Assembly: GCF_001661965.1 (NCBI RefSeq)
Contig: NZ_LYWZ01000025.1
Span: 310,001-374,000, forward strand
From: Croceicoccus mobilis
GTDB lineage: Bacteria > Pseudomonadota > Alphaproteobacteria > Sphingomonadales > Sphingomonadaceae
Direction: 5' to 3'
DNA length: 64,000 nucleotides
The position numbers and the translations under genes are program-made. Position 1 is the first letter of the stretch; each line of letters starts with the position of its first letter. Below are positions 1 through 64,000 of this stretch, piece after piece. The notes below the pieces were generated by a model. That model was not told the origin of the DNA. It searched no databases and was given only the letters and a program-made list of their open reading frames with translations.

Positions 1-203
1 GGGCCGGGATCCATAAAGCGCGCATCGCCGAAATCGCCGTTCCATGGGGTATGCGCCGTCCAGCGCGCATCGGGGCCGATCTCATCTCGTGATGCGGCGA
101 GCGTGTCGAACTCCTCCCGGAAAATCGGCCGCATCCGGCAAAGATCGAGCGGTTGCATCGATGGAGCGACGCCGATCGCCAATAGAAGCGACGTGAAGAT
201 CAC
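1..203 (-). CDS. Family 16 glycoside hydrolase, N-terminal fragment (runs off the left edge)
   Basis: Only the first 67 codons are in the window. The reading begins at a GTG (203-201) that overlaps the TGA of the upstream glycosyltransferase as GTGA, a typical translational-coupling arrangement. The first ~15 residues (IFTSLLLAIGVAPS) look like a signal peptide. The following residues include FREEFDTL and HTPWNGDFGDARF, which resemble the start of GH16 endo-beta-glycanases of the ExoK/ExsH type that trim exopolysaccharide. The catalytic ExDxxE motif lies outside the window, so activity cannot be judged. The coupling to a GT4 enzyme fits an exopolysaccharide locus. Family assignment rests on a short stretch. 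Confidence 0.6.
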   Translation of the reverse strand, partial: MIFTSLLLAIGVAPSMQPLDLCRMRPIFREEFDTLAASRDEIGPDARWTAHTPWNGDFGDARFMDPG

Positions 204-1396
204 CCGGTGGCGGCGGGCGCGATCAGCGCCTCGCTCAATTCGACATGGCGGCGGATATAGGAATCGGCATCGATCGCGCCGGACAGCATGCGCGATTGCG
301 CGCGGCGGGCCATGTCGCGGGCGCCCTGCGGATCGGCCGCGATCCGGGCAAACGCATCGGCCATCGCCCTGGCATCGCCGACAGGGACATAATGTGCGCA
401 GTCCTGCCCGAAATAGGCGTCGAGGCCCCCGGTGTCCGTTGCCACCATGGGGACGCCCGCCAGTGCGGCCTCCTCCATCACGGTGATCCCGCTGGCGTGG
501 AAGTTGGGCGAAAGCGGCACGCAAACCACGCCGGCCTCGGCGAAGTGGCGGCGCAATTCGTCGTTGGATCGCGCCTGGTGAATTTCCACATTGTCATGCC
601 CTGCCGCAAGCGATGCCGGGGCAGTGGCCGACAGGATCGTCAGCGCATATTCGGGCCGATCAATGACGGCATCGACCAGAGTGCGCCAGTCGCGGTGCCG
701 GTCATTGCCCACGGCAAGGATCTTGAGCGGGGCGTCCGAACGCATGCGCGGCTTTTCAAATTTCTCCGCCGGGATGCCAAAGGGGATGAATTCGCATCGC
801 GTTCCCGGAAACAGGCGCTCTGCCAGCGAACGGTTGTGCGGCGACAGAAAGCTGAGCACATCGACATAGGGCATGAGCTTGCGAGCCAGCGCCCGGCGCC
901 AGAAACCCATTCGCGACCATTGATCGCAAAGCCACACGGTCTGCCCGACCAGCATGGGGCGCTTCCCTTTTTGCAGGCCGCGACGCTGGAACACGGCGGC
1001 GACGGCAAGGGTCTGGGATTCGGTATGCGTCCAAACGACGTCGGCATCGCGCATTGCCGCCCATTGGCGGCGAGCGTGTATGTAATCGAACCCCGTAATC
1101 ACGCGCAGCGCAAGGCGAACGACTTTCGCGGCCAGCGATTCTGCATGCGAGGTAGAGAATGTGACATTACAGCCCATGTCGACTGCGCGCCCATAGCCAT
1201 AGGGCGTTTCATCGTTCACGCCGACCAGCGTGCCCGCATCATATGCCGCTTTCCAGCGCGCGGCATCCTTGTCGCTGGCGAGATGCACGAATACGTTGAT
1301 CTTGCTTGCTCCAGCATGCCGAACCGCATCGGGCCCGGTTTTCAGGACCGCCTCGTCATACTGCTGTAACCTTGAGCGCTGATCGAGAACGTCCAA
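200..1396 (-). CDS. GT4-type glycosyltransferase
   Basis: A 398-residue cytoplasmic glycosyltransferase with the two-Rossmann (GT-B) layout. The C-terminal half contains LKILAVGNDRHRDWRTLVDA, followed by the nucleotide-sugar site HASGITVMEEAALAGVPMVA (about residues 300-320), the family's E-x7-E region, and then TDTGG. The start is a TTG at 1396-1394 preceded by AAGGAAGG at a 5-nt spacing, which is convincing. The stop overlaps the start of a GH16 gene, so the pair probably belongs to an exopolysaccharide operon extending beyond the left edge. Donor and acceptor sugars cannot be told from the sequence. Confidence 0.8.
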   Translation of the reverse strand: MDVLDQRSRLQQYDEAVLKTGPDAVRHAGASKINVFVHLASDKDAARWKAAYDAGTLVGVNDETPYGYGRAVDMGCNVTFSTSHAESLAAKVVRLALRVITGFDYIHARRQWAAMRDADVVWTHTESQTLAVAAVFQRRGLQKGKRPMLVGQTVWLCDQWSRMGFWRRALARKLMPYVDVLSFLSPHNRSLAERLFPGTRCEFIPFGIPAEKFEKPRMRSDAPLKILAVGNDRHRDWRTLVDAVIDRPEYALTILSATAPASLAAGHDNVEIHQARSNDELRRHFAEAGVVCVPLSPNFHASGITVMEEAALAGVPMVATDTGGLDAYFGQDCAHYVPVGDARAMADAFARIAADPQGARDMARRAQSRMLSGAIDADSYIRRHVELSEALIAPAATG

Positions 1397-1587
1397 CTTA
1401 ACCTTCCTTTGAACCGAAAGTCTTTTTTTGACTTCGGGGGACGGTTTGATTTTCTTCGAACAGGGGCTTTCTGTCCATCACCTTCAAGGTTTCTGGATGC
1501 GGTAAAGATAGTTGCGGCAACTATCCGATCGAAAACGAAGATTACCCGATCGGTTTAATTGAAACCGATCCAACAGCCATGAGGAAA

Positions 1588-1623
1588 TGAGCCAGCCACT
1601 GGAAATGGCAGGCTGCTGGCTCA
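1588..1623 (-). terminator. Hairpin at the purL stop codon, possible weak terminator
   Basis: Nine bases (TGAGCCAGC, 1588-1596) pair perfectly with 1615-1623 across an 18-nt loop. The stem begins in the purL stop codon. In the transcript it is followed by only a short T-rich stretch (ATTTCC), so it may act as a weak terminator or 3'-end stabiliser. Confidence 0.3.
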
Positions 1624-3855
1624 GCCATCCATCCAGTCAGCGAAGAACGCAAGGTGGCTTGCTTTCAGTTCGGAGAGAGGAACCATGCTCTCGGCATTCA
1701 CCGCCCGGAAGACGAGCTTGTCGCCACCGGTTACGCCTAGCGCGATGGCAGCAAGGCCCGCGGCTTCGGCGGCCTCGAGGATCGGTTCGGCTTCGCTTGC
1801 CGTCACGACATAGCGGGCCTGATCTTCGCCGAACCAGAACGCCGCCTGGCTCAGGCGATCCTCCGGCATGGCGACGGTGCAGCCCATGCCGCCCTTCATC
1901 GCCATTTCCGCCAGCGTAACGGCAAGGCCGCCGTCGGAGCAATCGTGCACGGCAGTCACGGCCTTGTCGGCGATAAGCTTGCGCACGGTTTCACCCGCGG
2001 TCCGCTCAAGGTCGAGCATGACAGGGGGCGGAGTGCCTTCCTCGCGGCCATGGATATTGCGCAGCCACAGCGACTGGCCCAGATGGCCGCTTTCGCCGCC
2101 GATCACCACGATCTGCTCGCCCGCCGCCTTGAAGCCGGGGGTCGCCATGATCGCGTAGTCCTGCATCAGGCCGACGCCGCCGATGGCAGGGGTGGGCAGG
2201 ATTGCGCTGCCGCCACCGGTCGCCTTCGACTCGTTGTAAAGCGAGACATTGCCCGACACGATCGGGAAATCGAGCGCCCGGCACGCATCGCCCATGCCTT
2301 CGAGGCAGCCGACGAACTGGGCCATGATCTCGGGCCGCTGCGGGTTTGCGAAATTCAGGCAGTTGGTGACGGCCAGTGGCAGCGCACCCACCGCGCAGAT
2401 ATTGCGCCACGCCTCGGCAATGGCCTGCTTGCCGCCTTCATGCGGGTCGGCATAGCAATAGCGCGGGGTGCAGTCGGTGCTGATCGCCAGCGCCTTTTTC
2501 GTGCCATGCACGCGCACGACGGCCGCATCGCCGCCGGTCTGCAGCGTGTCCGCGCCGACCTGCGAATCGTACTGCTCGGCAATCCACTTGCGCGAGGCGA
2601 GATCGGGGGAGCCGACCAGCGCCTTAAGATCACCCGCGACATCGTTAGTCTCGGGCAATTCCTGCAGCACGGTGGTGCCGACCCAATCGGCATATTCCTC
2701 GCGGCTGATATAGGGGCGGTCATAAAGCGGCGCGTCTGCGGCCAGCGGGCCGAGCGGGATGTCGCAAACGACCTCGCCATCGAATTCCAGCACCATGTGG
2801 CGCGTATCGGTGACTTCGCCGATGACCGCGAAATCCAGCTCCCACTTACGGAAAATCTCTTCCGCCATGGCTTCCTTGCCCGGCTTCAGCACCATGAGCA
2901 TGCGCTCCTGGCTTTCCGAAAGCATCATCTCGTAAGGCGTCATGCCCTCTTCGCGGCAGGGGACCTTGTTCATGTCGAGGCGGATGCCCGCCTTGCCATT
3001 GGTCGCCATCTCGACGGACGAGGATGTGAGGCCCGCCGCGCCCATGTCCTGGATCGCGACGATGGCGTCGGTCGCCATCAGCTCGAGGCACGCCTCGATC
3101 AGCAGCTTTTCCGTGAAGGGGTCGCCAACCTGCACGGTGGGGCGCTTCTCTTCCGAATCCTCGCCGAAATCGGCGCTGGCCATGGTTGCGCCATGGATGC
3201 CGTCTCGCCCGGTCTTCGACCCGACATAGACGATCGGATTGCCAAGGCCCGTTGCGGCGGAATAGAAAATCCGATCGGCGTCCGCTACGCCCACGGTCAT
3301 CGCATTGACGAGGATATTGCCGTCATAGGCGGGGTGGAAGTTGGTCTCACCGCCAACGGTCGGCACGCCGACGCAATTGCCATAGCCACCGATGCCGGCG
3401 ACCACGCCCTGCACCAGATGCTTCATCTTCGGGTGATCGGGGCGACCAAAACGCAGCGCGTTCATGTTCGCCACCGGGCGCGCGCCCATGGTGAACACAT
3501 CGCGCAGGATGCCGCCAACGCCCGTCGCCGCGCCCTGATAGGGCTCGATATACGAAGGGTGGTTATGGCTCTCCATCTTGAAGATGCAGGCCTGACCGTT
3601 GCCGATGTCGATGACGCCCGCATTTTCGCCGGGGCCGCAGATGACCCAGTCCGCCTCGGTCGGAAGCTTCTTCAGATGGAGGCGCGAGCTTTTATAGCTG
3701 CAATGCTCCGACCACATCACGGAGAAGATGCCGAGTTCGACGAGATTGGGCTCCCGCCCCAGCGCATGCAGCACGCGCTCGTATTCTTCGGGGGAGAGGC
3801 CGTGAGCCGCTACGACATCGGGCGTGATCTTGTCGGGCGTGGTGGATTGGGTCAT
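1621..3855 (-). CDS. purL: Phosphoribosylformylglycinamidine synthase subunit II
   Basis: PurL, the amidotransferase-dependent synthetase that makes formylglycinamidine ribotide in step 4 of purine synthesis, working with PurS and PurQ in the cytoplasm. At 744 residues it matches the short PurL type used with separate PurS/PurQ subunits. Recognisable stretches are [14 protein letters not shown] near the N-terminus, [19 protein letters not shown] (ATP/Mg site), [16 protein letters not shown], and a late [10 protein letters not shown]. The start ATG at 3855 is chosen because the family begins just upstream of the [19 protein letters not shown] segment; a longer frame to 4008 would add 51 implausible residues. 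No purS or purQ is adjacent. Confidence 0.96.
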
Positions 3856-4015
3856 GGCGCGCGCATAGCCACGCGAGCGCGCCTGCGCCAGCCCCTCTTT
3901 CACGCGAAACGCATCACAATCCCCGGTCACGAGGGCTTTCGCGCAATGAAGTGTTGTTGGCAGGGCGGTCCGCCAGCCTTGACCATGGCGGGCCGCCGTT
4001 CCAAACACGCCTGCA

Positions 4016-4270
4016 ATGAGTGAGCAAACAGCCGATATTTCGCAATTGAGCTACGAGCAGGCGCTGGCCGCGCTCGAAGACGTGGTCCGCAAGCTGGAAA
4101 GCGGGGAGGCGGCTCTCGACGAGTCGATCGCGCTTTACGAGCGTGGCGAACATCTGAGGAAACACTGCCAGGCGCGTCTCGACGCGGCGCAGGCCCGGAT
4201 CGAGGCGATCGTCGCCGACGCCGAAGGGCGAGCGACCGGAACTCGCCCCTTTGACGAACCGGGCGCCTGA
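4016..4270 (+). CDS. xseB: Exodeoxyribonuclease VII small subunit
   Basis: An 84-residue XseB, the small subunit that combines with XseA to form ExoVII, which degrades single-stranded DNA from either end. The core [20 protein letters not shown] followed by [18 protein letters not shown] is the helical-hairpin signature of the family. It begins 160 bp from the divergent purL start and is followed within 20 bp by the prenyl synthase, the common xseB-ispA pairing in proteobacteria, so the two are probably one transcript. The large subunit is not in the window. Confidence 0.93.
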
Positions 4271-4286
4271 GGTGGTGGCGACAACC

Positions 4287-5180
4287 GTGTCTGAAAACCT
4301 CCTTGGGCAGGCGCTCGAACGGATCGCGACAGAGGTCGATGTCTGCCTCGACGCGCTGCTGCCTTTACCGGGCGATGCCCGTGCCCGTCTGGTCGAGGCG
4401 ATGCGCTATGCCGCCATTGGCGGCGGCAAGCGGATGCGCCCGCTGCTGTGCGCCGCGACTGCCGAGATGCTGGCGGTTGACCGTGAACTGGCCGTTCGCG
4501 TCGGCTGTTCGATCGAAGCGATCCATGTCTATTCGCTGATCCATGACGATCTGCCGTGCATGGACGATGACGACATGCGCCATGGCAAACCGACGCTCCA
4601 CCGAGAGTATGATGAGGCGACCGCCGTGCTGGCGGGCGATTCGCTGCATGCGCTGGCGTTCGAGATCCTGTCCGATGCATCGCGCATTCCCGATCCCTTT
4701 ACCCGCGCCGAACTTGTCGCCTGCCTTGCCAAAGCGAGCGGCGCGCAGGGCATGGCCGGCGGGCAGATGATGGATATCGTCGCCGAAGAGCGTGAGTTCG
4801 ATCTCCACACCGTTACCCGGCTTCAGCAGCTGAAAACCGGCGCACTGCTGGCAGCTTCGGTCGAAATGGGCGCGATCCTTGCCCATTTGCCGGAAGAGGG
4901 ACGCAAGTCGCTGCGCCACTATGCGCATGACATCGGCCTCGCTTTCCAGATTGCCGACGATCTCCTCGATCACGAAGGGGACGAGGAACTGGCGGGCAAG
5001 GCGCTCAGAAAGGACGAGGCGGCGGGCAAGTCGACCTTTGTTTCGCTGCTGGGCGCAGAACGTGCGCGCGAACAGGCGCGTGCGCTGGTCGACCAGGCGA
5101 TCGGTCATCTCGATCAATATGGGAGTGAGGCCGACCTGCTGCGCGCGGTGGCCCGCTTTGTTGTCGAACGTAAGAAATAA
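4287..5180 (+). CDS. ispA: Farnesyl/geranyl diphosphate synthase (short-chain polyprenyl synthase)
   Basis: A trans-isoprenyl diphosphate synthase that condenses IPP with allylic diphosphates to supply precursors of quinones, undecaprenyl phosphate, hopanoids or carotenoids. Both aspartate-rich motifs are intact: DDLPCMDDDD (first, with the chain-length residues) and DDLLD in FQIADDLLDHEGD (second). GGGKRMRP near residue 45 binds the diphosphate. The GTG at 4287 is preferred, with GGTGGTGG upstream; a TTG at 4251 overlapping xseB is an alternative and would add 12 residues. The likely product is farnesyl diphosphate, but geranylgeranyl cannot be excluded. Confidence 0.92.
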   Translation: MSENLLGQALERIATEVDVCLDALLPLPGDARARLVEAMRYAAIGGGKRMRPLLCAATAEMLAVDRELAVRVGCSIEAIHVYSLIHDDLPCMDDDDMRHGKPTLHREYDEATAVLAGDSLHALAFEILSDASRIPDPFTRAELVACLAKASGAQGMAGGQMMDIVAEEREFDLHTVTRLQQLKTGALLAASVEMGAILAHLPEEGRKSLRHYAHDIGLAFQIADDLLDHEGDEELAGKALRKDEAAGKSTFVSLLGAERAREQARALVDQAIGHLDQYGSEADLLRAVARFVVERKK

Positions 5181-5200
5181 GAAGGCGAGGGGAAGCAGTC

Positions 5201-5722
5201 TTGAGCGAAGGCAAGCCGCTGGTCGGGATCTATCCCGGCACGTTCGATCCGATCACGCTGGGGCATTGCGACATCATCCGTCGCGGCTCCAAGCTGGTGG
5301 ACAGGCTGATAATCGGCGTCACCACCAATCCGTCGAAAAATCCGCTGTTCTCTCCTGAGGAGCGCATCGCGATGGTCGAACGCGAGGCGGAGGCGCTGGG
5401 GATCGACAATGTCGAGGTCGTCGGCTTCAACGCACTTCTCATGCGCTTTGCCGAAAGGCAGGGGGCGCAGCTGATCATCCGGGGACTGCGGGCCGTTGCG
5501 GATTTCGAATATGAATACCAGATGGCGGGCATGAACCAGCAGCTCAACGACGAGATCGAGACGGTATTCCTGATGGCGGATGTGTCGCTTCAGCCCATCG
5601 CGTCAAAGCTTGTAAAGGAAATCGCCCAGTTCGGGGGCGACATCACGCCCTTCGTCAGCCCGGCGGTAAAGGACGACGTGGTCGAACGCGTCGCCGCGCA
5701 GGGTCTGAAAGGCGATTACTGA
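5201..5722 (+). CDS. coaD: Phosphopantetheine adenylyltransferase
   Basis: CoaD transfers AMP from ATP to 4'-phosphopantetheine, the penultimate step of coenzyme A synthesis. The N-terminal YPGTFDPITLGHCDIIRR contains the (T/H)xGH nucleotidyltransferase motif, and RGLRAVADFEYEYQMAGMN is the diagnostic substrate-binding segment. The start is TTG at 5201 with GAGGGGAAG just upstream. It lies 20 bp after ispA and may be co-transcribed with it. Length (173 aa) is slightly above the usual 160-165, with a short C-terminal extension. Confidence 0.95.
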   Translation: MSEGKPLVGIYPGTFDPITLGHCDIIRRGSKLVDRLIIGVTTNPSKNPLFSPEERIAMVEREAEALGIDNVEVVGFNALLMRFAERQGAQLIIRGLRAVADFEYEYQMAGMNQQLNDEIETVFLMADVSLQPIASKLVKEIAQFGGDITPFVSPAVKDDVVERVAAQGLKGDY

Positions 5723-5824
5723 AAACAGCCCTTATCGCGCCACCGCTGCGTGAAAGGTTTTTATTCATTTGATTGTCAGCGGCGGTCGTCTAGGCCCGCG
5801 CGCAGACTATCCGAGGGATCATTC

Positions 5825-6559
5825 ATGACCATCCGTTTCACCCTGCTTGCCGCTATCGGCGCTGCCTCGCTTGGCCTTTCGACCGGCGCGATGGCGCAGG
5901 ACGCCGACACGACCGCCAATGCAGAGGCCGATACTGCCGTAGAAGAGGCTGCACCGGCCCCCACGATCACGCCGGAATACTGGACCGTCGACACTGACCT
6001 TACGCATGAGCCGGAAAACATCTGGGTTCTCGACCTGGCGAACGGCGGACGCGTCCAGATCCGCCTGAAGTCCGAATGGGCACCTAACCATGTCGAGCGT
6101 ATCAAGACGCTGACCGAACAGGGCTTTTACGACGGCACGATCTTCCACCGCGTGATCGATGGCTTCATGGCGCAGGGTGGAGATCCGACCGGCACGGGGC
6201 GCGGCGGGTCGGAGCTTCCCGACCTCAAGGCGGAATTCAACCGCGTACCGCATCTGCGCGGGACGGTGGCGATGGCGCGTAACGGCAATTCGGACGATTC
6301 GGCCAACAGCCAGTTCTACATCATCTTTTACCCGACCATGGCAATCGACGGGAAATACACCGTCTTTGGCCGGGTGATCGGCGGCATGAATCATGTCGAT
6401 GCGATCCAGCGCGGTCAGCCGCCGCAAAACCCGACGAAGATCGTCCAGGCATCGCTGGAGAGTGACCACAAGGCACCGCCAGTAGCCGCTTCGGCCGAGC
6501 CGGAGATCACGGCGGACATGCTGAACGCAGCCACGCCCGAAAGCGCGCCGGCACAGTAA
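5825..6559 (+). CDS. Exported cyclophilin-type peptidyl-prolyl isomerase
   Basis: A 244-residue cyclophilin that catalyses cis/trans isomerisation of prolyl bonds, probably in the periplasm. [19 protein letters not shown] and the cleavage region GAMAQD form a clear signal peptide. The cyclophilin core runs from about residue 65 to 205 with [36 protein letters not shown] and the late VFGRVIGGM. The catalytic arginine of FHRV is present. The acidic N-terminal linker and the Pro/Ala-rich tail after residue 210 look disordered. ATG 5825 is preceded by GAGGG; an upstream ATG at 5750 would bury the signal peptide. Confidence 0.92.
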
Positions 6560-6568
6560 TCCGCGCAA

Positions 6569-6600
6569 AGCCCCGGTCGGTAACGGTCGGGGCTGGCCTT
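6569..6600 (+). terminator. Hairpin after the cyclophilin gene
   Basis: AGCCCCG (6569-6575) pairs with CGGGGCT (6588-6594), followed by GGCCTTTC. The T tract is short, so termination would be inefficient. Confidence 0.35.
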
Positions 6601-6630
6601 TCGCCCGCTCTGGTCCTAGTGGCTCGCCCC

Positions 6631-7686
6631 ATGCGAGTGGACGCCTTCGATTTCGACCTTCCGCAAGAGCGGATAGCCCTGCGGCCCGCGCGCCCGCGTG
6701 ACGCGGCGCGCATGCTGCTGGTGCGCGGCAGCAAGATGGAGGATCGCGGCGTTCGCGATCTGCCCAGCCTGCTGAACAAGGGCGATGTGCTGGTCTTCAA
6801 CGACACGCGCGTCATTCCTGCCCAGCTGGAAGGCGTGCGTCCCCCGCGCGATGGAGAGCATGGCGAGGGCGCCAAGATCGGGGCGACCCTCCACAAGCGT
6901 ATAGACCTCAGGCGCTGGCAGGCGTTCATCCGCAACGGCAAGCGCCTGCGCGAGGGTGACATGGTCGAATTCCCCGCTGGCGTGACTGCCATTGCCGAAA
7001 ACCGCCACGACGATGGCAGCTGGTCGCTGTCCTTTGGCGGCGATGAACCTGTCGAAGTGCTGCTGGAACGTGCGGGGCAGATGCCTTTGCCGCCCTATAT
7101 TGCGGGCAAGCGCGGAACGGATGAACAAGACCGCAGCGATTACCAGACCATGTTTGCCGAGCGTGACGGCGCGGTCGCGGCCCCGACCGCATCGCTGCAC
7201 TTCACGCCGGAGCTGATCGCCAGGCTGGACGAAGCGGGGATCGGGCGTGAAACGCTGACGCTGCATGTCGGTGCGGGGACATTCCTGCCAGTCAAGGCGG
7301 ACGATACCGACGACCATGCCATGCACGCCGAATGGGGCCGCATCGAACCTGATGTCGCAGAGCGCCTGAACGCCGTCCGCGCCGCAGGTGGCCGTGTTAT
7401 CGCGGTTGGCACTACCGTCCTGCGCCTGCTGGAAAGCGCCGCGGGTGAAAACGATCTTATTCGACCCTTTGCTGGTGATACCTCGATCTTTATCACGCCC
7501 GGTTACAGGTTTCGCGCGGTCGATGGCCTGATGACCAATTTCCATCTGCCCAAATCGACGCTGTTCATGCTTGTCAGCGCGTTAATGGGGCTCGATACCA
7601 TGCAGGCGGTCTATGCCCATGCGATTGAGCAGGAATATCGTTTCTACTCCTATGGCGATTCCTCGCTGTTGCTGCCCGCTGCTTGA
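6631..7686 (+). CDS. queA: S-adenosylmethionine:tRNA ribosyltransferase-isomerase
   Basis: QueA transfers and isomerises the ribosyl moiety of SAM onto 7-aminomethyl-7-deazaguanine in tRNA, giving epoxyqueuosine. The N-terminus [20 protein letters not shown] is the family opening and fixes the start at ATG 6631 rather than the GTG at 6619. Other family segments are [44 protein letters not shown] and [18 protein letters not shown]. It ends in a TTGA overlap with the next gene. The queuosine partner tgt is about 2.8 kb downstream, separated by an ABC exporter and a DUF481 gene. Confidence 0.95.
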
Positions 7687-8675
7687 AATCGTCTCTACCG
7701 GCCCCCAATGATGGCCGGGTGGAAACCATTCTTGATATTCGCGGTCTGACCAAGACCTATCCCGGCAGGGGATCCGCCCCGCCGGTCGATGCTCTTAAAA
7801 ATGTCGATCTCACGATCCGCAAAGGTGAGATTTTCGCGCTGCTTGGCCCAAATGGCGCGGGTAAGACGACGCTGATCGGCGCGGTCTGCGGCATGGTGCG
7901 GCCCACTTCGGGGTCGATCCATGCCTTCGGCCTCGACATGAAGCATGACTGGCGGACGATGCGCGCGCGAATTGGCCTCGTCCCGCAGGAGATGAGCGTC
8001 GATATCTTCGAAAAGGTGCACCGCTCGGTCGCCTATTCGCGCGGATTGTTCGGACGCAAGGCGGACCCTGCGCGGATCGAGGAAGTGCTGCGCACGCTCT
8101 CGCTGTGGGACAAGCGTGATTCCCAGCTTCGCGCGCTTTCAGGTGGGATGAAGCGCCGCGTGCTGATCGCCAAGGCGCTGGCACATGACCCCGACCTGCT
8201 GTTCCTCGACGAACCGACAGCCGGGGTGGATGTCGAGCTGCGCCGCGACATGTGGAACACGATCGACAAACTGCGCGAGCAGGGCGTCACCGTCATTCTG
8301 ACGACCCACTACATAGAGGAAGCCGAGGAGATGGCCGACCGCGTGGGCGTCATCAACAAGGGCCGCATCCTTCTGGTCGACGATAAGGACGCGATCATGG
8401 GCCGGCTTGGCCGGACGGAAGCGGAATTCACCCTTTCACAGCCGCTTGCCAGTCTGCCCGCATCGCTATCCGACTTGCCGGTCACGCTGGAAAACGATGG
8501 GCGTACCATTGCCTTTCGTGGCGGCGATGGATCGGGGCTGGGTAAGGAGCAGGTGGCTGCGCTGGCCCAGACTCTGGTGCGAGAGAACATCGGATACACC
8601 GCGATCGACCAGCGCGAATCGAGCCTTGAGGACATTTTCGTCAAGCTGGTGGAAGAGGAGGGGGCCACATCATGA
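7683..8675 (+). CDS. ABC-2 type transporter, ATP-binding subunit
   Basis: A 330-residue ATPase for an exporter. Walker A is GPNGAGKT, the signature is LSGGMKRRV, Walker B is [12 protein letters not shown], followed by the H-loop [15 protein letters not shown]. The C-terminal ~90 residues are the regulatory extension seen in YadG/NatA-like exporters, ending [14 protein letters not shown]. The TTG at 7683 overlaps the queA stop; an internal GTG at 7719 is a plausible alternative start. It is coupled by an ATGA overlap to the permease gene. Substrate is unknown. Confidence 0.9.
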
Positions 8676-9439
8676 GCTTCAACCTGACCAGCGCGCTGAC
8701 GATCTATCGCAATGAGCTGCTGCGGTTCCTGCGCACCGTGTTCGGCTCTCTCATTTCGCCGGTGCTGACGACTTGCCTCTATTTCATCGTCTTTGGCGCG
8801 GCCATCGGCGGGCGGATGGATCAGGTCGGCGGCGTCGATTATGGCGCATTTATCGTGCCCGGCCTGCTGCTTTTGACCATGCTGTCGGAAAGCACGTCGA
8901 ACGCCAGTTTCGGGATCTACATGCCGCGCTTTACCGGCTCGATCTACGAACTGCTTTCAGCCCCGGTCGGCGTGGCCGAGACATTGGTAGGGTTCGTGGG
9001 AGCTGCGGTGACCAAGTCCCTGATATTGGCCTTGATTATCCTGACCACCGCCACATTCTTCGTAGACTACCAGATCGCGCACCCCGTGTTCGCCTTCTTC
9101 TACATCCTGCTGGTGGCCAGCGCGTTTTCACTGCTGGGCTTTATACTTGGCCTATGGGCGGACGGGTTTGAAAAGCTGCAAATGGTGCCGCTGCTGATCC
9201 TGACGCCGCTGACCTTTCTGGGCGGCACATTCTATTCGATCGACATGCTGGCCGAGCCGTGGCGCACCGTCGCCCTGTTCAACCCCATCGTCTATCTCGT
9301 CAGCGGCCTCAGGTGGACATTCTATGGCCAGGCCGATGTCGATATCGCAACCGCAACAGGGCTGACTGTCGGCTTCCTGATACTATGCGTCGCTGTTATC
9401 ACTGTTATCTTTCATACAGGCTGGCGGCTTCGCGAGTGA
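8672..9439 (+). CDS. ABC-2 type transporter, permease subunit
   Basis: A 255-residue inner-membrane protein with six predicted hydrophobic segments, the ABC-2 membrane fold of the YadH type. TYPical features are an N-terminal cytoplasmic stretch (NELLRFLRTVFGSLISPVLT), and the late FLGGTFYSIDMLAEPWRTVA and NPIVYLVSGLRW found in this family. It overlaps the ATPase by 4 bp (ATGA), so the two form one exporter. Neighbours do not reveal the substrate. Confidence 0.9.
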   Translation: MSFNLTSALTIYRNELLRFLRTVFGSLISPVLTTCLYFIVFGAAIGGRMDQVGGVDYGAFIVPGLLLLTMLSESTSNASFGIYMPRFTGSIYELLSAPVGVAETLVGFVGAAVTKSLILALIILTTATFFVDYQIAHPVFAFFYILLVASAFSLLGFILGLWADGFEKLQMVPLLILTPLTFLGGTFYSIDMLAEPWRTVALFNPIVYLVSGLRWTFYGQADVDIATATGLTVGFLILCVAVITVIFHTGWRLRE

Positions 9440-9457
9440 TTTGATAGCGGATGCGGC

Positions 9458-10444
9458 ATGGGATCGAAGACCGCATTGATCGGCCTGTTGGCCACTGCCG
9501 CAGCAACACCCGCCATGGCCCAGACGGCCACGGTAATTGACCCTTATCCGCGTCAGGCACCGCCGCCGCCGCCGTTGACGGGCCTGCCCGATCCCGTGCG
9601 CGAAATGGTCGAAACCGCCATAGCTACTGGCGATGCCGACAAGGTGAAGACCGTGATCGAGATCGCGCGGCGCACCTATCCCGATGGCGGGGCGGAACTC
9701 GACAAGCTGGAAACAGGGTTCAAGGCAAACCGCCAGCGTATCGCTGCGGCAGAGGCGGCTCGCAAGCGCGAGGCGCTGCGCACCGCAGGCCCCTTCGAAG
9801 GCTGGAGCGGGAAGGGCGAATTCGGTGCCTTGGCTTCCACCGGCAACAGCGAGGATGTGGGCGTTACGGCCGGTTTCAAGGCCAGCCGGGTCGGCATCAA
9901 CTGGCGGCATGCGGTGCGGCTGAGCTTCGATTACCAGCGCAGCGATGGCGACACGACGCGCGAACGCTATCTCGCCGCGTATGAGCCCAACATCAATATC
10001 TCGAAAAGCGCGTTCGTCTATGGCCTCGGCCAGTTCGAGCGGGACAAGGTGCAGGGCTTCCTCGCACGCTATTCCGCTTCGAGCGGTGTGGGTTACCGTT
10101 TCTTCGACCGTGAGGATCTGAAGCTTTCAGCCAAGATCGGCCCGGCATGGCGCCGCACCGAACTTGTCGATCCGATGACCGCGGATGAGAACGATACTTA
10201 TTTCGCAGGGCTGGGCGGTCTGGAGTTCGAGTGGAGGTTCGCCGACAACTGGAGCCTGACCGAAAGCGCGACTGCATTCGTCAGCGACAATTCGACCTAT
10301 ACCTCGCTGACGGGCGTGCAGGCCGGGATCGGCAAGCGGCTGAAGGCGCGGCTATCATACAGCATCGAGCACGATACCGATCCACCCGAAGACACGAAGC
10401 CGACCGATACGCTTTCGCGCATTTCGCTGATCTACGATTTCTGA
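9458..10444 (+). CDS. DUF481-family outer-membrane protein
   Basis: A 328-residue secreted protein. The first 21 residues (MGSKTALIGLLATAAATPAM then AQ) are a signal peptide. A Pro-rich segment and a helical stretch (residues ~45-105) precede a C-terminal DUF481 beta-rich domain that starts near WSGKGEFGALASTGNSED, the YdiY-like 'tGNt' opening. The protein ends in LIYDF with a terminal Phe, the usual outer-membrane barrel signature. Function is unknown. It follows the ABC-2 exporter by 18 bp and may be co-transcribed with it. Confidence 0.8.
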   Translation: MGSKTALIGLLATAAATPAMAQTATVIDPYPRQAPPPPPLTGLPDPVREMVETAIATGDADKVKTVIEIARRTYPDGGAELDKLETGFKANRQRIAAAEAARKREALRTAGPFEGWSGKGEFGALASTGNSEDVGVTAGFKASRVGINWRHAVRLSFDYQRSDGDTTRERYLAAYEPNINISKSAFVYGLGQFERDKVQGFLARYSASSGVGYRFFDREDLKLSAKIGPAWRRTELVDPMTADENDTYFAGLGGLEFEWRFADNWSLTESATAFVSDNSTYTSLTGVQAGIGKRLKARLSYSIEHDTDPPEDTKPTDTLSRISLIYDF

Positions 10445-10471
10445 TCGACTAAAGCGGGTCAGGGCCGCTAA

Positions 10472-11820
<1,349 letters not shown>

Positions 11821-11886
11821 GCGGCGCTAATTGGATTATGTGCCTGCCGGTTCAACCCCGGCAACGCCATTTCCCGCTGAACCAAC

Positions 11887-11924
11887 GAAAAAAGGCGGCC
11901 CCCGCAGGAGCCGCCTCTTTTTTC
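11887..11924 (-). terminator. Bidirectional intrinsic terminator downstream of rpsD
   Basis: GGCGGC and GCCGCC arms flank a short loop, with A-runs on the left and T-runs on the right, so on the minus strand the stem is followed by TTTTTTC. It lies 16 bp past the rpsD stop. Confidence 0.85.
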
Positions 11925-11940
11925 GTGAACCGCTAGCGGA

Positions 11941-12555
11941 TCAGCGCGAGTAGAACTCGACCACCAGGTTCGGTTCCATGCGGACCGGATAGGGAACCTC
12001 GTCCAGCGTCGGAACGCGGGTGAAGGTCACCTTGTCGGTGCCGTCGGTCGCGACATAGTCGGGGATCTCACGCTCGGGCAGGCTCTGCGCTTCGATGACG
12101 AGCGCCATTTCCTTGGCCTTGTCGCCGAGGCTGATCACGTCACCGACGAAGCAACGACGCGATGCGATGTTGCACTTCACGCCATTGACCTTGATGTGAC
12201 CGTGCGAAACGATCTGGCGGGCCGCGAAGATCGTCGGCGCGAACTTGGCGCGATAGACGATCATGTCGAGGCGCTGTTCGAGCAGGCCGATGAGGTTCTG
12301 GCTGGTATCGCCCTTCATCTTCGAAGCTTCGGCGTAGGTGCGCTTGAACTGCTTCTCGGTCACGTCGCCGTAGTAGCCCTTGAGCTTCTGCTTGGCGCGC
12401 AGCTGCAGACCGTAGTCCGAAACCTTGCTCTTGCGGCGCTGGCCGTGCTGGCCGGGGCCGTACGAGCGACGGTTGACGGGGCTGTTCGGGCGGCCCCAGA
12501 TGTTTTCGCCCATGCGGCGGTCAAGCTTATGCTTGGCGCTCTTGCGCTTCGACAT
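11941..12555 (-). CDS. rpsD: 30S ribosomal protein S4
   Basis: S4, a primary 16S rRNA-binding protein of the small subunit. The opening [20 protein letters not shown] and [19 protein letters not shown] is typical of alphaproteobacterial S4, and the S4 RNA-binding domain ([20 protein letters not shown] ... GHIKVNG) covers about residues 95-160. ATG 12555, preceded by GGAAAG, is chosen over an upstream in-frame start at 12582. It is a single-gene unit with its own terminator. Confidence 0.97.
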
Positions 12556-12727
12556 ATGTCTTTCCTTCAATATGCTGGCCATCGCCCTGATGGGCGTTCG
12601 CTGGCCGGGGTTTGGTTCTCATAGCCCGGAACCGCTGCGTCCCATGGGGACGTGGCCACCGCTTCACCGGGGTGCGGGGCCCTATTGCGAGCGCGCGCAT
12701 TTACAGGAAAAGCCGCTGTCGTCAACC

Positions 12728-12775
12728 CCGGTGATTGGCCCGGTGATTGGCCCAGTGATCGGCCCGGTGATGGGC
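12728..12775. repeat. Four tandem copies of a 12-bp unit
   Basis: CCGGTGATTGGC is repeated at 12728, 12740, 12752 (two changes) and 12764 (one change) without spacers, in the gap between the divergent rpsD and chorismate mutase genes. The 12-bp period is in phase with codons, but no credible protein covers it. The copies differ slightly, so slippage is probably not recent. Confidence 0.85.
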
Positions 12776-12838
12776 ACAGCCATGGACTGCGCGTGGAGAG
12801 TGCGCCGCAGCATCTCGACAGCGGGCGCGGGGCAGGGC

Positions 12839-13159
12839 ATGGCACCGCCCATGGACAAGCATATCGAACCCGAACTGTGCCGCACGATGAAGGAAGTGCG
12901 CCGCGGCGTCGACGCGACCGACAAGGCCCTGATCTCCCTCTTGGCCACGCGCTTCGGATATATGCGGGCCGCCGCCCGGATCAAGCAGACGCATGAAGAA
13001 GTGCGTGACGAGGACCGCAAGCGTGAAGTGATCGATAATGCCGTAGCCGAGGCCAAGGCACTGGGCGTACCGGATGCGTTGATCGCGCAATTCTGGGAAG
13101 CGCTCGTCGAATGCTCGATCGCTTATGAGGGCGAGGAGTGGAAGCGCATCCGCGCCTGA
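12839..13159 (+). CDS. Chorismate mutase, AroQ class
   Basis: A small single-domain AroQ-type mutase converting chorismate to prephenate for Phe/Tyr synthesis. The three-helix core reads CRTMKEVRRGVDATDKALIS, FGYMRAAARIKQ, VRDEDRKREVIDNA and FWEALVECSIAYE, which carries the expected Arg, Lys and Gln/Glu active-site positions. It resembles PchB/AroH-like monofunctional alphaproteobacterial enzymes. ATG 12839 has GGGGCAGGG upstream; ATG 12851 is the alternative and would remove four residues. Its stop is 5 bp from that of the convergent trmJ-like gene. Confidence 0.85.
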   Translation: MAPPMDKHIEPELCRTMKEVRRGVDATDKALISLLATRFGYMRAAARIKQTHEEVRDEDRKREVIDNAVAEAKALGVPDALIAQFWEALVECSIAYEGEEWKRIRA

Positions 13160-13164
13160 CCCTC

Positions 13165-13899
13165 TCAGTCCTTGCGCGGCCCCTTGGCCAGCGCGCTTAG
13201 AACGCCGCGCATGGTGCGGATTTCAAGGTGGTTCCAGCCCGGCTTCGTCAACATGGTGCGCAGTGTGCGCCGCGTGGCGGTGGCGCGGCTTTCCGGGCGG
13301 AAATAGCCGCAAGGCTCCAGCATGCCGTCAAGCTGCGCGATCATGCCATCCAGCTCTTCCTGGCTGGCGGGCGGCAGCAATTCCTCGTCCGTCGGCTGCA
13401 CCAGCGTTTCGGCGGAGGCTTGCGTCTTCGACCATTCATAGGACAGCAGGATCACCGCCTGCGCGAGATTGAGCGAGCCGAATTCCGGATTGATCGGCAC
13501 GGTCACGATCGTGCGCGCCAGCGCGACATCATCGGTTTCCAGGCCCGATCGTTCCGGCCCGAACAAAATGGCGTGCCGGCCGGGAGCGGTGGCCATGTCG
13601 CGCGCGGCCTCTTCGGGCGTCAGCACCGGCTTTGTCACGCCGCGTTTCCTGACCGTGGTGGCATGGACATGGGCGCAATCGGCAACCGCGTCTGCAACGC
13701 TGTCGAAAACCTTCGCGTTTTCCAGCACGATATCCGCGCCCGATGCCGCAGGACCCGCCGAAGGATTGGGCCAGCCATCGCGCGGTGCGACAAGCCGCAT
13801 TTCGGTCAGGCCGAAGTTCAGCATGGCGCGCGCGGCCTTGCCGATGTTTTCACCCAGCTGCGGGCGGACGAGCACGATAACGGGATTCTCAGGCGGCAC
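13165..13899 (-). CDS. trmJ: SpoU-family tRNA/rRNA methyltransferase (TrmJ-like)
   Basis: A 244-residue SPOUT-class SAM-dependent 2'-O-methyltransferase, most like TrmJ, which methylates position 32 of tRNAs. Motif 1 is VRPQLGENIGKAARAMLNFG, motif 2 is ILFGPERSGL, and motif 3 is NPEFGSLNLAQAVILLSYEW, which forms the knotted SAM site. The start is a GTG at 13899, 4 nt past the nrdR stop; longer frames overlap nrdR heavily. It is the last gene of the rpiB-glyA-nrdR run. The exact target nucleotide is inferred from the family. Confidence 0.88.
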   Translation of the reverse strand: MPPENPVIVLVRPQLGENIGKAARAMLNFGLTEMRLVAPRDGWPNPSAGPAASGADIVLENAKVFDSVADAVADCAHVHATTVRKRGVTKPVLTPEEAARDMATAPGRHAILFGPERSGLETDDVALARTIVTVPINPEFGSLNLAQAVILLSYEWSKTQASAETLVQPTDEELLPPASQEELDGMIAQLDGMLEPCGYFRPESRATATRRTLRTMLTKPGWNHLEIRTMRGVLSALAKGPRKD

Positions 13900-13903
13900 G
13901 TGG

Positions 13904-14380
13904 TTACTCGCTGGCGACGTCGCGCACGGTGCTGGCGAATTGCTCGAAGTCACTGGCCTCGCTGAATTCGCGATAGACGCTGGCAAAGCGGATATAGGCC
14001 ACGGAATCGAGCTGGCGCAGGCCCTCCATGACCAGTTCGCCGATCACGGCGGAGGGCACTTCGCTGTCGCCGCGCGTTTCGATCTGGCGCTGCACGCCCG
14101 AAATTAGACGGTCCACGCTTTCGGGCGCGATGTCCCGCTTGCGGCAGGCAAGGCGCACCGCGTAATCCAGCTTCGACCGGTCGAAGGGTTCGCGCCGTGC
14201 GTCTTCGCCATCTGCGCCGGTTTTCAGCACGGTCACTTCGCGCAGTTGGATACGCTCAAACGTGGTGAACCGCGCGCCGCAGCCTTCGCACTGGCGGCGG
14301 CGGCGGATCGCGCTCGCGTCTTCGGCGGGACGGCTGTCCTTTACCTGGCTCGATTCATTCGCGCAAAACGGGCAACGCAC
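13904..14380 (-). CDS. nrdR: Ribonucleotide reductase repressor NrdR
   Basis: NrdR senses ATP/dATP and represses nrd operons. The zinc ribbon is [15 protein letters not shown] with [13 protein letters not shown], followed by an ATP-cone domain from about residue 48 to 138. The start is a GTG at 14380, preceded by GAAGGT at 10 nt. It sits between the 59-aa gene and trmJ in the glyA cluster. The link between glyA and nrdR is common in alphaproteobacteria and ties one-carbon supply to dNTP control. Confidence 0.96.
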
Positions 14381-14394
14381 TTATCGGAATACCT

Positions 14395-14574
14395 TCAGAT
14401 CTTGCCCTTGGCCTTGGCATAGCCAAGCCCGCCGCCCACGACCGCACCGATGACCGGGCCGACGAAGGGGACGGGGATTGCGACGACGGCACCGATGGCC
14501 GCCCATTTGGCTGCCTTCTGCTTGTCGGGCGAAAGCCCGTTCCAGTAATCCTTGATGCCGCCGGGTTCGCTCAT
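14395..14574 (-). CDS. Small Gly/Ala-rich membrane-associated protein
   Basis: A 59-residue frame beginning MSEPGGIKDYWNGLSPDKQK and continuing with a long hydrophobic Gly/Val/Pro segment (AAIGAVVAIPVPFVGPVIG, then GAVVGGGLGYAKAKGKI). AAAGGA lies 9 nt before the ATG. It starts 12 nt after the glyA stop and ends 14 nt before the nrdR start, so it is embedded in that operon. The hydrophobic part resembles a glycine-zipper hairpin. No function is recognised. Confidence 0.72.
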   Translation of the reverse strand: MSEPGGIKDYWNGLSPDKQKAAKWAAIGAVVAIPVPFVGPVIGAVVGGGLGYAKAKGKI

Positions 14575-14586
14575 CGCTTGTGTCCT

Positions 14587-15885
14587 TTAATCTTCGTAGA
14601 TCGGGAATCGATCGCACAGGGCTTCGACGCGCTCACGCACGTTCTGTTCCACCTGCGCGTCGCCTTCCTCGCCGCACTTGGCAAGCCCGTCGAGGACGTC
14701 TGCGACCATATTTCCGATTTCGCGGAATTCAGCGGGGCCGAAACCGCGCGTGGTGCCCGCCGGGCTGCCAACGCGAATGCCGCTGGTCTTTACAGGCGGC
14801 AGCGGGTCGAAGGGGATGCCGTTCTTGTTGCAGGTGATGCCTGCACGTTCCAGCGCCTCGTCCGCGTCCTTACCCGTGACGCCCAGCGGGGTGAGGTCGA
14901 TCAGCGCGACATGAGTGTCGGTCCCGCCCGAAACGACGGCAGCGCCGCGTTCCTTCAGCGTGTCGGCCAGAACCTGCGCGTTTTCGATGACAAGGCGCGA
15001 ATAATCCTTGAACTCGGGGCGCAGCGCCTCGCCAAACGCCACGGCCTTGGCCGCGATGACATGCATCAGCGGGCCGCCCTGAAGCCCCGGGAAAACGGCG
15101 GAGTTGATCTTCTTCGCCAGCTTTTCGTCATTGGTCAGGATCATGCCGCCACGCGGACCGCGCAAAGTCTTGTGCGTGGTGGTGGTCACGACATGGGCGT
15201 GCGGGAAGGGGGAGGGATGCTCACCAGCCGCGACCAGACCTGCGAAATGCGCCATGTCGACATGGAACAGCGCACCGACCTTATCCGCGATGGCGCGGAA
15301 GCGGGCGAAATCGATGACGCGCGGATAGGCGCTGCCGCCCGCGATGATGAGCTTGGGCTGATGCTCCTGGGCAAGGCGCTCGACCTCGTCATAATCGATC
15401 AGATGCGTGTCCTTGGTCACGCCATACTGCACGGCGTTGAACCATTTCCCCGAAAGCGCAGGGCGCGCGCCATGGGTGAGGTGGCCGCCTGCATCGAGGC
15501 TCATGCCAAGGATGGTGTCGCCCGGCTTTACCGTGGCGAGCAGCACCGCGCCGTTTGCCTGCGCGCCCGAATGCGGCTGCACATTGGCGAAGTCGCAGCC
15601 AAACAAAGTTTTCGCGCGATCGATGGCCAGCTGTTCAACCGAATCCGACGGTGCGCAGCCCTGGTAATAACGCTTACCGGGGTAACCCTCGGCGTATTTG
15701 TTGGTGAACACCGAACCTTGTGCTTCCAGCACGGCCTTCGAAACGATGTTCTCGCTCGCGATCAGTTCGATCTGCTTGCGCTCACGATTAAGCTCGCTGG
15801 CGATCGCATCGGCAATGGCGCTGTCGCTACTGGCAAGATCATCGGTGAAAAAGCCGGTGGAGCGGATCTTGGTGTCGACGGTCAT
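14587..15885 (-). CDS. glyA: Serine hydroxymethyltransferase
   Basis: GlyA interconverts serine and glycine using PLP and tetrahydrofolate, supplying one-carbon units. [19 protein letters not shown], the PLP lysine in [16 protein letters not shown], and [20 protein letters not shown] near the C-terminus are family hallmarks. Length 432 is standard. Its ATG overlaps the rpiB stop as ATGA, indicating coupling. The operon order rpiB-glyA-(59 aa)-nrdR-trmJ is read from right to left. Confidence 0.97.
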
Positions 15886-16337
15886 CGGGTCTCTTCCTTG
15901 GCGAAAGGGGGATTGGAAAGCTTGTCTACGCGGCCGGCGTGGCGGCCGCCCTCGAACTTGCCGACAGTGAAGGCGGCGATGCAGGCCTTGGCCATGTCGA
16001 TCCCGGTCAGGCGGGCGCCAAGGGCGATGCAGTTCGCATCATTATGTTCGCGCGCCAGCATAGCCGACAGCGGTTCGGATACCAGAGCGCAGCGCATGGC
16101 CGGGTGGCGGTTGACGGCGATGGAAATGCCAATCCCCGATCCGCAAACGGCGACGCCATAATCGACCGCCCCGGAACTGACGGATTTTGCGAGCTTATAG
16201 CCGAAATCGGGATAATCGACGCGGTCCGCGCTTTGCGGCCCGCAATCGGTGACGACATGGCCTTCATCGGCGAGCCAGCGGGCCAGTTCCTGCTTCATGT
16301 CGAAACCGGCGTGATCGGATGCGATGGCAATACGCAT
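15882..16337 (-). CDS. rpiB: Ribose-5-phosphate isomerase B
   Basis: RpiB interconverts ribose 5-phosphate and ribulose 5-phosphate. The 151-residue protein has the active-site ASDHAGF near the N-terminus, the catalytic cysteine in [16 protein letters not shown], and the [14 protein letters not shown] segment. ATG 16337 is the family start; a longer in-frame extension to 16484 lacks similarity. It is the first gene of the glyA cluster and diverges from katA across a ~250-bp gap that should hold both promoters. Confidence 0.95.
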
Positions 16338-16591
16338 GGCGTGTTCGTTCCCGTTGCTGAGGAATCGAGGGAGGGTGCTTCCGCGTCGCATAGTGCCTAT
16401 GCCCGCCAAAGGCCACCGCAAAGGGCGTTTGGCGGGGAAAAGCTGCGCTTCACGCGATTGCGGCGCAATCATGACATTGATCATGCGGGAAAAGCGATTT
16501 TACTGATCGGCGAATTAGCGCGGAACCTTGGGCAGTTTGGTGGGTAGCGAATGGGTAAGCATTAACCATTCAGCCCGAAAGGCAGGCTCCC

Positions 16592-18124
16592 ATGGCCGAC
16601 AAGAATCACGTTCCCAAGACGACCACCGATGCCGGTATCCCGGTGCAGAGCGACGAGCATTCGCTGACCGTGGGCCGCGACGGACCGATCGTCCTGAACG
16701 ATCACTATTTGCTGGAGCAGATGGCCAACTTCAATCGGGAGCGTATTCCCGAACGCCAGCCCCATGCCAAGGGAAGCGGCGCATTCGGCTATTTCGAAGT
16801 GACGAACGATGTCACCAAATACACCAAGGCCAAGGTTTTCCAGCCCGGTGCCAAGACCGAGACCGCGATGCGCTTTTCGACCGTGGCTGGTGAACGCGGC
16901 AGCCCCGACACCTGGCGCGATCCGCGCGGTTTTTCGGTCAAGTTCTATACCGAGGACGGCAATTTCGACATGGTCGGCAACAACACGCCGATCTTCTTCA
17001 TCCGCGACCCGCTGAAGTTCCAGCATTTCATCCGTAGCCAGAAGCGCCGTGCCGACAGCGGCCTTCGCGACCATGACATGCAGTGGGATTTCTGGACCCT
17101 GTCGCCCGAAAGCGCGCATCAGGTCACCTATCTGATGGGCGATCGCGGCGTGCCCAAGAACTGGCGCGAGATGAACGGCTATGGCAGCCATACCTATTCG
17201 CTGATCAATGCCGATGGTGAGAAGTTCTGGGTGAAGTTCCACTTCCTGACCGACCTTGGCGACGGCAACGCCTATCTCAGCCAGGAAGAAGCCGACAAGA
17301 TGGCCGGGCAGGACGGCGATTATCACCGCCGCGACCTGTTCGACCACATCTCCAAGGGCGAGTATCCGAGCTGGACACTCAAATGGCAGATCATGCCTTA
17401 TGAGGATGCCAAGACCTATCACATCAACCCGTTCGACCTGACCAAGGTCTGGCCGCACGAGGATTATCCGCTGATCGAGGTGGGCAAGCTGGTGCTGAAC
17501 CAGAACCCCGTCGACTGGGATACGCAGATCGAGCAGCTGGCGTTCGAGCCCAATAACATGGTGCCCGGCATCGGCCTGTCGCCCGACAAGATGCTGCTGG
17601 CGCGCGGCTTCAGCTACGCCGATGCGCATCGCGCGCGGCTTGGCGTGAATTACAAGCAGATTCCGGTGAACCAGCCCAAAACCGAAGTGCATAGCTATTC
17701 GCGTGCCGGCGCGATGCGCACGAAAAACGCGGTCGATCCGGTTTATGCGCCAAACAGCTATGGCGGTCCGGCAGCGCAGCCTGATCTGACGGGCGAAGCC
17801 GGTCTGTGGCATTCCGACGGCGACATGGTTCGCGAAGCCTATACGCTGCGCAAGGATGATGATGATTTCAGCCAGGCAGGCGCCTTGGTCCGTGACGTGA
17901 TGGACGATGCCGCGCGTGAGCGACTGGTCATGAACGTCGTTGGCCATTTGTGCGATGGCGTGTCGGAAAAGGTGCTGCTGCGCGCTTTCGATTACTGGAA
18001 GTCCATCGACAAGGACACCGGAGAGAAGATCGAGAAGGGCGTGCGCGAAAAACTGGGCGGCAAATCCGATGCGCCGGGAATGGCGTCTGCTCAGGCGATC
18101 GAGGAGCATGAACCGGCCGAGTAA
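16592..18124 (+). CDS. katA: Monofunctional haem catalase (small-subunit clade)
   Basis: Catalase that dismutates hydrogen peroxide. The distal His is in [16 protein letters not shown], the catalytic Asn in [13 protein letters not shown], and the proximal haem-ligand Tyr in [14 protein letters not shown]. At 510 residues without a flavodoxin-like tail it belongs to the small-subunit clade. It diverges from rpiB, with AT-rich stretches upstream that could bind OxyR, but I see no clear OxyR site. A strong terminator follows. Confidence 0.96.
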
Positions 18125-18151
18125 GAGGCACTCGAACTTGCTTTCGAACGG

Positions 18152-18188
18152 AGCGGCGGCAACCGGTGTTGCCGCCGCTTTGTTTTTT
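18152..18188 (+). terminator. Intrinsic terminator of katA
   Basis: A perfect 12-bp stem (18152-18163 with 18168-18179) with a CGGT tetraloop is followed by TTGTTTTTT. Confidence 0.93.
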
Positions 18189-18284
18189 CTGCTCATCAGG
18201 CGTAAATGTGGAAACCGCATGATGCACGACGGGCCGAGTATTTACGGCGACGAGTCGTTCATGGCAAAGTTAAGGGGAGCCACG

Positions 18285-18581
18285 ATGAATACGCAGATTG
18301 CCAGTCGGAAAACTTTCGCGATCCTTCGCATAGCGGCGTGGAGCCTTGGCGCCGCTATTCTGATTGTCCCCGCCATAGCCATGCAGTTCAGCAGCGAGGT
18401 AAACTGGGGCCCCGGCGATTTTCTCGTGATGGGTTCCCTTGTCCTTCTGGTCGGCGGAGCCATTGAGGGGATTTCGCGCATGGCCGAAGGAGGCCGGCTG
18501 ATGAAATATGCGCTGGCCGGCGGGGTGCTGCTGCTTGGCCTTGCCATATGGGTCGAGCTTGCCGTCGGTATTTTCGACTGA
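18285..18581 (+). CDS. Small three-helix membrane protein of unknown function
   Basis: A 98-residue protein starting MNTQIASRKTFAILRI, with AAGGGGAG five bases before the ATG. Three hydrophobic segments are visible: AAWSLGAAILIVPAIAMQF, FLVMGSLVLLVGGAIEGI and YALAGGVLLLGLAIWVELAV. No domain is recognised. It stands alone between the katA terminator and the rpoD terminator, so it has its own transcription unit. Confidence 0.75.
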   Translation: MNTQIASRKTFAILRIAAWSLGAAILIVPAIAMQFSSEVNWGPGDFLVMGSLVLLVGGAIEGISRMAEGGRLMKYALAGGVLLLGLAIWVELAVGIFD

Positions 18582-18605
18582 GCTGACTACACATCGCAAC
18601 CAGTG

Positions 18606-18632
18606 AAAAGCCCCGCCGAAGCGGGGCTTTTT
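18606..18632. terminator. Bidirectional terminator between the membrane-protein gene and rpoD
   Basis: AAAAGCCCCGC and GCGGGGCTTTT pair around a CGAA tetraloop, with T-runs usable from either side. It ends 2 bp from the rpoD stop. Confidence 0.93.
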
Positions 18633-18633
18633 G

Positions 18634-20661
18634 TTACTGGTCGAGGAAGCTGCGCATCTTGCGGCTGCGGCTCGGGTGCTTGAGCTTTCTCAGCGCCTTT
18701 GCCTCGATCTGCCGGATGCGTTCGCGGGTCACGCTGAACTGCTGGCCCACTTCCTCCAGCGTGTGATCGGTGTTCATGCCGATGCCGAAACGCATGCGCA
18801 GCACGCGCTCTTCACGCGGGGTGAGGCTGGCGAGAACGCGCGTGACGGTCTCTTTCAGGTTGGACTGGATTGCCGCATCGACAGGGATGATGGCGTTCTT
18901 GTCCTCGATGAAATCGCCCAGATGGCTGTCTTCCTCGTCGCCGATCGGCGTTTCGAGGGAGATCGGCTCCTTGGCGATCTTCATCACCTTGCGCACCTTT
19001 TCGAGCGGCATCGAAAGACGCTCGGCCATTTCCTCGGGCGTGGGCTCACGCCCTTGCTCGTGCAGGAACTGGCGGGAAGTGCGGACCAGCTTGTTGATCG
19101 TCTCGATCATATGGACCGGGATACGGATCGTGCGGGCCTGGTCCGCGATCGAACGCGTGATCGCCTGACGGATCCACCATGTCGCATAGGTCGAGAACTT
19201 GTAGCCGCGGCGATACTCGAACTTGTCGACCGCCTTCATCAGGCCGATGTTCCCTTCCTGGATAAGGTCCAGGAACTGCAGGCCGCGGTTCGTGTATTTC
19301 TTGGCAATGGAAATCACGAGACGCAGGTTCGCCTCGACCATTTCCTTCTTCGCGATACGCGCCTCGCGCTCGCCCTTTTGCACCATGTTCACGATGCGGC
19401 GGAATTCCGGGAGCGCCATGCCGGTCTGGCTGGCGATGTCCGAAATCTCGGCGCGGATGCGTTCGACAGGATCGGCTTCCTTCTCGGCGAAGGCGGCCCA
19501 TTTCTTGTCCTTCTTCGACATCTCCACCAGCCAGTTTTCGTCAAGCTCGCGCCCGACATATTGCTGGAGGAAATCGGCGCGCTTGACCTTGTGACGCTCG
19601 GCCAGACGCAGCATTTGGCCGCCCAGCGCGGTCAGGCGGCGGTTGAAGGCATAGAGATTGTCGACCAGGAATTCGATCTTGGTCGCGTGGAACTGCACGG
19701 ATTCGACTTCGGCGGTGAGTTCCTCGCTCAGGCTTTCGTACTTGTTTTCCTTGGCCTTGGGGAACACTTCGCCACGGTTCAGCGCGTCGACGCGCTCTCC
19801 CTGCAGCTTCTCGAAGCTCTTGAACAGCTTGGTGATGCGGGCGAAACGCTCGATGGCATCGGGCTTCAGCGCCGCTTCCATCTGGGCGAGGGACAGGGTG
19901 TTGTCCTCCTCGTCCTCTTCCTTCTCGCGGGTCGAACCCTCTTCGCCGTCTTCGGACTCCTCGTCCGAATCGTCGTCATCGTCTTCCTTGTACGACGGAC
20001 CGGCGGTTTCCTCGGAAATCTCGCCGTCGCCTTCATCGTCGTCATTCAGGCTTTCAGGGGCAGGTTCCTTCGACAGCATGGCGTCAAGATCGAGGATCTC
20101 GCGCAGCTGCATTTCCTCGTTGTTGAGCGCTTCGGACCACTGGATGATGGCGTGGAAAGTGATCGGGCTTTCGCACAGGCCCATGATCATCATGTCGCGG
20201 CCGGCCTCGATGCGCTTGGCGATGGCGATTTCGCCTTCGCGGCTCAGCAGTTCGACGGCACCCATTTCGCGCAAGTACATGCGCACGGGGTCGTCGGTCC
20301 GCTCGACCGTTTCCTTCTTCTTGGCAGGCGCCTTGTTGTCCTTGGCGGTGCTGGCGCCCGAGCTGTCGTCGGAATCGTCGTCGCTGCCGCCGTCGATCTC
20401 ATCGGGCGTATCGTCGTCGTCGCCTTCGGAATCCTCGTCGCTCTCGACGATGTTCACGCCCATTTCCGAGATCGCGGACATCACGTCCTCGATCTGCTCG
20501 GAAGTCATCTGATCCTGCGGGAGCGCCTCGTTCAGCTCGTCGATCGTGATCACGCCGCGCTTTTTCGCGCGAGCGATGAGTTTCTTGATCGAAGCTTCGT
20601 TGAGGTCGATCAGCGGGGAATCACCGTCGCCGCCGCTGCCGTTTTTCGATTTGGTTGCCAT
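18634..20661 (-). CDS. rpoD: Primary RNA polymerase sigma factor (sigma-70)
   Basis: The housekeeping sigma factor. Region 1.1 covers about residues 15-70, followed by a very acidic linker. Region 1.2 starts at [11 protein letters not shown], and a second acidic non-conserved insert lies around residues 225-275. Region 2 contains [20 protein letters not shown] and [19 protein letters not shown], and region 4 ends with [20 protein letters not shown]. Length 675 is typical for alphaproteobacteria. It lies next to dnaG, the conserved macromolecular-synthesis arrangement, but rpsU is not present here. Confidence 0.97.
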
Positions 20662-20720
20662 TACCGCCTATTTGTCTGCTCTGGTCCCGGCTTTTCGCAT
20701 GTCGAGCTTTCCCACTCTCT

Positions 20721-22616
20721 CTACTCGGCCTGACTATTGCTTCGCGTAGCCGCCATTTGCATGAGGCGACCGTCAAATTCCAGCTTTCTCTTCAAAAGAC
20801 GCTGCTGTTCCGCGAAGGACCCTTCCGGATCTTCGGCGAAACGCGCGGTCGCCTGTGCAAGCGCAGCCTCAATCGCCGGCCTTTCGACCAGCAGCGAGAT
20901 TGCCTCGCTCAGTTCTTGCGTGGCCTCGGGCGCCTGTGTTCGATCGGTCAGAAAGGCAAACTTTGTGCCGCCGATCGCGTCCCCGGTGGGTAGGGCCAGT
21001 CCACGTTGGGCCAATATGGCGGCAAATTCGGCTCTTTCAAGCGGGCGATCAGGGATTTGCCCCGATTCCGCAATGTCGAGCATGGCATTGAGCATCCGGG
21101 CCTGCTCGCGGTCTTCGGGTACGAGGTGCGAGAGCCTTTCCGCTTCCTCTGCCAGCAGCGCCGGATAGCGGGTGAGCCCGGCCAATACCGCGTCGGTAAG
21201 CCGCTTGCGCGCCGTGGCCGGATTCATCTGCCGCAAGGCTGCGGAAGGCGGCGTGTTGTCCCTGCCGAACGGCTTACCACCGAACCTGCCCTTGCCCTGC
21301 TGTCCGCCATAGCCTCCGCCGCGATTTGGCGTGAACGGCGTGCGCTCGCGCCGGGGAAAGGCGAAATCTGAGAACCTTTCGCGCAGTTCGCGGGCGTAAA
21401 GTGCCTTGATATCAGGGTGCTGTATGGCATCGGCATGCGCCATCAGCCGCTCCTTCAGCCCCGCCTTCGCTTCGGGAGTGTTCAGCGGGGCGGCGGCGCT
21501 TTCAACCCGCCAGATCACGTCGAGTAGCGTTTCGCCCTTGCCCAGCAGCGCCTTCATCGCGGCAGGACCATCGCGGCGAATCAGGTCGTCGGGGTCCAAT
21601 CCTTCAGGGAGCGTCACGATCGAGAGGCTGTGGCCGGGCCGCAGCAGGGGGAGGGCGCGTTCCACCGCACGCATGGCGGCCCGCTGCCCGGCGCTGTCGC
21701 CGTCGAAGCACAGCACCGGAACCGGCACCATGCGCCAGAGCAGTTCGATCTGCCGCTCGGTCAGCGCGGTACCCATCGGCGCAACCGCCTCGGGAATACC
21801 GGCGCCTGCCAGTGCGACGACATCCATGTAGCCTTCGACCACGACGACGCGGTCGGATTGGCGCGATGAAGCCGAGGCTCGGTGGATATTGTAAAGCGTG
21901 CGCCCCTTGTCGAAAACGGGCGTGTCGGGCGAATTGAGGTACTTCGGCGCGTTGTCGCGCTTCTCCATGATCCGGCCGCCAAAGCCGATCACGCGGGCGC
22001 GGCGGTCCTGAATCGGCAGCATCAGCCGTCCGCGAAAGCGGTCGTAAGGTTCCTTGCCATCCACACTGATCAACAGGCCCGCCTCGATCAGCATCTCCTT
22101 GGGGAAGCCGTCCAGAACGCCTGCGATCGCGCCGCGCGCATCCGGCGCGAAGCCGAAGCCGAATTCGCGGATCTGCGCATCATTGATGCCGCGCTGCTTC
22201 AGATAGGCGCGGGCGGCCGAACCCTCTGGCGCGGCGAGATTCTTTACGAACCACCCTTGCGCTTCGGCCAGCACGTCATACAGCGTGGCGCGCTGTTCCG
22301 CGGCCTCTGCATAGCGCGGGTCGGCGGCGGGCACTTCCATGCCTGCTTCCTGCGCCAGTTCCTTGACCGCATCCATGAAGGGCAGGCCGCGCTGGTCGGT
22401 CATCCAGCGGATGGCATCGCCATGCGCCCCGCAGCCAAAGCAGTGATAAAACTGCTTCTCGTCATTGACGTAGAAGCTGGGCGTATTCTCGTTATGGAAG
22501 GGGCAGCACGCCTTGAACTCACGCCCCGCGCGCTGAAGCTTTTCGGTACGGCCGATCAGCGCGGAAAGCGTGATCCGCGACCGAAGTTCGTCCAGCCATT
22601 GGGGAGAGAGCGCCAT
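20721..22616 (-). CDS. dnaG: DNA primase
   Basis: DnaG synthesises RNA primers at the replication fork. The N-terminal CHC2 zinc site is CPFHNENTPSFYV with YHCFGCGAHGDAI, and the Toprim domain has VVVVEGYMDVVAL and LCFDGDSAGQRAA. A C-terminal helicase-interaction region of about 190 residues is present and weakly conserved. The Gly-rich linker around residues 420-440 (RGGGYGGQQGKGRFGGKPFG) is likely disordered. It precedes rpoD with a ~60-bp gap. Confidence 0.96.
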   Translation of the reverse strand: MALSPQWLDELRSRITLSALIGRTEKLQRAGREFKACCPFHNENTPSFYVNDEKQFYHCFGCGAHGDAIRWMTDQRGLPFMDAVKELAQEAGMEVPAADPRYAEAAEQRATLYDVLAEAQGWFVKNLAAPEGSAARAYLKQRGINDAQIREFGFGFAPDARGAIAGVLDGFPKEMLIEAGLLISVDGKEPYDRFRGRLMLPIQDRRARVIGFGGRIMEKRDNAPKYLNSPDTPVFDKGRTLYNIHRASASSRQSDRVVVVEGYMDVVALAGAGIPEAVAPMGTALTERQIELLWRMVPVPVLCFDGDSAGQRAAMRAVERALPLLRPGHSLSIVTLPEGLDPDDLIRRDGPAAMKALLGKGETLLDVIWRVESAAAPLNTPEAKAGLKERLMAHADAIQHPDIKALYARELRERFSDFAFPRRERTPFTPNRGGGYGGQQGKGRFGGKPFGRDNTPPSAALRQMNPATARKRLTDAVLAGLTRYPALLAEEAERLSHLVPEDREQARMLNAMLDIAESGQIPDRPLERAEFAAILAQRGLALPTGDAIGGTKFAFLTDRTQAPEATQELSEAISLLVERPAIEAALAQATARFAEDPEGSFAEQQRLLKRKLEFDGRLMQMAATRSNSQAE

Positions 22617-22656
22617 CGCCCCCTAATGCCGCAGCGCGCTCAGGAAAGCGAGGCCT

Positions 22657-23109
22657 TCACGCCAGCGATGCTTTCACGAGGCCGCTTGCCTTGCTCATGT
22701 CAAGTTCGGTGCCGTGGCGGGCCTTCAGCTCGGCCATGACCTTGCCCATGTCTTTCATGCCGCTGGCACCGGTTTCCGCCTTGATCGCCTCGATCGCGGC
22801 CTTGGTGTCTTCCTCGCTCATCTGCGCGGGCAGGAATTCCTCGATCACGACGAGTTCCTTTTCCTCCGCTTCGGCCAGTTCGGCGCGGCCGCCATCGTTG
22901 TACATCGCAATCGATTCGCGGCGCTGCTTCGCCATCTTCTGCAGCACGTCGATCACCAGCGCATCGTCGTCGCCGGTCGCCTCGCTGGTGCGCAGTTCGA
23001 TGTCGCGATCCTTCACCTTGGCGAGAATCAGGCGCACGGCGTTCAACCGCTCCTTGTCCTTGTCCTTCATCGCCTGGATCTGGGCGGCCTTGAGATCGTC
23101 GCGGAGCAT
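22657..23109 (-). CDS. YqeY/GatB-like protein
   Basis: A 150-residue YqeY-family protein, composed of the GatB C-terminal-like fold, which in glutaminyl-tRNA amidotransferases contacts tRNA; free-standing copies have no settled function. The opening MLRDDLKAAQIQAMKDKDKE and the end MGKVMAELKARHGTELDMSK are typical. ATG 23109 is used; the longer frame to 23289 runs into the carA promoter region. It is upstream of dnaG-rpoD, as in many proteobacteria, so co-transcription is likely. Confidence 0.92.
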   Translation of the reverse strand: MLRDDLKAAQIQAMKDKDKERLNAVRLILAKVKDRDIELRTSEATGDDDALVIDVLQKMAKQRRESIAMYNDGGRAELAEAEEKELVVIEEFLPAQMSEEDTKAAIEAIKAETGASGMKDMGKVMAELKARHGTELDMSKASGLVKASLA

Positions 23110-23300
23110 GATTTTTCTTCTCTGTCTGATAGCGTGATTTGGGTCTGTGGCGCAGATAGGCGCGTTTGCGGCGTATGCAAACCGGACGGGCTGTGCGACT
23201 GTTAAGAAATACCCGGATCCGTGCTTGACGCTTGGCCCTGCCGTCTCTAGCGGACGGGCCTTAGCACATATCGCCGGAACCCTGACCAACGGAGCGCCCC

Positions 23301-24485
23301 ATGGCCGACCCCGCTTCTACTCACGCGTCTACTCCAGAGGGGGCCACTGCCGTTCTCGTCTTTGCCGATGGGCATGTCGCCTATGGCCGCGGCTTTGGCG
23401 CGACGGGTGAGGCTGTGGGTGAACTTTGCTTCAACACCTCGATGACCGGCTATCAGGAAGTGATGACCGACCCGTCCTATGCAGGGCAGGTCGTGTGCTT
23501 CACTTTCCCGCATATCGGCAATGTCGGCACCAACAGCGAAGACGTCGAAGGCGCGGTCGATTCGGCGCTGGGCTGCGTGGTGCGCGAGGATGTGACCGAC
23601 CCTTCGAACTTCCGCTCCATGGGCGATTTCCCCGAATGGATGAAGGCCAAGGGCAAGATCGGCATCGCCGGGCTCGATACCCGCGCGCTGACGCGCCGCA
23701 TCCGCATTCAGGGCGCGCCCAATGTGGTGATCGCGCACAATCCCGACGGCCAGTTCGACATTGACGCGCTGGTGGCCAAGGCAGCGGCGTGGAGCGGCCT
23801 CGAAGGCCTCGACCTTGCCAAGGATGTCAGCCGCGAAATCAGCGAAGGCTGGACCGGCGGGCACTGGATGCTGGGTTCCGGCTATGACGAGCCGGGCGCC
23901 GATGGCCGCCCGCATGTCGTCGCCATGGATTTCGGCGCGAAGGACAATATCTTCCGCAATCTCGTGCGGGCAGGGGCCAAGGTTACTGTCGTCCCGGCGG
24001 AAGCGAGCTATGACGAGATCATGGCGCTGAAGCCCGACGGCGTGTTCCTGTCGAACGGCCCCGGCGATCCGGCGGCGACCGGCGTCTACGCGGTGCCGGT
24101 GATCAAGGCGCTGCTGGACGCAGACGTTCCGCTGTTCGGCATCTGCCTTGGCCACCAGATGCTGGCGCTGGCCGCAGGCGCGAAGACCGCCAAGATGTTC
24201 CAGGGCCACCGCGGCGCCAACCACCCGGTGCAGCGCGTCGGCGGCATCTGGGGCGAGACCGAGGGGCTGGTCGAGATTACCTCGATGAACCACGGTTTCG
24301 CGGTCGATGGCGAGACGCTGCCCGAAGGCGTGATCGAAACGCACAAATCGCTGTTCGACGGCACCAATTGCGGCATCGCGATCACCGGCAAGAAGGCGTT
24401 CGGCGTGCAATACCACCCCGAGGCTTCGCCGGGACCGATGGACAGTTTCTACCTGTTCGAGAAATTCGTGGGTGAGTTGGGGTGA
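23301..24485 (+). CDS. carA: Carbamoyl phosphate synthase small (glutaminase) subunit
   Basis: CarA hydrolyses glutamine and passes ammonia to CarB for carbamoyl phosphate synthesis. The class I amidotransferase nucleophile is in GICLGHQMLALAAG, and the His/Glu pair in FGVQYHPEASPGP. The N-terminal domain has FNTSMTGYQEVMTDPSYAGQ. Length 394 is normal. It overlaps an orphan gene by GTGA, and carB follows 4 bp after that gene. Confidence 0.97.
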   Translation: MADPASTHASTPEGATAVLVFADGHVAYGRGFGATGEAVGELCFNTSMTGYQEVMTDPSYAGQVVCFTFPHIGNVGTNSEDVEGAVDSALGCVVREDVTDPSNFRSMGDFPEWMKAKGKIGIAGLDTRALTRRIRIQGAPNVVIAHNPDGQFDIDALVAKAAAWSGLEGLDLAKDVSREISEGWTGGHWMLGSGYDEPGADGRPHVVAMDFGAKDNIFRNLVRAGAKVTVVPAEASYDEIMALKPDGVFLSNGPGDPAATGVYAVPVIKALLDADVPLFGICLGHQMLALAAGAKTAKMFQGHRGANHPVQRVGGIWGETEGLVEITSMNHGFAVDGETLPEGVIETHKSLFDGTNCGIAITGKKAFGVQYHPEASPGPMDSFYLFEKFVGELG

Positions 24486-24847
24486 CGCTAAACGTCGGAT
24501 TGGTAATAGGCTTCGCGATCCTGCTTCTAACAGCAGCCGCAGTTATTGTCAGTTTTCGGCGTAATAAAAAGGCAATCGATGCGCTCGATGAAAGCGATTG
24601 TCGCACATTAAAAATCAGCGTCCCTAACCATCGGATAAAATGGACGCAGAAAAAATTACATTCTCTTGGCTGGGCCAATGACGAAGGCAGGAACTGTGCT
24701 GAAGGAAAGTCAGCAACGCGTCTTACCTTCGAAAAGGGTGAAGCCGAAGGCGCTTCTTCACTGAAGGAAGTGTTGCACAGTTTAAATAGATCGATGGCGC
24801 TGCCTGCAAGCCCGCCCGATTTCTCGCCTAAGATCGAGGATAAATAA
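24482..24847 (+). CDS. AT-rich orphan membrane protein between carA and carB
   Basis: A 121-residue frame starting at a GTG that overlaps the carA stop and ending 4 bp before carB. Residues 5-24 ([20 protein letters not shown]) form one membrane helix followed by RRNKK, so the remaining ~95 residues face the cytoplasm. No domain is recognised. Base composition is visibly lower in GC than carA and carB, with runs such as AATAAAAAGG and GAAAAAATTAC. The perfect spacing argues for a real gene; a foreign origin is an inference. Confidence 0.65.
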
Positions 24848-24851
24848 CGAA

Positions 24852-27800
24852 ATGCCAAAACGCACTGACATCTCCTCCATCCTCATCATCGGCGCGGGTC
24901 CGATCATCATCGGGCAGGCGTGCGAGTTCGACTATTCGGGCACGCAGGCGGTCAAGGCGCTGAAGGAAGAGGGTTACCGGGTCATTCTGGTAAACTCGAA
25001 CCCGGCGACGATCATGACCGATCCGGAAATGGCCGACGCGACATATGTGGAGCCGATCACGCCCGAATTCGTAGAGCGCGTCATCGCCAAGGAGCGCCCC
25101 GATGCGCTGCTGCCGACCATGGGCGGGCAGACCGCGCTCAACACCGCGCTCAAGCTTTATGAGAATGGCACGCTGTCGAAATATGGCGTGAAGATGATCG
25201 GCGCGGACGCCGACGCCATCGACAAGGCCGAAAACCGCCAGCGTTTCCGTAAGGCGATGGACGCCATCGGCCTCGAAAGTGCGCGCAGCGGCGTTGCCAA
25301 CACGCTGGATGAGGCGATCAAGGTGCTCGACACCACGGGCCTCCCTGCGATCATTCGCCCGTCGTTCACGCTGGGCGGCACCGGCGGCGGCATCGCCTAT
25401 AACAAGGCCGAGTTCGAGAAAATCGTGCGCGAAGGCCTCGACGCCAGCCCCACGACCGAGGTCCTGATCGAGGAATCGCTCCTCGGCTGGAAAGAGTATG
25501 AGATGGAGGTTGTCCGCGACAAGAAGGACAATTGCATCATCATCTGCTCGATCGAAAATGTCGATCCGATGGGCGTGCACACGGGCGATTCCATTACGGT
25601 CGCTCCAGCGCTGACGCTGACCGATAAGGAATACCAGATCATGCGCACCGCGTCTTTGAACGTGCTGCGTGAAATTGGCGTGGAAACAGGCGGTTCGAAC
25701 GTACAGTTCGCAGTGAATCCCGCCGATGGCCGCCTCATCGTGATCGAGATGAACCCGCGCGTTTCGCGGTCCTCGGCGCTGGCATCGAAAGCCACCGGCT
25801 TCCCCATCGCGCGCGTCGCGGCCAAGCTCGCCGTGGGCTACACGCTGGACGAGATCACGAACGAGATCACCGGGGCGACGCCTGCCAGCTTTGAACCCAC
25901 CATCGACTATATCGTCACCAAGATCCCGCGCTTCGCCTTTGAAAAGTTTAAGGGCGCGGAGAACAAGCTGTCGACCGCGATGAAGTCGGTGGGCGAGGTC
26001 ATGGCGATCGGCCGCAACATGAAGGAATCGATGCAGAAGGCGCTGCGCGGCCTCGAAACCGGATTGGACGGCTTCAACCGGGTAGAAGAGCTGGAAGGCG
26101 CGAACAAGGAGGTCATCACCGCTCGCCTTGCCGAGCGGACGCCCGAGCGCCTGCTGATCGTGGCACAGGCCTTCCGCGAAGGGCTTACCATCGATGAGAT
26201 CCATTCGATCACGCAATATGACCTCTGGTTCCTGCGCCACATCGAACAGATCATCGCCGAGGAAGCGAACATCATCGCCCATGGCGTGCCCCGCACGACA
26301 GAGGGCCTGCGCCGCCTGAAAGCCATGGGCTTTTCGGACAAGCGCCTTGCCACGCTGGCCGTGCGTTCGGTCGGTGTCGCGGGCGGCATGGGCGAAACGC
26401 AGGCGAAGCGTTCGGGCCTCCTCCACGATACGCTGAAGGCCATGGCCGGCGGCACGAGCGAGGAAGAAATCCGCGCCCTGCGCCACAAGCTGGGCGTGCG
26501 CCCCGTGTTCAAGCGCATCGACAGCTGCGCCGCCGAGTTCGAGGCGATCACGCCCTATATGTACTCGACCTATGAAAACCCGCTGTTCGGCGAGGCCGAG
26601 AACGAGGCCGATCCGTCCGAGCGCAAGAAGGTCGTGATCCTTGGCGGCGGACCCAACCGCATCGGTCAGGGTATCGAGTTCGACTATTGCTGCTGCCATG
26701 CCTGCTTCGCGCTGGAAGAAGCGGGCTATGAAACCATCATGATCAACTGCAACCCGGAGACCGTGTCGACCGACTACGACACCTCCGACCGGCTTTATTT
26801 CGAGCCGCTTACCGCCGAAGACGTGCTGGAAATCCTCGATGTCGAAAAGTCGCGCGGCACGCTGGTCGGCGTGATCGTGCAGTTCGGCGGGCAGACCCCG
26901 CTGAAACTGGCGCAGGCGCTTGAGGATGCGGGCATCCCGATCCTTGGCACCAGCCCGGATGCCATCGACCTTGCCGAAGACCGCGAGCGTTTCGCCAAGC
27001 TGGTCAACAAGCTCGACCTGCTGCAGCCCTCGAACGGCATCGCGCGCAGCCAGGAAGAGGCGCGCGGCATCGCGGCGCAGATCGGCTATCCCGTGCTCAT
27101 CCGCCCGTCCTACGTGCTGGGCGGCCGCGCGATGGAGATCGTGGACAGCGAAGGCCAACTCGACGAATATATGGAAACGGCCGTGCGCGTTTCCGGAGAC
27201 TCGCCTGTTCTGATCGACCAGTATCTGCGCGATGCGGTGGAATGCGATGTCGATGCCTTGTGCGATGGCACCGACGTGGTCGTCGCGGGCGTCATGCAGC
27301 ATATCGAGGAAGCCGGCGTGCATTCGGGCGACAGCGCCTGCACGATCCCGCCCTACAGCCTCCCACCCGAGATTATCGAGGAGATGGAGCGTCAGGCCGA
27401 GGCATTGGCCCGTGCACTGAAGGTTGTTGGCCTGATGAACATCCAGTTCGCGGTCAAGGACGGCAAGGTCTATCTGATCGAGGTTAACCCGCGCGCTAGC
27501 CGGACCGTGCCCTTTGTCGCCAAGGCGATCGGCCAGTCCATCGCGAAATACGCCGCCCGCATCATGGCAGGCGAAAAGCTGGCCGATTTCCCGCCGATCA
27601 AGCGCGACATCGACTATTTCGCGATCAAGGAAGCGGTGTTCCCCTTCAGCAAGTTCCCCGGCGCGGATCCGGCATTGTCGCCCGAAATGAAATCGACCGG
27701 CGAAGTCATGGGCATTGACCCGACTTTCACCGGCGCTTTCGTGAAAAGCCAATTTGGTGCTGGCGCGATCCTGCCCGAAAGCGGTGTGCTTTTCGTTTCG

Positions 27801-28175
27801 GTAAAGGACAGCGACAAGGACACCATCCTGCCCGCGGTCAAGGAACTTACGGAAAACGGATTCAAGATCATCGCGACCGGCGGCACTCAGCGCTTTCTGG
27901 CCGACAACGGGGTCGAGGTCACACCGGTCAACAAGGTTGCCGAAGGTCGCCCGCATATCGTCGATGCCATCATCGACGGTGAGGTCGCGATGATCTTCAA
28001 CACGACCGAGGGTTGGCAAAGCCTGAAGGACAGCAAGTCCATCCGTCAGGCCGCGCTGGAAGCAAAGGTTCCGATCTATACCACGGCCGCTGGCGCGCGC
28101 GTCGCGGCAGAGGCGATTGTGGCCCAGCGCTCCGCTACGCTTGAAGTACGCTCGCTTCAGGCCTATTATAGCTGA
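24852..28175 (+). CDS. carB: Carbamoyl phosphate synthase large subunit
   Basis: CarB makes carbamoyl phosphate for pyrimidine and arginine synthesis. It has two ATP-grasp halves: the first around [14 protein letters not shown] and [18 protein letters not shown], and the second around [13 protein letters not shown] and [17 protein letters not shown] central oligomerisation region and a C-terminal MGS-like allosteric domain from about residue 960 are present ([20 protein letters not shown]). Length 1107 is typical. No pyrimidine genes are adjacent. Confidence 0.97.
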
Positions 28176-28214
28176 CCGCTAACGCTTTTCCCCTAGCAGC
28201 GTAGACCCGCACTA

Positions 28215-28263
28215 CCCCGGAGCCAAAGGTTTCGGCAGGCGGGAAACCTGTCTCGCCGCGGGG
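28215..28263 (+). promoter_or_regulatory. Structured 5' leader of greA
   Basis: In the 112-bp gap before greA, CCCCG (28215-28219) pairs with CGGGG (28259-28263), and AGGTTTC (28227-28233) pairs with GAAACCT (28243-28249) inside it. AGGAGG lies only a few bases downstream. The structure could be the carB terminator remnant or a leader RNA; it matches no riboswitch I know. Confidence 0.3.
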
Positions 28264-28287
28264 AGGGCCAGGAGGAACGAATTAAAA

Positions 28288-28764
28288 ATGGCGAGTGTCG
28301 AAAAGGTACCGATGCTGGCGGAAGGCTATGAAAAGCTGACCGCCGAATTGAAGGCTCTGCGTGAGGAGCGTCCCCGCATCGTCGATGCGATCGAAGAAGC
28401 GCGCGCGCATGGCGATTTGTCGGAAAACGCCGAATACCATGCCGCCAAGGAGCGCCAGGGCCAGGTAGAGGCGACGATCGCCGATCTGGAGGACAAGGTC
28501 AGCCGTGCGCAGATCATCGATCCGGCTTCGCTGTCGGGCGACAAGATCATCTTTGGCGCGACTGTCACCCTGCTGGACGAGGACGACAAGCCGATCAAAT
28601 ACCAGATCGTTGGTCCGACCGAGGCTGACGCTAAAAAGGGCCGGATCAGCTATTCCAGCCCGCTGGGCCGCGCATTGATCGGCAAGAAAGTCGAGGAAGA
28701 GGTAGAGGTTACCGTGCCTTCGGGCGAGCGGTTCTACCTTGTCGACAAAATCGAATTCATCTGA
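28288..28764 (+). CDS. greA: Transcription elongation factor GreA
   Basis: GreA rescues backtracked RNA polymerase by stimulating transcript cleavage. The N-terminal coiled coil carries the tip motif [16 protein letters not shown], and the C-terminal FKBP-like domain has [29 protein letters not shown]. Length 158 is standard. The AGGAGG is 12 nt from the ATG, a longer than usual spacing. It follows carB in the same direction. Confidence 0.97.
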
Positions 28765-28770
28765 TTGCTT

Positions 28771-28800
28771 CGGGCGGGGAGGCTTTGGCTTCCCCGCCCG
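28771..28800. terminator. Hairpin between convergent greA and DUF4170 genes
   Basis: A perfect 10-bp stem (CGGGCGGGGA, 28771-28780, with 28791-28800) sits right after the greA stop. No strong T-run follows on either strand, so termination would depend on the stem alone or on Rho. Confidence 0.5.
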
Positions 28801-28815
28801 AATTGCATCCGGACC

Positions 28816-29040
28816 TCAGTCGAGCTTGAGATCGGGTTCCAGCAGCCGGTGCAGGTGCACCACCACATATTTCATCTCTGCATCGTCTACAGTGCGCTGG
28901 GCTGCACCGCGCCATGCTTCCTCGGCCGAAGCCTTGTCGGGGAAGACGCCGACGATATCGAGGTTGTTCAGGTCCTCGAATTCGAGGCCACGGGGGTCTT
29001 TCACTCGGCCACCCATCACAAGATGCAGAAGCTGCGCCAT
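28816..29040 (-). CDS. DUF4170 family protein
   Basis: A 74-residue protein that matches DUF4170 by its LLHLVMGGRV opening, the central FEDLNNLDIVGVFPDKASAE and the end YVVVHLHRLLEPD. The function of this alphaproteobacterial family is unknown. ATG 29040 is preceded by GGAG at a 6-nt spacing. It converges on greA. Confidence 0.82.
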   Translation of the reverse strand: MAQLLHLVMGGRVKDPRGLEFEDLNNLDIVGVFPDKASAEEAWRGAAQRTVDDAEMKYVVVHLHRLLEPDLKLD

Positions 29041-29063
29041 CAAATACTCCGCTGGTAAAGGTA

Positions 29064-29095
29064 AAGCCGCCCGATCGGGCGGGATCGGGCGGCTT
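29064..29095 (-). terminator. Terminator of the small membrane-protein cluster
   Basis: AAGCCGCCCGAT (29064-29075) pairs perfectly with 29084-29095 around an 8-nt loop. Read on the minus strand the stem ends GGCGGCTTTACCTTT. It follows the cluster's last gene (ending 29157). Confidence 0.6.
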
Positions 29096-29156
29096 CTAAC
29101 CGATGCGGCGGCCGATCCAAAGGGGGGTCGGACCTATTTTTTGAAAAACAACCTAT

Positions 29157-29756
29157 TTATTTCCGCAGGCGCGAAGCGAGCGAGCCGGTCTTGAAAGCTG
29201 CGTCCTCGCTGGCCTGACGGGCGGCAAGTGCGGCCTTTTCACCGATATGGCGGGCCGACAGTAGCGTGCCTTCGCCTTTTTCCGACAAGGTGCTCGCAAG
29301 TGCGGAACTCGATTCGGCAAAATTTTCGCCAATTTCGCCCAGCTTTTCCTTGGACGTTTCAGCAGCATCTTCGGCCATGGCCAGCATTTGCGAGCCATAG
29401 GTGCTGGCCAGTTCCGCCAGAAGACCGCCGGTGGAAAGCACGGCGCCGCGCACCTTGCGCCCCGGCTTGCCCGGAAGGGCGAGGGCGATGGCTGCACCGG
29501 CAACGACCGCACCGGAAAGTGCGAGGACGGGGTGCTCCTTGACGAAATCGCTGGCGCTGCGAGCAGCCTTCTTCGTGTTCTCCGCGGCCTTGGCGCGGGC
29601 AGGGGCCGTACGTTCAGCAAGACGCGCCTGTGCTGCGGAAACCTTTTCGGCCAGCGTCGGCTCGCGGGGCGCTTCGATATCGTTCGACGGAACGCCGACC
29701 GGCTCGATCGGCGTTGCAGGGGTCGTTGCGGTGGTTGCGGCAGGTTCGTTGGTCAC
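29157..29756 (-). CDS. Membrane-anchored protein of unknown function (YqjD-like cluster, gene 4)
   Basis: A 199-residue protein. The N-terminus is Thr/Pro/Ala rich and probably disordered, then comes an amphipathic Ala-rich stretch (VSAAQARLAERTAPARAKAA), a helix with HPVLALSGAVVAGAAIALAL, and a C-terminal Ala/Ser/Glu-rich part. GTG 29756 is chosen because GAGGAAA lies 5 nt upstream; a TTG at 29819 would add 21 residues. It is last in a run of four minus-strand genes coding for small membrane proteins. No domain is firmly recognised. Confidence 0.7.
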   Translation of the reverse strand: MTNEPAATTATTPATPIEPVGVPSNDIEAPREPTLAEKVSAAQARLAERTAPARAKAAENTKKAARSASDFVKEHPVLALSGAVVAGAAIALALPGKPGRKVRGAVLSTGGLLAELASTYGSQMLAMAEDAAETSKEKLGEIGENFAESSSALASTLSEKGEGTLLSARHIGEKAALAARQASEDAAFKTGSLASRLRK

Positions 29757-29825
29757 GGGCGTTTCCTCGATTGATTGATGTCTTGTCAGATCAATGGATC
29801 GGACGTGATCCGGTTCCAAAAGCGC

Positions 29826-30161
29826 TTATTCCGGGGCTTGCGGGGTGTCGGCCGTGTCGAATGCCTCTTCCTCTTCACCCTCTTCACGGCCAAGCACACG
29901 GTCGGCAAATGCCATGATAGGCCCGCGCAGCAGCCATGCCGTAACGGCAAGCGCGCCAGCGGCCACTATCGGGCGGTGTGTGTTCGCGGCATCGGCGGCT
30001 TCCTCGGCCAGCATGCGCCCATCCGAGGCGAGGCGGGTCGCGACGCGCTTGCCGACACCTGCCGCGCCAAGATCGGACTTGATCAGATCGCGCTGGGTTT
30101 CGAAAACATTGCGTGCCGCTTTCCTCAGCCGGCGCGCTTCAAGGACTTCTTCCTCGCTCAT
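29826..30161 (-). CDS. Small membrane protein (YqjD-like cluster, gene 3)
   Basis: A 111-residue protein with a charged N-terminal helix (MSEEEVLEARRLRKAARNVF), one transmembrane segment near residues 65-88 (RPIVAAGALAVTAWLLRGPI) and a highly acidic tail. Its ATG overlaps the stop of the holin-like gene by ATGA, so the two are translated together. Its position beside a YqjE-type holin-family gene recalls E. coli YqjK, but sequence similarity cannot be judged here. Confidence 0.72.
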   Translation of the reverse strand: MSEEEVLEARRLRKAARNVFETQRDLIKSDLGAAGVGKRVATRLASDGRMLAEEAADAANTHRPIVAAGALAVTAWLLRGPIMAFADRVLGREEGEEEEAFDTADTPQAPE

Positions 30162-30532
30162 GCGTTTCGACCTTCCTCATCGGCGGCGATGACCGCCTTC
30201 ATCCTGTTGATCTTTGCCGTCCCCTTTTTGGCCAAAAGCAGTGCAATGATGCCAAGCACGGCGGTAACAAGCGCAGTCGATCCCCAATAGGTGATGATCT
30301 GCCCCAGTGCGAGCACCAGCCCGACTACCAGCGCCATCGCCGCGAAAAAGCCGCATACGGCTGCCGCGACGAATAGCGCGGTAATGCCCTTCGCCTCGTT
30401 CGCGGCGTAAAGGGCGCGCTTTTTATGGAAGTCGATCTCGGCCTCGGCCAGCATCTTGCCGTCTTCGACAAGCGTGCTGATATCCTCGATCAGTGATCGC
30501 TCGACAGCGATGTCATCGGCGCTTTCCGCCAT
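30158..30532 (-). CDS. Phage-holin-family (YqjE-like) membrane protein
   Basis: A 124-residue protein with a helical, acidic N-terminal half (ISTLVEDGKMLAEAEIDFHK) and two transmembrane segments, ITALFVAAAVCGFFAAMALV and STALVTAVLGIIALLLAK, followed by a basic tail. This is the layout of the putative holin-like family that includes YqjE. The name is historical and lysis activity is not implied. ATG 30532 is the family-like start; upstream residues to 30619 look noncoding. Confidence 0.78.
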   Translation of the reverse strand: MAESADDIAVERSLIEDISTLVEDGKMLAEAEIDFHKKRALYAANEAKGITALFVAAAVCGFFAAMALVVGLVLALGQIITYWGSTALVTAVLGIIALLLAKKGTAKINRMKAVIAADEEGRNA

Positions 30533-30715
30533 TTCAGTCTTGTCCCCCAGGCACCGGCCTTGGTCCGGCACCGAATTTCGTTTGCGTCCGGCCCTTTCGA
30601 ACCGTGGCGGAAAAGGCAAAAGGCGGGCGCGCCCTGAACAGACGCGCTCCGCCTCTCATCCGGTCATGATCGGTACGCACTGCACGTCATTGTGGAGAGC
30701 ACCGATCCGGCCCGA

Positions 30716-31234
30716 TCACTTGCTGCGGAACAGCCGTGCCAGCAGGAAGCCGGCGCCTGCCGCGATCGCGACAGCGGTGCCCGGGCTCTTGCGCACGAAT
30801 TCGCGCGCATCGTCGCCGATCTGCTCAAGGCTCTTTTCGTCGAGCGAGGCTGCGTTCTTTTCAAGGCTGCCGGCAGCCGAGCGGGCGTAATCGCCATATT
30901 TGACGCCAAGCTTCTCATCGAGCGTCGGCGCATTGTCGGTGATCAGCTTAGAGAGCGCGACCATGCCTTCGCTGGCCTTGCCCTTGCCTTCGTTGGCAAG
31001 CTCATAGGCCTTGGCCTTGGCCTGATCGCCATAGGCGTTGGCATCGCCCTTGAGCTGATCGCCCTTCTCACCGGCGCGGTCCTTGTAGCCACTGGTCTTT
31101 TCCAGCGCTTCGGCCTTCAGCTCGGCAACGCCGGCCTTGGCTTCCTCAAGCGCCTTCGAAAAGCGGCTCTTCGCTTCGGTGCGGTGATCGGGAGTGGGGG
31201 AAACGGGTTCGATAGGTTCGACCATGGTTTGCAT
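30716..31234 (-). CDS. YqjD/ElaB-like (DUF883-type) inner-membrane protein
   Basis: A 172-residue protein of charged amphipathic helices rich in Ala, Lys, Glu and Asp (for example ALEEAKAGVAELKAEALEK and DRAGEKGDQLKGDANAYG), with a C-terminal helix RKSPGTAVAIAAGAGFLLAR and a short RLFRSK end. This C-terminal anchor is the hallmark of DUF883/ElaB/YqjD proteins, which bind ribosomes in E. coli in stationary phase; that role is only inferred here. ATG 31234 is preceded by AAGGA at 6 nt. Confidence 0.7.
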   Translation of the reverse strand: MQTMVEPIEPVSPTPDHRTEAKSRFSKALEEAKAGVAELKAEALEKTSGYKDRAGEKGDQLKGDANAYGDQAKAKAYELANEGKGKASEGMVALSKLITDNAPTLDEKLGVKYGDYARSAAGSLEKNAASLDEKSLEQIGDDAREFVRKSPGTAVAIAAGAGFLLARLFRSK

Positions 31235-31532
31235 CTTTCGTCCTTGTCCGTCCCCTCTGGCGAAGGGGTTGGATGGGTTGCCAGGTCGGGCCGGTGGCCC
31301 GGCGGTTCTCTCCAGCCTTACCCTTTCGGGGCGGGCTGGCAAAAAGAGGGGACGGGTTCAGCCCCCTGGTGTTGATGCAATAACGACTGTTGCCAGTCAT
31401 TGTTCCGCCAACTAATTCGGCCACGCATATCACGAATTGCGCTAGCCTGCGCCCCTGCTGATATATCTGGCATGTCCGATGCCGCCAACAAGGGGGCGCA
31501 GGACCGTTAAATTTGGAAAAGAGGCCCATTAA

Positions 31533-32816
<1,284 letters not shown>

Positions 32817-32834
32817 TCCGGTTCGCAATCTATT

Positions 32835-32880
32835 GAAACGGGCCCGTTCCGCTACACGCGGAGCGGGCCTGTTTCGTTTC
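32835..32880 (+). terminator. Intrinsic terminator of eno
   Basis: An 18-bp stem with two mismatches (32835-32852 with 32858-32875) and a TACAC loop is followed by GTTTC. It lies 18 bp past the eno stop. Confidence 0.85.
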
Positions 32881-33018
32881 GGGCCTGTTGTATCCGGCTG
32901 TGCGTCTTGCCCCAAGGAACGGTTTGCGCCGCGCGGCCTGAGCCATTAGAACGGGTGCCACGTTTTTGCCACATATCGACAAGTGCGCCGGTGCGGGCGC
33001 CACACGTAGAGCACTTTT

Positions 33019-34908
33019 TTGCCCGTTCGTCCTCACATTGCCGCTTTCCCCATATCGCTTCGCCGCTGCTGGCTGGGCCTTTTGGCCGTGCTTGGCCTTG
33101 CTCTCCTTTCCTCCTGTGCCGGAGAGAGCGAGACGGTTTCCCCCATTCAAGGCACCGGATCGGGAATCGACGGAGAAAGCGTGGATACCGCTGTTGATCC
33201 GGGCAATGATTTCTATCGATATGCGAACGGCAACTGGCTGCGCAACGCCGTGGTGCCCGCCGATGCAAGTAATGTCTCGCGCACCAGCGCGGCTGAGGCC
33301 GAACTTGACCGCCGCCTGACTTCCATCGTCGAGGATATCGCCGGTCGCCCGCAGGACCGGGGGACGCCAGAGGCGCTCGTTCGCGATTATTACCGCTATT
33401 ACATGGACCGGGAGATGATTGATCGCCTCGGCCTGAAACCCGCCAGCAGTTTCATCGAACGCATCGACGGGATCGAGGATGTGGCCGGCCTGTCGCGCGC
33501 GATCGGTACCACGCTGCGCGCCGATGCCGAGCCGCTTGCCGGCAAGCAAAGCGAGAATCTGTTCGCGGTTTCGGTATTGCCGGCGCCGACGGGTAAGAAT
33601 GCCGCGGCGTGGCTGCTGCCGGGCGGATTGGGGCTGCCCGACCGCGAAGCCTATCTGCTTGAAAGCTCCGCCGCCCGCGCGACTCGCGCGGCCTATCGCG
33701 ATTACGTGGCGCGGATCCTGTCACGTGGCGGGCGCACGGGGGCGACCGCTCGCGCCAATGCGGTGCTCGATCTCGAAGTCAAGCTCGCCGAGGCGCAAGG
33801 CGCGGCGCAGGATCTTTCGCAGGCCCGAATGCTTTCTGCCGAAGAGCTTCAGGAAGAGGCGCCGGGCATCGACTGGGCCGGGCTGCTGGCAGCCGCGGGG
33901 CTTGGCGACGAGGCGCAGATCGCAGTGGTCGATGCCGAGGCGATTGCCCGTATCTCCACCTTAGCAAAGGAAGTGCCGCTGGATGCGTGGAAGGACTGGC
34001 TGATATTCCATCGCCTCTCCACCCACGCCAATGTGCTACCCGCTGAATTCGCCCGCGCCCGCTATGTTTTTTACGGACAGCGGATGGGCGTGATGGACGA
34101 CGGCGGTTCGCGGGAGGAACTCGCGACGCACCAGATCAGCTCGCTTTTCGGCGGGACGCTCAGCCGGCTCTATGCCGCTCGCTATTTTTCCGAGGAAGAA
34201 CGCAAGGACGTTTCGATCATCGTCGATCGCATTCGCCGCGCCATGGCCGATGGCCTGCCCGATGGGGCTGATGGCACCGCCGCGCTGGAGGAGTTGACCG
34301 TAGCGACGGGTTTTCCCGATGAATATGAGGAACTCACCGATCTCGGCCCGTTTGCAGCCAATGCCTATGGCATGACGGTCGCCGCTGAAAGGGCCGCCTA
34401 TCGGCAGGAACTTGGCCTGTTGGGCAAGCCTTATGATCCCACACGCTGGGTGACCGGCACGCAGGACATGCAGGTGCGTTACCTGCCGCTGCAAAACGTG
34501 CTGGAGGTGCCCGCGGCCCTTTTGCAGCCGCCGTTCTATGACCCGGAAGCCGATGCTTCAGCGAATTATGGCGGGATCGGCGGGATCGTGGGCAAGAGCC
34601 TCGCAAATGCAGCAGGCGCCGCCCATCCGACCATTGCCGGTCTGGCAGCGGCCTATGAGGGGTATCGCGCATCATTGGGCGGAAAGGAGCCGCGCGTGAT
34701 CGAAGGCTATACCGGCGACCAGCGGTTCTTCATCGCCTTTGCCCAATTGCAGGCGGTCAAGACGGCAAGGGAGGCATCGGCGATTACGCAGGGCGCGAAA
34801 GACGATGCCAATGCCGTGCGCAATCTGGATGCGTGGTACCGGGCTTTCGACGTGCAGCCCAGCGACGAACTTTACCAGCCCGCAGCCGAGCGGCTGACGG
34901 GCTGGTAG
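33019..34908 (+). CDS. M13-family metallopeptidase homologue lacking the zinc motifs (pseudopeptidase lipoprotein)
   Basis: A 629-residue neprilysin/PepO-type protein. The lipobox LLSSC (about residues 29-33) marks an exported lipoprotein. The N-terminal M13 domain is recognisable from DPGNDFYRYANGNWL onward. Near the C-terminus, LQPPFYDPEADASANYGGIG matches the family just before the active site. The following residues are IVGKSLANAAGAAHPTIAGL instead of HExxH, and the ENIADLGG motif is also gone, with about 55 residues missing between. GYTGDQRFF and the C-terminal end then resume. It should not bind catalytic zinc. The start is TTG 33019; a stop lies 10 bp upstream and no good ribosome site is seen. 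Confidence 0.85.
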   Translation: MPVRPHIAAFPISLRRCWLGLLAVLGLALLSSCAGESETVSPIQGTGSGIDGESVDTAVDPGNDFYRYANGNWLRNAVVPADASNVSRTSAAEAELDRRLTSIVEDIAGRPQDRGTPEALVRDYYRYYMDREMIDRLGLKPASSFIERIDGIEDVAGLSRAIGTTLRADAEPLAGKQSENLFAVSVLPAPTGKNAAAWLLPGGLGLPDREAYLLESSAARATRAAYRDYVARILSRGGRTGATARANAVLDLEVKLAEAQGAAQDLSQARMLSAEELQEEAPGIDWAGLLAAAGLGDEAQIAVVDAEAIARISTLAKEVPLDAWKDWLIFHRLSTHANVLPAEFARARYVFYGQRMGVMDDGGSREELATHQISSLFGGTLSRLYAARYFSEEERKDVSIIVDRIRRAMADGLPDGADGTAALEELTVATGFPDEYEELTDLGPFAANAYGMTVAAERAAYRQELGLLGKPYDPTRWVTGTQDMQVRYLPLQNVLEVPAALLQPPFYDPEADASANYGGIGGIVGKSLANAAGAAHPTIAGLAAAYEGYRASLGGKEPRVIEGYTGDQRFFIAFAQLQAVKTAREASAITQGAKDDANAVRNLDAWYRAFDVQPSDELYQPAAERLTGW

Positions 34909-34928
34909 GCTCCTGCGTTTCGCGGGCC

Positions 34929-35357
34929 TTATTCGGCCGCGGCGAACTTGTCCTGAAGGTCGAGGAGGGCGAGGGCGGCCTTGGCTGCCTCGCCGCCCTT
35001 GTCCTTCTGTGAAGGATCAGCGCGGACGATCGCCTGTTCTTCGTTCTCGACCGTAAGAATGCCATTGCCGATGGCGATGCCGTCCATGGTCAGCGCCATG
35101 ATGCCGCGCGCGCTTTCACCGGCGACGATCTCGAAGTGATAGGTCTCGCCGCGAATGACGACGCCGATGGCGACATAGCCGTCATAGCGTTCGGCCTCGG
35201 TAGCCAGCGCGATGGCGGCGGGAATTTCCAGCGCGCCGGGAACGGTGATGACATCGACGTCATGACCCTCGGCCTCCAGCACTCCCTTCGCCCCGGCGAT
35301 AAGCATGTCGTTGAGATGCGAGTAGAAGCGCGCTTCCACGATCAGAAAACGGGACAA
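34929..35357 (-). CDS. ribH: 6,7-dimethyl-8-ribityllumazine synthase
   Basis: RibH condenses 5-amino-6-ribitylaminouracil with dihydroxybutanone phosphate, the penultimate riboflavin step. The protein has [35 protein letters not shown] and the [19 protein letters not shown] loop. TTG 35357 is preferred as start because GGAG lies 8 nt upstream and the family begins here; a TTG at 35387 overlapping the ribBA stop would add ten residues. It follows ribBA directly, forming a riboflavin operon. Confidence 0.94.
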
Positions 35358-35383
35358 GTTCTTTACTCCAGAATGCGGTGCGT

Positions 35384-36703
35384 TCAAGCGGGCTCTACGG
35401 CCTCGGCCCCGGCGGGAGCGATCAGGCGCTCCTCGACGATCGACAGGCCGTAACCCTCCAGCGCGATCAGTGAATGGTGCGAGGTGGTGAGCAGGATCAT
35501 CTCGTGCACGCCCAACTCGGCAAGGATCTGTGCCCCTACGCCATAGTCACGCAGTTCGTCCATCTCTTCCGGGTTCTTGCTTTCACGCGCTTCAAAATAG
35601 CGCGCCAATGCGCCGCCCTTGAGTCGGCTGATTGCAACCAGGACGCCTGAACCTTCGCCCTCAATCATTTCCATCGATCGACGCAGCAGGCCTGTGCGGG
35701 GCCCCTTTTCACCCAAAATGTCGGCAAACATGTCGAGCGTGTGCATGCGAACCAGCGTCGGCGTTTCGGAATCCACGCGGCCATGCACCAGCGCCATCAT
35801 CTCATCGCCGGTCGGTTCGTTGCGGAATGCCATCGCGGTCCAGATCTTGCCAGTGGCGCTGGTGAAGCGGCTTTCCGAGACGACCTTGACGTGACGGTCA
35901 TGGCGCCGGCGATAGGCGATCAGATCACGGATCGTGCCAACCTTGAGGTCGTGCAGGCGGGCAAAACGAACGAGATCGTCCATGCGCGCCATGGTGCCGT
36001 CATCGTTCATGATCTCACAAATCACGCCCGAGGGGTTAAGGCCTGCAAGCCGGGCGATGTCGACAGCGGCTTCGGTATGACCTGCGCGCGTCAGCACGCC
36101 ACCGTCGCGTGCGATCAGCGGAAAGACATGTCCGGGGGTAACAATGTCGTCAGCCCCCTTCGTTCCGTCAATCGCCACGCTGATGGTGCGCGCGCGATCG
36201 GCGGCACTGATGCCGGTGGACACGCCTTCGCGAGCCTCGATCGAAGTGGTGAATGCGGTTTCGTGGCGCGTCCGGTTGTTCCGGCTCATCAGTTCGAGCC
36301 CGAGCTGTTCGGTCCGCGTACGGGTGAGGGTGAGGCAGATCAGGCCGCGTCCGTGCGTTGCCATGAAATTCACCGCGGACGGCGTCGCCATTTGCGCGGG
36401 AATCACGAGGTCGCCTTCGTTTTCGCGGTCCTCGTCATCGACCAGGATGAACATGCGCCCGTTGCGGGCCTCATCGATGATCTCTTCGGGCGAGGCGATC
36501 ACATCCCGGTCGGAATTCACGCGCAGGAAGGAATCGAGCTTGGCCAATGTCTCGGACGTCGGGTTCCAATGCGGCTCATCGCAGTCGCGCAAGCTGTTGG
36601 CGTGCAAGCCTGCAGCGCGTGCTATGGCGGATTTGCTCATGCGCCCCTTCGCGATGATTTCGCGGATGCGGGTACGGGTCGATTCGAGTTGTTCGGTTTG
36701 CAT
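35384..36703 (-). CDS. ribBA: RibBA-type dihydroxybutanone phosphate synthase with N-terminal HTH and degenerate GTP cyclohydrolase II domain
   Basis: A 439-residue three-part protein. Residues ~7-60 ([20 protein letters not shown], then [20 protein letters not shown]) form a four-helix HTH-like domain. Residues ~68-270 are a RibB domain with [28 protein letters not shown] and [12 protein letters not shown] intact, so it should convert ribulose 5-phosphate to dihydroxybutanone phosphate. The last ~160 residues align with GTP cyclohydrolase II, but the CxxGD...RCDCG zinc ligands are replaced ([19 protein letters not shown]), so it should be inactive there, as is known for some alphaproteobacterial RibBA. 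ATG 36703 has no clear ribosome site. CAATGT dyads lie just upstream. Confidence 0.92.
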
Positions 36704-36710
36704 GCGGGGG

Positions 36711-36747
36711 CAATGTCACATTGCAATGTGAATTGCAAAAGCAATGT
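36711..36747 (-). promoter_or_regulatory. CAATGT dyad cluster upstream of ribBA (putative operator)
   Basis: CAATGT occurs at 36711 and ACATTG at 36718, forming the 13-bp palindrome CAATGTCACATTG. CAATGT at 36724 makes a second palindrome, ACATTGCAATGT (36718-36729), and a further CAATGT lies at 36742. The cluster starts 8 bp upstream of the ribBA start codon, where a repressor would act. Binding by the HTH domain of RibBA itself is an inference. Confidence 0.55.
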
Positions 36748-36830
36748 GATCAGGTTCCCGGCTATAGCAAGACATCGGCGTCAGGGACGGCGGTGAAGTG
36801 TGAGACTTGTGCGGCTTACGTCGAACCAAG

Positions 36831-36858
36831 GAAAAACCCCGCCGGTTAGGGCGGGGTT
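36831..36858 (-). terminator. Intrinsic terminator after the 24-codon gene
   Basis: AACCCCGCC (36835-36843) pairs with GGCGGGGTT (36850-36858) around a 6-nt loop. On the minus strand the stem runs into TTTTTC. It lies 24 bp past the mini-gene stop and before the ribBA operators. Confidence 0.88.
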
Positions 36859-36882
36859 CCATTTGGTCAGTCCAACCTCGAA

Positions 36883-36957
36883 TCAAGTGTCGAAGGTCAG
36901 GCCCCAGATCCAATCGATCAGACCACGGTTTGCGCCATTCGGCTTACGGTTCTGCAT
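36883..36957 (-). CDS. 24-codon mini-gene encoding a basic/amphipathic peptide
   Basis: The peptide starts MQNRKPNGANRGLIDWIWG and ends LTFDT. Its N-terminal half is basic and polar, its C-terminal half has two Trp and is hydrophobic. A strong GGAGG lies 6 nt before the ATG and a good terminator follows, so this looks like a deliberate gene, too small for standard calling. It lies 47 bp downstream of the EAL gene and upstream of ribBA. It could be a leader peptide or a free small protein. No family is recognised. Confidence 0.55.
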   Translation of the reverse strand: MQNRKPNGANRGLIDWIWGLTFDT

Positions 36958-36960
36958 TTT

Positions 36961-36981
36961 AGGCCTCCATTACTGAGGCCT
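36961..36981 (-). promoter_or_regulatory. Hairpin that sequesters the mini-gene ribosome binding site
   Basis: AGGCCTC (36961-36967) pairs perfectly with GAGGCCT (36975-36981) around a 7-nt loop. The 3' arm in the minus-strand RNA contains most of the GGAGG used by the 24-codon gene. Opening of the stem would be needed for translation. Confidence 0.45.
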
Positions 36982-37004
36982 CATCATTAACCTTAAACTC
37001 ATAG

Positions 37005-39317
37005 TTAATAAAGCGTTAATTTCTTGCTCATGGAATCTTCGTCGCTATGAACCATCGCAAGCAGCTGAGCGATGCGCATGGGGCGTCCGTAATAGAACCC
37101 TTGCCCGATGGTGCAGCCAAGCTTCGTAAGCGTGTTTCGCTCCTCTTCGACTTCGATGCCTTCCGCCACGAGGCGCATGTCCGCATTGCGCGCGGTTTCG
37201 CACAATGCGCCGATGACGATGCGTGCGCGTTCATTATGCTGCGCAAGCGTGACGAAGCTGCGATCGATCTTGATCTCGTCGCAAGGCAGGCCGACCAGAA
37301 GCGAAAGATTTGCCTCACCAGTGCCGAAATCGTCGAGCGATATGTGGAAACCCTTCGACTGCAGCAGTTTGAGGTTGCTCGCGGCGATGGGAAAGTCGTC
37401 GATCTTGGCGGTTTCGGTGATTTCGATGGTGATTGCTTCGGGGCGGCCGCCGCCCGCCGCGATATTGTCGCAGACGAGCGGAATGAAATCATGTTCTGCG
37501 AGAAGCGTGGCCGAGATATTGACCGAAACCCGCGCGCCCGCACTGGCGAGCACATTAGCCGAGCGCGCCGCCAGACGCAGCGTGTGCGCGGTCAGCGGCT
37601 TGAGGCGGCCTGCCTTTTCGATATGGGGAATGAATTCGCTGGGGCTGATCTCGCCACGCTGCGGGTGCTTCCAGCGCACGAGTGCCTCAGCACCCACGAC
37701 GTGACCATTCTCCAGCAGGCACTGGGGCTGGAACAGCAGATAGATGTGCTGGTGCGCGATGGCATGGTCGAGCGATGAATGCAGCGAAAGTTGCCAATCC
37801 GCATCCGCTCCGCCCTGTTCGCTGACAAGCGCAAGCCTGCTCGCGCGGCGCTGCGCGATTTCTGCGGCAACGACAGTCGCGCTTATCGCCTGCCGCGGGA
37901 CGGTCACTTCTGTGTCCAATATGCCAAACCCGCATGCAAAATCGAGCGTGCGATCCCCGACCCGCAAGGGCGCACTGGCGAGGGCAAGCAGGCCGGTGAT
38001 GTGGCTCTTGGCATGCTCCATCTCATCGAACCAAGCGAAATGGCCGGTGGCATCGGTATAGATCCGCAGTTCGCCACCAACGGCAAGTCGCTGGGCGATC
38101 TGGTTTATGAAGCTGCGATGGAGGGTGGGGTCGAGGCTGGCAAGGATCTCCTCGTAATTCTCCACGCGGGCCACCACCAGGCGGCCGTTGCTTTTCGCGA
38201 AGTCATCCTCCAGCGACTTGAAGTTGGGCAAACCCGAGGTTGCATCGCTGCCCGCGGCGCGATCGCGCCAGATCGTGCGGGCCCTGACCGCGCCATAGAT
38301 TGCCAGCAGCGTGTAGAGCATGCCGGCAGGCAGGACGATGTCGAAATGCATCGCGATAAAAGGCGCTGCGATTGATGCTGTAAAAAGTGCTGCATATCCA
38401 ATGCGTCGCTTTCGGCGTGGCAGGAGCGTGGCAGCCGCCAACAACAGGCCGAGGAACAGGAAGGGGATCGTCCAGTGAAAGGCTTTCAATTTGCCGGCGT
38501 AGAGCGTTTCGGCGGCCAGAACCCCGACGAAATTGGCCGATGAATCGGCCAGATTGGGCGTGCGGTATGTCTGTGTAATGCCAAGTGGCGGAGCGGTGAC
38601 CAATACTCTCTTGCCGCGGATCGCTTCTGCGGAAACCTTGCCGGAAAGCAGTTCCTGAAGCGTGTAGATGGGCACGGTCTGAAAACGATAACGGTGGTCT
38701 ATCGGGTAAACTTCGCCCTGCAGGCTTTGCGCATTTATATCAGCAAGAGCGAGACCTAGCCGCGGTAGGGTATTTGGTCCGGAATCGAATGTGGTGACAG
38801 CGTCCAGCGTATATCCGGTTATAGAGGTGCGATTGAGGTCGACCGCCTCCTCGTCCACGGGGAGAATGGCTGTGCGAACGATCTGCCGCCCTGTAGAATT
38901 GTCGCTGGTGTTCGAAACCGGCCAGACGACCACTGTTCGCGATCGCGACCTTGCCAGCACGTCACGAAGCTGGCCGATGCCGGGATCGTCACTCGGAAAC
39001 CGGCCCTCGAACACGATCCGGCGCGGCTGCATCGGATCAAGCGCCGAAATCGCCAGCGCCTCGCGCTCCGCTCCTGAGCGGTTGTCGGTGCTGTCGGCAT
39101 CGGTGGTGATCATCACGATTTCACCCGACGCATCGCGCGGCATCATGCGGGCCGATATGATGCGCGGTGGTTCATCCAGGATTTTCGGCAGGTCGAGCAG
39201 ATACAGCACGGCCACTGTCGCCAACAGCGACATGGCAAGCTGGATCAACCGTTGCTTCTGCTTCTGTCCGAGCCAGATAAAGGGGGTCTGCACGCGCATT
39301 GGGCAAGCAGGTAGCAT
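37005..39317 (-). CDS. CHASE2-like/degenerate GGDEF/EAL cyclic-di-GMP phosphodiesterase
   Basis: A 770-residue membrane signalling protein. A first helix (~22-44) precedes an extracytoplasmic CHASE2-like sensor, then three hydrophobic segments at about 290-355. The GGDEF-position reads ATGHFAWFDE, so the cyclase motif is lost. The EAL domain is intact: EALVRWKHP, VSVNISA, IEITETAKIDDFP, LDDFGTGEANLSL, IKIDRSFV, RLVAEGIEVEEE and QGFYYGRP. It should hydrolyse c-di-GMP in response to an external cue. The start is uncertain: ATG 39317 is given, and ATG 39299 is the alternative. A divergent neighbour is absent. Confidence 0.85.
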   Translation of the reverse strand: MLPACPMRVQTPFIWLGQKQKQRLIQLAMSLLATVAVLYLLDLPKILDEPPRIISARMMPRDASGEIVMITTDADSTDNRSGAEREALAISALDPMQPRRIVFEGRFPSDDPGIGQLRDVLARSRSRTVVVWPVSNTSDNSTGRQIVRTAILPVDEEAVDLNRTSITGYTLDAVTTFDSGPNTLPRLGLALADINAQSLQGEVYPIDHRYRFQTVPIYTLQELLSGKVSAEAIRGKRVLVTAPPLGITQTYRTPNLADSSANFVGVLAAETLYAGKLKAFHWTIPFLFLGLLLAAATLLPRRKRRIGYAALFTASIAAPFIAMHFDIVLPAGMLYTLLAIYGAVRARTIWRDRAAGSDATSGLPNFKSLEDDFAKSNGRLVVARVENYEEILASLDPTLHRSFINQIAQRLAVGGELRIYTDATGHFAWFDEMEHAKSHITGLLALASAPLRVGDRTLDFACGFGILDTEVTVPRQAISATVVAAEIAQRRASRLALVSEQGGADADWQLSLHSSLDHAIAHQHIYLLFQPQCLLENGHVVGAEALVRWKHPQRGEISPSEFIPHIEKAGRLKPLTAHTLRLAARSANVLASAGARVSVNISATLLAEHDFIPLVCDNIAAGGGRPEAITIEITETAKIDDFPIAASNLKLLQSKGFHISLDDFGTGEANLSLLVGLPCDEIKIDRSFVTLAQHNERARIVIGALCETARNADMRLVAEGIEVEEERNTLTKLGCTIGQGFYYGRPMRIAQLLAMVHSDEDSMSKKLTLY

Positions 39318-39456
39318 AGGATAGTTAATGTTTCGCTTCGAAAACTCGGGGCGACACTAGCTATGTTATCTCGGCAACAGGGTTAACGCGCCGTTTGCCA
39401 TTATACACCCGCCATTCAGGGGAAGGGCCGGCCGATAGGCGCTGGAACGGCTCGAA

Positions 39457-40107
39457 TTAATCGTTCGCTTGGGCGTCTGCCTGCGCCGTTTCCTCGGGGG
39501 CAGCGGCAGGGGGGGCGCTTTCGCCGGTGTCGTCACTGGGCGGCTCCACCGTGATTTCGACTCTCCGGTTGGCGGCGCGACCTTCCTCGTTCGGGGTTCC
39601 GTCGGGGAGGGCGTTGGGTTCGATTGGGTTCTGCTCGCCCATCGGAATTATCTTTATACGGTCGGAGCTTGCGCCTGCTTCCTCAAGCATTTCGGCAACG
39701 GCTTCGGCACGCTTTCGAGAAGCGCGTATATTGGCCTCGTCATTGCCTTCGCTGTCGGTATGGCCGCGAAGCACGATTGCGCCATCCCCGGCAAACTGCT
39801 CGGAAGCAGTCAGATTGGCGATGGCTTCCTTTGCCGCCTCGTCGAGTTCGCTGCCGCCATCGGGATAGGAGATCGTGACTTCCAGCGGCATGAGCGGGGG
39901 CTTTTCGATCGGGCGTTCGGGCATGTCATCGCGCAGGATCGAATTGACGGGCGGCGCTTCCACCTCTTCCTCTTCGGGCATGACCTGTGCGGCGGGATCA
40001 TCCTCTGGCTCTGCCGGTGTGGTTCCGTTTTGGTCGCACGCTGCCAGTGCCAGCGCCAGACCGGCAATAGTCATCGGCTTTCCTAAAGTTGCGATCGTCT
40101 TCCTCAT
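39457..40107 (-). CDS. OmpA-like peptidoglycan-associated lipoprotein
   Basis: A 216-residue lipoprotein: the lipobox LALAAC ends a 24-residue signal peptide. A Pro/Glu-rich spacer precedes an OmpA_C domain (~75-190) with IVLRGHTDSEGNDEANIRAS and the NRRVEITVEP end, which contain the peptidoglycan-binding Asp/Arg positions. An acidic, Pro/Ala-rich tail follows. Its ATG overlaps the stop of the antiporter gene (ATGA), so the two are translationally coupled. The role in that pair is unknown. Confidence 0.85.
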   Translation of the reverse strand: MRKTIATLGKPMTIAGLALALAACDQNGTTPAEPEDDPAAQVMPEEEEVEAPPVNSILRDDMPERPIEKPPLMPLEVTISYPDGGSELDEAAKEAIANLTASEQFAGDGAIVLRGHTDSEGNDEANIRASRKRAEAVAEMLEEAGASSDRIKIIPMGEQNPIEPNALPDGTPNEEGRAANRRVEITVEPPSDDTGESAPPAAAPEETAQADAQAND

Positions 40108-42020
40108 GCCGGCTTCGGCTCCTCCCCAGCGGTTCCGTCTTTTGTCTGCGCCAGAACTTCCTCACCGGCCTGCTCGCTCTTCGCCTGCACACGGGCACGC
40201 TTTTCACGCTTGGCCTGCACTTTGTCGGTCACCGGATCCTCTGGCGGGGAATAGGATATCACGACATCGCCGGCCATCGGGGCAGGGCGCGAGGCATGGG
40301 TGAAGAAGCGCAGGTTGCCCCCCTTCTTCACCACCAGCAGGAAATCGGCATCTTCGGGCAGGGCATCACGGGCCTGGTCGAAACCGAACTGTTCGGACAG
40401 GCGCGTCTTCCTGAACTCCCAGCCCTTGGCCTGCCGTTGATGCAATTGCTCCATGCCGAGGCCTGACGGGAACAGCGAACGCCCGCGGATCGAAGGCGGC
40501 AGAGAGCGCGGATCGTTATGATGCGTCGGTTCGCCCAGCTGATACACTGCGTCACGCCCGATTTCCGGCGCGAATTCGTTACAGACAAGGGCGTTATAAG
40601 CCTCATTCTCGGTCGCGGCGACCAGCACCTGGTATTTCGACAGGTCCAGCGAATGTTCGGTTGCCTCGGCAAGGATCTCACCGTGATAGGTGTCGAGCCC
40701 CTGCTGCCGTGCGCGCGACAGGCGCCACCAGCTGGTATCGGCGAGGGTCACGGGCACATCCAGCTCGTCCAGCTCCTTGGCGAGCGAAATCGACCATGGC
40801 GTCGCGCCGATCAACAGCAGCCCTGGCGTCGTCGAACCCGTCACGCCCAGCCAGCGCGCCACCGGCACCACGGTAAAGCCATGGGCGACGATAGTCGCGA
40901 CCACCACGGCGAATGACAGGCTGATCAGGATCGTGCCGTCGCCATAGCCAAGATCGGACAAGCGCAGGGCGAACAGGCCGGAGATGGCGACCGCGACAAT
41001 ACCGCGCGGCGCGATCCAGGCGAGGAATATGCGCTCTTTCCACGGCACCTTTGAAAAGGCGAGGCTGAGCAGCACGGTCGTCGGACGCACGAGGAACAGG
41101 ATCGCCAGCAGGAAAAGGGTGAACTGCCATTCCAGCAGGCGCAGCGTATCGTAATCAAGCGACGCCGACAGCAGAATGAAAATGCCCGAGACGAGGATGA
41201 CCGCGATATTCTGCTTGAACGGATGGATGTCGCGCAGGGAATCGAGGTTCATATTGGCCAGTGCCACGCCCATCATCGTCACGGCCACCAGGCCGGTTTC
41301 CTGCTGGATCATGTTCGAGACGACAAACAGGCCGACCACCGCCACCAGCAGCACCGGTGCCTTCAGATATTCGGGCACGAAGCCGCGCGGAAAGCTCCAC
41401 GCGATGACCCATGCGGCGATATAGCCCAGCACCGCGGCGGCCAATGTCGCGAAAACCAGCGCCGGCAACACGTCGAACAATGCGCCGCCATTGGCCGATG
41501 CGCGGAAATATTCATAGGCGAGAACCGCGCACATGGCGCCGAACGGGTCGTTGACGATGGCTTCCCATTTCAGGATCGCCGCAGGGCGGGGCGCAACGCT
41601 CGATTGGCGTAGCAGGGGCAAGACCACGGTCGGGCCCGTCACGACGAGAATCCCGGCAAACAGGATCGACACCGGCCATACCAGGCCGGCGATGTAATAG
41701 CAGGCCAGCGAACCCGCGACCCACGCGATGGGTACGCCGAATACGACCAATCGCCAGACCGCGCCTCCGGTCTTTCTCAGTTCACGGAAATCGAGGGAGA
41801 GGCCGCCTTCGAAAAGAATGATGGCGACCCCGATGGATATCATCGGTTCCAATAACTCGCCGAAGGCGTGATGCGGATCGATGACGCCAAGGATCGGCCC
41901 AGCGAGAAAGCCCGCGATCAGCATCAATACGATAGCGGGCCAGCCGGTGCGCCATGCGACCCACTGGGCACCGATGCCCAACACGCCGACGAGGGCGATA
42001 ACGAGACCTTGTTCCTGCAT
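40104..42020 (-). CDS. Cation:proton antiporter with C-terminal RCK-like domain
   Basis: A 638-residue CPA-family Na+(K+)/H+ exchanger. Around 12 hydrophobic segments cover residues 1-400 with the core GPTVVLPLL and EAIVNDPFGAMCAVLAYEYF, the likely ion-binding Asn-Asp pair. Residues ~415-500 resemble a TrkA_N/RCK nucleotide-binding domain (TPWSISLAKELDELDVPVTL), and a charged Lys/Glu-rich tail follows. GGAGGGG precedes the ATG. Ion specificity cannot be told. It is coupled to the OmpA-like gene. Confidence 0.87.
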   Translation of the reverse strand: MQEQGLVIALVGVLGIGAQWVAWRTGWPAIVLMLIAGFLAGPILGVIDPHHAFGELLEPMISIGVAIILFEGGLSLDFRELRKTGGAVWRLVVFGVPIAWVAGSLACYYIAGLVWPVSILFAGILVVTGPTVVLPLLRQSSVAPRPAAILKWEAIVNDPFGAMCAVLAYEYFRASANGGALFDVLPALVFATLAAAVLGYIAAWVIAWSFPRGFVPEYLKAPVLLVAVVGLFVVSNMIQQETGLVAVTMMGVALANMNLDSLRDIHPFKQNIAVILVSGIFILLSASLDYDTLRLLEWQFTLFLLAILFLVRPTTVLLSLAFSKVPWKERIFLAWIAPRGIVAVAISGLFALRLSDLGYGDGTILISLSFAVVVATIVAHGFTVVPVARWLGVTGSTTPGLLLIGATPWSISLAKELDELDVPVTLADTSWWRLSRARQQGLDTYHGEILAEATEHSLDLSKYQVLVAATENEAYNALVCNEFAPEIGRDAVYQLGEPTHHNDPRSLPPSIRGRSLFPSGLGMEQLHQRQAKGWEFRKTRLSEQFGFDQARDALPEDADFLLVVKKGGNLRFFTHASRPAPMAGDVVISYSPPEDPVTDKVQAKREKRARVQAKSEQAGEEVLAQTKDGTAGEEPKPA

Positions 42021-42191
42021 GCCCCTCCGGTGACTGCCACACGCTTGCCGTGCGACGCAATGCGAGCTTGGTTAATGGTCGGGGAAAGCGCGAGTTCCCG
42101 TTATCGCGAAGAAAGCCATGGAACGCTCTGCCTCGCCGCCTGTTGGGCAGAGACAGGGACGCCATAAACATTACAATCACAGGGGACGGTA

Positions 42192-43022
42192 TTGGCTTCG
42201 GTTACTTCAGGCAAATCATGGGTTAACGGGGCAAAGACCGGATGGGCCCGCGCCAGCGAACATAATATCGCCCTGATCGCGGCGGGCGTCGCGTTTTACT
42301 GGTTTCTCGCCATGATCCCGCTGATCGCTGCGGCGGTGTTGACCTACGGCCTTGTCGCCCAGCCCGAAACGATCGCCTCCCACATGGATGCCATCGCGCG
42401 CATGCTGCCCGGAGAGGCCGCGGCATTGGTGCAGGACCAGATGCAGGCCGCCATTCAGGGTTCGGACCAGTCGCAGGGGATCGGCCTTGCCGTTTCGCTG
42501 GGGCTGGCGCTGTTCGGTGCGCGCAATGGGGCTGGATCGCTGATGCTTGCGCTGAACGTCGCTTATGAATGCAAGGATGCGCGCAGCTTCTTGCAGCGCA
42601 ATCTCGTCGCTCTCGCAATCACCGCGGCCTGTGCCATAGGCGCGCTGCTGGCGGCGGGCGCGATGGCGCTGCTGGGGCTCTTGGGCAACTGGCTATGGGA
42701 CAATATCGTCGTCGCGCAGCTGTTGTCCGTTCTCACCTATGTCGTGCTCGGCGCGTTTCTCGCGCTGGCGGCGGGGCTGCTTTATCGCTTTGGGCCAGCC
42801 TGCGGAACCGGCCCGCTGCGTTGGTGGGCCATGGGCCCGATCGCGGCAGCGGTTGGCATCGGCCTGCTGACATTGGGCTTTGGCATCTACGTCACCAATT
42901 TCGGCAATTACAACGCCACCTACGGCTCGCTGGGCGCAGTGGTGGTGCTGCTGACATGGTTGTGGCTGTCGGCCTATATGCTGCTGCTGGGGGCAGAGCT
43001 GGACGCGGCCACGCGCGCCTAG
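42192..43022 (+). CDS. YihY/BrkB-type membrane protein
   Basis: A 276-residue inner-membrane protein of the UPF0761/YihY family, with the diagnostic AAGVAFYWFLAMIPLIAAAV near the N-terminus and six hydrophobic segments ending NYGSLGAVVVLLTWLWLSAY and LLLGAELDA. The function is unsettled; the name ribonuclease BN for this family was a misassignment. TTG 42192 has AGGGGA upstream. Its stop overlaps that of the 5-oxoprolinase gene by 4 bp. Confidence 0.88.
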   Translation: MASVTSGKSWVNGAKTGWARASEHNIALIAAGVAFYWFLAMIPLIAAAVLTYGLVAQPETIASHMDAIARMLPGEAAALVQDQMQAAIQGSDQSQGIGLAVSLGLALFGARNGAGSLMLALNVAYECKDARSFLQRNLVALAITAACAIGALLAAGAMALLGLLGNWLWDNIVVAQLLSVLTYVVLGAFLALAAGLLYRFGPACGTGPLRWWAMGPIAAAVGIGLLTLGFGIYVTNFGNYNATYGSLGAVVVLLTWLWLSAYMLLLGAELDAATRA

Positions 43023-46000
43023 TCCCTGCCATAGCCACCGCCGCCGGGGGTCGCGATTTCGAACGCATCGCCCGGATGCATTTCGGCCCCGGCGCAGGAT
43101 GACAGCTCCTCGACCGCTCCGCCGGCCCGGATGACGCGGTTAAGGCCGGTCTGGCCCGCTTCTCCACCTTCCAGCCCGAATGGCGGAACGCGGCGACGGT
43201 TCGAAAGGATACCCGCCTCCATCTCCTCGCGGAAACGGATGCGGCGGATGACGCCATTGCCGCCGTGCCATTTGCCAGCGCCGCCGGACCCTGCGCGGAT
43301 GGCGAAAGCCTCCAGCACTACCGGGAAACGGGTTTCGAGGATTTCGGGATCGGTGAGGCGCGAATTGGTCATGTGGGTTTGCACCGCGTCCGCGCCGTCA
43401 AAGCCGGGGCCTGCGCCAGAACCGCCGGCGATGGTCTCGTAATACTGGTATCGGGCATTGCCGAAGGTGAAATTGTTCATCGTCCCCTGCGCGCCCGCCA
43501 TCGCGCCCAATGCGCCGAATATGGTGTCAGTGACGACCTGGCTTGTCTCCACATTGCCTGCGACCACAGCGGCAGGGGCAACGGGGTTCAGCATCGAACC
43601 TTCAGGCACTTTCAGCCGGATGGGGGCGAGGCACCCCTCGTTCATCGGTACGTCGCCATCGATCATGGTCCGAATGGCGTAAAGGACCGCCGCGCGAACG
43701 ATGGGGAGCGGGGCGTTGAAATTGCCCTTGTGCTGATTGCTTGTGCCGGTGAAATCGAACAATGCCTCCCGCGCTTCGCTATCGATGGTGATGGCCAGGC
43801 GGATTGTCGATCCATCATCCATCTCATAGGCGAAGCTGCCGCTGGATAGCTGCCCCAGCAGGGCGCACACGGCTTCCTCGGCCTGTGCCATCACATGGCC
43901 CATATAGGCATCGACGACCTCACGCGATTGCCCGGCGGCAAGTCGGTTGAGTTCAGTCGATCCCTTGATGCAGGCGGCAAGCTGCGCCTTGAGGTCGGCG
44001 ATGTTGCGGTCGGGATCGCGCGCCGGGAACGCGCTATCGGCAAGGCGGGCGCGCATGTCGACTTCCAGAAAGCGGCCTTCGTCGACCAGCAGCACATTGT
44101 CGAGGAGGATGCCTTCTTCCTCGACGCTGGTGCTGGATGCGGGCATGGAGCCGGGCGCGATGCCGCCGATATCGGCATGGTGCCCCCGCGCCGCCGCCCA
44201 CCATGCCGGCGCGCTATCGTCCCCATCGGCGAAGATCGGCAATACGACCGTGATGTCGGGCAAATGCGTGCCGCCATCGTAAGGCGCGTTCAGCGCATAG
44301 GCATCGCCGGGCATAATTCCGCGCCCGTCATCAGCCCTGCGCCGCGCGACCGTGCGCACGCTTTCTCCCATGGAGCCCAGATGCACCGGCATATGCGGTG
44401 CGTTGGCGATCAGATTACCTTCACGATCGAAGATCGCGCACGAGAAATCGAGCCGCTCGCGAATATTGACCGAACTGGCGCTGGCCTGAAGCGCGGCGCC
44501 CATTTCCTCGGCAATGCCCATGAACAATGCACCCATGATCGCGGTGCGCACCGGATCGCGTTCGGTGGAAAGGGTGCGTTCACCGCTCTCGCCCGTCCGG
44601 CGCAGCAGGAGATTGCCGACATTATCGACTTGGATGCGCCAGCCCGGCTCGACCACGATGGTCGAGACATCGTCGACCACCAGTGCCGGGCCATCGCCCT
44701 CGAAACCGGCGGCGAGGGCGGGGCGGCGATAGAGCGGGATTTGATGGGCGCGGCCGTCCATCCATGTGTCCACGGTCGCAGCTGCCGGTTCCGACGTTTC
44801 GCAAAGGGGCAGCGGTGGTCCACTGCGGCGCGGGGAACGATTGATAGCCTCGGCCCGCGCCGTGGCGGCGACGATCCGCCCTTCCGGATCGAAGCCGAAG
44901 CGTTCACGCCATTGGCTGTGAAACCATGACGCCATGTCGGACGTAGGGCCATAGGTGACTTCGACCGTGTTCTCGCTACCAGCAGGGCGTAGCTGTAGCG
45001 TCTTTTCGATGGCGATTTCCGTCGGGGCAATGCCCTGCGCTTCCAGTTCGGCCCTTGCCTCTGCGGCCAGCGTATCGAGTTGCGCCGCGATGGCGCTGTC
45101 ATGCCCGTCATCCAGTGTCAGCGAAAGCGTCGCCTCCCGCATGGCGCGGCGATCGGCAAGGCCCATGCCATAAGCGGAAAGCACGCTCGCCAGCGGGTGC
45201 GCCTGAACCGTGTCGATGCCCAGCGCCTCGGCCACGAGGCAGGCGTGCTGCCCGCCCGCACCGCCGAACGCGGCAAGAGCGGCACCGGCGATGTCGTGCC
45301 CGCGACGGATAGAGATCGACTTGATCGCCTGCGCCATGTCCTGGACCGCGATGGCGATGAAGCCTTCGGCGGCCTCCATGGGCGTGAGCTTGCGGCCGGT
45401 TTGTGCCTCGATCTCAGTGCAAAGGGCTTCGAGTTTCGCGATCACCACATCGCGATCGGGCGGCAAATCGCCATCGGGGCCGAAAACCGGCGGGAAATGC
45501 GCGGCCTGCAATTTGCCCAGTGCCAGATTGCAGTCGGTCACCGTAAGAGGACCGCCATTGCGATAGCAGGCAGGGCCGGGGAAGGCGCCAGCCGATTCCG
45601 GGCCGACGTGAAAGCGTCCGGCATGAAACTGGCAGATCGACCCGCCGCCCGAGGCAACGGTATGGATGCGCATCATGGGGGCGGCAATGCGCACCCCCTC
45701 AAGCCGGGTTTCGCCGTCGCGCTCATATTGGCCGGAATACCACGACACATCTGTCGACGTTCCGCCCATGTCGAACCCGACGACAGCCTTGAAGCCGGCC
45801 TCTTCCGCGGTGGCCGCCATGCCGACGATGCCGCCTGCCGGACCGGACAATATGGCATCCTTGCCGTGGAAACGGTCCCGCGCGGTCAGGCCGCCGTTCG
45901 ACTGCATGAACAGCGCATCGCCGGAATCGCCAAGCCCTGCGGCAATGGTCGAGGTATAGTCGGACAGCGGCGGAGAGACATAGGCATCGAGCACCGTCGT

Positions 46001-46606
46001 ATCGCCGCGCGATACCAGCTTGATCAATGGCGCCAGCTCATGACTGACCGAGACCTGACGCAGGCCAAGGTCACGCGCGATGCGGGCCAGTGCTTCCTCA
46101 TGCGCGGTATGGGCATATCCGTGCATCAGGCAGATCGCGACCGCCTCGATGCCATCGGCCTTGGCGGCGGCAAGCTTCTCGCGCGCCGCTTCCTCGTTCA
46201 GTTCACGCTCCACCGTGCCGTCGGCCAGTACGCGCTCGTCGATCGCGATCACGCTGTCATAGATCGGTTCGGGCAACTTGATTTCGCGGGCGAAAAGGTC
46301 CGGGCGCTCCTGCGACCCGATTGTCAGCGCATCTTCGAAACCGGCGGTGATCGCCAGCGCGACCCGCGCGCCCTTGCGTTCAAGGAGAGCATTTGTCGCC
46401 ACCGTCGTCCCAATGCGCAGGCGGCAGGGGGGCAGGGGTCCCGTGGGCGTTTCGGTAATCGTGCGGATCGCGTGGATCGCAGCGTCTTCGGCGCGGGAGG
46501 GATCCTCGGACAATAGCTTCGTGCGTTTCAGAGTGCCATCAGGGGAGAGCGCCACCACGTCGGTAAAGGTGCCGCCACGGTCGATCCAGAACTGCCAGTC
46601 ATTCAT
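43019..46606 (-). CDS. 5-oxoprolinase (HyuA-HyuB fusion, hydantoinase family)
   Basis: A 1195-residue ATP-dependent amidohydrolase. The HyuA half opens [18 protein letters not shown] and has [20 protein letters not shown] and [20 protein letters not shown]; the HyuB half starts about residue 690 with [20 protein letters not shown] and later [20 protein letters not shown]. The fused layout and length match eukaryote-like OPLAH that opens pyroglutamate to glutamate. A hydantoinase activity cannot be excluded. ATG 46606 is the family start. A peptide importer lies about 2.3 kb away. Confidence 0.9.
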
Positions 46607-46704
46607 GATGTGGGCCTTAACCTGTTTGATCTGTCGGTGCACCCCGTGGCTTGCGGGGCATGATGCGATTGGCTAGCGGGCACGCCTTATTCAAGGATCA
46701 ACCC

Positions 46705-47352
46705 ATGACAGACAGCAACGATAGCGCGAGCGGTGTGATAGAGCCCGAATTCCCGGAGCCGCGCCCGCATTCCCTGCTGGAGGATGCCTATGGCCTTTTG
46801 ACCGGCGCGCTATTGCTTTCGGTCGGGCTGGTGCTGATGAAGGCAAGCGGGATCGTCACGGCGGGAATGGGCGGCGTTGCGCTGCTGTTCTCCTATCTTG
46901 TCGGGGGTGCGGTCGATTTCTGGTTCTGGGTGTTGAACATCCCGTTCCTCGTCCTGGCGTGGAGCGCGATGGGGCGCGAATTTTTCATCAAGACGGTTTG
47001 CGCCGTGACCGCCACGGCCATGTTGGCGGCTTTGACGCGCCTTTCGCTCGACATATCCTCGATCCATCCCGCCTTCGCTGCCGTGGCGGGCGGCACGGCG
47101 GCTGGAGCGGGAGTGATGGCCATGCTCAGGCATCGCTCAGGCGTGGGCGGGGTCACCATCCTGTCGGTGTGGCTCAACCGAAAAAAGGGGTGGAGCGTCG
47201 GCTGGCTCAGCTTCGTGCTCGACGGCATCATCATCTCGGTCGCGGTGCTGACGCGCCCGCCGGAACTGGCAGCATGGTCACTGCTGTCGGTGGTGGCGAT
47301 GAGCACGGTGCTCATCGCCTTCCACAGGCCCGGGCGCTACACCGGCTATTGA
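46705..47352 (+). CDS. YitT-family membrane protein
   Basis: A 215-residue integral membrane protein of the YitT/YpjQ (DUF161) type with five or six hydrophobic segments, including LMKASGIVTAGMGGVALLFS, FWFWVLNIPFLVLAW and GVGGVTILSVWLN. ATG 46705 has AAGGA 9 nt upstream. It diverges from 5-oxoprolinase over a ~100-bp gap and converges on the next gene. Function is unknown. Confidence 0.82.
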   Translation: MTDSNDSASGVIEPEFPEPRPHSLLEDAYGLLTGALLLSVGLVLMKASGIVTAGMGGVALLFSYLVGGAVDFWFWVLNIPFLVLAWSAMGREFFIKTVCAVTATAMLAALTRLSLDISSIHPAFAAVAGGTAAGAGVMAMLRHRSGVGGVTILSVWLNRKKGWSVGWLSFVLDGIIISVAVLTRPPELAAWSLLSVVAMSTVLIAFHRPGRYTGY

Positions 47353-47355
47353 TCT

Positions 47356-48093
47356 TTATTCGGCGGGCTCGCGATGCGGATCGCGGATCGTGGGCGCGGT
47401 TGTCGTCACCGTTCCCGCGTTCCCGATGGAATGGACGTTCGACGGGCGCTCTTCCTCCTCGACCACACGATCTTCGACGTGCTCATCCCGGCGGGGCGCG
47501 GGTTGGGCGCGATCCTTTACCGTGGCGGTCGCATGGTCGACATCGCGGATCAGCTCGTCATACAGAGCCTCGTAATGGATCATCGCCTGGCGCAGATCCT
47601 CGGTCGAGACATCGTCGCGGCCCTGGCGAACGGCAATGTCATGGCCTTCGCGGTAGCGGCGTGCGACTTCGGGGTGATCGACGGTCAGATCGGCATGGCG
47701 CTGATCGAAATCGGCCACGGGGAAACCGCGGGCCTTCATCAACGCGCCGATGGTGCGGTCGGCGTGCAATACGGCCTCTGCCGGGCTGTTGACGAAAATG
47801 CTCTTAACCTCGGTCCATTCGTGGACGAAGCGTTCATGCTCGGCAACGGTCAGCGGGCGGATGTCGAGAGCCGCGACGCGGCGCTGGCGCTCTTCCAGCT
47901 CGTGCTCGGCCTTGCCGGTGTTGCCGGTGGTCTCAACAGTGCGGTCATATTCGTCACCGAACCGGTCGCGCAGGCGTTTGGTGCGATTGCGGGAGATGAA
48001 ATACCAGATGGCGAGGGCCGCTATCACCGCTGCGGCGATGATGACCCATACAAGCGGATTGACGGTGTTCACGGCAACATACCTCTCGTTCAT
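47356..48093 (-). CDS. Membrane-anchored cytoplasmic protein of unknown function
   Basis: A 245-residue protein with one helix at residues ~14-32 (LVWVIIAAAVIAALAIWYFI), then RFGDEYDRTVETTGNTGKAE, LRQAMIHYEALYDELI and a C-terminal charged, Pro-rich tail. The middle segment RFGxEYDRxV and STEDLRQAMxHYxALxxEL pattern recurs in bacterial hypothetical proteins I recall, with no assigned function. It converges on YitT with a 3-bp gap. Confidence 0.72.
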   Translation of the reverse strand: MNERYVAVNTVNPLVWVIIAAAVIAALAIWYFISRNRTKRLRDRFGDEYDRTVETTGNTGKAEHELEERQRRVAALDIRPLTVAEHERFVHEWTEVKSIFVNSPAEAVLHADRTIGALMKARGFPVADFDQRHADLTVDHPEVARRYREGHDIAVRQGRDDVSTEDLRQAMIHYEALYDELIRDVDHATATVKDRAQPAPRRDEHVEDRVVEEEERPSNVHSIGNAGTVTTTAPTIRDPHREPAE

Positions 48094-48376
48094 CCCATCC
48101 GCCGGATCAACGGGACGGGCACGAGCCGGTTCCCCGAAATACTTAACCCCCTTCGCCTTACGCCATCCCCAAAGGTCGTACCGGAATGAGACAGGCGGTG
48201 AAGGGTGCTTAAGGGATATGGTTACCGAAATTGAAGGAATCGCGGCGCTGGGTCACATGGGGGTCAGTCACCCGATGGGGGCCGGGTGACACTTCATTCA
48301 TGGCCGCCGCGCACCGTCGTCGAGAATTTGGGTCAACGGTCTGCTGCACGCCACATTCGCAAAAGAGGGTTTGGGA

Positions 48377-48745
48377 ATGTCCACGCAATATCGTCTGCTC
48401 GAGAGGCAGGAAATCGGCGCCGAATGCAAGCTGCGCGCAAGCGGCGGCCTGGCACGAACGGCAATCGTTGCCAATCTCACCAATGAAGGCTGCATGGTCG
48501 AGTGCATCCCGACCAGCCTGCAGCGCGGTGACACGGTCTATCTGCAGTTCGGAAAGGTCGGGCCGATCATGGCCGAGGTGATCTGGCTGCGTAAGGGGGT
48601 GAGCGCGGGGCTGCGTTTCGAAAACGCTTTGCATCCCGCTGTGTTCGACCGTCTCGTTCATGTCGCTCATCGCTCGATGATCCTGGGGCTTGAGACGGGC
48701 GAGCCGAATTATGCACCGCGTCCCGCACTGCGAGCGGTGTGTTGA
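48377..48745 (+). CDS. PilZ-domain protein
   Basis: A 122-residue single-domain PilZ protein that may bind c-di-GMP. RLLER fits the RxxxR half-motif, and NLTNEGCM stands for the [DN]xSxxG half with Thr for Ser, so the second site is atypical. ATG 48377 has GAGG upstream; a TTG at 48371 is less likely. It precedes the oligopeptide ABC operon; a second PilZ gene follows that operon. Confidence 0.78.
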   Translation: MSTQYRLLERQEIGAECKLRASGGLARTAIVANLTNEGCMVECIPTSLQRGDTVYLQFGKVGPIMAEVIWLRKGVSAGLRFENALHPAVFDRLVHVAHRSMILGLETGEPNYAPRPALRAVC

Positions 48746-48867
48746 GGGCAATACCCGGTTGAACCCTGGCGTGACTGGTCCTCCCGCGGGGTAAAAACTT
48801 ACAGTTGAAACCGGTTGGGGCGCGCTGAGCCATTGCAGCGCGCCCTTTGCCATGCCAGTGTAAGGCG

Positions 48868-50562
48868 ATGGACACGTTCTCTCTGGCCGGTTCCCTCACC
48901 GGCATACGCCGTTTCTGCAAAGCCGCCCTGCTGATCTGCGCGCCCGCCTTGCTGGCTGCCTGCGGTTCGAGCGAAAGGGCCACCGACGTCGCCGCCGAGG
49001 AAGGCGTGCTGATGATCGGCATCGGTTCCGAACCCAAGACGATCGATCCCGGCCTTGCCACTGGCACGCCTGAAAGCCGTGTGCTTTACGCCTTGATGGA
49101 AGGGTTGATCGGGCAGGACCCGAAGGACGATCTCGTCAACCAGCCCGGCGTTGCCGAGAGGTGGGAAAGCAACGAGGATTTCACCGTCTGGACCTTCCAC
49201 CTTCGCGAAAACGCGAAGTGGAGCAACGGCGATCCGCTGACGGCTGAGGATTTTGCCTATGCGTGGAAACGAACGCTGACGCCGGAACTTGGCGCGGAAT
49301 TTGCCGAAATGCTGTTCGTGATCAAGAACGCCGAACCCTATCAAAAGGGTGAAATCACGGACTGGTCGCAGGTCGGGGTCAAGGTCCTCGACCCCTATAC
49401 GCTGCAGGTCACGCTGGAAGGGCCGACGCCGCATTTCCTCGGCATGACGAAGCATTACACCTATTTCCCGGTCGATGCGAAAGTCGTGGAGGCCAATGGC
49501 GGCGCGGCAGATCGCCAGAGCCGCTGGTCCACGGCCGAAAATTTCGTCGGAAACGGCCCGTTTGTCATCAAACGCTGGGCGATCAGCGAAGTGATGGAGA
49601 CGGTCAAGAACCCGAATTACTGGGACGCGGCCAACGTCAAGCTGAACGGCGTCAACTTCTATCCGGTCGAGAATATCTCTGCAGAGGAAACGATGTTCCG
49701 CGGTGGGCGCCTGCACATCACCTATGAGGTGCCTTCGTCGAAGCTTCCCATCCTCAAGACCAAGTTCAAGGATGAGCTGCAGATCGACAAATATCTCGGC
49801 AGCTATTTCTACCGCGTCAACACGACCAAGCCGCCGTTCGACGATCCGCGCGTGCGCAAGGCTTTCGCCATGGCGATCGACAAGCAGCTTTTGGTCGACA
49901 AGGTGACGCAGGGTGGCCAGCAGCCCGCAACCGGCTATGTCCCGCCGGGCATCAGCGGCTACGAAGCATCGACCGCCGTTCCCTATGACGTCGAGGCGGC
50001 CAGGCGTCTGCTGGCCGAGGCCGGCTATCCCGATGGCAAGGGCTTCCCGACGCGCGAGATCCTGATCAACACGTCGGAAAACCACCGCCGCGTGGCGGAA
50101 GCGATTCAGGCGATGTGGAAGAAGAACCTCAATGTCGAGGTCGGCATCTACAACCAGGAGTGGAAGGTCTATCTCAACAGCCAGATCAACCTGGATTATG
50201 ACGTTTCGCGTTCGGGCTGGATCGCGGATTATGTCTATCCCTCGGCTTTCCTCAACATCTTCACCACGGGTGGCGGCAATAACAACACCGGCTGGGGCAA
50301 CCCGCAATATGATCGCCTGATCGACGCCTCGCGCACCGCCCAGACGGAGGAAGAGCGCATGGGCCTTATGCATGATGCCGAGGAGATCCTGCTGAACGAG
50401 CTGCCGATCATCCCGATCTACTGGTATACGCGCGTGTATCTGAAGGATCCGCGGGTAAAGGGCTGGTATCCCAAGCTCCTCGACCGGCACCCTTACAAAT
50501 ATATCTATTTCGACAATTCCGGCACCGCTGCTGCCGATGAAGTGAATGGGGAGGGCGCCTGA
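48868..50562 (+). CDS. oppA: Oligopeptide ABC transporter substrate-binding lipoprotein
   Basis: A 564-residue family 5 periplasmic binding protein. ALLAAC at about residue 31 is a lipobox, and SNGDPLTAEDFAYAWKRTLT, AKWSNGDPL and GNGPFVIKRWAISEV are family features. Its size and the downstream OppBCDF genes point to peptide uptake. ATG 48868 has AAGG close upstream. It is first in the five-gene operon; its stop TGA overlaps the oppB ATG by one base. Ligand specificity cannot be predicted. Confidence 0.93.
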   Translation: MDTFSLAGSLTGIRRFCKAALLICAPALLAACGSSERATDVAAEEGVLMIGIGSEPKTIDPGLATGTPESRVLYALMEGLIGQDPKDDLVNQPGVAERWESNEDFTVWTFHLRENAKWSNGDPLTAEDFAYAWKRTLTPELGAEFAEMLFVIKNAEPYQKGEITDWSQVGVKVLDPYTLQVTLEGPTPHFLGMTKHYTYFPVDAKVVEANGGAADRQSRWSTAENFVGNGPFVIKRWAISEVMETVKNPNYWDAANVKLNGVNFYPVENISAEETMFRGGRLHITYEVPSSKLPILKTKFKDELQIDKYLGSYFYRVNTTKPPFDDPRVRKAFAMAIDKQLLVDKVTQGGQQPATGYVPPGISGYEASTAVPYDVEAARRLLAEAGYPDGKGFPTREILINTSENHRRVAEAIQAMWKKNLNVEVGIYNQEWKVYLNSQINLDYDVSRSGWIADYVYPSAFLNIFTTGGGNNNTGWGNPQYDRLIDASRTAQTEEERMGLMHDAEEILLNELPIIPIYWYTRVYLKDPRVKGWYPKLLDRHPYKYIYFDNSGTAAADEVNGEGA

Positions 50563-51479
50563 TGCTGCGTTTCATCGCCACGCGCCTGTTGCAGGGCGTG
50601 CTGGTCCTCCTGGCGATTTACGCCGTAACCTTCTTTCTGGTGGCCGCGACACCGGGCAGCCCGTTCAGCTCCGAACGCGCGATCAGCCCCGAAATCCTCG
50701 CCCAGATCGAAAGCTTCTACGGCTATGACAAGCCGGTGACGGAGCGTTTCGTGACCTCCATCACCAATGTGCTGCATGGCGAATTCGGCCCTAGCGCCGT
50801 TTATGCCAACCGCACCGTCACCCAGATCATCGGCGCCAGCTTCCCGGTTTCGGCTAAGCTGGGTCTGTTCGCGCTGGCCGTGGCGCTGGGCATCGGCATT
50901 CCGGTCGGCATCCTTGCAGCGGTCAGGCAGAACAGCTGGCTCGATTACCTGCCCATGTCGATCTCGATGGGCGGCATCTGCCTGCCGACTTTCGTCATGG
51001 GCCCCTTGCTGGTGCTGATCTTCGGCCTGATCCTTGAATGGCTGCCGGTGGCGGGCTGGTTTGGCTGGGAATATACGATCCTGCCATCGCTGACGCTGGG
51101 CCTGTATTACGCGGCTTACTTCGCGCGACTGACGCGTGGCGGCATGCTGGAAATGCTCAATCAGGACTGGGTGCGAACCGCCCGCGCCAAGGGCGTACCG
51201 GAGCGCACGATCATCTGGAAACACTGCCTGAAGGGCGGTTTGATCCCGGCGATTACCTTCCTTGGCCCTGCGCTGGCCGGCATCATTTCCGGCAGCTTCG
51301 TCGTCGAAACGATCTTCCAGATCCCCGGCCTTGGCCAATGGTTCGTGAAGGGCGCGCTTAATCGCGACGACTTCCTGATCCTTGGCTGCACCGTGCTTTT
51401 CGCCGCGCTTATCGTGGTGATGAACCTGATCGTCGACATCGTTCAGGTCGCGCTCAATCCGCGCCTCAAATACGAATAG
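50562..51479 (+). CDS. oppB: Oligopeptide ABC transporter permease OppB
   Basis: A 305-residue permease with six helices and the EAA-loop region NQDWVRTARAKGVPERTIIW that contacts the ATPases. The N-terminal helix MLRFIATRLLQGVLVLLAIY and the family segment IPGLGQWFVKGALNRDD are typical of OppB. It overlaps oppA and is followed 14 bp later by oppC. Confidence 0.94.
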   Translation: MLRFIATRLLQGVLVLLAIYAVTFFLVAATPGSPFSSERAISPEILAQIESFYGYDKPVTERFVTSITNVLHGEFGPSAVYANRTVTQIIGASFPVSAKLGLFALAVALGIGIPVGILAAVRQNSWLDYLPMSISMGGICLPTFVMGPLLVLIFGLILEWLPVAGWFGWEYTILPSLTLGLYYAAYFARLTRGGMLEMLNQDWVRTARAKGVPERTIIWKHCLKGGLIPAITFLGPALAGIISGSFVVETIFQIPGLGQWFVKGALNRDDFLILGCTVLFAALIVVMNLIVDIVQVALNPRLKYE

Positions 51480-51493
51480 TCGGACCCAAGATT

Positions 51494-52432
51494 ATGAGCG
51501 ATCATTCCGAAACCGCCGTCCTTGCCGACGAACCCGTACCCCCGCCGACCGAGGCGAGCGAAATTGCGGCCGAAGAGCTGGAGGAAGGTTCTTCCCTTTG
51601 GCGCGATGCGTGGCAACGGCTGCGCCGCAACAAGCTGGCTTTGGCGAGCCTTTTCATCTTCCTCGCCATCTGCCTGTTCTGCGTCGCGGGGCCTTGGTTC
51701 TCGCCCTATAATGCCGATGCGCAGGATCTTTTCCTTGGCGCCGTAGGGCCAAGCTGGGCGCATCCTTTCGGCACCGATACTTTGGGCCGCGACCTGATGG
51801 TCCGCGTGATGGAGGGTGGGCGCATCTCGCTTCTCGTCGGGCTGGTCGCGACCATGGTCGCGCTGCTGATCGGCGTGATGTATGGCGCGGTGGCGGGTTA
51901 TCTCGGCGGTAAGGTCGACAGCGCCATGATGCGGTTCGTCGACCTGCTTTACGCGCTTCCCTTCACGATCTTCGTCATTTTGCTGATGGTCGCCTTCGGG
52001 CGCTCGCTCTGGCTCATCTTTGTCGCCATCGGCGCGATCGAATGGCTGACGACGGCGCGCATTGTGCGATCGGGCGTGCTGGGGCTTAAGAAGCAGGAAT
52101 TCGTGGAAGCCGCCAATTCGCTGGGCTTTTCCCATATGCGCATCATCGTGCGGCACCTGATCCCCAATGTGCTCGGCCCGGTCATCGTGGTCGCCACGCT
52201 GACAGTTCCTGCCGTGATGCTGCTGGAAGCGTTCCTCTCCTTCCTGGGCCTTGGCGTGCAGCCGCCTGACGCATCGTGGGGCGTACTTATCAACGAGGGG
52301 CAGCAGAACATGGAAATCTTCCCGTGGATGCTGATCTTCCCTGCCTTTTTCTTTGCGCTCACGCTCTTCTGCCTGAATTTCCTCGGCGATGGCCTACGCG
52401 ACGCGCTCGACCCCAAGAGCGCGAAGGACTGA
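51494..52432 (+). CDS. oppC: Oligopeptide ABC transporter permease OppC
   Basis: A 312-residue permease with an acidic N-terminal extension of ~35 residues, then LWRDAWQRLRRNKLALASLF, the family start. FGTDTLGRDLMVRVMEGGRI and the coupling loop FVEAANSLGFSHMRIIVRHL are OppC hallmarks. It pairs with OppB to form the membrane channel. It starts 14 bp after oppB. Confidence 0.94.
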   Translation: MSDHSETAVLADEPVPPPTEASEIAAEELEEGSSLWRDAWQRLRRNKLALASLFIFLAICLFCVAGPWFSPYNADAQDLFLGAVGPSWAHPFGTDTLGRDLMVRVMEGGRISLLVGLVATMVALLIGVMYGAVAGYLGGKVDSAMMRFVDLLYALPFTIFVILLMVAFGRSLWLIFVAIGAIEWLTTARIVRSGVLGLKKQEFVEAANSLGFSHMRIIVRHLIPNVLGPVIVVATLTVPAVMLLEAFLSFLGLGVQPPDASWGVLINEGQQNMEIFPWMLIFPAFFFALTLFCLNFLGDGLRDALDPKSAKD

Positions 52433-52436
52433 TTTT

Positions 52437-53470
<1,034 letters not shown>

Positions 53471-53474
<4 letters not shown>

Positions 53475-54466
53475 GCGATTTCCTCGTCCTCGACGATCTC
53501 AAGACCCATTTCGACCTCGGCAACAAGGCATTCTCCCGCCAGTCGAAGGGCGTGGTGAAGGCGGTCGACGGCATTTCGCTGACCGTGCAGGAGGGTGAGA
53601 TCCTTGGCCTTGTCGGCGAATCCGGCTGCGGCAAATCGACGCTGGGGCGCACGATCCTGCAACTGATCAAGCCGACATCGGGCCGCGTCATTCTGGAAGG
53701 GCGCGAATTGAATGCGCTTCCGGAAAAGGAATTGCGCAAGGCGCGCATCGATTTCCAGATGATCTTCCAGGATCCCTATGCATCGCTGAACCCGCGCATG
53801 ACGGTGATGGACACGCTGGGCGAAGCAGTGCGCACCCGCCACCCTGAGCTGAAGGGTGAAGCCCTGCGTGCCCGCATTGCCGAATTGATGCGAACCGTGG
53901 GCATGAACCCGGCCCAGATGCGCCGCTACCCCCACGAATTCTCGGGCGGCCAGCGCCAGCGCGTCGCAATCGCCCGTGCATTGGCGCCCGAACCCAAGCT
54001 GATCATCGCGGACGAGCCCGTTTCCGCCCTCGACGTCTCGATCCAGTCGCAGATCCTCAATCTGCTCAAGGATCTGACGCGCAAGATGGGCCTGACGATG
54101 ATTTTCATCAGCCATGATCTGTCTGTCGTGCGCTATATCGCCGACCGTATTGCGGTGATGTATCTTGGCAAGATCATCGAACTTGGCAGCGCAGAGGACA
54201 TCGTTGACGATCCGCTGCACATCTACACCCGCGCATTGATGAGCGCGATCCCGCGCCCCGATCCGCGGCTTGAACGCAGCCGCAGCCGCATCGTGCTGGA
54301 AGGCGATCCGCCAAGCCCCATGAACCCGCCATCGGGGTGCAATTTCTGGCCGCGGAGCCCCGTGCAGCATGACGATTACATGAAGAGCCACGAGCCTGTA
54401 TTCGAGGAAATCGTGCCGGGCCATTATGCCGCCAACTGCCCGTTCTGCCTGCAAAAACAGTCTTAG
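53471..54466 (+). CDS. oppF: Oligopeptide ABC transporter ATPase OppF
   Basis: A 331-residue ATPase, the partner of OppD. Walker A is GESGCGKSTLGRT, signature SGGQRQRVAIARAL, Walker B LIIADEPVSALDVS, with the C-terminal oligopeptide segment and CPFCLQKQS tail. It overlaps oppD by ATGA and completes the five-gene operon. A short hairpin (54484-54502) follows without a T-run. Confidence 0.94.
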
Positions 54467-54556
54467 GTAACAGTCCCTAGCCCCGCCCAAACACACTGGG
54501 CGTAATGATAGGATAAGCCAGTTCCGGATCTTCTCATCACATGAGGATAACGGGAC

Positions 54557-55066
54557 TTGGCATTTGCAGGCTTACGTAAGCGCGCAGCGCGCAGGAAGGT
54601 ACGGCTGCATGGCCGGATGCGATCGAACTGCGACTGGATCGATCTAAGCATCCGGAACCTGTCGAAAAAGGGCCTGATGGCCGAAACCGACGATCCGCCC
54701 GGTCGGGGCCATTATATCGAGATAAGGCGAGCCGATCACATCTTCGTGGGCCGGGTCGTCTGGTCCAGCGGGCGCTGCTTTGGCGTGATGCTGTCGGATG
54801 AGGTCAATATCGATTCGGTTGTCGCCGGTTTTGCCAATGACAACAGCGGCGGCAAGGTCCCGGGCATGGAGCGCCGCGTTCATTCCGACAGGCATGGCAG
54901 CGTGCAAATCTTGGCTAAGCCCAGTGACTGGCGCTGGCTGGGTCAGCTGCTCGAGCGCGCTTCACTGGTGCTGTTCGGCGCCGCCCTTGTCGGAACGTTC
55001 GCCTATACCAGCTATGGCGCAATGGCCAATTCGATGAGCGCGATAACAACGGCGCTCCAACCCTGA
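54557..55066 (+). CDS. PilZ-domain protein with C-terminal membrane anchor
   Basis: A 169-residue protein. The PilZ domain has both canonical half-motifs: RRKVR near residue 12 and NLSKKGLM near residue 34, so it should bind c-di-GMP. Residues ~135-155 (ERASLVLFGAALVGTFAYTS) are hydrophobic and end in a short polar tail, giving a single membrane anchor. The start is TTG 54557, with the purine-rich ACGGGA just upstream. It is the last chromosomal gene before the integrated element. Confidence 0.75.
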   Translation: MAFAGLRKRAARRKVRLHGRMRSNCDWIDLSIRNLSKKGLMAETDDPPGRGHYIEIRRADHIFVGRVVWSSGRCFGVMLSDEVNIDSVVAGFANDNSGGKVPGMERRVHSDRHGSVQILAKPSDWRWLGQLLERASLVLFGAALVGTFAYTSYGAMANSMSAITTALQP

Positions 55067-55101
55067 ACAGGGCGTGATCTGCTGAATATGAAAGAGGAGG
55101 G

Positions 55102-55173
55102 TGGTGGACGCACTTGGGCTCGAACCAAGGACCCGCTGATTAAGAGCCATGATCAGAGGGTCCTAGCGCGTCC
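55102..55173 (-). other. Left attachment site: displaced 3' fragment of a tRNA-Lys(CTT) gene
   Basis: Read on the minus strand, 55146-55102 is the 3' half of a tRNA: CTCTTAA anticodon loop (CTT), the variable loop, the T arm with TTCGAGC, acceptor TGCGTCC and ACCA. A normal D arm and the 5' anticodon-stem strand are missing, and the adjoining sequence to 55173 (starting GGACGCG) could pair with the acceptor. Two 12-bp arms with one mismatch, GGACCCGCTGAT and ATCAGAGGGTCC, flank an 11-bp spacer (55141-55151), a typical core-site layout for a tyrosine integrase. The integrase gene starts 105 bp away. It is not expected to give a working tRNA. Confidence 0.65.
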
Positions 55174-55277
55174 GCATGGGTCCAAGAATGGCGGAAATCT
55201 GCGATTCATAGTCCGCATTGTTCTTGAAATGTTCGCCAGTATCCACTACAAAAAGCTACCTAAGGTAGCAGGTACAT

Positions 55278-56549
55278 ATGGCGAACAAAGTAGGTTTGAC
55301 GGATGCGAAGATCGCAGGGCTGAAGGCGCCGACTGCGGGTCAGGTTGAGCTCGCCGATGGTATCGTACCCGGCCTCAGGCTCCGCATGGGTGCCAGTGGT
55401 ATCAAGACGTACATTCTGCGCAAGCGGGTTCAGGGCAAATGGTTGAATGTGACAATCGGACGCCATGGGCCAAGCTTTACACTGGCCCATGCCCGAAAGA
55501 AGGCGCGCGATCTGCTTGTCGATGTCGAGCAGGGCAAGAGCATCGCCAGAAAGGCGGGGGCAAAGAGAAAGGGATCAAAAGGGGTCGGGACAGTCGCGGA
55601 GCTCTACGAGACGTACCTTGCTCAGCAGATCGAGGGCAAAAAGCGGAGCGCGAGGGAGTTCGATCGAGTGTTCCGAAAATACATCGAGCCCGAGATTGGA
55701 GACCGGCTCGCGGACTCCATTACCCGAAGTGACGTGAGCCGCTTCGTTGAGAAAATTGCGTTCGAGCGGGGCAAGGAAACCCTGACGATGGCGCGCATCG
55801 TGTATCGCCATCTTTCGACCTTCTACACGTGGGCGCTCACCAGACTTGAGCATATGCCAGCCAACCCCTGCCGGGATGCGTGGCGCCCGAAGCGGAATGA
55901 GCCTCGCGACCGTGTACTCAGCGACCGTGAGCTTGCTGCGCTGTGGCAATCTGCTGTTGAGGATGGCTATCCGTTCGGCCATCTCGTGCAGATGCTTATT
56001 CTTACGGCTCAACGCAGAGGTGAAGTGCTTGATGCGGCGTGCGATGAGTTCGACTTCAAGGCGAAAGTCTGGACAGTTCCGGGCGATCGAGCGAAAAACG
56101 GCAAAGCGAATGTGGTGCCGCTATCCGCCCAGGCCCTGGCAGTCATTACCGAGATATTCATGGCGGCTGGCATCGACCCCGACGAGGCCCACAAGCAATC
56201 CCAGATCCTGTTGGCATCGAAGGTCACCAATACGAACAGCGTTAGCGGACTATCCAAGGCCTGGAAACGGATCAGAGGAAGCGTGGACGAGAAGCTCGGC
56301 TACGAGGCCGGACACTTCACAATGCATGATATTCGACGGACGGTGGCGACCGGACTCCAGCGTCTTGGCATACCCTTGGTGGTTTCTGAGGCGGTCCTCA
56401 ATCACCAGTCAGGATCAGCTATGGCTGGCGTCGCTGGGGTCTATCACCGTCACCAGTATACCAACGAGAAACGGGAGGCGTTGGCGCTGTGGGGTAAGGA
56501 GGTAATGCAGATTGCAGCCAAGTACCCAGTCGAAGTCAAAGACGGCTAA
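55278..56549 (+). CDS. int: P4-type tyrosine integrase (DUF4102 N-terminal domain)
   Basis: A 423-residue tyrosine recombinase. The N-terminal DUF4102-type arm-binding region opens GLTDAKIAGLKAPTAGQ with DGIVPGLRLRM. The SAM-like domain spans about 105-200. Catalytic residues are Arg in LTAQRRGEVLDAA, the HxxR in HDIRRTVATGL, a histidine in NHQSG, and the Tyr in GVYHRHQYTNEK. It should integrate and excise the element at the tRNA-Lys site just upstream. It converges on the lytic transglycosylase. Confidence 0.92.
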   Translation: MANKVGLTDAKIAGLKAPTAGQVELADGIVPGLRLRMGASGIKTYILRKRVQGKWLNVTIGRHGPSFTLAHARKKARDLLVDVEQGKSIARKAGAKRKGSKGVGTVAELYETYLAQQIEGKKRSAREFDRVFRKYIEPEIGDRLADSITRSDVSRFVEKIAFERGKETLTMARIVYRHLSTFYTWALTRLEHMPANPCRDAWRPKRNEPRDRVLSDRELAALWQSAVEDGYPFGHLVQMLILTAQRRGEVLDAACDEFDFKAKVWTVPGDRAKNGKANVVPLSAQALAVITEIFMAAGIDPDEAHKQSQILLASKVTNTNSVSGLSKAWKRIRGSVDEKLGYEAGHFTMHDIRRTVATGLQRLGIPLVVSEAVLNHQSGSAMAGVAGVYHRHQYTNEKREALALWGKEVMQIAAKYPVEVKDG

Positions 56550-56557
56550 TCTCACAG

Positions 56558-56580
56558 GGGTTCGCAACCGCTACGAACCC
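56558..56580. terminator. Hairpin between convergent integrase and lytic transglycosylase genes
   Basis: GGGTTCG (56558-56564) pairs with CGAACCC (56574-56580) around a 9-nt loop. It lacks a clear T-run, so it is only a possible shared terminator. Confidence 0.35.
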
Positions 56581-56635
56581 GTCCAGCTAGAGACCGCAGC
56601 ATGATGACCGTGCTCTGGCCATTGTGGGTCGATCT

Positions 56636-57292
56636 TTAGAAACGCCATTGTCGAAGGACCTCTCGAACATATCCGGGCGTCTCGCCATTCCGGGGAATGC
56701 CACCTGCGCGTTCCACGGCGCCGGGACCCGCATTGTAGGCAGCCACCGCGAGGTGAACCACGCCGAACTTGTCGAGCATCTGCCGCAGATACCGCGCCGC
56801 GCCGAAGATGTTGGCCATAGGATCGAAGCGATTGAAGACCCCGAGTTCTTTGGCCGTGGCTGGCATCAGCTGTCCAAGACCTGCTGCGCCTGCAGGGCTG
56901 ACGGCAAAGGGGTTGTATCGAGATTCTGTCCATACGAGCGCATCGAGCAGGCCCGCGGGCAATGAGTACTTCGCTTCTGCCGCATAGATGTGGGGAAGGT
57001 AGCTTGCTCGCCTGAAGCCGGACGGGCCACGTGCGGCCTTGGGTTCGTATCTGTATGGCAGGTTCACCCGGCCATTTTGTGGAACAGTAAGACCAGATGC
57101 TGGGCCGGCCTGACGGGATGACCATAGCCCATGCTCGACCAGCTGGAAGCCGTTCGATGTTTCAGCAATCCGGATGCCTTCGGAGTGACTGGCGGGGGCT
57201 GCGATTGTGGCTGGCGCGGACAAATCCTGGGCTCTGGCGGAGGTAGCAGAGGTGATCGCGAAGCCTGCGACCAAGATAGCTTTCATTGTCAT
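56636..57292 (-). CDS. Lytic transglycosylase, SLT type
   Basis: A 218-residue exported muramidase-like enzyme. [19 protein letters not shown] followed by RAQ is a signal peptide. The SLT domain (~110-215) has the catalytic Glu in [33 protein letters not shown] and [17 protein letters not shown]. Such enzymes locally open peptidoglycan, as VirB1 does for conjugation machinery or phage entry proteins do; the target here is unknown. ATG 57292 is chosen, with GAGAA upstream. It diverges from the primase-like gene. Confidence 0.88.
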
Positions 57293-57323
57293 TTCTCGAT
57301 CCCTGTATAGCCGAATCGAGTGA

Positions 57324-57338
57324 GAACATATAAAGAAC
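57324..57338. promoter_or_regulatory. LexA-type SOS box (GAAC-N7-GAAC)
   Basis: GAAC at 57324 and at 57335 are separated by the AT-only spacer ATATAAA. This is the direct-repeat form known for alphaproteobacterial LexA (GTTC-N7-GTTC on the other strand). It is in the intergenic gap 32 bp from the transglycosylase start and 80 bp from the primase-like gene. Confidence 0.5.
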
Positions 57339-57417
57339 ATATGAAGTAGGAAAATGGTTTGGCGCTGGTGCAGAGCGGAGGCTGAGCAGGGAGGGCACCT
57401 CAACCGGGAGAAGGTCG

Positions 57418-58314
57418 ATGCCCCCGTTAGACAATGCTCATCAACTCGAACGCCGCGCCCGCACCATTGTCGAAAGCCTTCAGGGGAAATGGAGTCGGGG
57501 CAAAGGCATGTGCTGCTGCCCGGCGCATGATGACCGAACTCCTTCACTAAGCGTGACGCTGGGAAGAAAGGCGATCCTGTTTCATTGCTTCGCAGGATGC
57601 TCGAACGAGGAGGTCATTGCGGCACTGGACCGCCAGGGTGTTCGCAGCCGTGACCTGTTCGATGGCTCTGGTGCCGTGGCCGCTGATCGACCGGATAAAA
57701 GCGCCTTCAATGCCAACGCGCGGCGTTTGTGGCACTCGGCGACGGCGATCTCCGACAGCCCTGCCGAAGGATACCTTGCGAAGCGCGGGATCCTGCGTGC
57801 CTCTGATCAGCTCCGTTATCTCGAGCGCACGCCGCTCGGACCACGTGGTGCGGTCCAGTTCCTCCCTGCAATGTTGGCGGCAGTCACAACCGACATCGGC
57901 ATAATCGCGATACACAGGACATTTCTCGACGCGCCGAACGCAAAGCTCGCCGGTTTCGATCGGCCAAAGCGTGCGCTTGGCAGCCTTGGCTGTGGTGCTG
58001 TCAGACTGGCCCCGCCAGCAGCGGGCCGGTTGGGCCTTGCCGAAGGTATCGAAAGTGCGCTGTCAGCCATGCAGATGTTTGGCGTCCCTTGCTGGGCAAC
58101 GCTTGGTAACGAGCGGTTCGGCCTCGTCGCGATTCCAGAGAGTGTGCGCGAGCTCCACTTGTTCATCGACAATGATCCAGGAGGCGAACTCGCGGATCAG
58201 CGCGCGCGAAAGGCCTTTTCTGCATCAGGCCGTGTGATCCGCTCGCGAGTGCCAGCATCGACCGGTTTCGACTGGAACGATGAACTTACGGCGAGGCTTG
58301 CTCGGAAAACCTGA
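57418..58314 (+). CDS. CHC2/Toprim primase-like protein
   Basis: A 298-residue protein with a primase-style CHC2 zinc site ([15 protein letters not shown] with [12 protein letters not shown]) at residues ~32-65 and a Toprim domain from ~180 with [18 protein letters not shown] and [12 protein letters not shown], which hold the acidic Mg-binding residues. It lacks the helicase-binding end of DnaG. In mobile elements such proteins prime replication or conjugal transfer. ATG 57418 follows GGGAGAAGG. A 75-bp gap separates it from the helicase gene. Confidence 0.85.
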
Positions 58315-58389
58315 TCAGCGAGCCAGAGGGGAGGGAGCCTTCGGCTGATTGAGGCCTGCGAGACGCAGGACCTCGTCAGGAGGTTTCCC

Positions 58390-60861
58390 ATGCCCGACTC
58401 TTCCCTCGCTTTCGCATTCGATCCACCATCTCCGCCGCTTGTCGTGACGGCAGCCAAAGCAATGGCGTTGCAATTGGCAGCAGGCAGCGCGCTTTCGCGC
58501 AGCGACATCAACCGCATCATGACGGACCACTTCGGTGGAACCGATGCACTCGGGGCATGGTCAGTCCGTGATGCTCACGCTGCGCTCGAGCTGGCGCAGG
58601 TTCAACACCTGCAAGCATCAGATCAAGTCCAGCCCACGAGCACGATCGACGAGGCGGAACAGTTCTTCTGCGGCCTCGATGCCCGAGTTCCGACCCAGAG
58701 CAATCGCAGCGACGAGCAGATCGAATGGCAGCAGTTTGCAACGCCGCCGCGCCTTGCCTGGCTTGCTGCTCGGGCCTGCGCGCTGGCCACTGGCGAACTT
58801 GTGCTCGAACCATCGGCCGGAACGGGGATGCTCGCGGTCTGGACCGCCAAGGCCAGCTCGCGCCTTGCCCTCAACGAAATCTCGCTGCTTCGCCGCGACT
58901 GCCTGAGCGCCTTGTTCCCTGCGGCCCGAGTGACCGGCTATGACGCTGAGCTGATCGACGAACTGCTCGATCCAGCCATCATCCCGAGCGTCGTGCTGAT
59001 GAACCCTCCCTATTCCCACGGCATTGAGCGAGGGCACGATAGTCACACTGGCTCGCGCCATCTGCGGTCGGCCTGGAACCGTCTGGCGTCCGGGGGGCGG
59101 CTTGTCGCGATCATGCCTGAATGGTTCGACTGTGCGAAGTTCTTGGCGGGGTTGAAGGGACCGATCTCGCTGCGGCTCATTGCCGACGTCGAACGCGCGT
59201 TCGTCAGACAGGGCACCGGCATCACCACGCGGCTGTTGGTCTTCGACAAGGTGGAAGGCTCCCATGAGCCTGTCGCTATCCGCACAAACGACTTTCGCCA
59301 GCTGGTCGATCTTGTTGATGCTTTGCCGGCTCGCGCCAGCTTGGAGGCTGTTACTGAGCAATCGAGCCTTCCGGCTCGTGCGCCGTTTCGCCTTGTGGCG
59401 GTGCCGCGCAGGCCGTTGCCTACACCAGCGAGGATCACTCCTTCAGCCTACGCCATCGGGTCGCTTACCTACCAGTCGCTTGAAACCCCTGCGCCGGTCG
59501 CCCCTCAGGTCGGCCACTATCTGCCCTATCGCCCCAGCCGGATCGTGATCGATGGCGCGGCCGAGCATCCAACGCCGCTCGTCGAGTCCGTCGCCATGGG
59601 GTCGATCTCGGCACCCAAGCCGGACGCGGTGCCGCAGCTGCCCGACGGGCTTATCGCCAAGGGAATGCTGTCTGCTGCCCAAGCAGAGACCCTGATCTAC
59701 GCCGCCAGCGCTCACGCCCGCGATCTTCCCGGCCGGTTCGAGCCCGAGGACAAGGGCTGTTCGCTCAAGGCCTCGGCGGAAGGTCAGGTCTACCGACAGG
59801 GCTACTTCCTTGGGGACGGCACCGGCGCTGGTAAAGGACGCCAGGTCGCGAGCGTCATTCTCGATCGCTGGGTGCGCGGCGAGCGCCGCCATATCTGGAT
59901 TTCGAAGAACGAGGCGCTGCTCGAAGACGCGCGCCGCGACTGGGCCGCCCTTGGCGGCCTGCCGATCGACATCCAGCCGCTGGCGTCCTGGAAGCTGGGC
60001 ACCCCCATCGCAATGCGCGACGGCATTCTCTTCGTCACTTATCCAACCCTGCGTTCAGGCCGGAGCGACGCAACGCGGCTTGACCAGATCCTAGCCTGGG
60101 CCGGTGAAGACTTCGAGGGCGTGATCGTGTTCGACGAGGCGCACGCCATGGCCAATGCTGCTGGCGGCGAAGGATCGCGAGGCAAGGTCAAGGGATCGGA
60201 GCAGGGTATCGCTGGCGTGCGCCTGCAGAACCTCCTGCCCCGCGCACGGGTGCTCTATGCTTCGGCAACAGGTGCGTCCGACGTCAACAATTTGGCCTAT
60301 GCGACCCGCCTTGGGCTGTGGGGGCCGGAGACCGCCTTCGCTAATCGCGAGGCGTTCGTTGCCGACATTCGCGACGGCGGCATCGCCGCGATGGAACTGG
60401 TTGCGCGGGACCTCAAGTCGCTCGGCCTCTACACCGCCCGGGCCCTTTCATTCGCCGGTGTCGAGTACGAGATCCTCGAGCATTGCCTGACCGAGGATCA
60501 GATCGCGGTCTACGATGCCTATGCTGAGGCCTGGGCGATCATCCACGCCAACCTGCGCGACGCGCTGGAAGCCACGCGGATCGTCGACAGCGAGACCGGG
60601 GGAACGCTCAACTCCGGTGCCAAGTCCGCAGCGCTGTCGATCTTCGAGGGAACCAAGCAGCGCTTCTTCGCGCAGCTGCTTCTGTCGATGAAGCTCCCCA
60701 GCTTGCTGCCCGCGATCGATACGGCGATTGCCGACGGTCACGCTGTTGTCGTCCAGCTTGTCTCTACGGCAGAAGCCATGCTCGACCGCCGGCTTGCTGA
60801 CCTGTCTGACGAGGAGCGCGAAGCTCTCGAGATCGACCTCTCCCCGCGGGAATATGTTTAA
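58390..60861 (+). CDS. Strawberry-notch-type helicase with N-terminal methylase-like domain, truncated by insertion
   Basis: An 823-codon frame. Residues ~135-275 have LEPSAGTGM and LMNPPYSHGIERG, an N6-adenine methylase-like pattern. From ~430 the helicase domain starts, with Walker A GDGTGAGKGRQVA (~475), DEAH in VIVFDEAHAMAN (~582) and LYASATGAS. Family members of this kind usually extend well beyond 1000 residues. The frame stops abruptly after ALEIDLSPREYV at the palindrome where a RIT element begins, so the C-terminal helicase half is missing and the gene is probably inactive unless a truncated form works. GAGG and a long purine tract precede ATG 58390. Confidence 0.82.
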   Translation: MPDSSLAFAFDPPSPPLVVTAAKAMALQLAAGSALSRSDINRIMTDHFGGTDALGAWSVRDAHAALELAQVQHLQASDQVQPTSTIDEAEQFFCGLDARVPTQSNRSDEQIEWQQFATPPRLAWLAARACALATGELVLEPSAGTGMLAVWTAKASSRLALNEISLLRRDCLSALFPAARVTGYDAELIDELLDPAIIPSVVLMNPPYSHGIERGHDSHTGSRHLRSAWNRLASGGRLVAIMPEWFDCAKFLAGLKGPISLRLIADVERAFVRQGTGITTRLLVFDKVEGSHEPVAIRTNDFRQLVDLVDALPARASLEAVTEQSSLPARAPFRLVAVPRRPLPTPARITPSAYAIGSLTYQSLETPAPVAPQVGHYLPYRPSRIVIDGAAEHPTPLVESVAMGSISAPKPDAVPQLPDGLIAKGMLSAAQAETLIYAASAHARDLPGRFEPEDKGCSLKASAEGQVYRQGYFLGDGTGAGKGRQVASVILDRWVRGERRHIWISKNEALLEDARRDWAALGGLPIDIQPLASWKLGTPIAMRDGILFVTYPTLRSGRSDATRLDQILAWAGEDFEGVIVFDEAHAMANAAGGEGSRGKVKGSEQGIAGVRLQNLLPRARVLYASATGASDVNNLAYATRLGLWGPETAFANREAFVADIRDGGIAAMELVARDLKSLGLYTARALSFAGVEYEILEHCLTEDQIAVYDAYAEAWAIIHANLRDALEATRIVDSETGGTLNSGAKSAALSIFEGTKQRFFAQLLLSMKLPSLLPAIDTAIADGHAVVVQLVSTAEAMLDRRLADLSDEEREALEIDLSPREYV

Positions 60862-60886
60862 TGTTGAGCTCAACATTACACATATT
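60851..60886. repeat. 36-bp near-perfect palindrome at the helicase/RIT junction
   Basis: Positions 60851-60886 are an inverted repeat with the centre in GAGCTC (60866-60871) and a single mismatched pair at 60858/60879. The helicase stop codon lies within its left arm. It is probably the left terminal structure of the RIT element, or a hairpin end created on insertion. Confidence 0.8.
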
Positions 60887-61006
60887 CTTTGCAGTCGCAG
60901 TTTATGTCGAGCGTGGTGGCGGGAGGCGCAGGTTTCCTTCGGTTTTCCATGATTTCACTCCAGATAATTACGGTTCCCTCGACCTCAACAAGTCGAAGGA
61001 ACCAAC

Positions 61007-61171
61007 ATGCGATCAAGATCATCATTGCCGTTTCGAGCGGCCCCGCTCCGGGTCGAAGAGCCGCCCAGTCACGGCGCCCTTCTCACCGCATTCCTCTCCT
61101 CTCTGTCGCTCGACGAGAAGTCAGGCTGTGCGGTTCTGTATGGCGCGGCGCCAATGGATCGAGATCGATGA
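61007..61171 (+). CDS. 54-codon frame ahead of ritA, probable frameshifted N-terminus
   Basis: This frame starts MRSRSSLPFRAAPLRVEEPP and ends in GAAPMDRDR, with GAAGGAACCAAC before the ATG, a good ribosome site. It overlaps the ritA reading in another frame by 32 bp. From 61007 to the ritA stop is 1210 bases, i.e. 403 codons plus one base, near the usual length of first-position RIT recombinases. A one-base shift would join the two. It could also be a separate leader peptide. Confidence 0.4.
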   Translation: MRSRSSLPFRAAPLRVEEPPSHGALLTAFLSSLSLDEKSGCAVLYGAAPMDRDR

Positions 61172-62216
61172 CGCGATCATCGACCACTATGCAGCGCATG
61201 ATTGCCGATGCCCGGTCTGGCGCAAGCGGGGCAAGCTGGTCGCAACGGGCACCAAGCGGCGGCGGCGATGCGCACGGCACTTCGTCGAGTTCCTGCGAGG
61301 CCGGGGCGCCATCCCATTGGTTGAACCGGTGGCGGACGATGACCCGCACATGTCGGCTTACTTGGCATGGCTCAAGCAACACCGCGGCGCCACGGACGAG
61401 ACGATCCGGCGCTACCGGACTGATATCAGACGGCTCATGCCAATGCTGGGCGAGCCTGCGCAATGGGATGCCGCCGGACTCAGGAGCGCATTCCAACGAC
61501 GAAGCAAGGAGACGCCGGGCTCGGCATCGCTGCTCGTCACGATAATGAGGAGCTACATCCGGTTTCTGGTCGTGCGTGGCGAGTGCCGGCCGGCTTTATT
61601 GCATGCAGTTCCATCAGTGCAGCGCTACCGCCTTTCGACGCTGCCGCGCCATGTCGACCCGGCAACGATCGAGAGGATCATTGCGGCCTGTCCGACAGAT
61701 CGTCCGGTGGAAGTCCGGGACAAGGCCATCATTCTCCTGCTCGCCAGGCTCGGCCTGCGGGCTGCCGATATTCAGGACATGCGTCTCGACGACATCGACT
61801 GGCGATCCGGCCACCTGACGGTCAAGGGCAAGACGCGTCGACCGGACCGCCTGCCATTGCCGCAGGATGTTGGCGACGCGATCCTGGCATATCTTGCGGC
61901 AGCCCGCCCGAAGACCGCCGAAAAGCATCTGTTCCTGCGTGCACAAGCACCGTTTCGGCCATTCCGCTCGTCCGCTGAGATCGCGGGCATCGTCGCTCGT
62001 ACGCGCGACCGCGGTGGGATCGAAGGAGTGCCGACCGGGTCACACATATTCCGGCATTCGCTTGCCACCAACCTGCTGCGCGCAGGCGCAGGCCTGGAGT
62101 CCGTCGGGACCATCCTGCGTCACAGCTCGCCCGAGACCACTGCCATCTACGCCAAGGTCGATCTGCCGATGCTCATGAAGATCGCGCAGCCCTGGCCGGG
62201 AGAACAGTCATGCTGA
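61140..62216 (+). CDS. ritA: Tyrosine recombinase, first of the trio (RitA)
   Basis: Catalytic core of a tyrosine recombinase: Arg in LLARLGLRAADIQDMR, HxxR in GSHIFRHSLATNLLR, a second His in LRHSSPETTAIYAKVD, and the Tyr in that segment. The open frame extends left to 60861 without a stop, but upstream residues look noncoding; ATG 61140 opens MARRQWIEIDDAIIDHYA. The full N-terminus may come from the preceding 54-codon frame by frameshift. Its stop overlaps ritB by 7 bp. It may catalyse movement of the element together with RitB and RitC. Confidence 0.75.
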   Translation: MARRQWIEIDDAIIDHYAAHDCRCPVWRKRGKLVATGTKRRRRCARHFVEFLRGRGAIPLVEPVADDDPHMSAYLAWLKQHRGATDETIRRYRTDIRRLMPMLGEPAQWDAAGLRSAFQRRSKETPGSASLLVTIMRSYIRFLVVRGECRPALLHAVPSVQRYRLSTLPRHVDPATIERIIAACPTDRPVEVRDKAIILLLARLGLRAADIQDMRLDDIDWRSGHLTVKGKTRRPDRLPLPQDVGDAILAYLAAARPKTAEKHLFLRAQAPFRPFRSSAEIAGIVARTRDRGGIEGVPTGSHIFRHSLATNLLRAGAGLESVGTILRHSSPETTAIYAKVDLPMLMKIAQPWPGEQSC

Positions 62217-63124
62217 ACATCCACATTTCCAGATACGTCACGCTGCATCGCAACCTGGGTCGCAAGTATTCCGAACAGGACCGGATGCTCCGCCAGTACG
62301 CTGCATACGCCGAGGGTTTCGGCGATCAGCACACTCAGGTCCAGCGCATCTACGACTGGTGCCACACGTCGAGCTCACAATATGTGGCTCGCCGGAGGTT
62401 CGACACCGCACGTAACTTCAGCCTTTTCGCGCACGCCGAAGATTCAGGCCACGAAGTTCCGCCTGCCGGCGTATTCGGCCGGGGCAAGCGGCCACGCCCG
62501 ACGCCGAAGATCATTGAACCGGACCAAGTGCGGGCGATCATGACTGCTGCATTGGACGTTCCACCCCAAGGCACGATCAGCCCATACACGTACCACTACC
62601 TGTTCGGGCTGCTGGCGGCGACAGGTCTCCGGATTTCTGAGGCCCTCGCATTACAATGCAACGATCTGGTCGAGGATGGCTTGATCGTCCGCAACGGCAA
62701 GTTCGGCAAGCAGCGGCTGATTGCCTTGCAGCCGTCGACCCGTCAGGCGCTCGAAGCATATCTCGCCACCCGGGCAAGGCTCGGCGCCACGGGCAATGAC
62801 CTGTTCGTGACCATCCGCGGAAGAGCCCCCCATAAAGTGCGCGCGCACATCGTGTTCGTCAGGCTGGCCCGACAGCTTGGATGCCGCGGACCAACTGGAA
62901 CGGCCGGGATGCGGCTACACGACTTGCGGCACACTTTCGCCGTGCGTTCCCTTGAGTCCTGCCCACCTGACAGGGAGGCGATCGCACACCACATGGCCGG
63001 ACTCAGCGTCTATCTGGGGCACGCGTCGGTCGCCAACACTTATTGGTATCTCGAGGCCACTCCGGTGCTGCTGCGCGATATCGCTGCCGCCAGCGAGCAA
63101 CTTTACCGAGGAGAAGCGGCATGA
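62210..63124 (+). CDS. ritB: Tyrosine recombinase, second of the trio (RitB)
   Basis: A 304-residue recombinase. The core shows Arg in LLAATGLRISEALAL, HxxR in RLHDLRHTFAVRSLES, a histidine in LGHASVANTYWYLEAT and the Tyr in the same segment. The N-terminal domain opens MLNIHISRYVTLHRNLGRKY. It starts inside the end of ritA and overlaps ritC by 4 bp (ATGA), so the three are translated as a unit. Confidence 0.88.
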   Translation: MLNIHISRYVTLHRNLGRKYSEQDRMLRQYAAYAEGFGDQHTQVQRIYDWCHTSSSQYVARRRFDTARNFSLFAHAEDSGHEVPPAGVFGRGKRPRPTPKIIEPDQVRAIMTAALDVPPQGTISPYTYHYLFGLLAATGLRISEALALQCNDLVEDGLIVRNGKFGKQRLIALQPSTRQALEAYLATRARLGATGNDLFVTIRGRAPHKVRAHIVFVRLARQLGCRGPTGTAGMRLHDLRHTFAVRSLESCPPDREAIAHHMAGLSVYLGHASVANTYWYLEATPVLLRDIAAASEQLYRGEAA

Positions 63125-64000
63125 CGGCTCTCGCTCCGCATCTCTCGACCTACCTGCGTGAACATCTGCCACGCGAACGTGCTGTTAGTCCGCACACGGT
63201 GAAGACCTACGCCAACTGCTTCGTCCTCCTGGTCCAGTTCGCTGCCGATCGGCTGAAGCGTCGGCCGACCGATCTCGAGATCGAGGATCTCGGCACCGAC
63301 ATGATCATGGCCTTCCTTGACCATGTCGAGAACGGTCGCGGCAGCTGTGTTCGGACTCGCAATGGCAGGCTCGCCGCGATCCGGTCCTTCTTCCGCTACA
63401 TCGAGTATCGTATTCCGGCCTGCCTAGATCAGGCCCTTCGCGTCAGATCGATCCCTACCAAGAAGACCGACAAGGCGCTGATCGACTACCTCGACCGGGC
63501 AGAGATCAAGGCTTTGCTCGACGCCCCGGATCCCCGGACACGCCTTGGCACCCGCGATCGCGCAATGCTGCATCTGGCCTATGCTGGCGGGCTGAGGGTG
63601 TCGGAACTCGTAACGCTACAACTGCGCGATTTCCCGGACCGCTCCCTGTCCACCGTGCACATCATGGGCAAGGGTCGGCGTGAACGGGTCCTCCCGCTCT
63701 GGAAGGAGACTCAGTTCGCATTGCGCGCGTGGCTTGCGATCCGCCCCGATGCGCAAGCTGCCGAGATATTCCTCAATGCCAAAGGGCAACCCATGACCCG
63801 CGACGGATTTGCGTTCCGTTTGGCGGAGCACGTCAAGGCCGCGGCAGAGAAGCAGCCGTCGATCTTTGGAAAGCGCGTAACACCGCACGTGCTGCGCCAT
63901 TCCTGCGCAATGCACACGCTCGCGGCGACCGGGGACATTCGCAAGGTCGCATTATGGCTCGGGCACGCCAGCATCCAGAGCACCGAGACCTATTTGCGCG
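63121..64000 (+). CDS. ritC: Tyrosine recombinase, third of the trio (RitC), truncated by the window edge
   Basis: About 293 codons are visible. A SAM-like N-terminal domain starts LSTYLREHLPRERAVSPHTV. The core has Arg in LAYAGGLRVSELVTL, HxxR in TPHVLRHSCAMHTLA, and LGHASIQSTETYLR with the catalytic Tyr a few codons before the edge. The remainder of the C-terminus is not seen. Confidence 0.88.
   Translation, partial: MTALAPHLSTYLREHLPRERAVSPHTVKTYANCFVLLVQFAADRLKRRPTDLEIEDLGTDMIMAFLDHVENGRGSCVRTRNGRLAAIRSFFRYIEYRIPACLDQALRVRSIPTKKTDKALIDYLDRAEIKALLDAPDPRTRLGTRDRAMLHLAYAGGLRVSELVTLQLRDFPDRSLSTVHIMGKGRRERVLPLWKETQFALRAWLAIRPDAQAAEIFLNAKGQPMTRDGFAFRLAEHVKAAAEKQPSIFGKRVTPHVLRHSCAMHTLAATGDIRKVALWLGHASIQSTETYLR

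Follow-up and report, generated by a model that had tools for sequence, protein, structure and literature searches.

A phage Cro-like domain and a predicted operator at the riboflavin gene ribBX of Sphingomonadaceae: a probable autogenous repressor

Introduction

RbkR consists of a helix-turn-helix (HTH) domain fused to riboflavin kinase. This archaeal protein is described as a regulator of riboflavin genes or of the riboflavin operon (PMC10746257). In Bacteria, the FMN riboswitch (RF00050) is presented as a key control of riboflavin genes (PMC12542839). Enzymes with DNA-binding activity that act on transcription are known as trigger enzymes (PMC8249747), and BirA has been listed as a trigger enzyme of a cofactor pathway (PMC5343134). 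In Shewanella and Aeromonas, RibBX is described as a RibB domain joined to a RibA-like domain that has no GTP cyclohydrolase II activity, and this cyclohydrolase-inactive RibX domain affects RibB through a mechanism that the same source gives as unknown (PMC10012899). Among the open-access papers listed by our searches, none announces in its title or the beginning of its abstract a regulator that fuses an HTH domain to RibB.

We describe here such a fusion in Croceicoccus mobilis (genome G000; family Sphingomonadaceae, order Sphingomonadales, class Alphaproteobacteria), located in a stretch of 64,000 nucleotides that we call the window, together with a predicted operator in front of its gene and with relatives of both in phages and prophages. 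The features of the locus are collected in Table 1.

Table 1. Features of the ribBX locus in the window (window coordinates)
Feature	Position	Strand	Basis or remark
ribBX (HTH-RibB-RibX), 439 aa	35384..36703	-	
N-terminal Cro/C1-type HTH domain, residues 1-69	36497..36703	-	Pfam, AlphaFold model, fold search, alignment
RibB domain, residues 73-264	35912..36487	-	PF00926, E 1.6e-83
RibX, GTP cyclohydrolase II-like domain without zinc-cysteine motif, residues 275-425	35429..35881	-	PF00925
ribH (lumazine synthase)	34929..35387	-	overlaps ribBX end; co-transcription presumed
Proximal operator (predicted) TCACATTGCAATGTGA	36716..36731	.	16-bp dyad; comparison of relatives
Putative -35 element TTGCAA	36733..36738	-	position from alignment on dyad
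Putative -10 element CATTGC	36710..36715	-	alignment; family consensus there starts TA
Distal half-site, TCACATT on coding strand	36743..36749	.	relatives more often in opposite orientation
Terminator-like hairpin between upstream gene and ribBX promoter	36836..36852	-	1 found vs 0.5 expected (shuffles)

Results

An HTH domain at the N-terminus of RibBX

A first-pass annotation of the window had read the gene as ribBA, with an HTH-like module at the start of the protein. The enzyme name did not survive: no cysteine lies beyond residue 270, so that the zinc-cysteine motif expected in the RibA domain of a bifunctional RibBA is missing, and a second PF00925 gene of the genome, on contig C16, does have this motif. 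Because its C-terminal half is free of cysteine and a separate, cysteine-motif RibA is encoded elsewhere in the genome, while the RibB domain is kept, we class the protein as a RibBX. In alignment A1, 6 of the 27 proteins without the HTH have the motif and the 13 with it all lack it; PDB entry 6mnz, titled RibBX (Acinetobacter), ranks third among the fold matches of the model. A partial second RibB-like sequence, without HTH, was seen on a 74-kb contig of the same genome (C19:8272-8877, locus L152).

The N-terminal module, on the other hand, is borne out by a Pfam HTH_26 match (E 0.0027, under the curated cut-off) and by a confident AlphaFold model. Its top fold matches are mostly Cro/C1-type proteins, the best at E 0.47 and none at or below 0.001, and its profile had no significant match among PDB sequences. 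Residues A28, A30, G32, L33, H34, N36, L38 and R39 are invariant over the 18 rows of alignment A2, as are W46-T49, T52, L53 and L56. By sequence and model, one polypeptide therefore carries a catalytic domain and a domain of DNA-binding type, which is one mark of a trigger enzyme.

In a draw of 147 genomes of the order the fusion was found in 57 of the 64 that belong to the family; elsewhere in the order, the matches listed start no earlier than residue 55. In a sample of 289 genomes of the class (4 of the family by listing), the strong HTH-RibBX matches were those in G000, G012 and G019, each a member of the family. A different HTH-enzyme fusion was seen in genome G342 (locus L212, frame 1459-3114, 552 aa), where a Cro/C1-type HTH is joined to a RuBisCO large-chain domain.

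A 16-bp dyad upstream of ribBX

The first-pass annotation had singled out CAATGT dyads in front of the gene. These words are present as described (36711, 36718 on the minus strand, 36724 and 36742); taken by itself, CAATGT shows no enrichment over the window, with 28 matches for 22.4 expected, a count reached in 15 of 100 shuffles, and we rejected it as the operator because the central bases vary among relatives. The meaningful unit is a 16-bp dyad, TCACATTGCAATGTGA, which ends 12 nt ahead of the ribBX ATG at 36703 and of which relatives keep TCACAYTNNNRTGTGA, the central bases being free in upstream alignments. Exact TCACATTGCAATGTGA is a single copy in the 4.2-Mb genome, where the next nearest sites have 3 mismatches.

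Alignment of 64 upstream regions on the dyad shows that TTG is favoured at -6 to -4 and TA at 17-18, and that ATG most often starts 12-13 nt past the dyad; from this placement, the dyad would fill the 17-bp spacer between -35- and -10-like elements and transcription would start near the ATG, so that the ribBX transcript is probably leaderless. TTG occupies the exact -35 place in only 45 of 152 distinct loci, and TA its own in 87 of them. A sigma-70 consensus scan of the window stretch gave no promoter and recovered neither putative element.

The distance to the gene is rather regular. A dyad with at most 3 mismatches lies 10-15 nt before an in-frame start in 141 of 168 distinct HTH loci, versus 0 of 107 non-HTH loci and 0 of 168 shuffled sequences; the 27 HTH loci that have no good dyad at this distance nearly all have one within 100 bp. 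Further upstream, by 14-30 bp, a half-site in the same direction occurs in 81 of 152 loci, versus 6 of 1489 control windows. With a lax threshold of 5 mismatches, a second dyad is found in 104 of 141 loci, and in 72 it lies 31-32 bp upstream, or about three helical turns. The distal half-site of the window points the other way, an arrangement shared with relatively few loci (10/152).

A 24-aa ORF, MQNRKPNGANRGLIDWIWGLTFDT, sits between an EAL-domain gene (37005-39317) and ribBX in the window (36883-36957, minus strand), with a GGAGG-like ribosome site and then a terminator-like hairpin; a residue-pattern search of the loci fetched by then found it in C. mobilis only. Locus L085 (Novosphingobium sp. 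B1), on a 28-kb contig, has both a divergent HTH-RibBX and a divergent dyad, GCACATCGCAATGTGA.

The dyad accompanies the HTH domain

The check proposed by the first-pass annotation was whether the dyads are conserved along with the HTH fusion. It was run in two samples with the 16-bp dyad, and the idea held. The first sample combined 80 named loci with 70 from the order draw, of which 70 have the HTH (57 + 13) and 80 lack it (67 + 13), and was scored by mismatches to TCACAYTNNNRTGTGA within 100 bp upstream. A dyad was found at up to 1 mismatch in 64 of the 70 HTH loci, two of which (L006 and L037) are identical, and at up to 2 in 69, the exception being L012 with 3. None of 79 non-HTH loci, which come mostly from other families, with about 13 being family genomes, second copies or named Sphingomonas, scored 2 or fewer, one scored 3, and one further locus was too short. 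The second sample was fetched once the motif was fixed and scored in the same way. Its HTH loci come from 100 genomes (G558 enters twice, and L260 duplicates L047 from the first sample): 90 of 101 have a dyad at up to 1 mismatch and 98 at up to 2, one HTH locus (L303) scoring 6 because the start codon was chosen inside the dyad. Its 29 non-HTH loci, the family loci among 30 returned by a search that matched 34 of 40 genomes, have none at up to 3 mismatches. In both samples, shuffled upstream sequences seldom get to 2 mismatches.

Genome-wide searches agree with these counts. The pattern TCACAYNNNNRTGTGA occurs in 121 of 199 family genomes, namely in 119 of 159 with the HTH and in 2 of 40 without (G471 and G515, one match each), and, in a draw of the order, 47 of the 50 family sites of the stricter pattern TCACAYTNNNRTGTGA, from 49 genomes, lie within 150 bp upstream of the ribBX match, with 3 elsewhere. 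At the level of sequence, a cognate operator at the protein's own gene, another mark of a trigger enzyme, would thus be present.

RibBX genes without the HTH often come directly after ribE, and the loss of a separate promoter could hence explain part of the joint loss. Where ribE ends within 260 bp upstream, as judged by a residue pattern, the dyad is nevertheless kept in 36 of 38 HTH loci; operon structure by itself therefore does not account for its presence. A quickly built tree of the enzyme core, with 87 rows, requires 8 changes for the HTH state and 9 for the operator (5 forced by well-supported branches). Only 5 phylogenetically independent pairs could be drawn on such branches. Of 200 random pairings, 187 have all pairs going the same way and the others 4 of the 5, for a median p of 0.0625 in a sign test.

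Absence of a riboswitch and reach of the control

No Rfam family was found at E up to 1 in window positions 34500-38500. RF00050 was detected, with stricter filters, in 16 of the 147 order genomes (the draw being taken as identical to that described above), none of the 16 in the family; family members without the HTH also gave no FMN riboswitch in the genomes sampled. An FMN riboswitch was accordingly rejected as the control of ribBX, and the first-pass remark that none is visible holds for the surroundings of ribBX in the window and for the family genomes sampled.

The dyad was not found in the fetched G000 loci of ribA (L200) and ribDE (L202), so that in C. mobilis the control seems to cover only ribBX-ribH; the ribA locus contains two isolated AATGTGA half-sites. 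Some relatives have dyads elsewhere (G025, G100, G138, G471, G515 and others). One of them, a perfect TCACATTTCAATGTGA flanked by an ATGTGA half-site, lies away from ribBX and, by eye, downstream of ribH (G025, L184, 1501-1516).

Stand-alone relatives in phages and prophages

Relatives of the HTH that stand alone were found in genomes G446, G449 and G464, in G420 from another family of the class, in Pseudanabaena phage Pan3, whose record annotates other frames and leaves this one unannotated, and in 8 IMG/VR contigs. They amount to 12 distinct Cro-like genes, L358 being a repeat of L355. Next to 11 of the 12, in divergent orientation, lies a repressor gene of Cro/C1 or S24 type, only L359 having a frame of another kind there. 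The neighbour frame matches Peptidase_S24 or the PHROG 4 transcriptional repressor in G446, G464, L355, L360, L364 and L365 and weakly in L357 and L363, and the Cro/C1-type HTH_26 in L361, L362, L363, L357 and L207. In 10 of the 12, a 16-bp dyad whose arms mismatch at 1 position or none ends 10-15 nt before a start, against 3.1% of shuffles, in a test that allowed the real genes a few alternative in-frame starts and the shuffles none. The G446 stretch encodes an integrase, a primase and a terminase; that of G464 a recombinase, a Holliday junction resolvase and a primase/helicase. The window HTH is thus kin to genes in phage Cro position, whereas its own gene is fused and chromosomal, not a stand-alone gene divergent from CI as are L353, L355, L356 and L365.

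Genome G446 is instructive in having both kinds of gene. Beside a CI/S24 repressor, its stand-alone prophage HTH gene is preceded by an operator of the RibBX type, TCACATTCAGATGTGT, at 13 nt from the start and by an upstream half-site, while both of its RibBX genes lack the HTH and show at best 5 and 4 mismatches to the operator within 300 bp. The operator, in other words, follows the HTH. The sole exact pattern match in this genome falls in the same prophage stretch (L366, 6873): TCACATTAGGATGTGA, several kilobases away from the Cro-like gene and directly ahead of a frame on the minus strand (6438-6803), is perhaps a second phage operator.

Operator letters differ with the helix. TCACAT goes with H-A/P-N-T/S-L-R (RibBX and G446), GCATAT with H-R/H-N-T-L (G449, G464 and Pan3) and CGCAT-like letters with K/R/N/S-D-T (L357, L361, L362, L363 and L207); L359, L360 and L364 fit all three types poorly. 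Over the Cro-position genes L353, L355, L356, L357, L360-L365 and L207, recognition-helix residues and operator letters tend to covary. The HTH tree is poorly resolved and does not settle the direction of transfer.

Discussion

These sequence comparisons lend strong support to autoregulation by way of the N-terminal HTH. In the reading that we favour, and consider highly probable, RibBX would be an autogenous repressor whose HTH comes from a Cro-type head of a phage, domesticated along with the Cro operator and promoter. The self-repression put forward by the first-pass annotation is thereby retained in outline, since HTH and dyad co-occur in two samples, and altered in its parts: the operator is TCACAYTNNNRTGTGA and not CAATGT, the enzyme is RibBX, and the reach seems to be only ribBX-ribH. 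A Cro-type autorepressor and its operator-promoter would most probably have been taken up by ribBX within the family; we infer this phage-to-host direction from the wider spread in phages and from the CI/Cro setting. RibB enzymes are dimers, and for this reason a RibBX dimer may place two HTH heads on TCACATTnnnATGTGA. When bound, TCACATTnnnATGTGA would shut out RNA polymerase and limit ribBX-ribH transcription, because it fills the -35/-10 spacer, and the second site, about three helical turns upstream, may aid binding. The level of RibBX would in this way set its own expression, possibly tuned by ligands of the RibB or RibX domain.

A more ambitious scenario, to which we give some credence but which we think rather doubtful, is that an ancestor of the Sphingomonadaceae fused a prophage cro with its operator-promoter to ribBX in replacement of a riboswitch, and that a metabolite in a pocket gates the Cro head. 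Ribulose 5-phosphate, GTP or a flavin, held in the RibB or RibX pocket, might be this metabolite, and RibX would then act as the sensor.

Could the dyad be read by something other than RibBX? A separate transcription factor might bind it, the HTH of RibBX serving for dimerisation or being a leftover module. The TGTGA/TCACA letters may resemble sites of other regulators, and HTH and promoter could vanish together when ribBX joins the ribDE operon. We nonetheless consider a separate factor unlikely: the operator tracks the HTH even beside ribE (36/38), and in G446 it is found at the stand-alone prophage HTH gene and is absent at both HTH-less RibBX genes; where Cro relatives differ in their helix residues, the dyad in this position differs in its letters too, and H34, N36 and R39 of the helix never vary in alignment A2. 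Least probable, and hardly credible to us, is a conserved promoter or mRNA element that has no protein reader. Its rather fixed spacing to the start codon would suit such an element, but the dyad is found at up to 2 mismatches in 0 of 108 HTH-less loci of the two samples, the letters are conserved beyond mere pairing and, if transcription starts near the ATG, the dyad would lie outside the mRNA.

The sign of the control is a distinct matter. RibBX might bind the dyad and activate, for instance via the upstream half-site, whose distance of about three helical turns from the proximal site is compatible with this role. Cro proteins, however, are repressors, and a protein bound in the -35/-10 spacer, which the main dyad fills, normally blocks polymerase; activation is in our judgement slightly less plausible than a separate factor. 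We therefore retain repression by RibBX itself as the preferred reading.

This reading would give a large bacterial family, whose sampled genomes yielded no FMN riboswitch, a means of controlling vitamin B2 synthesis through a protein. It also presents a case, open to testing, in which a biosynthetic enzyme adopted a phage repressor jointly with its operator. For the unexplained RibX domain it hints at a function, which would be that of a sensor if pocket gating is true. Among the relatives, changes in helix residues go along with changes in operator letters, a natural set well suited to the study of a recognition code.

Like the FMN riboswitch, HTH-RibBX would control riboflavin genes; no such riboswitch was found near the window ribBX or in the family genomes sampled. 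RbkR and HTH-RibBX are both tied to a riboflavin operon; RbkR, however, is archaeal and uses a different enzyme, and we know of no phage link for it. The RibBX proteins described from Shewanella, Aeromonas and Acinetobacter have the RibB and RibA-like domains of the window protein, and the HTH-less rows of A1 (n=27) begin at or near the RibB domain, unlike the HTH-bearing RibBX of the window. Like phage Cro, the window HTH is short and of Cro/C1 type, the phage relatives lying divergent from a CI-like gene with a dyad just upstream of their start; it differs in being fused to a chromosomal enzyme, with no CI-like gene adjoining. Like the E. coli trigger enzymes BirA, NadR, PutA, PepA and PyrH, as far as these are described in the sources cited, RibBX would unite an enzyme with DNA binding that acts on transcription, this binding being predicted in its case. 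It departs from them in its enzyme, its pathway and its HTH: the sole target seen for RibBX is its own transcription unit, and its head resembles phage Cro, complete with an operator.
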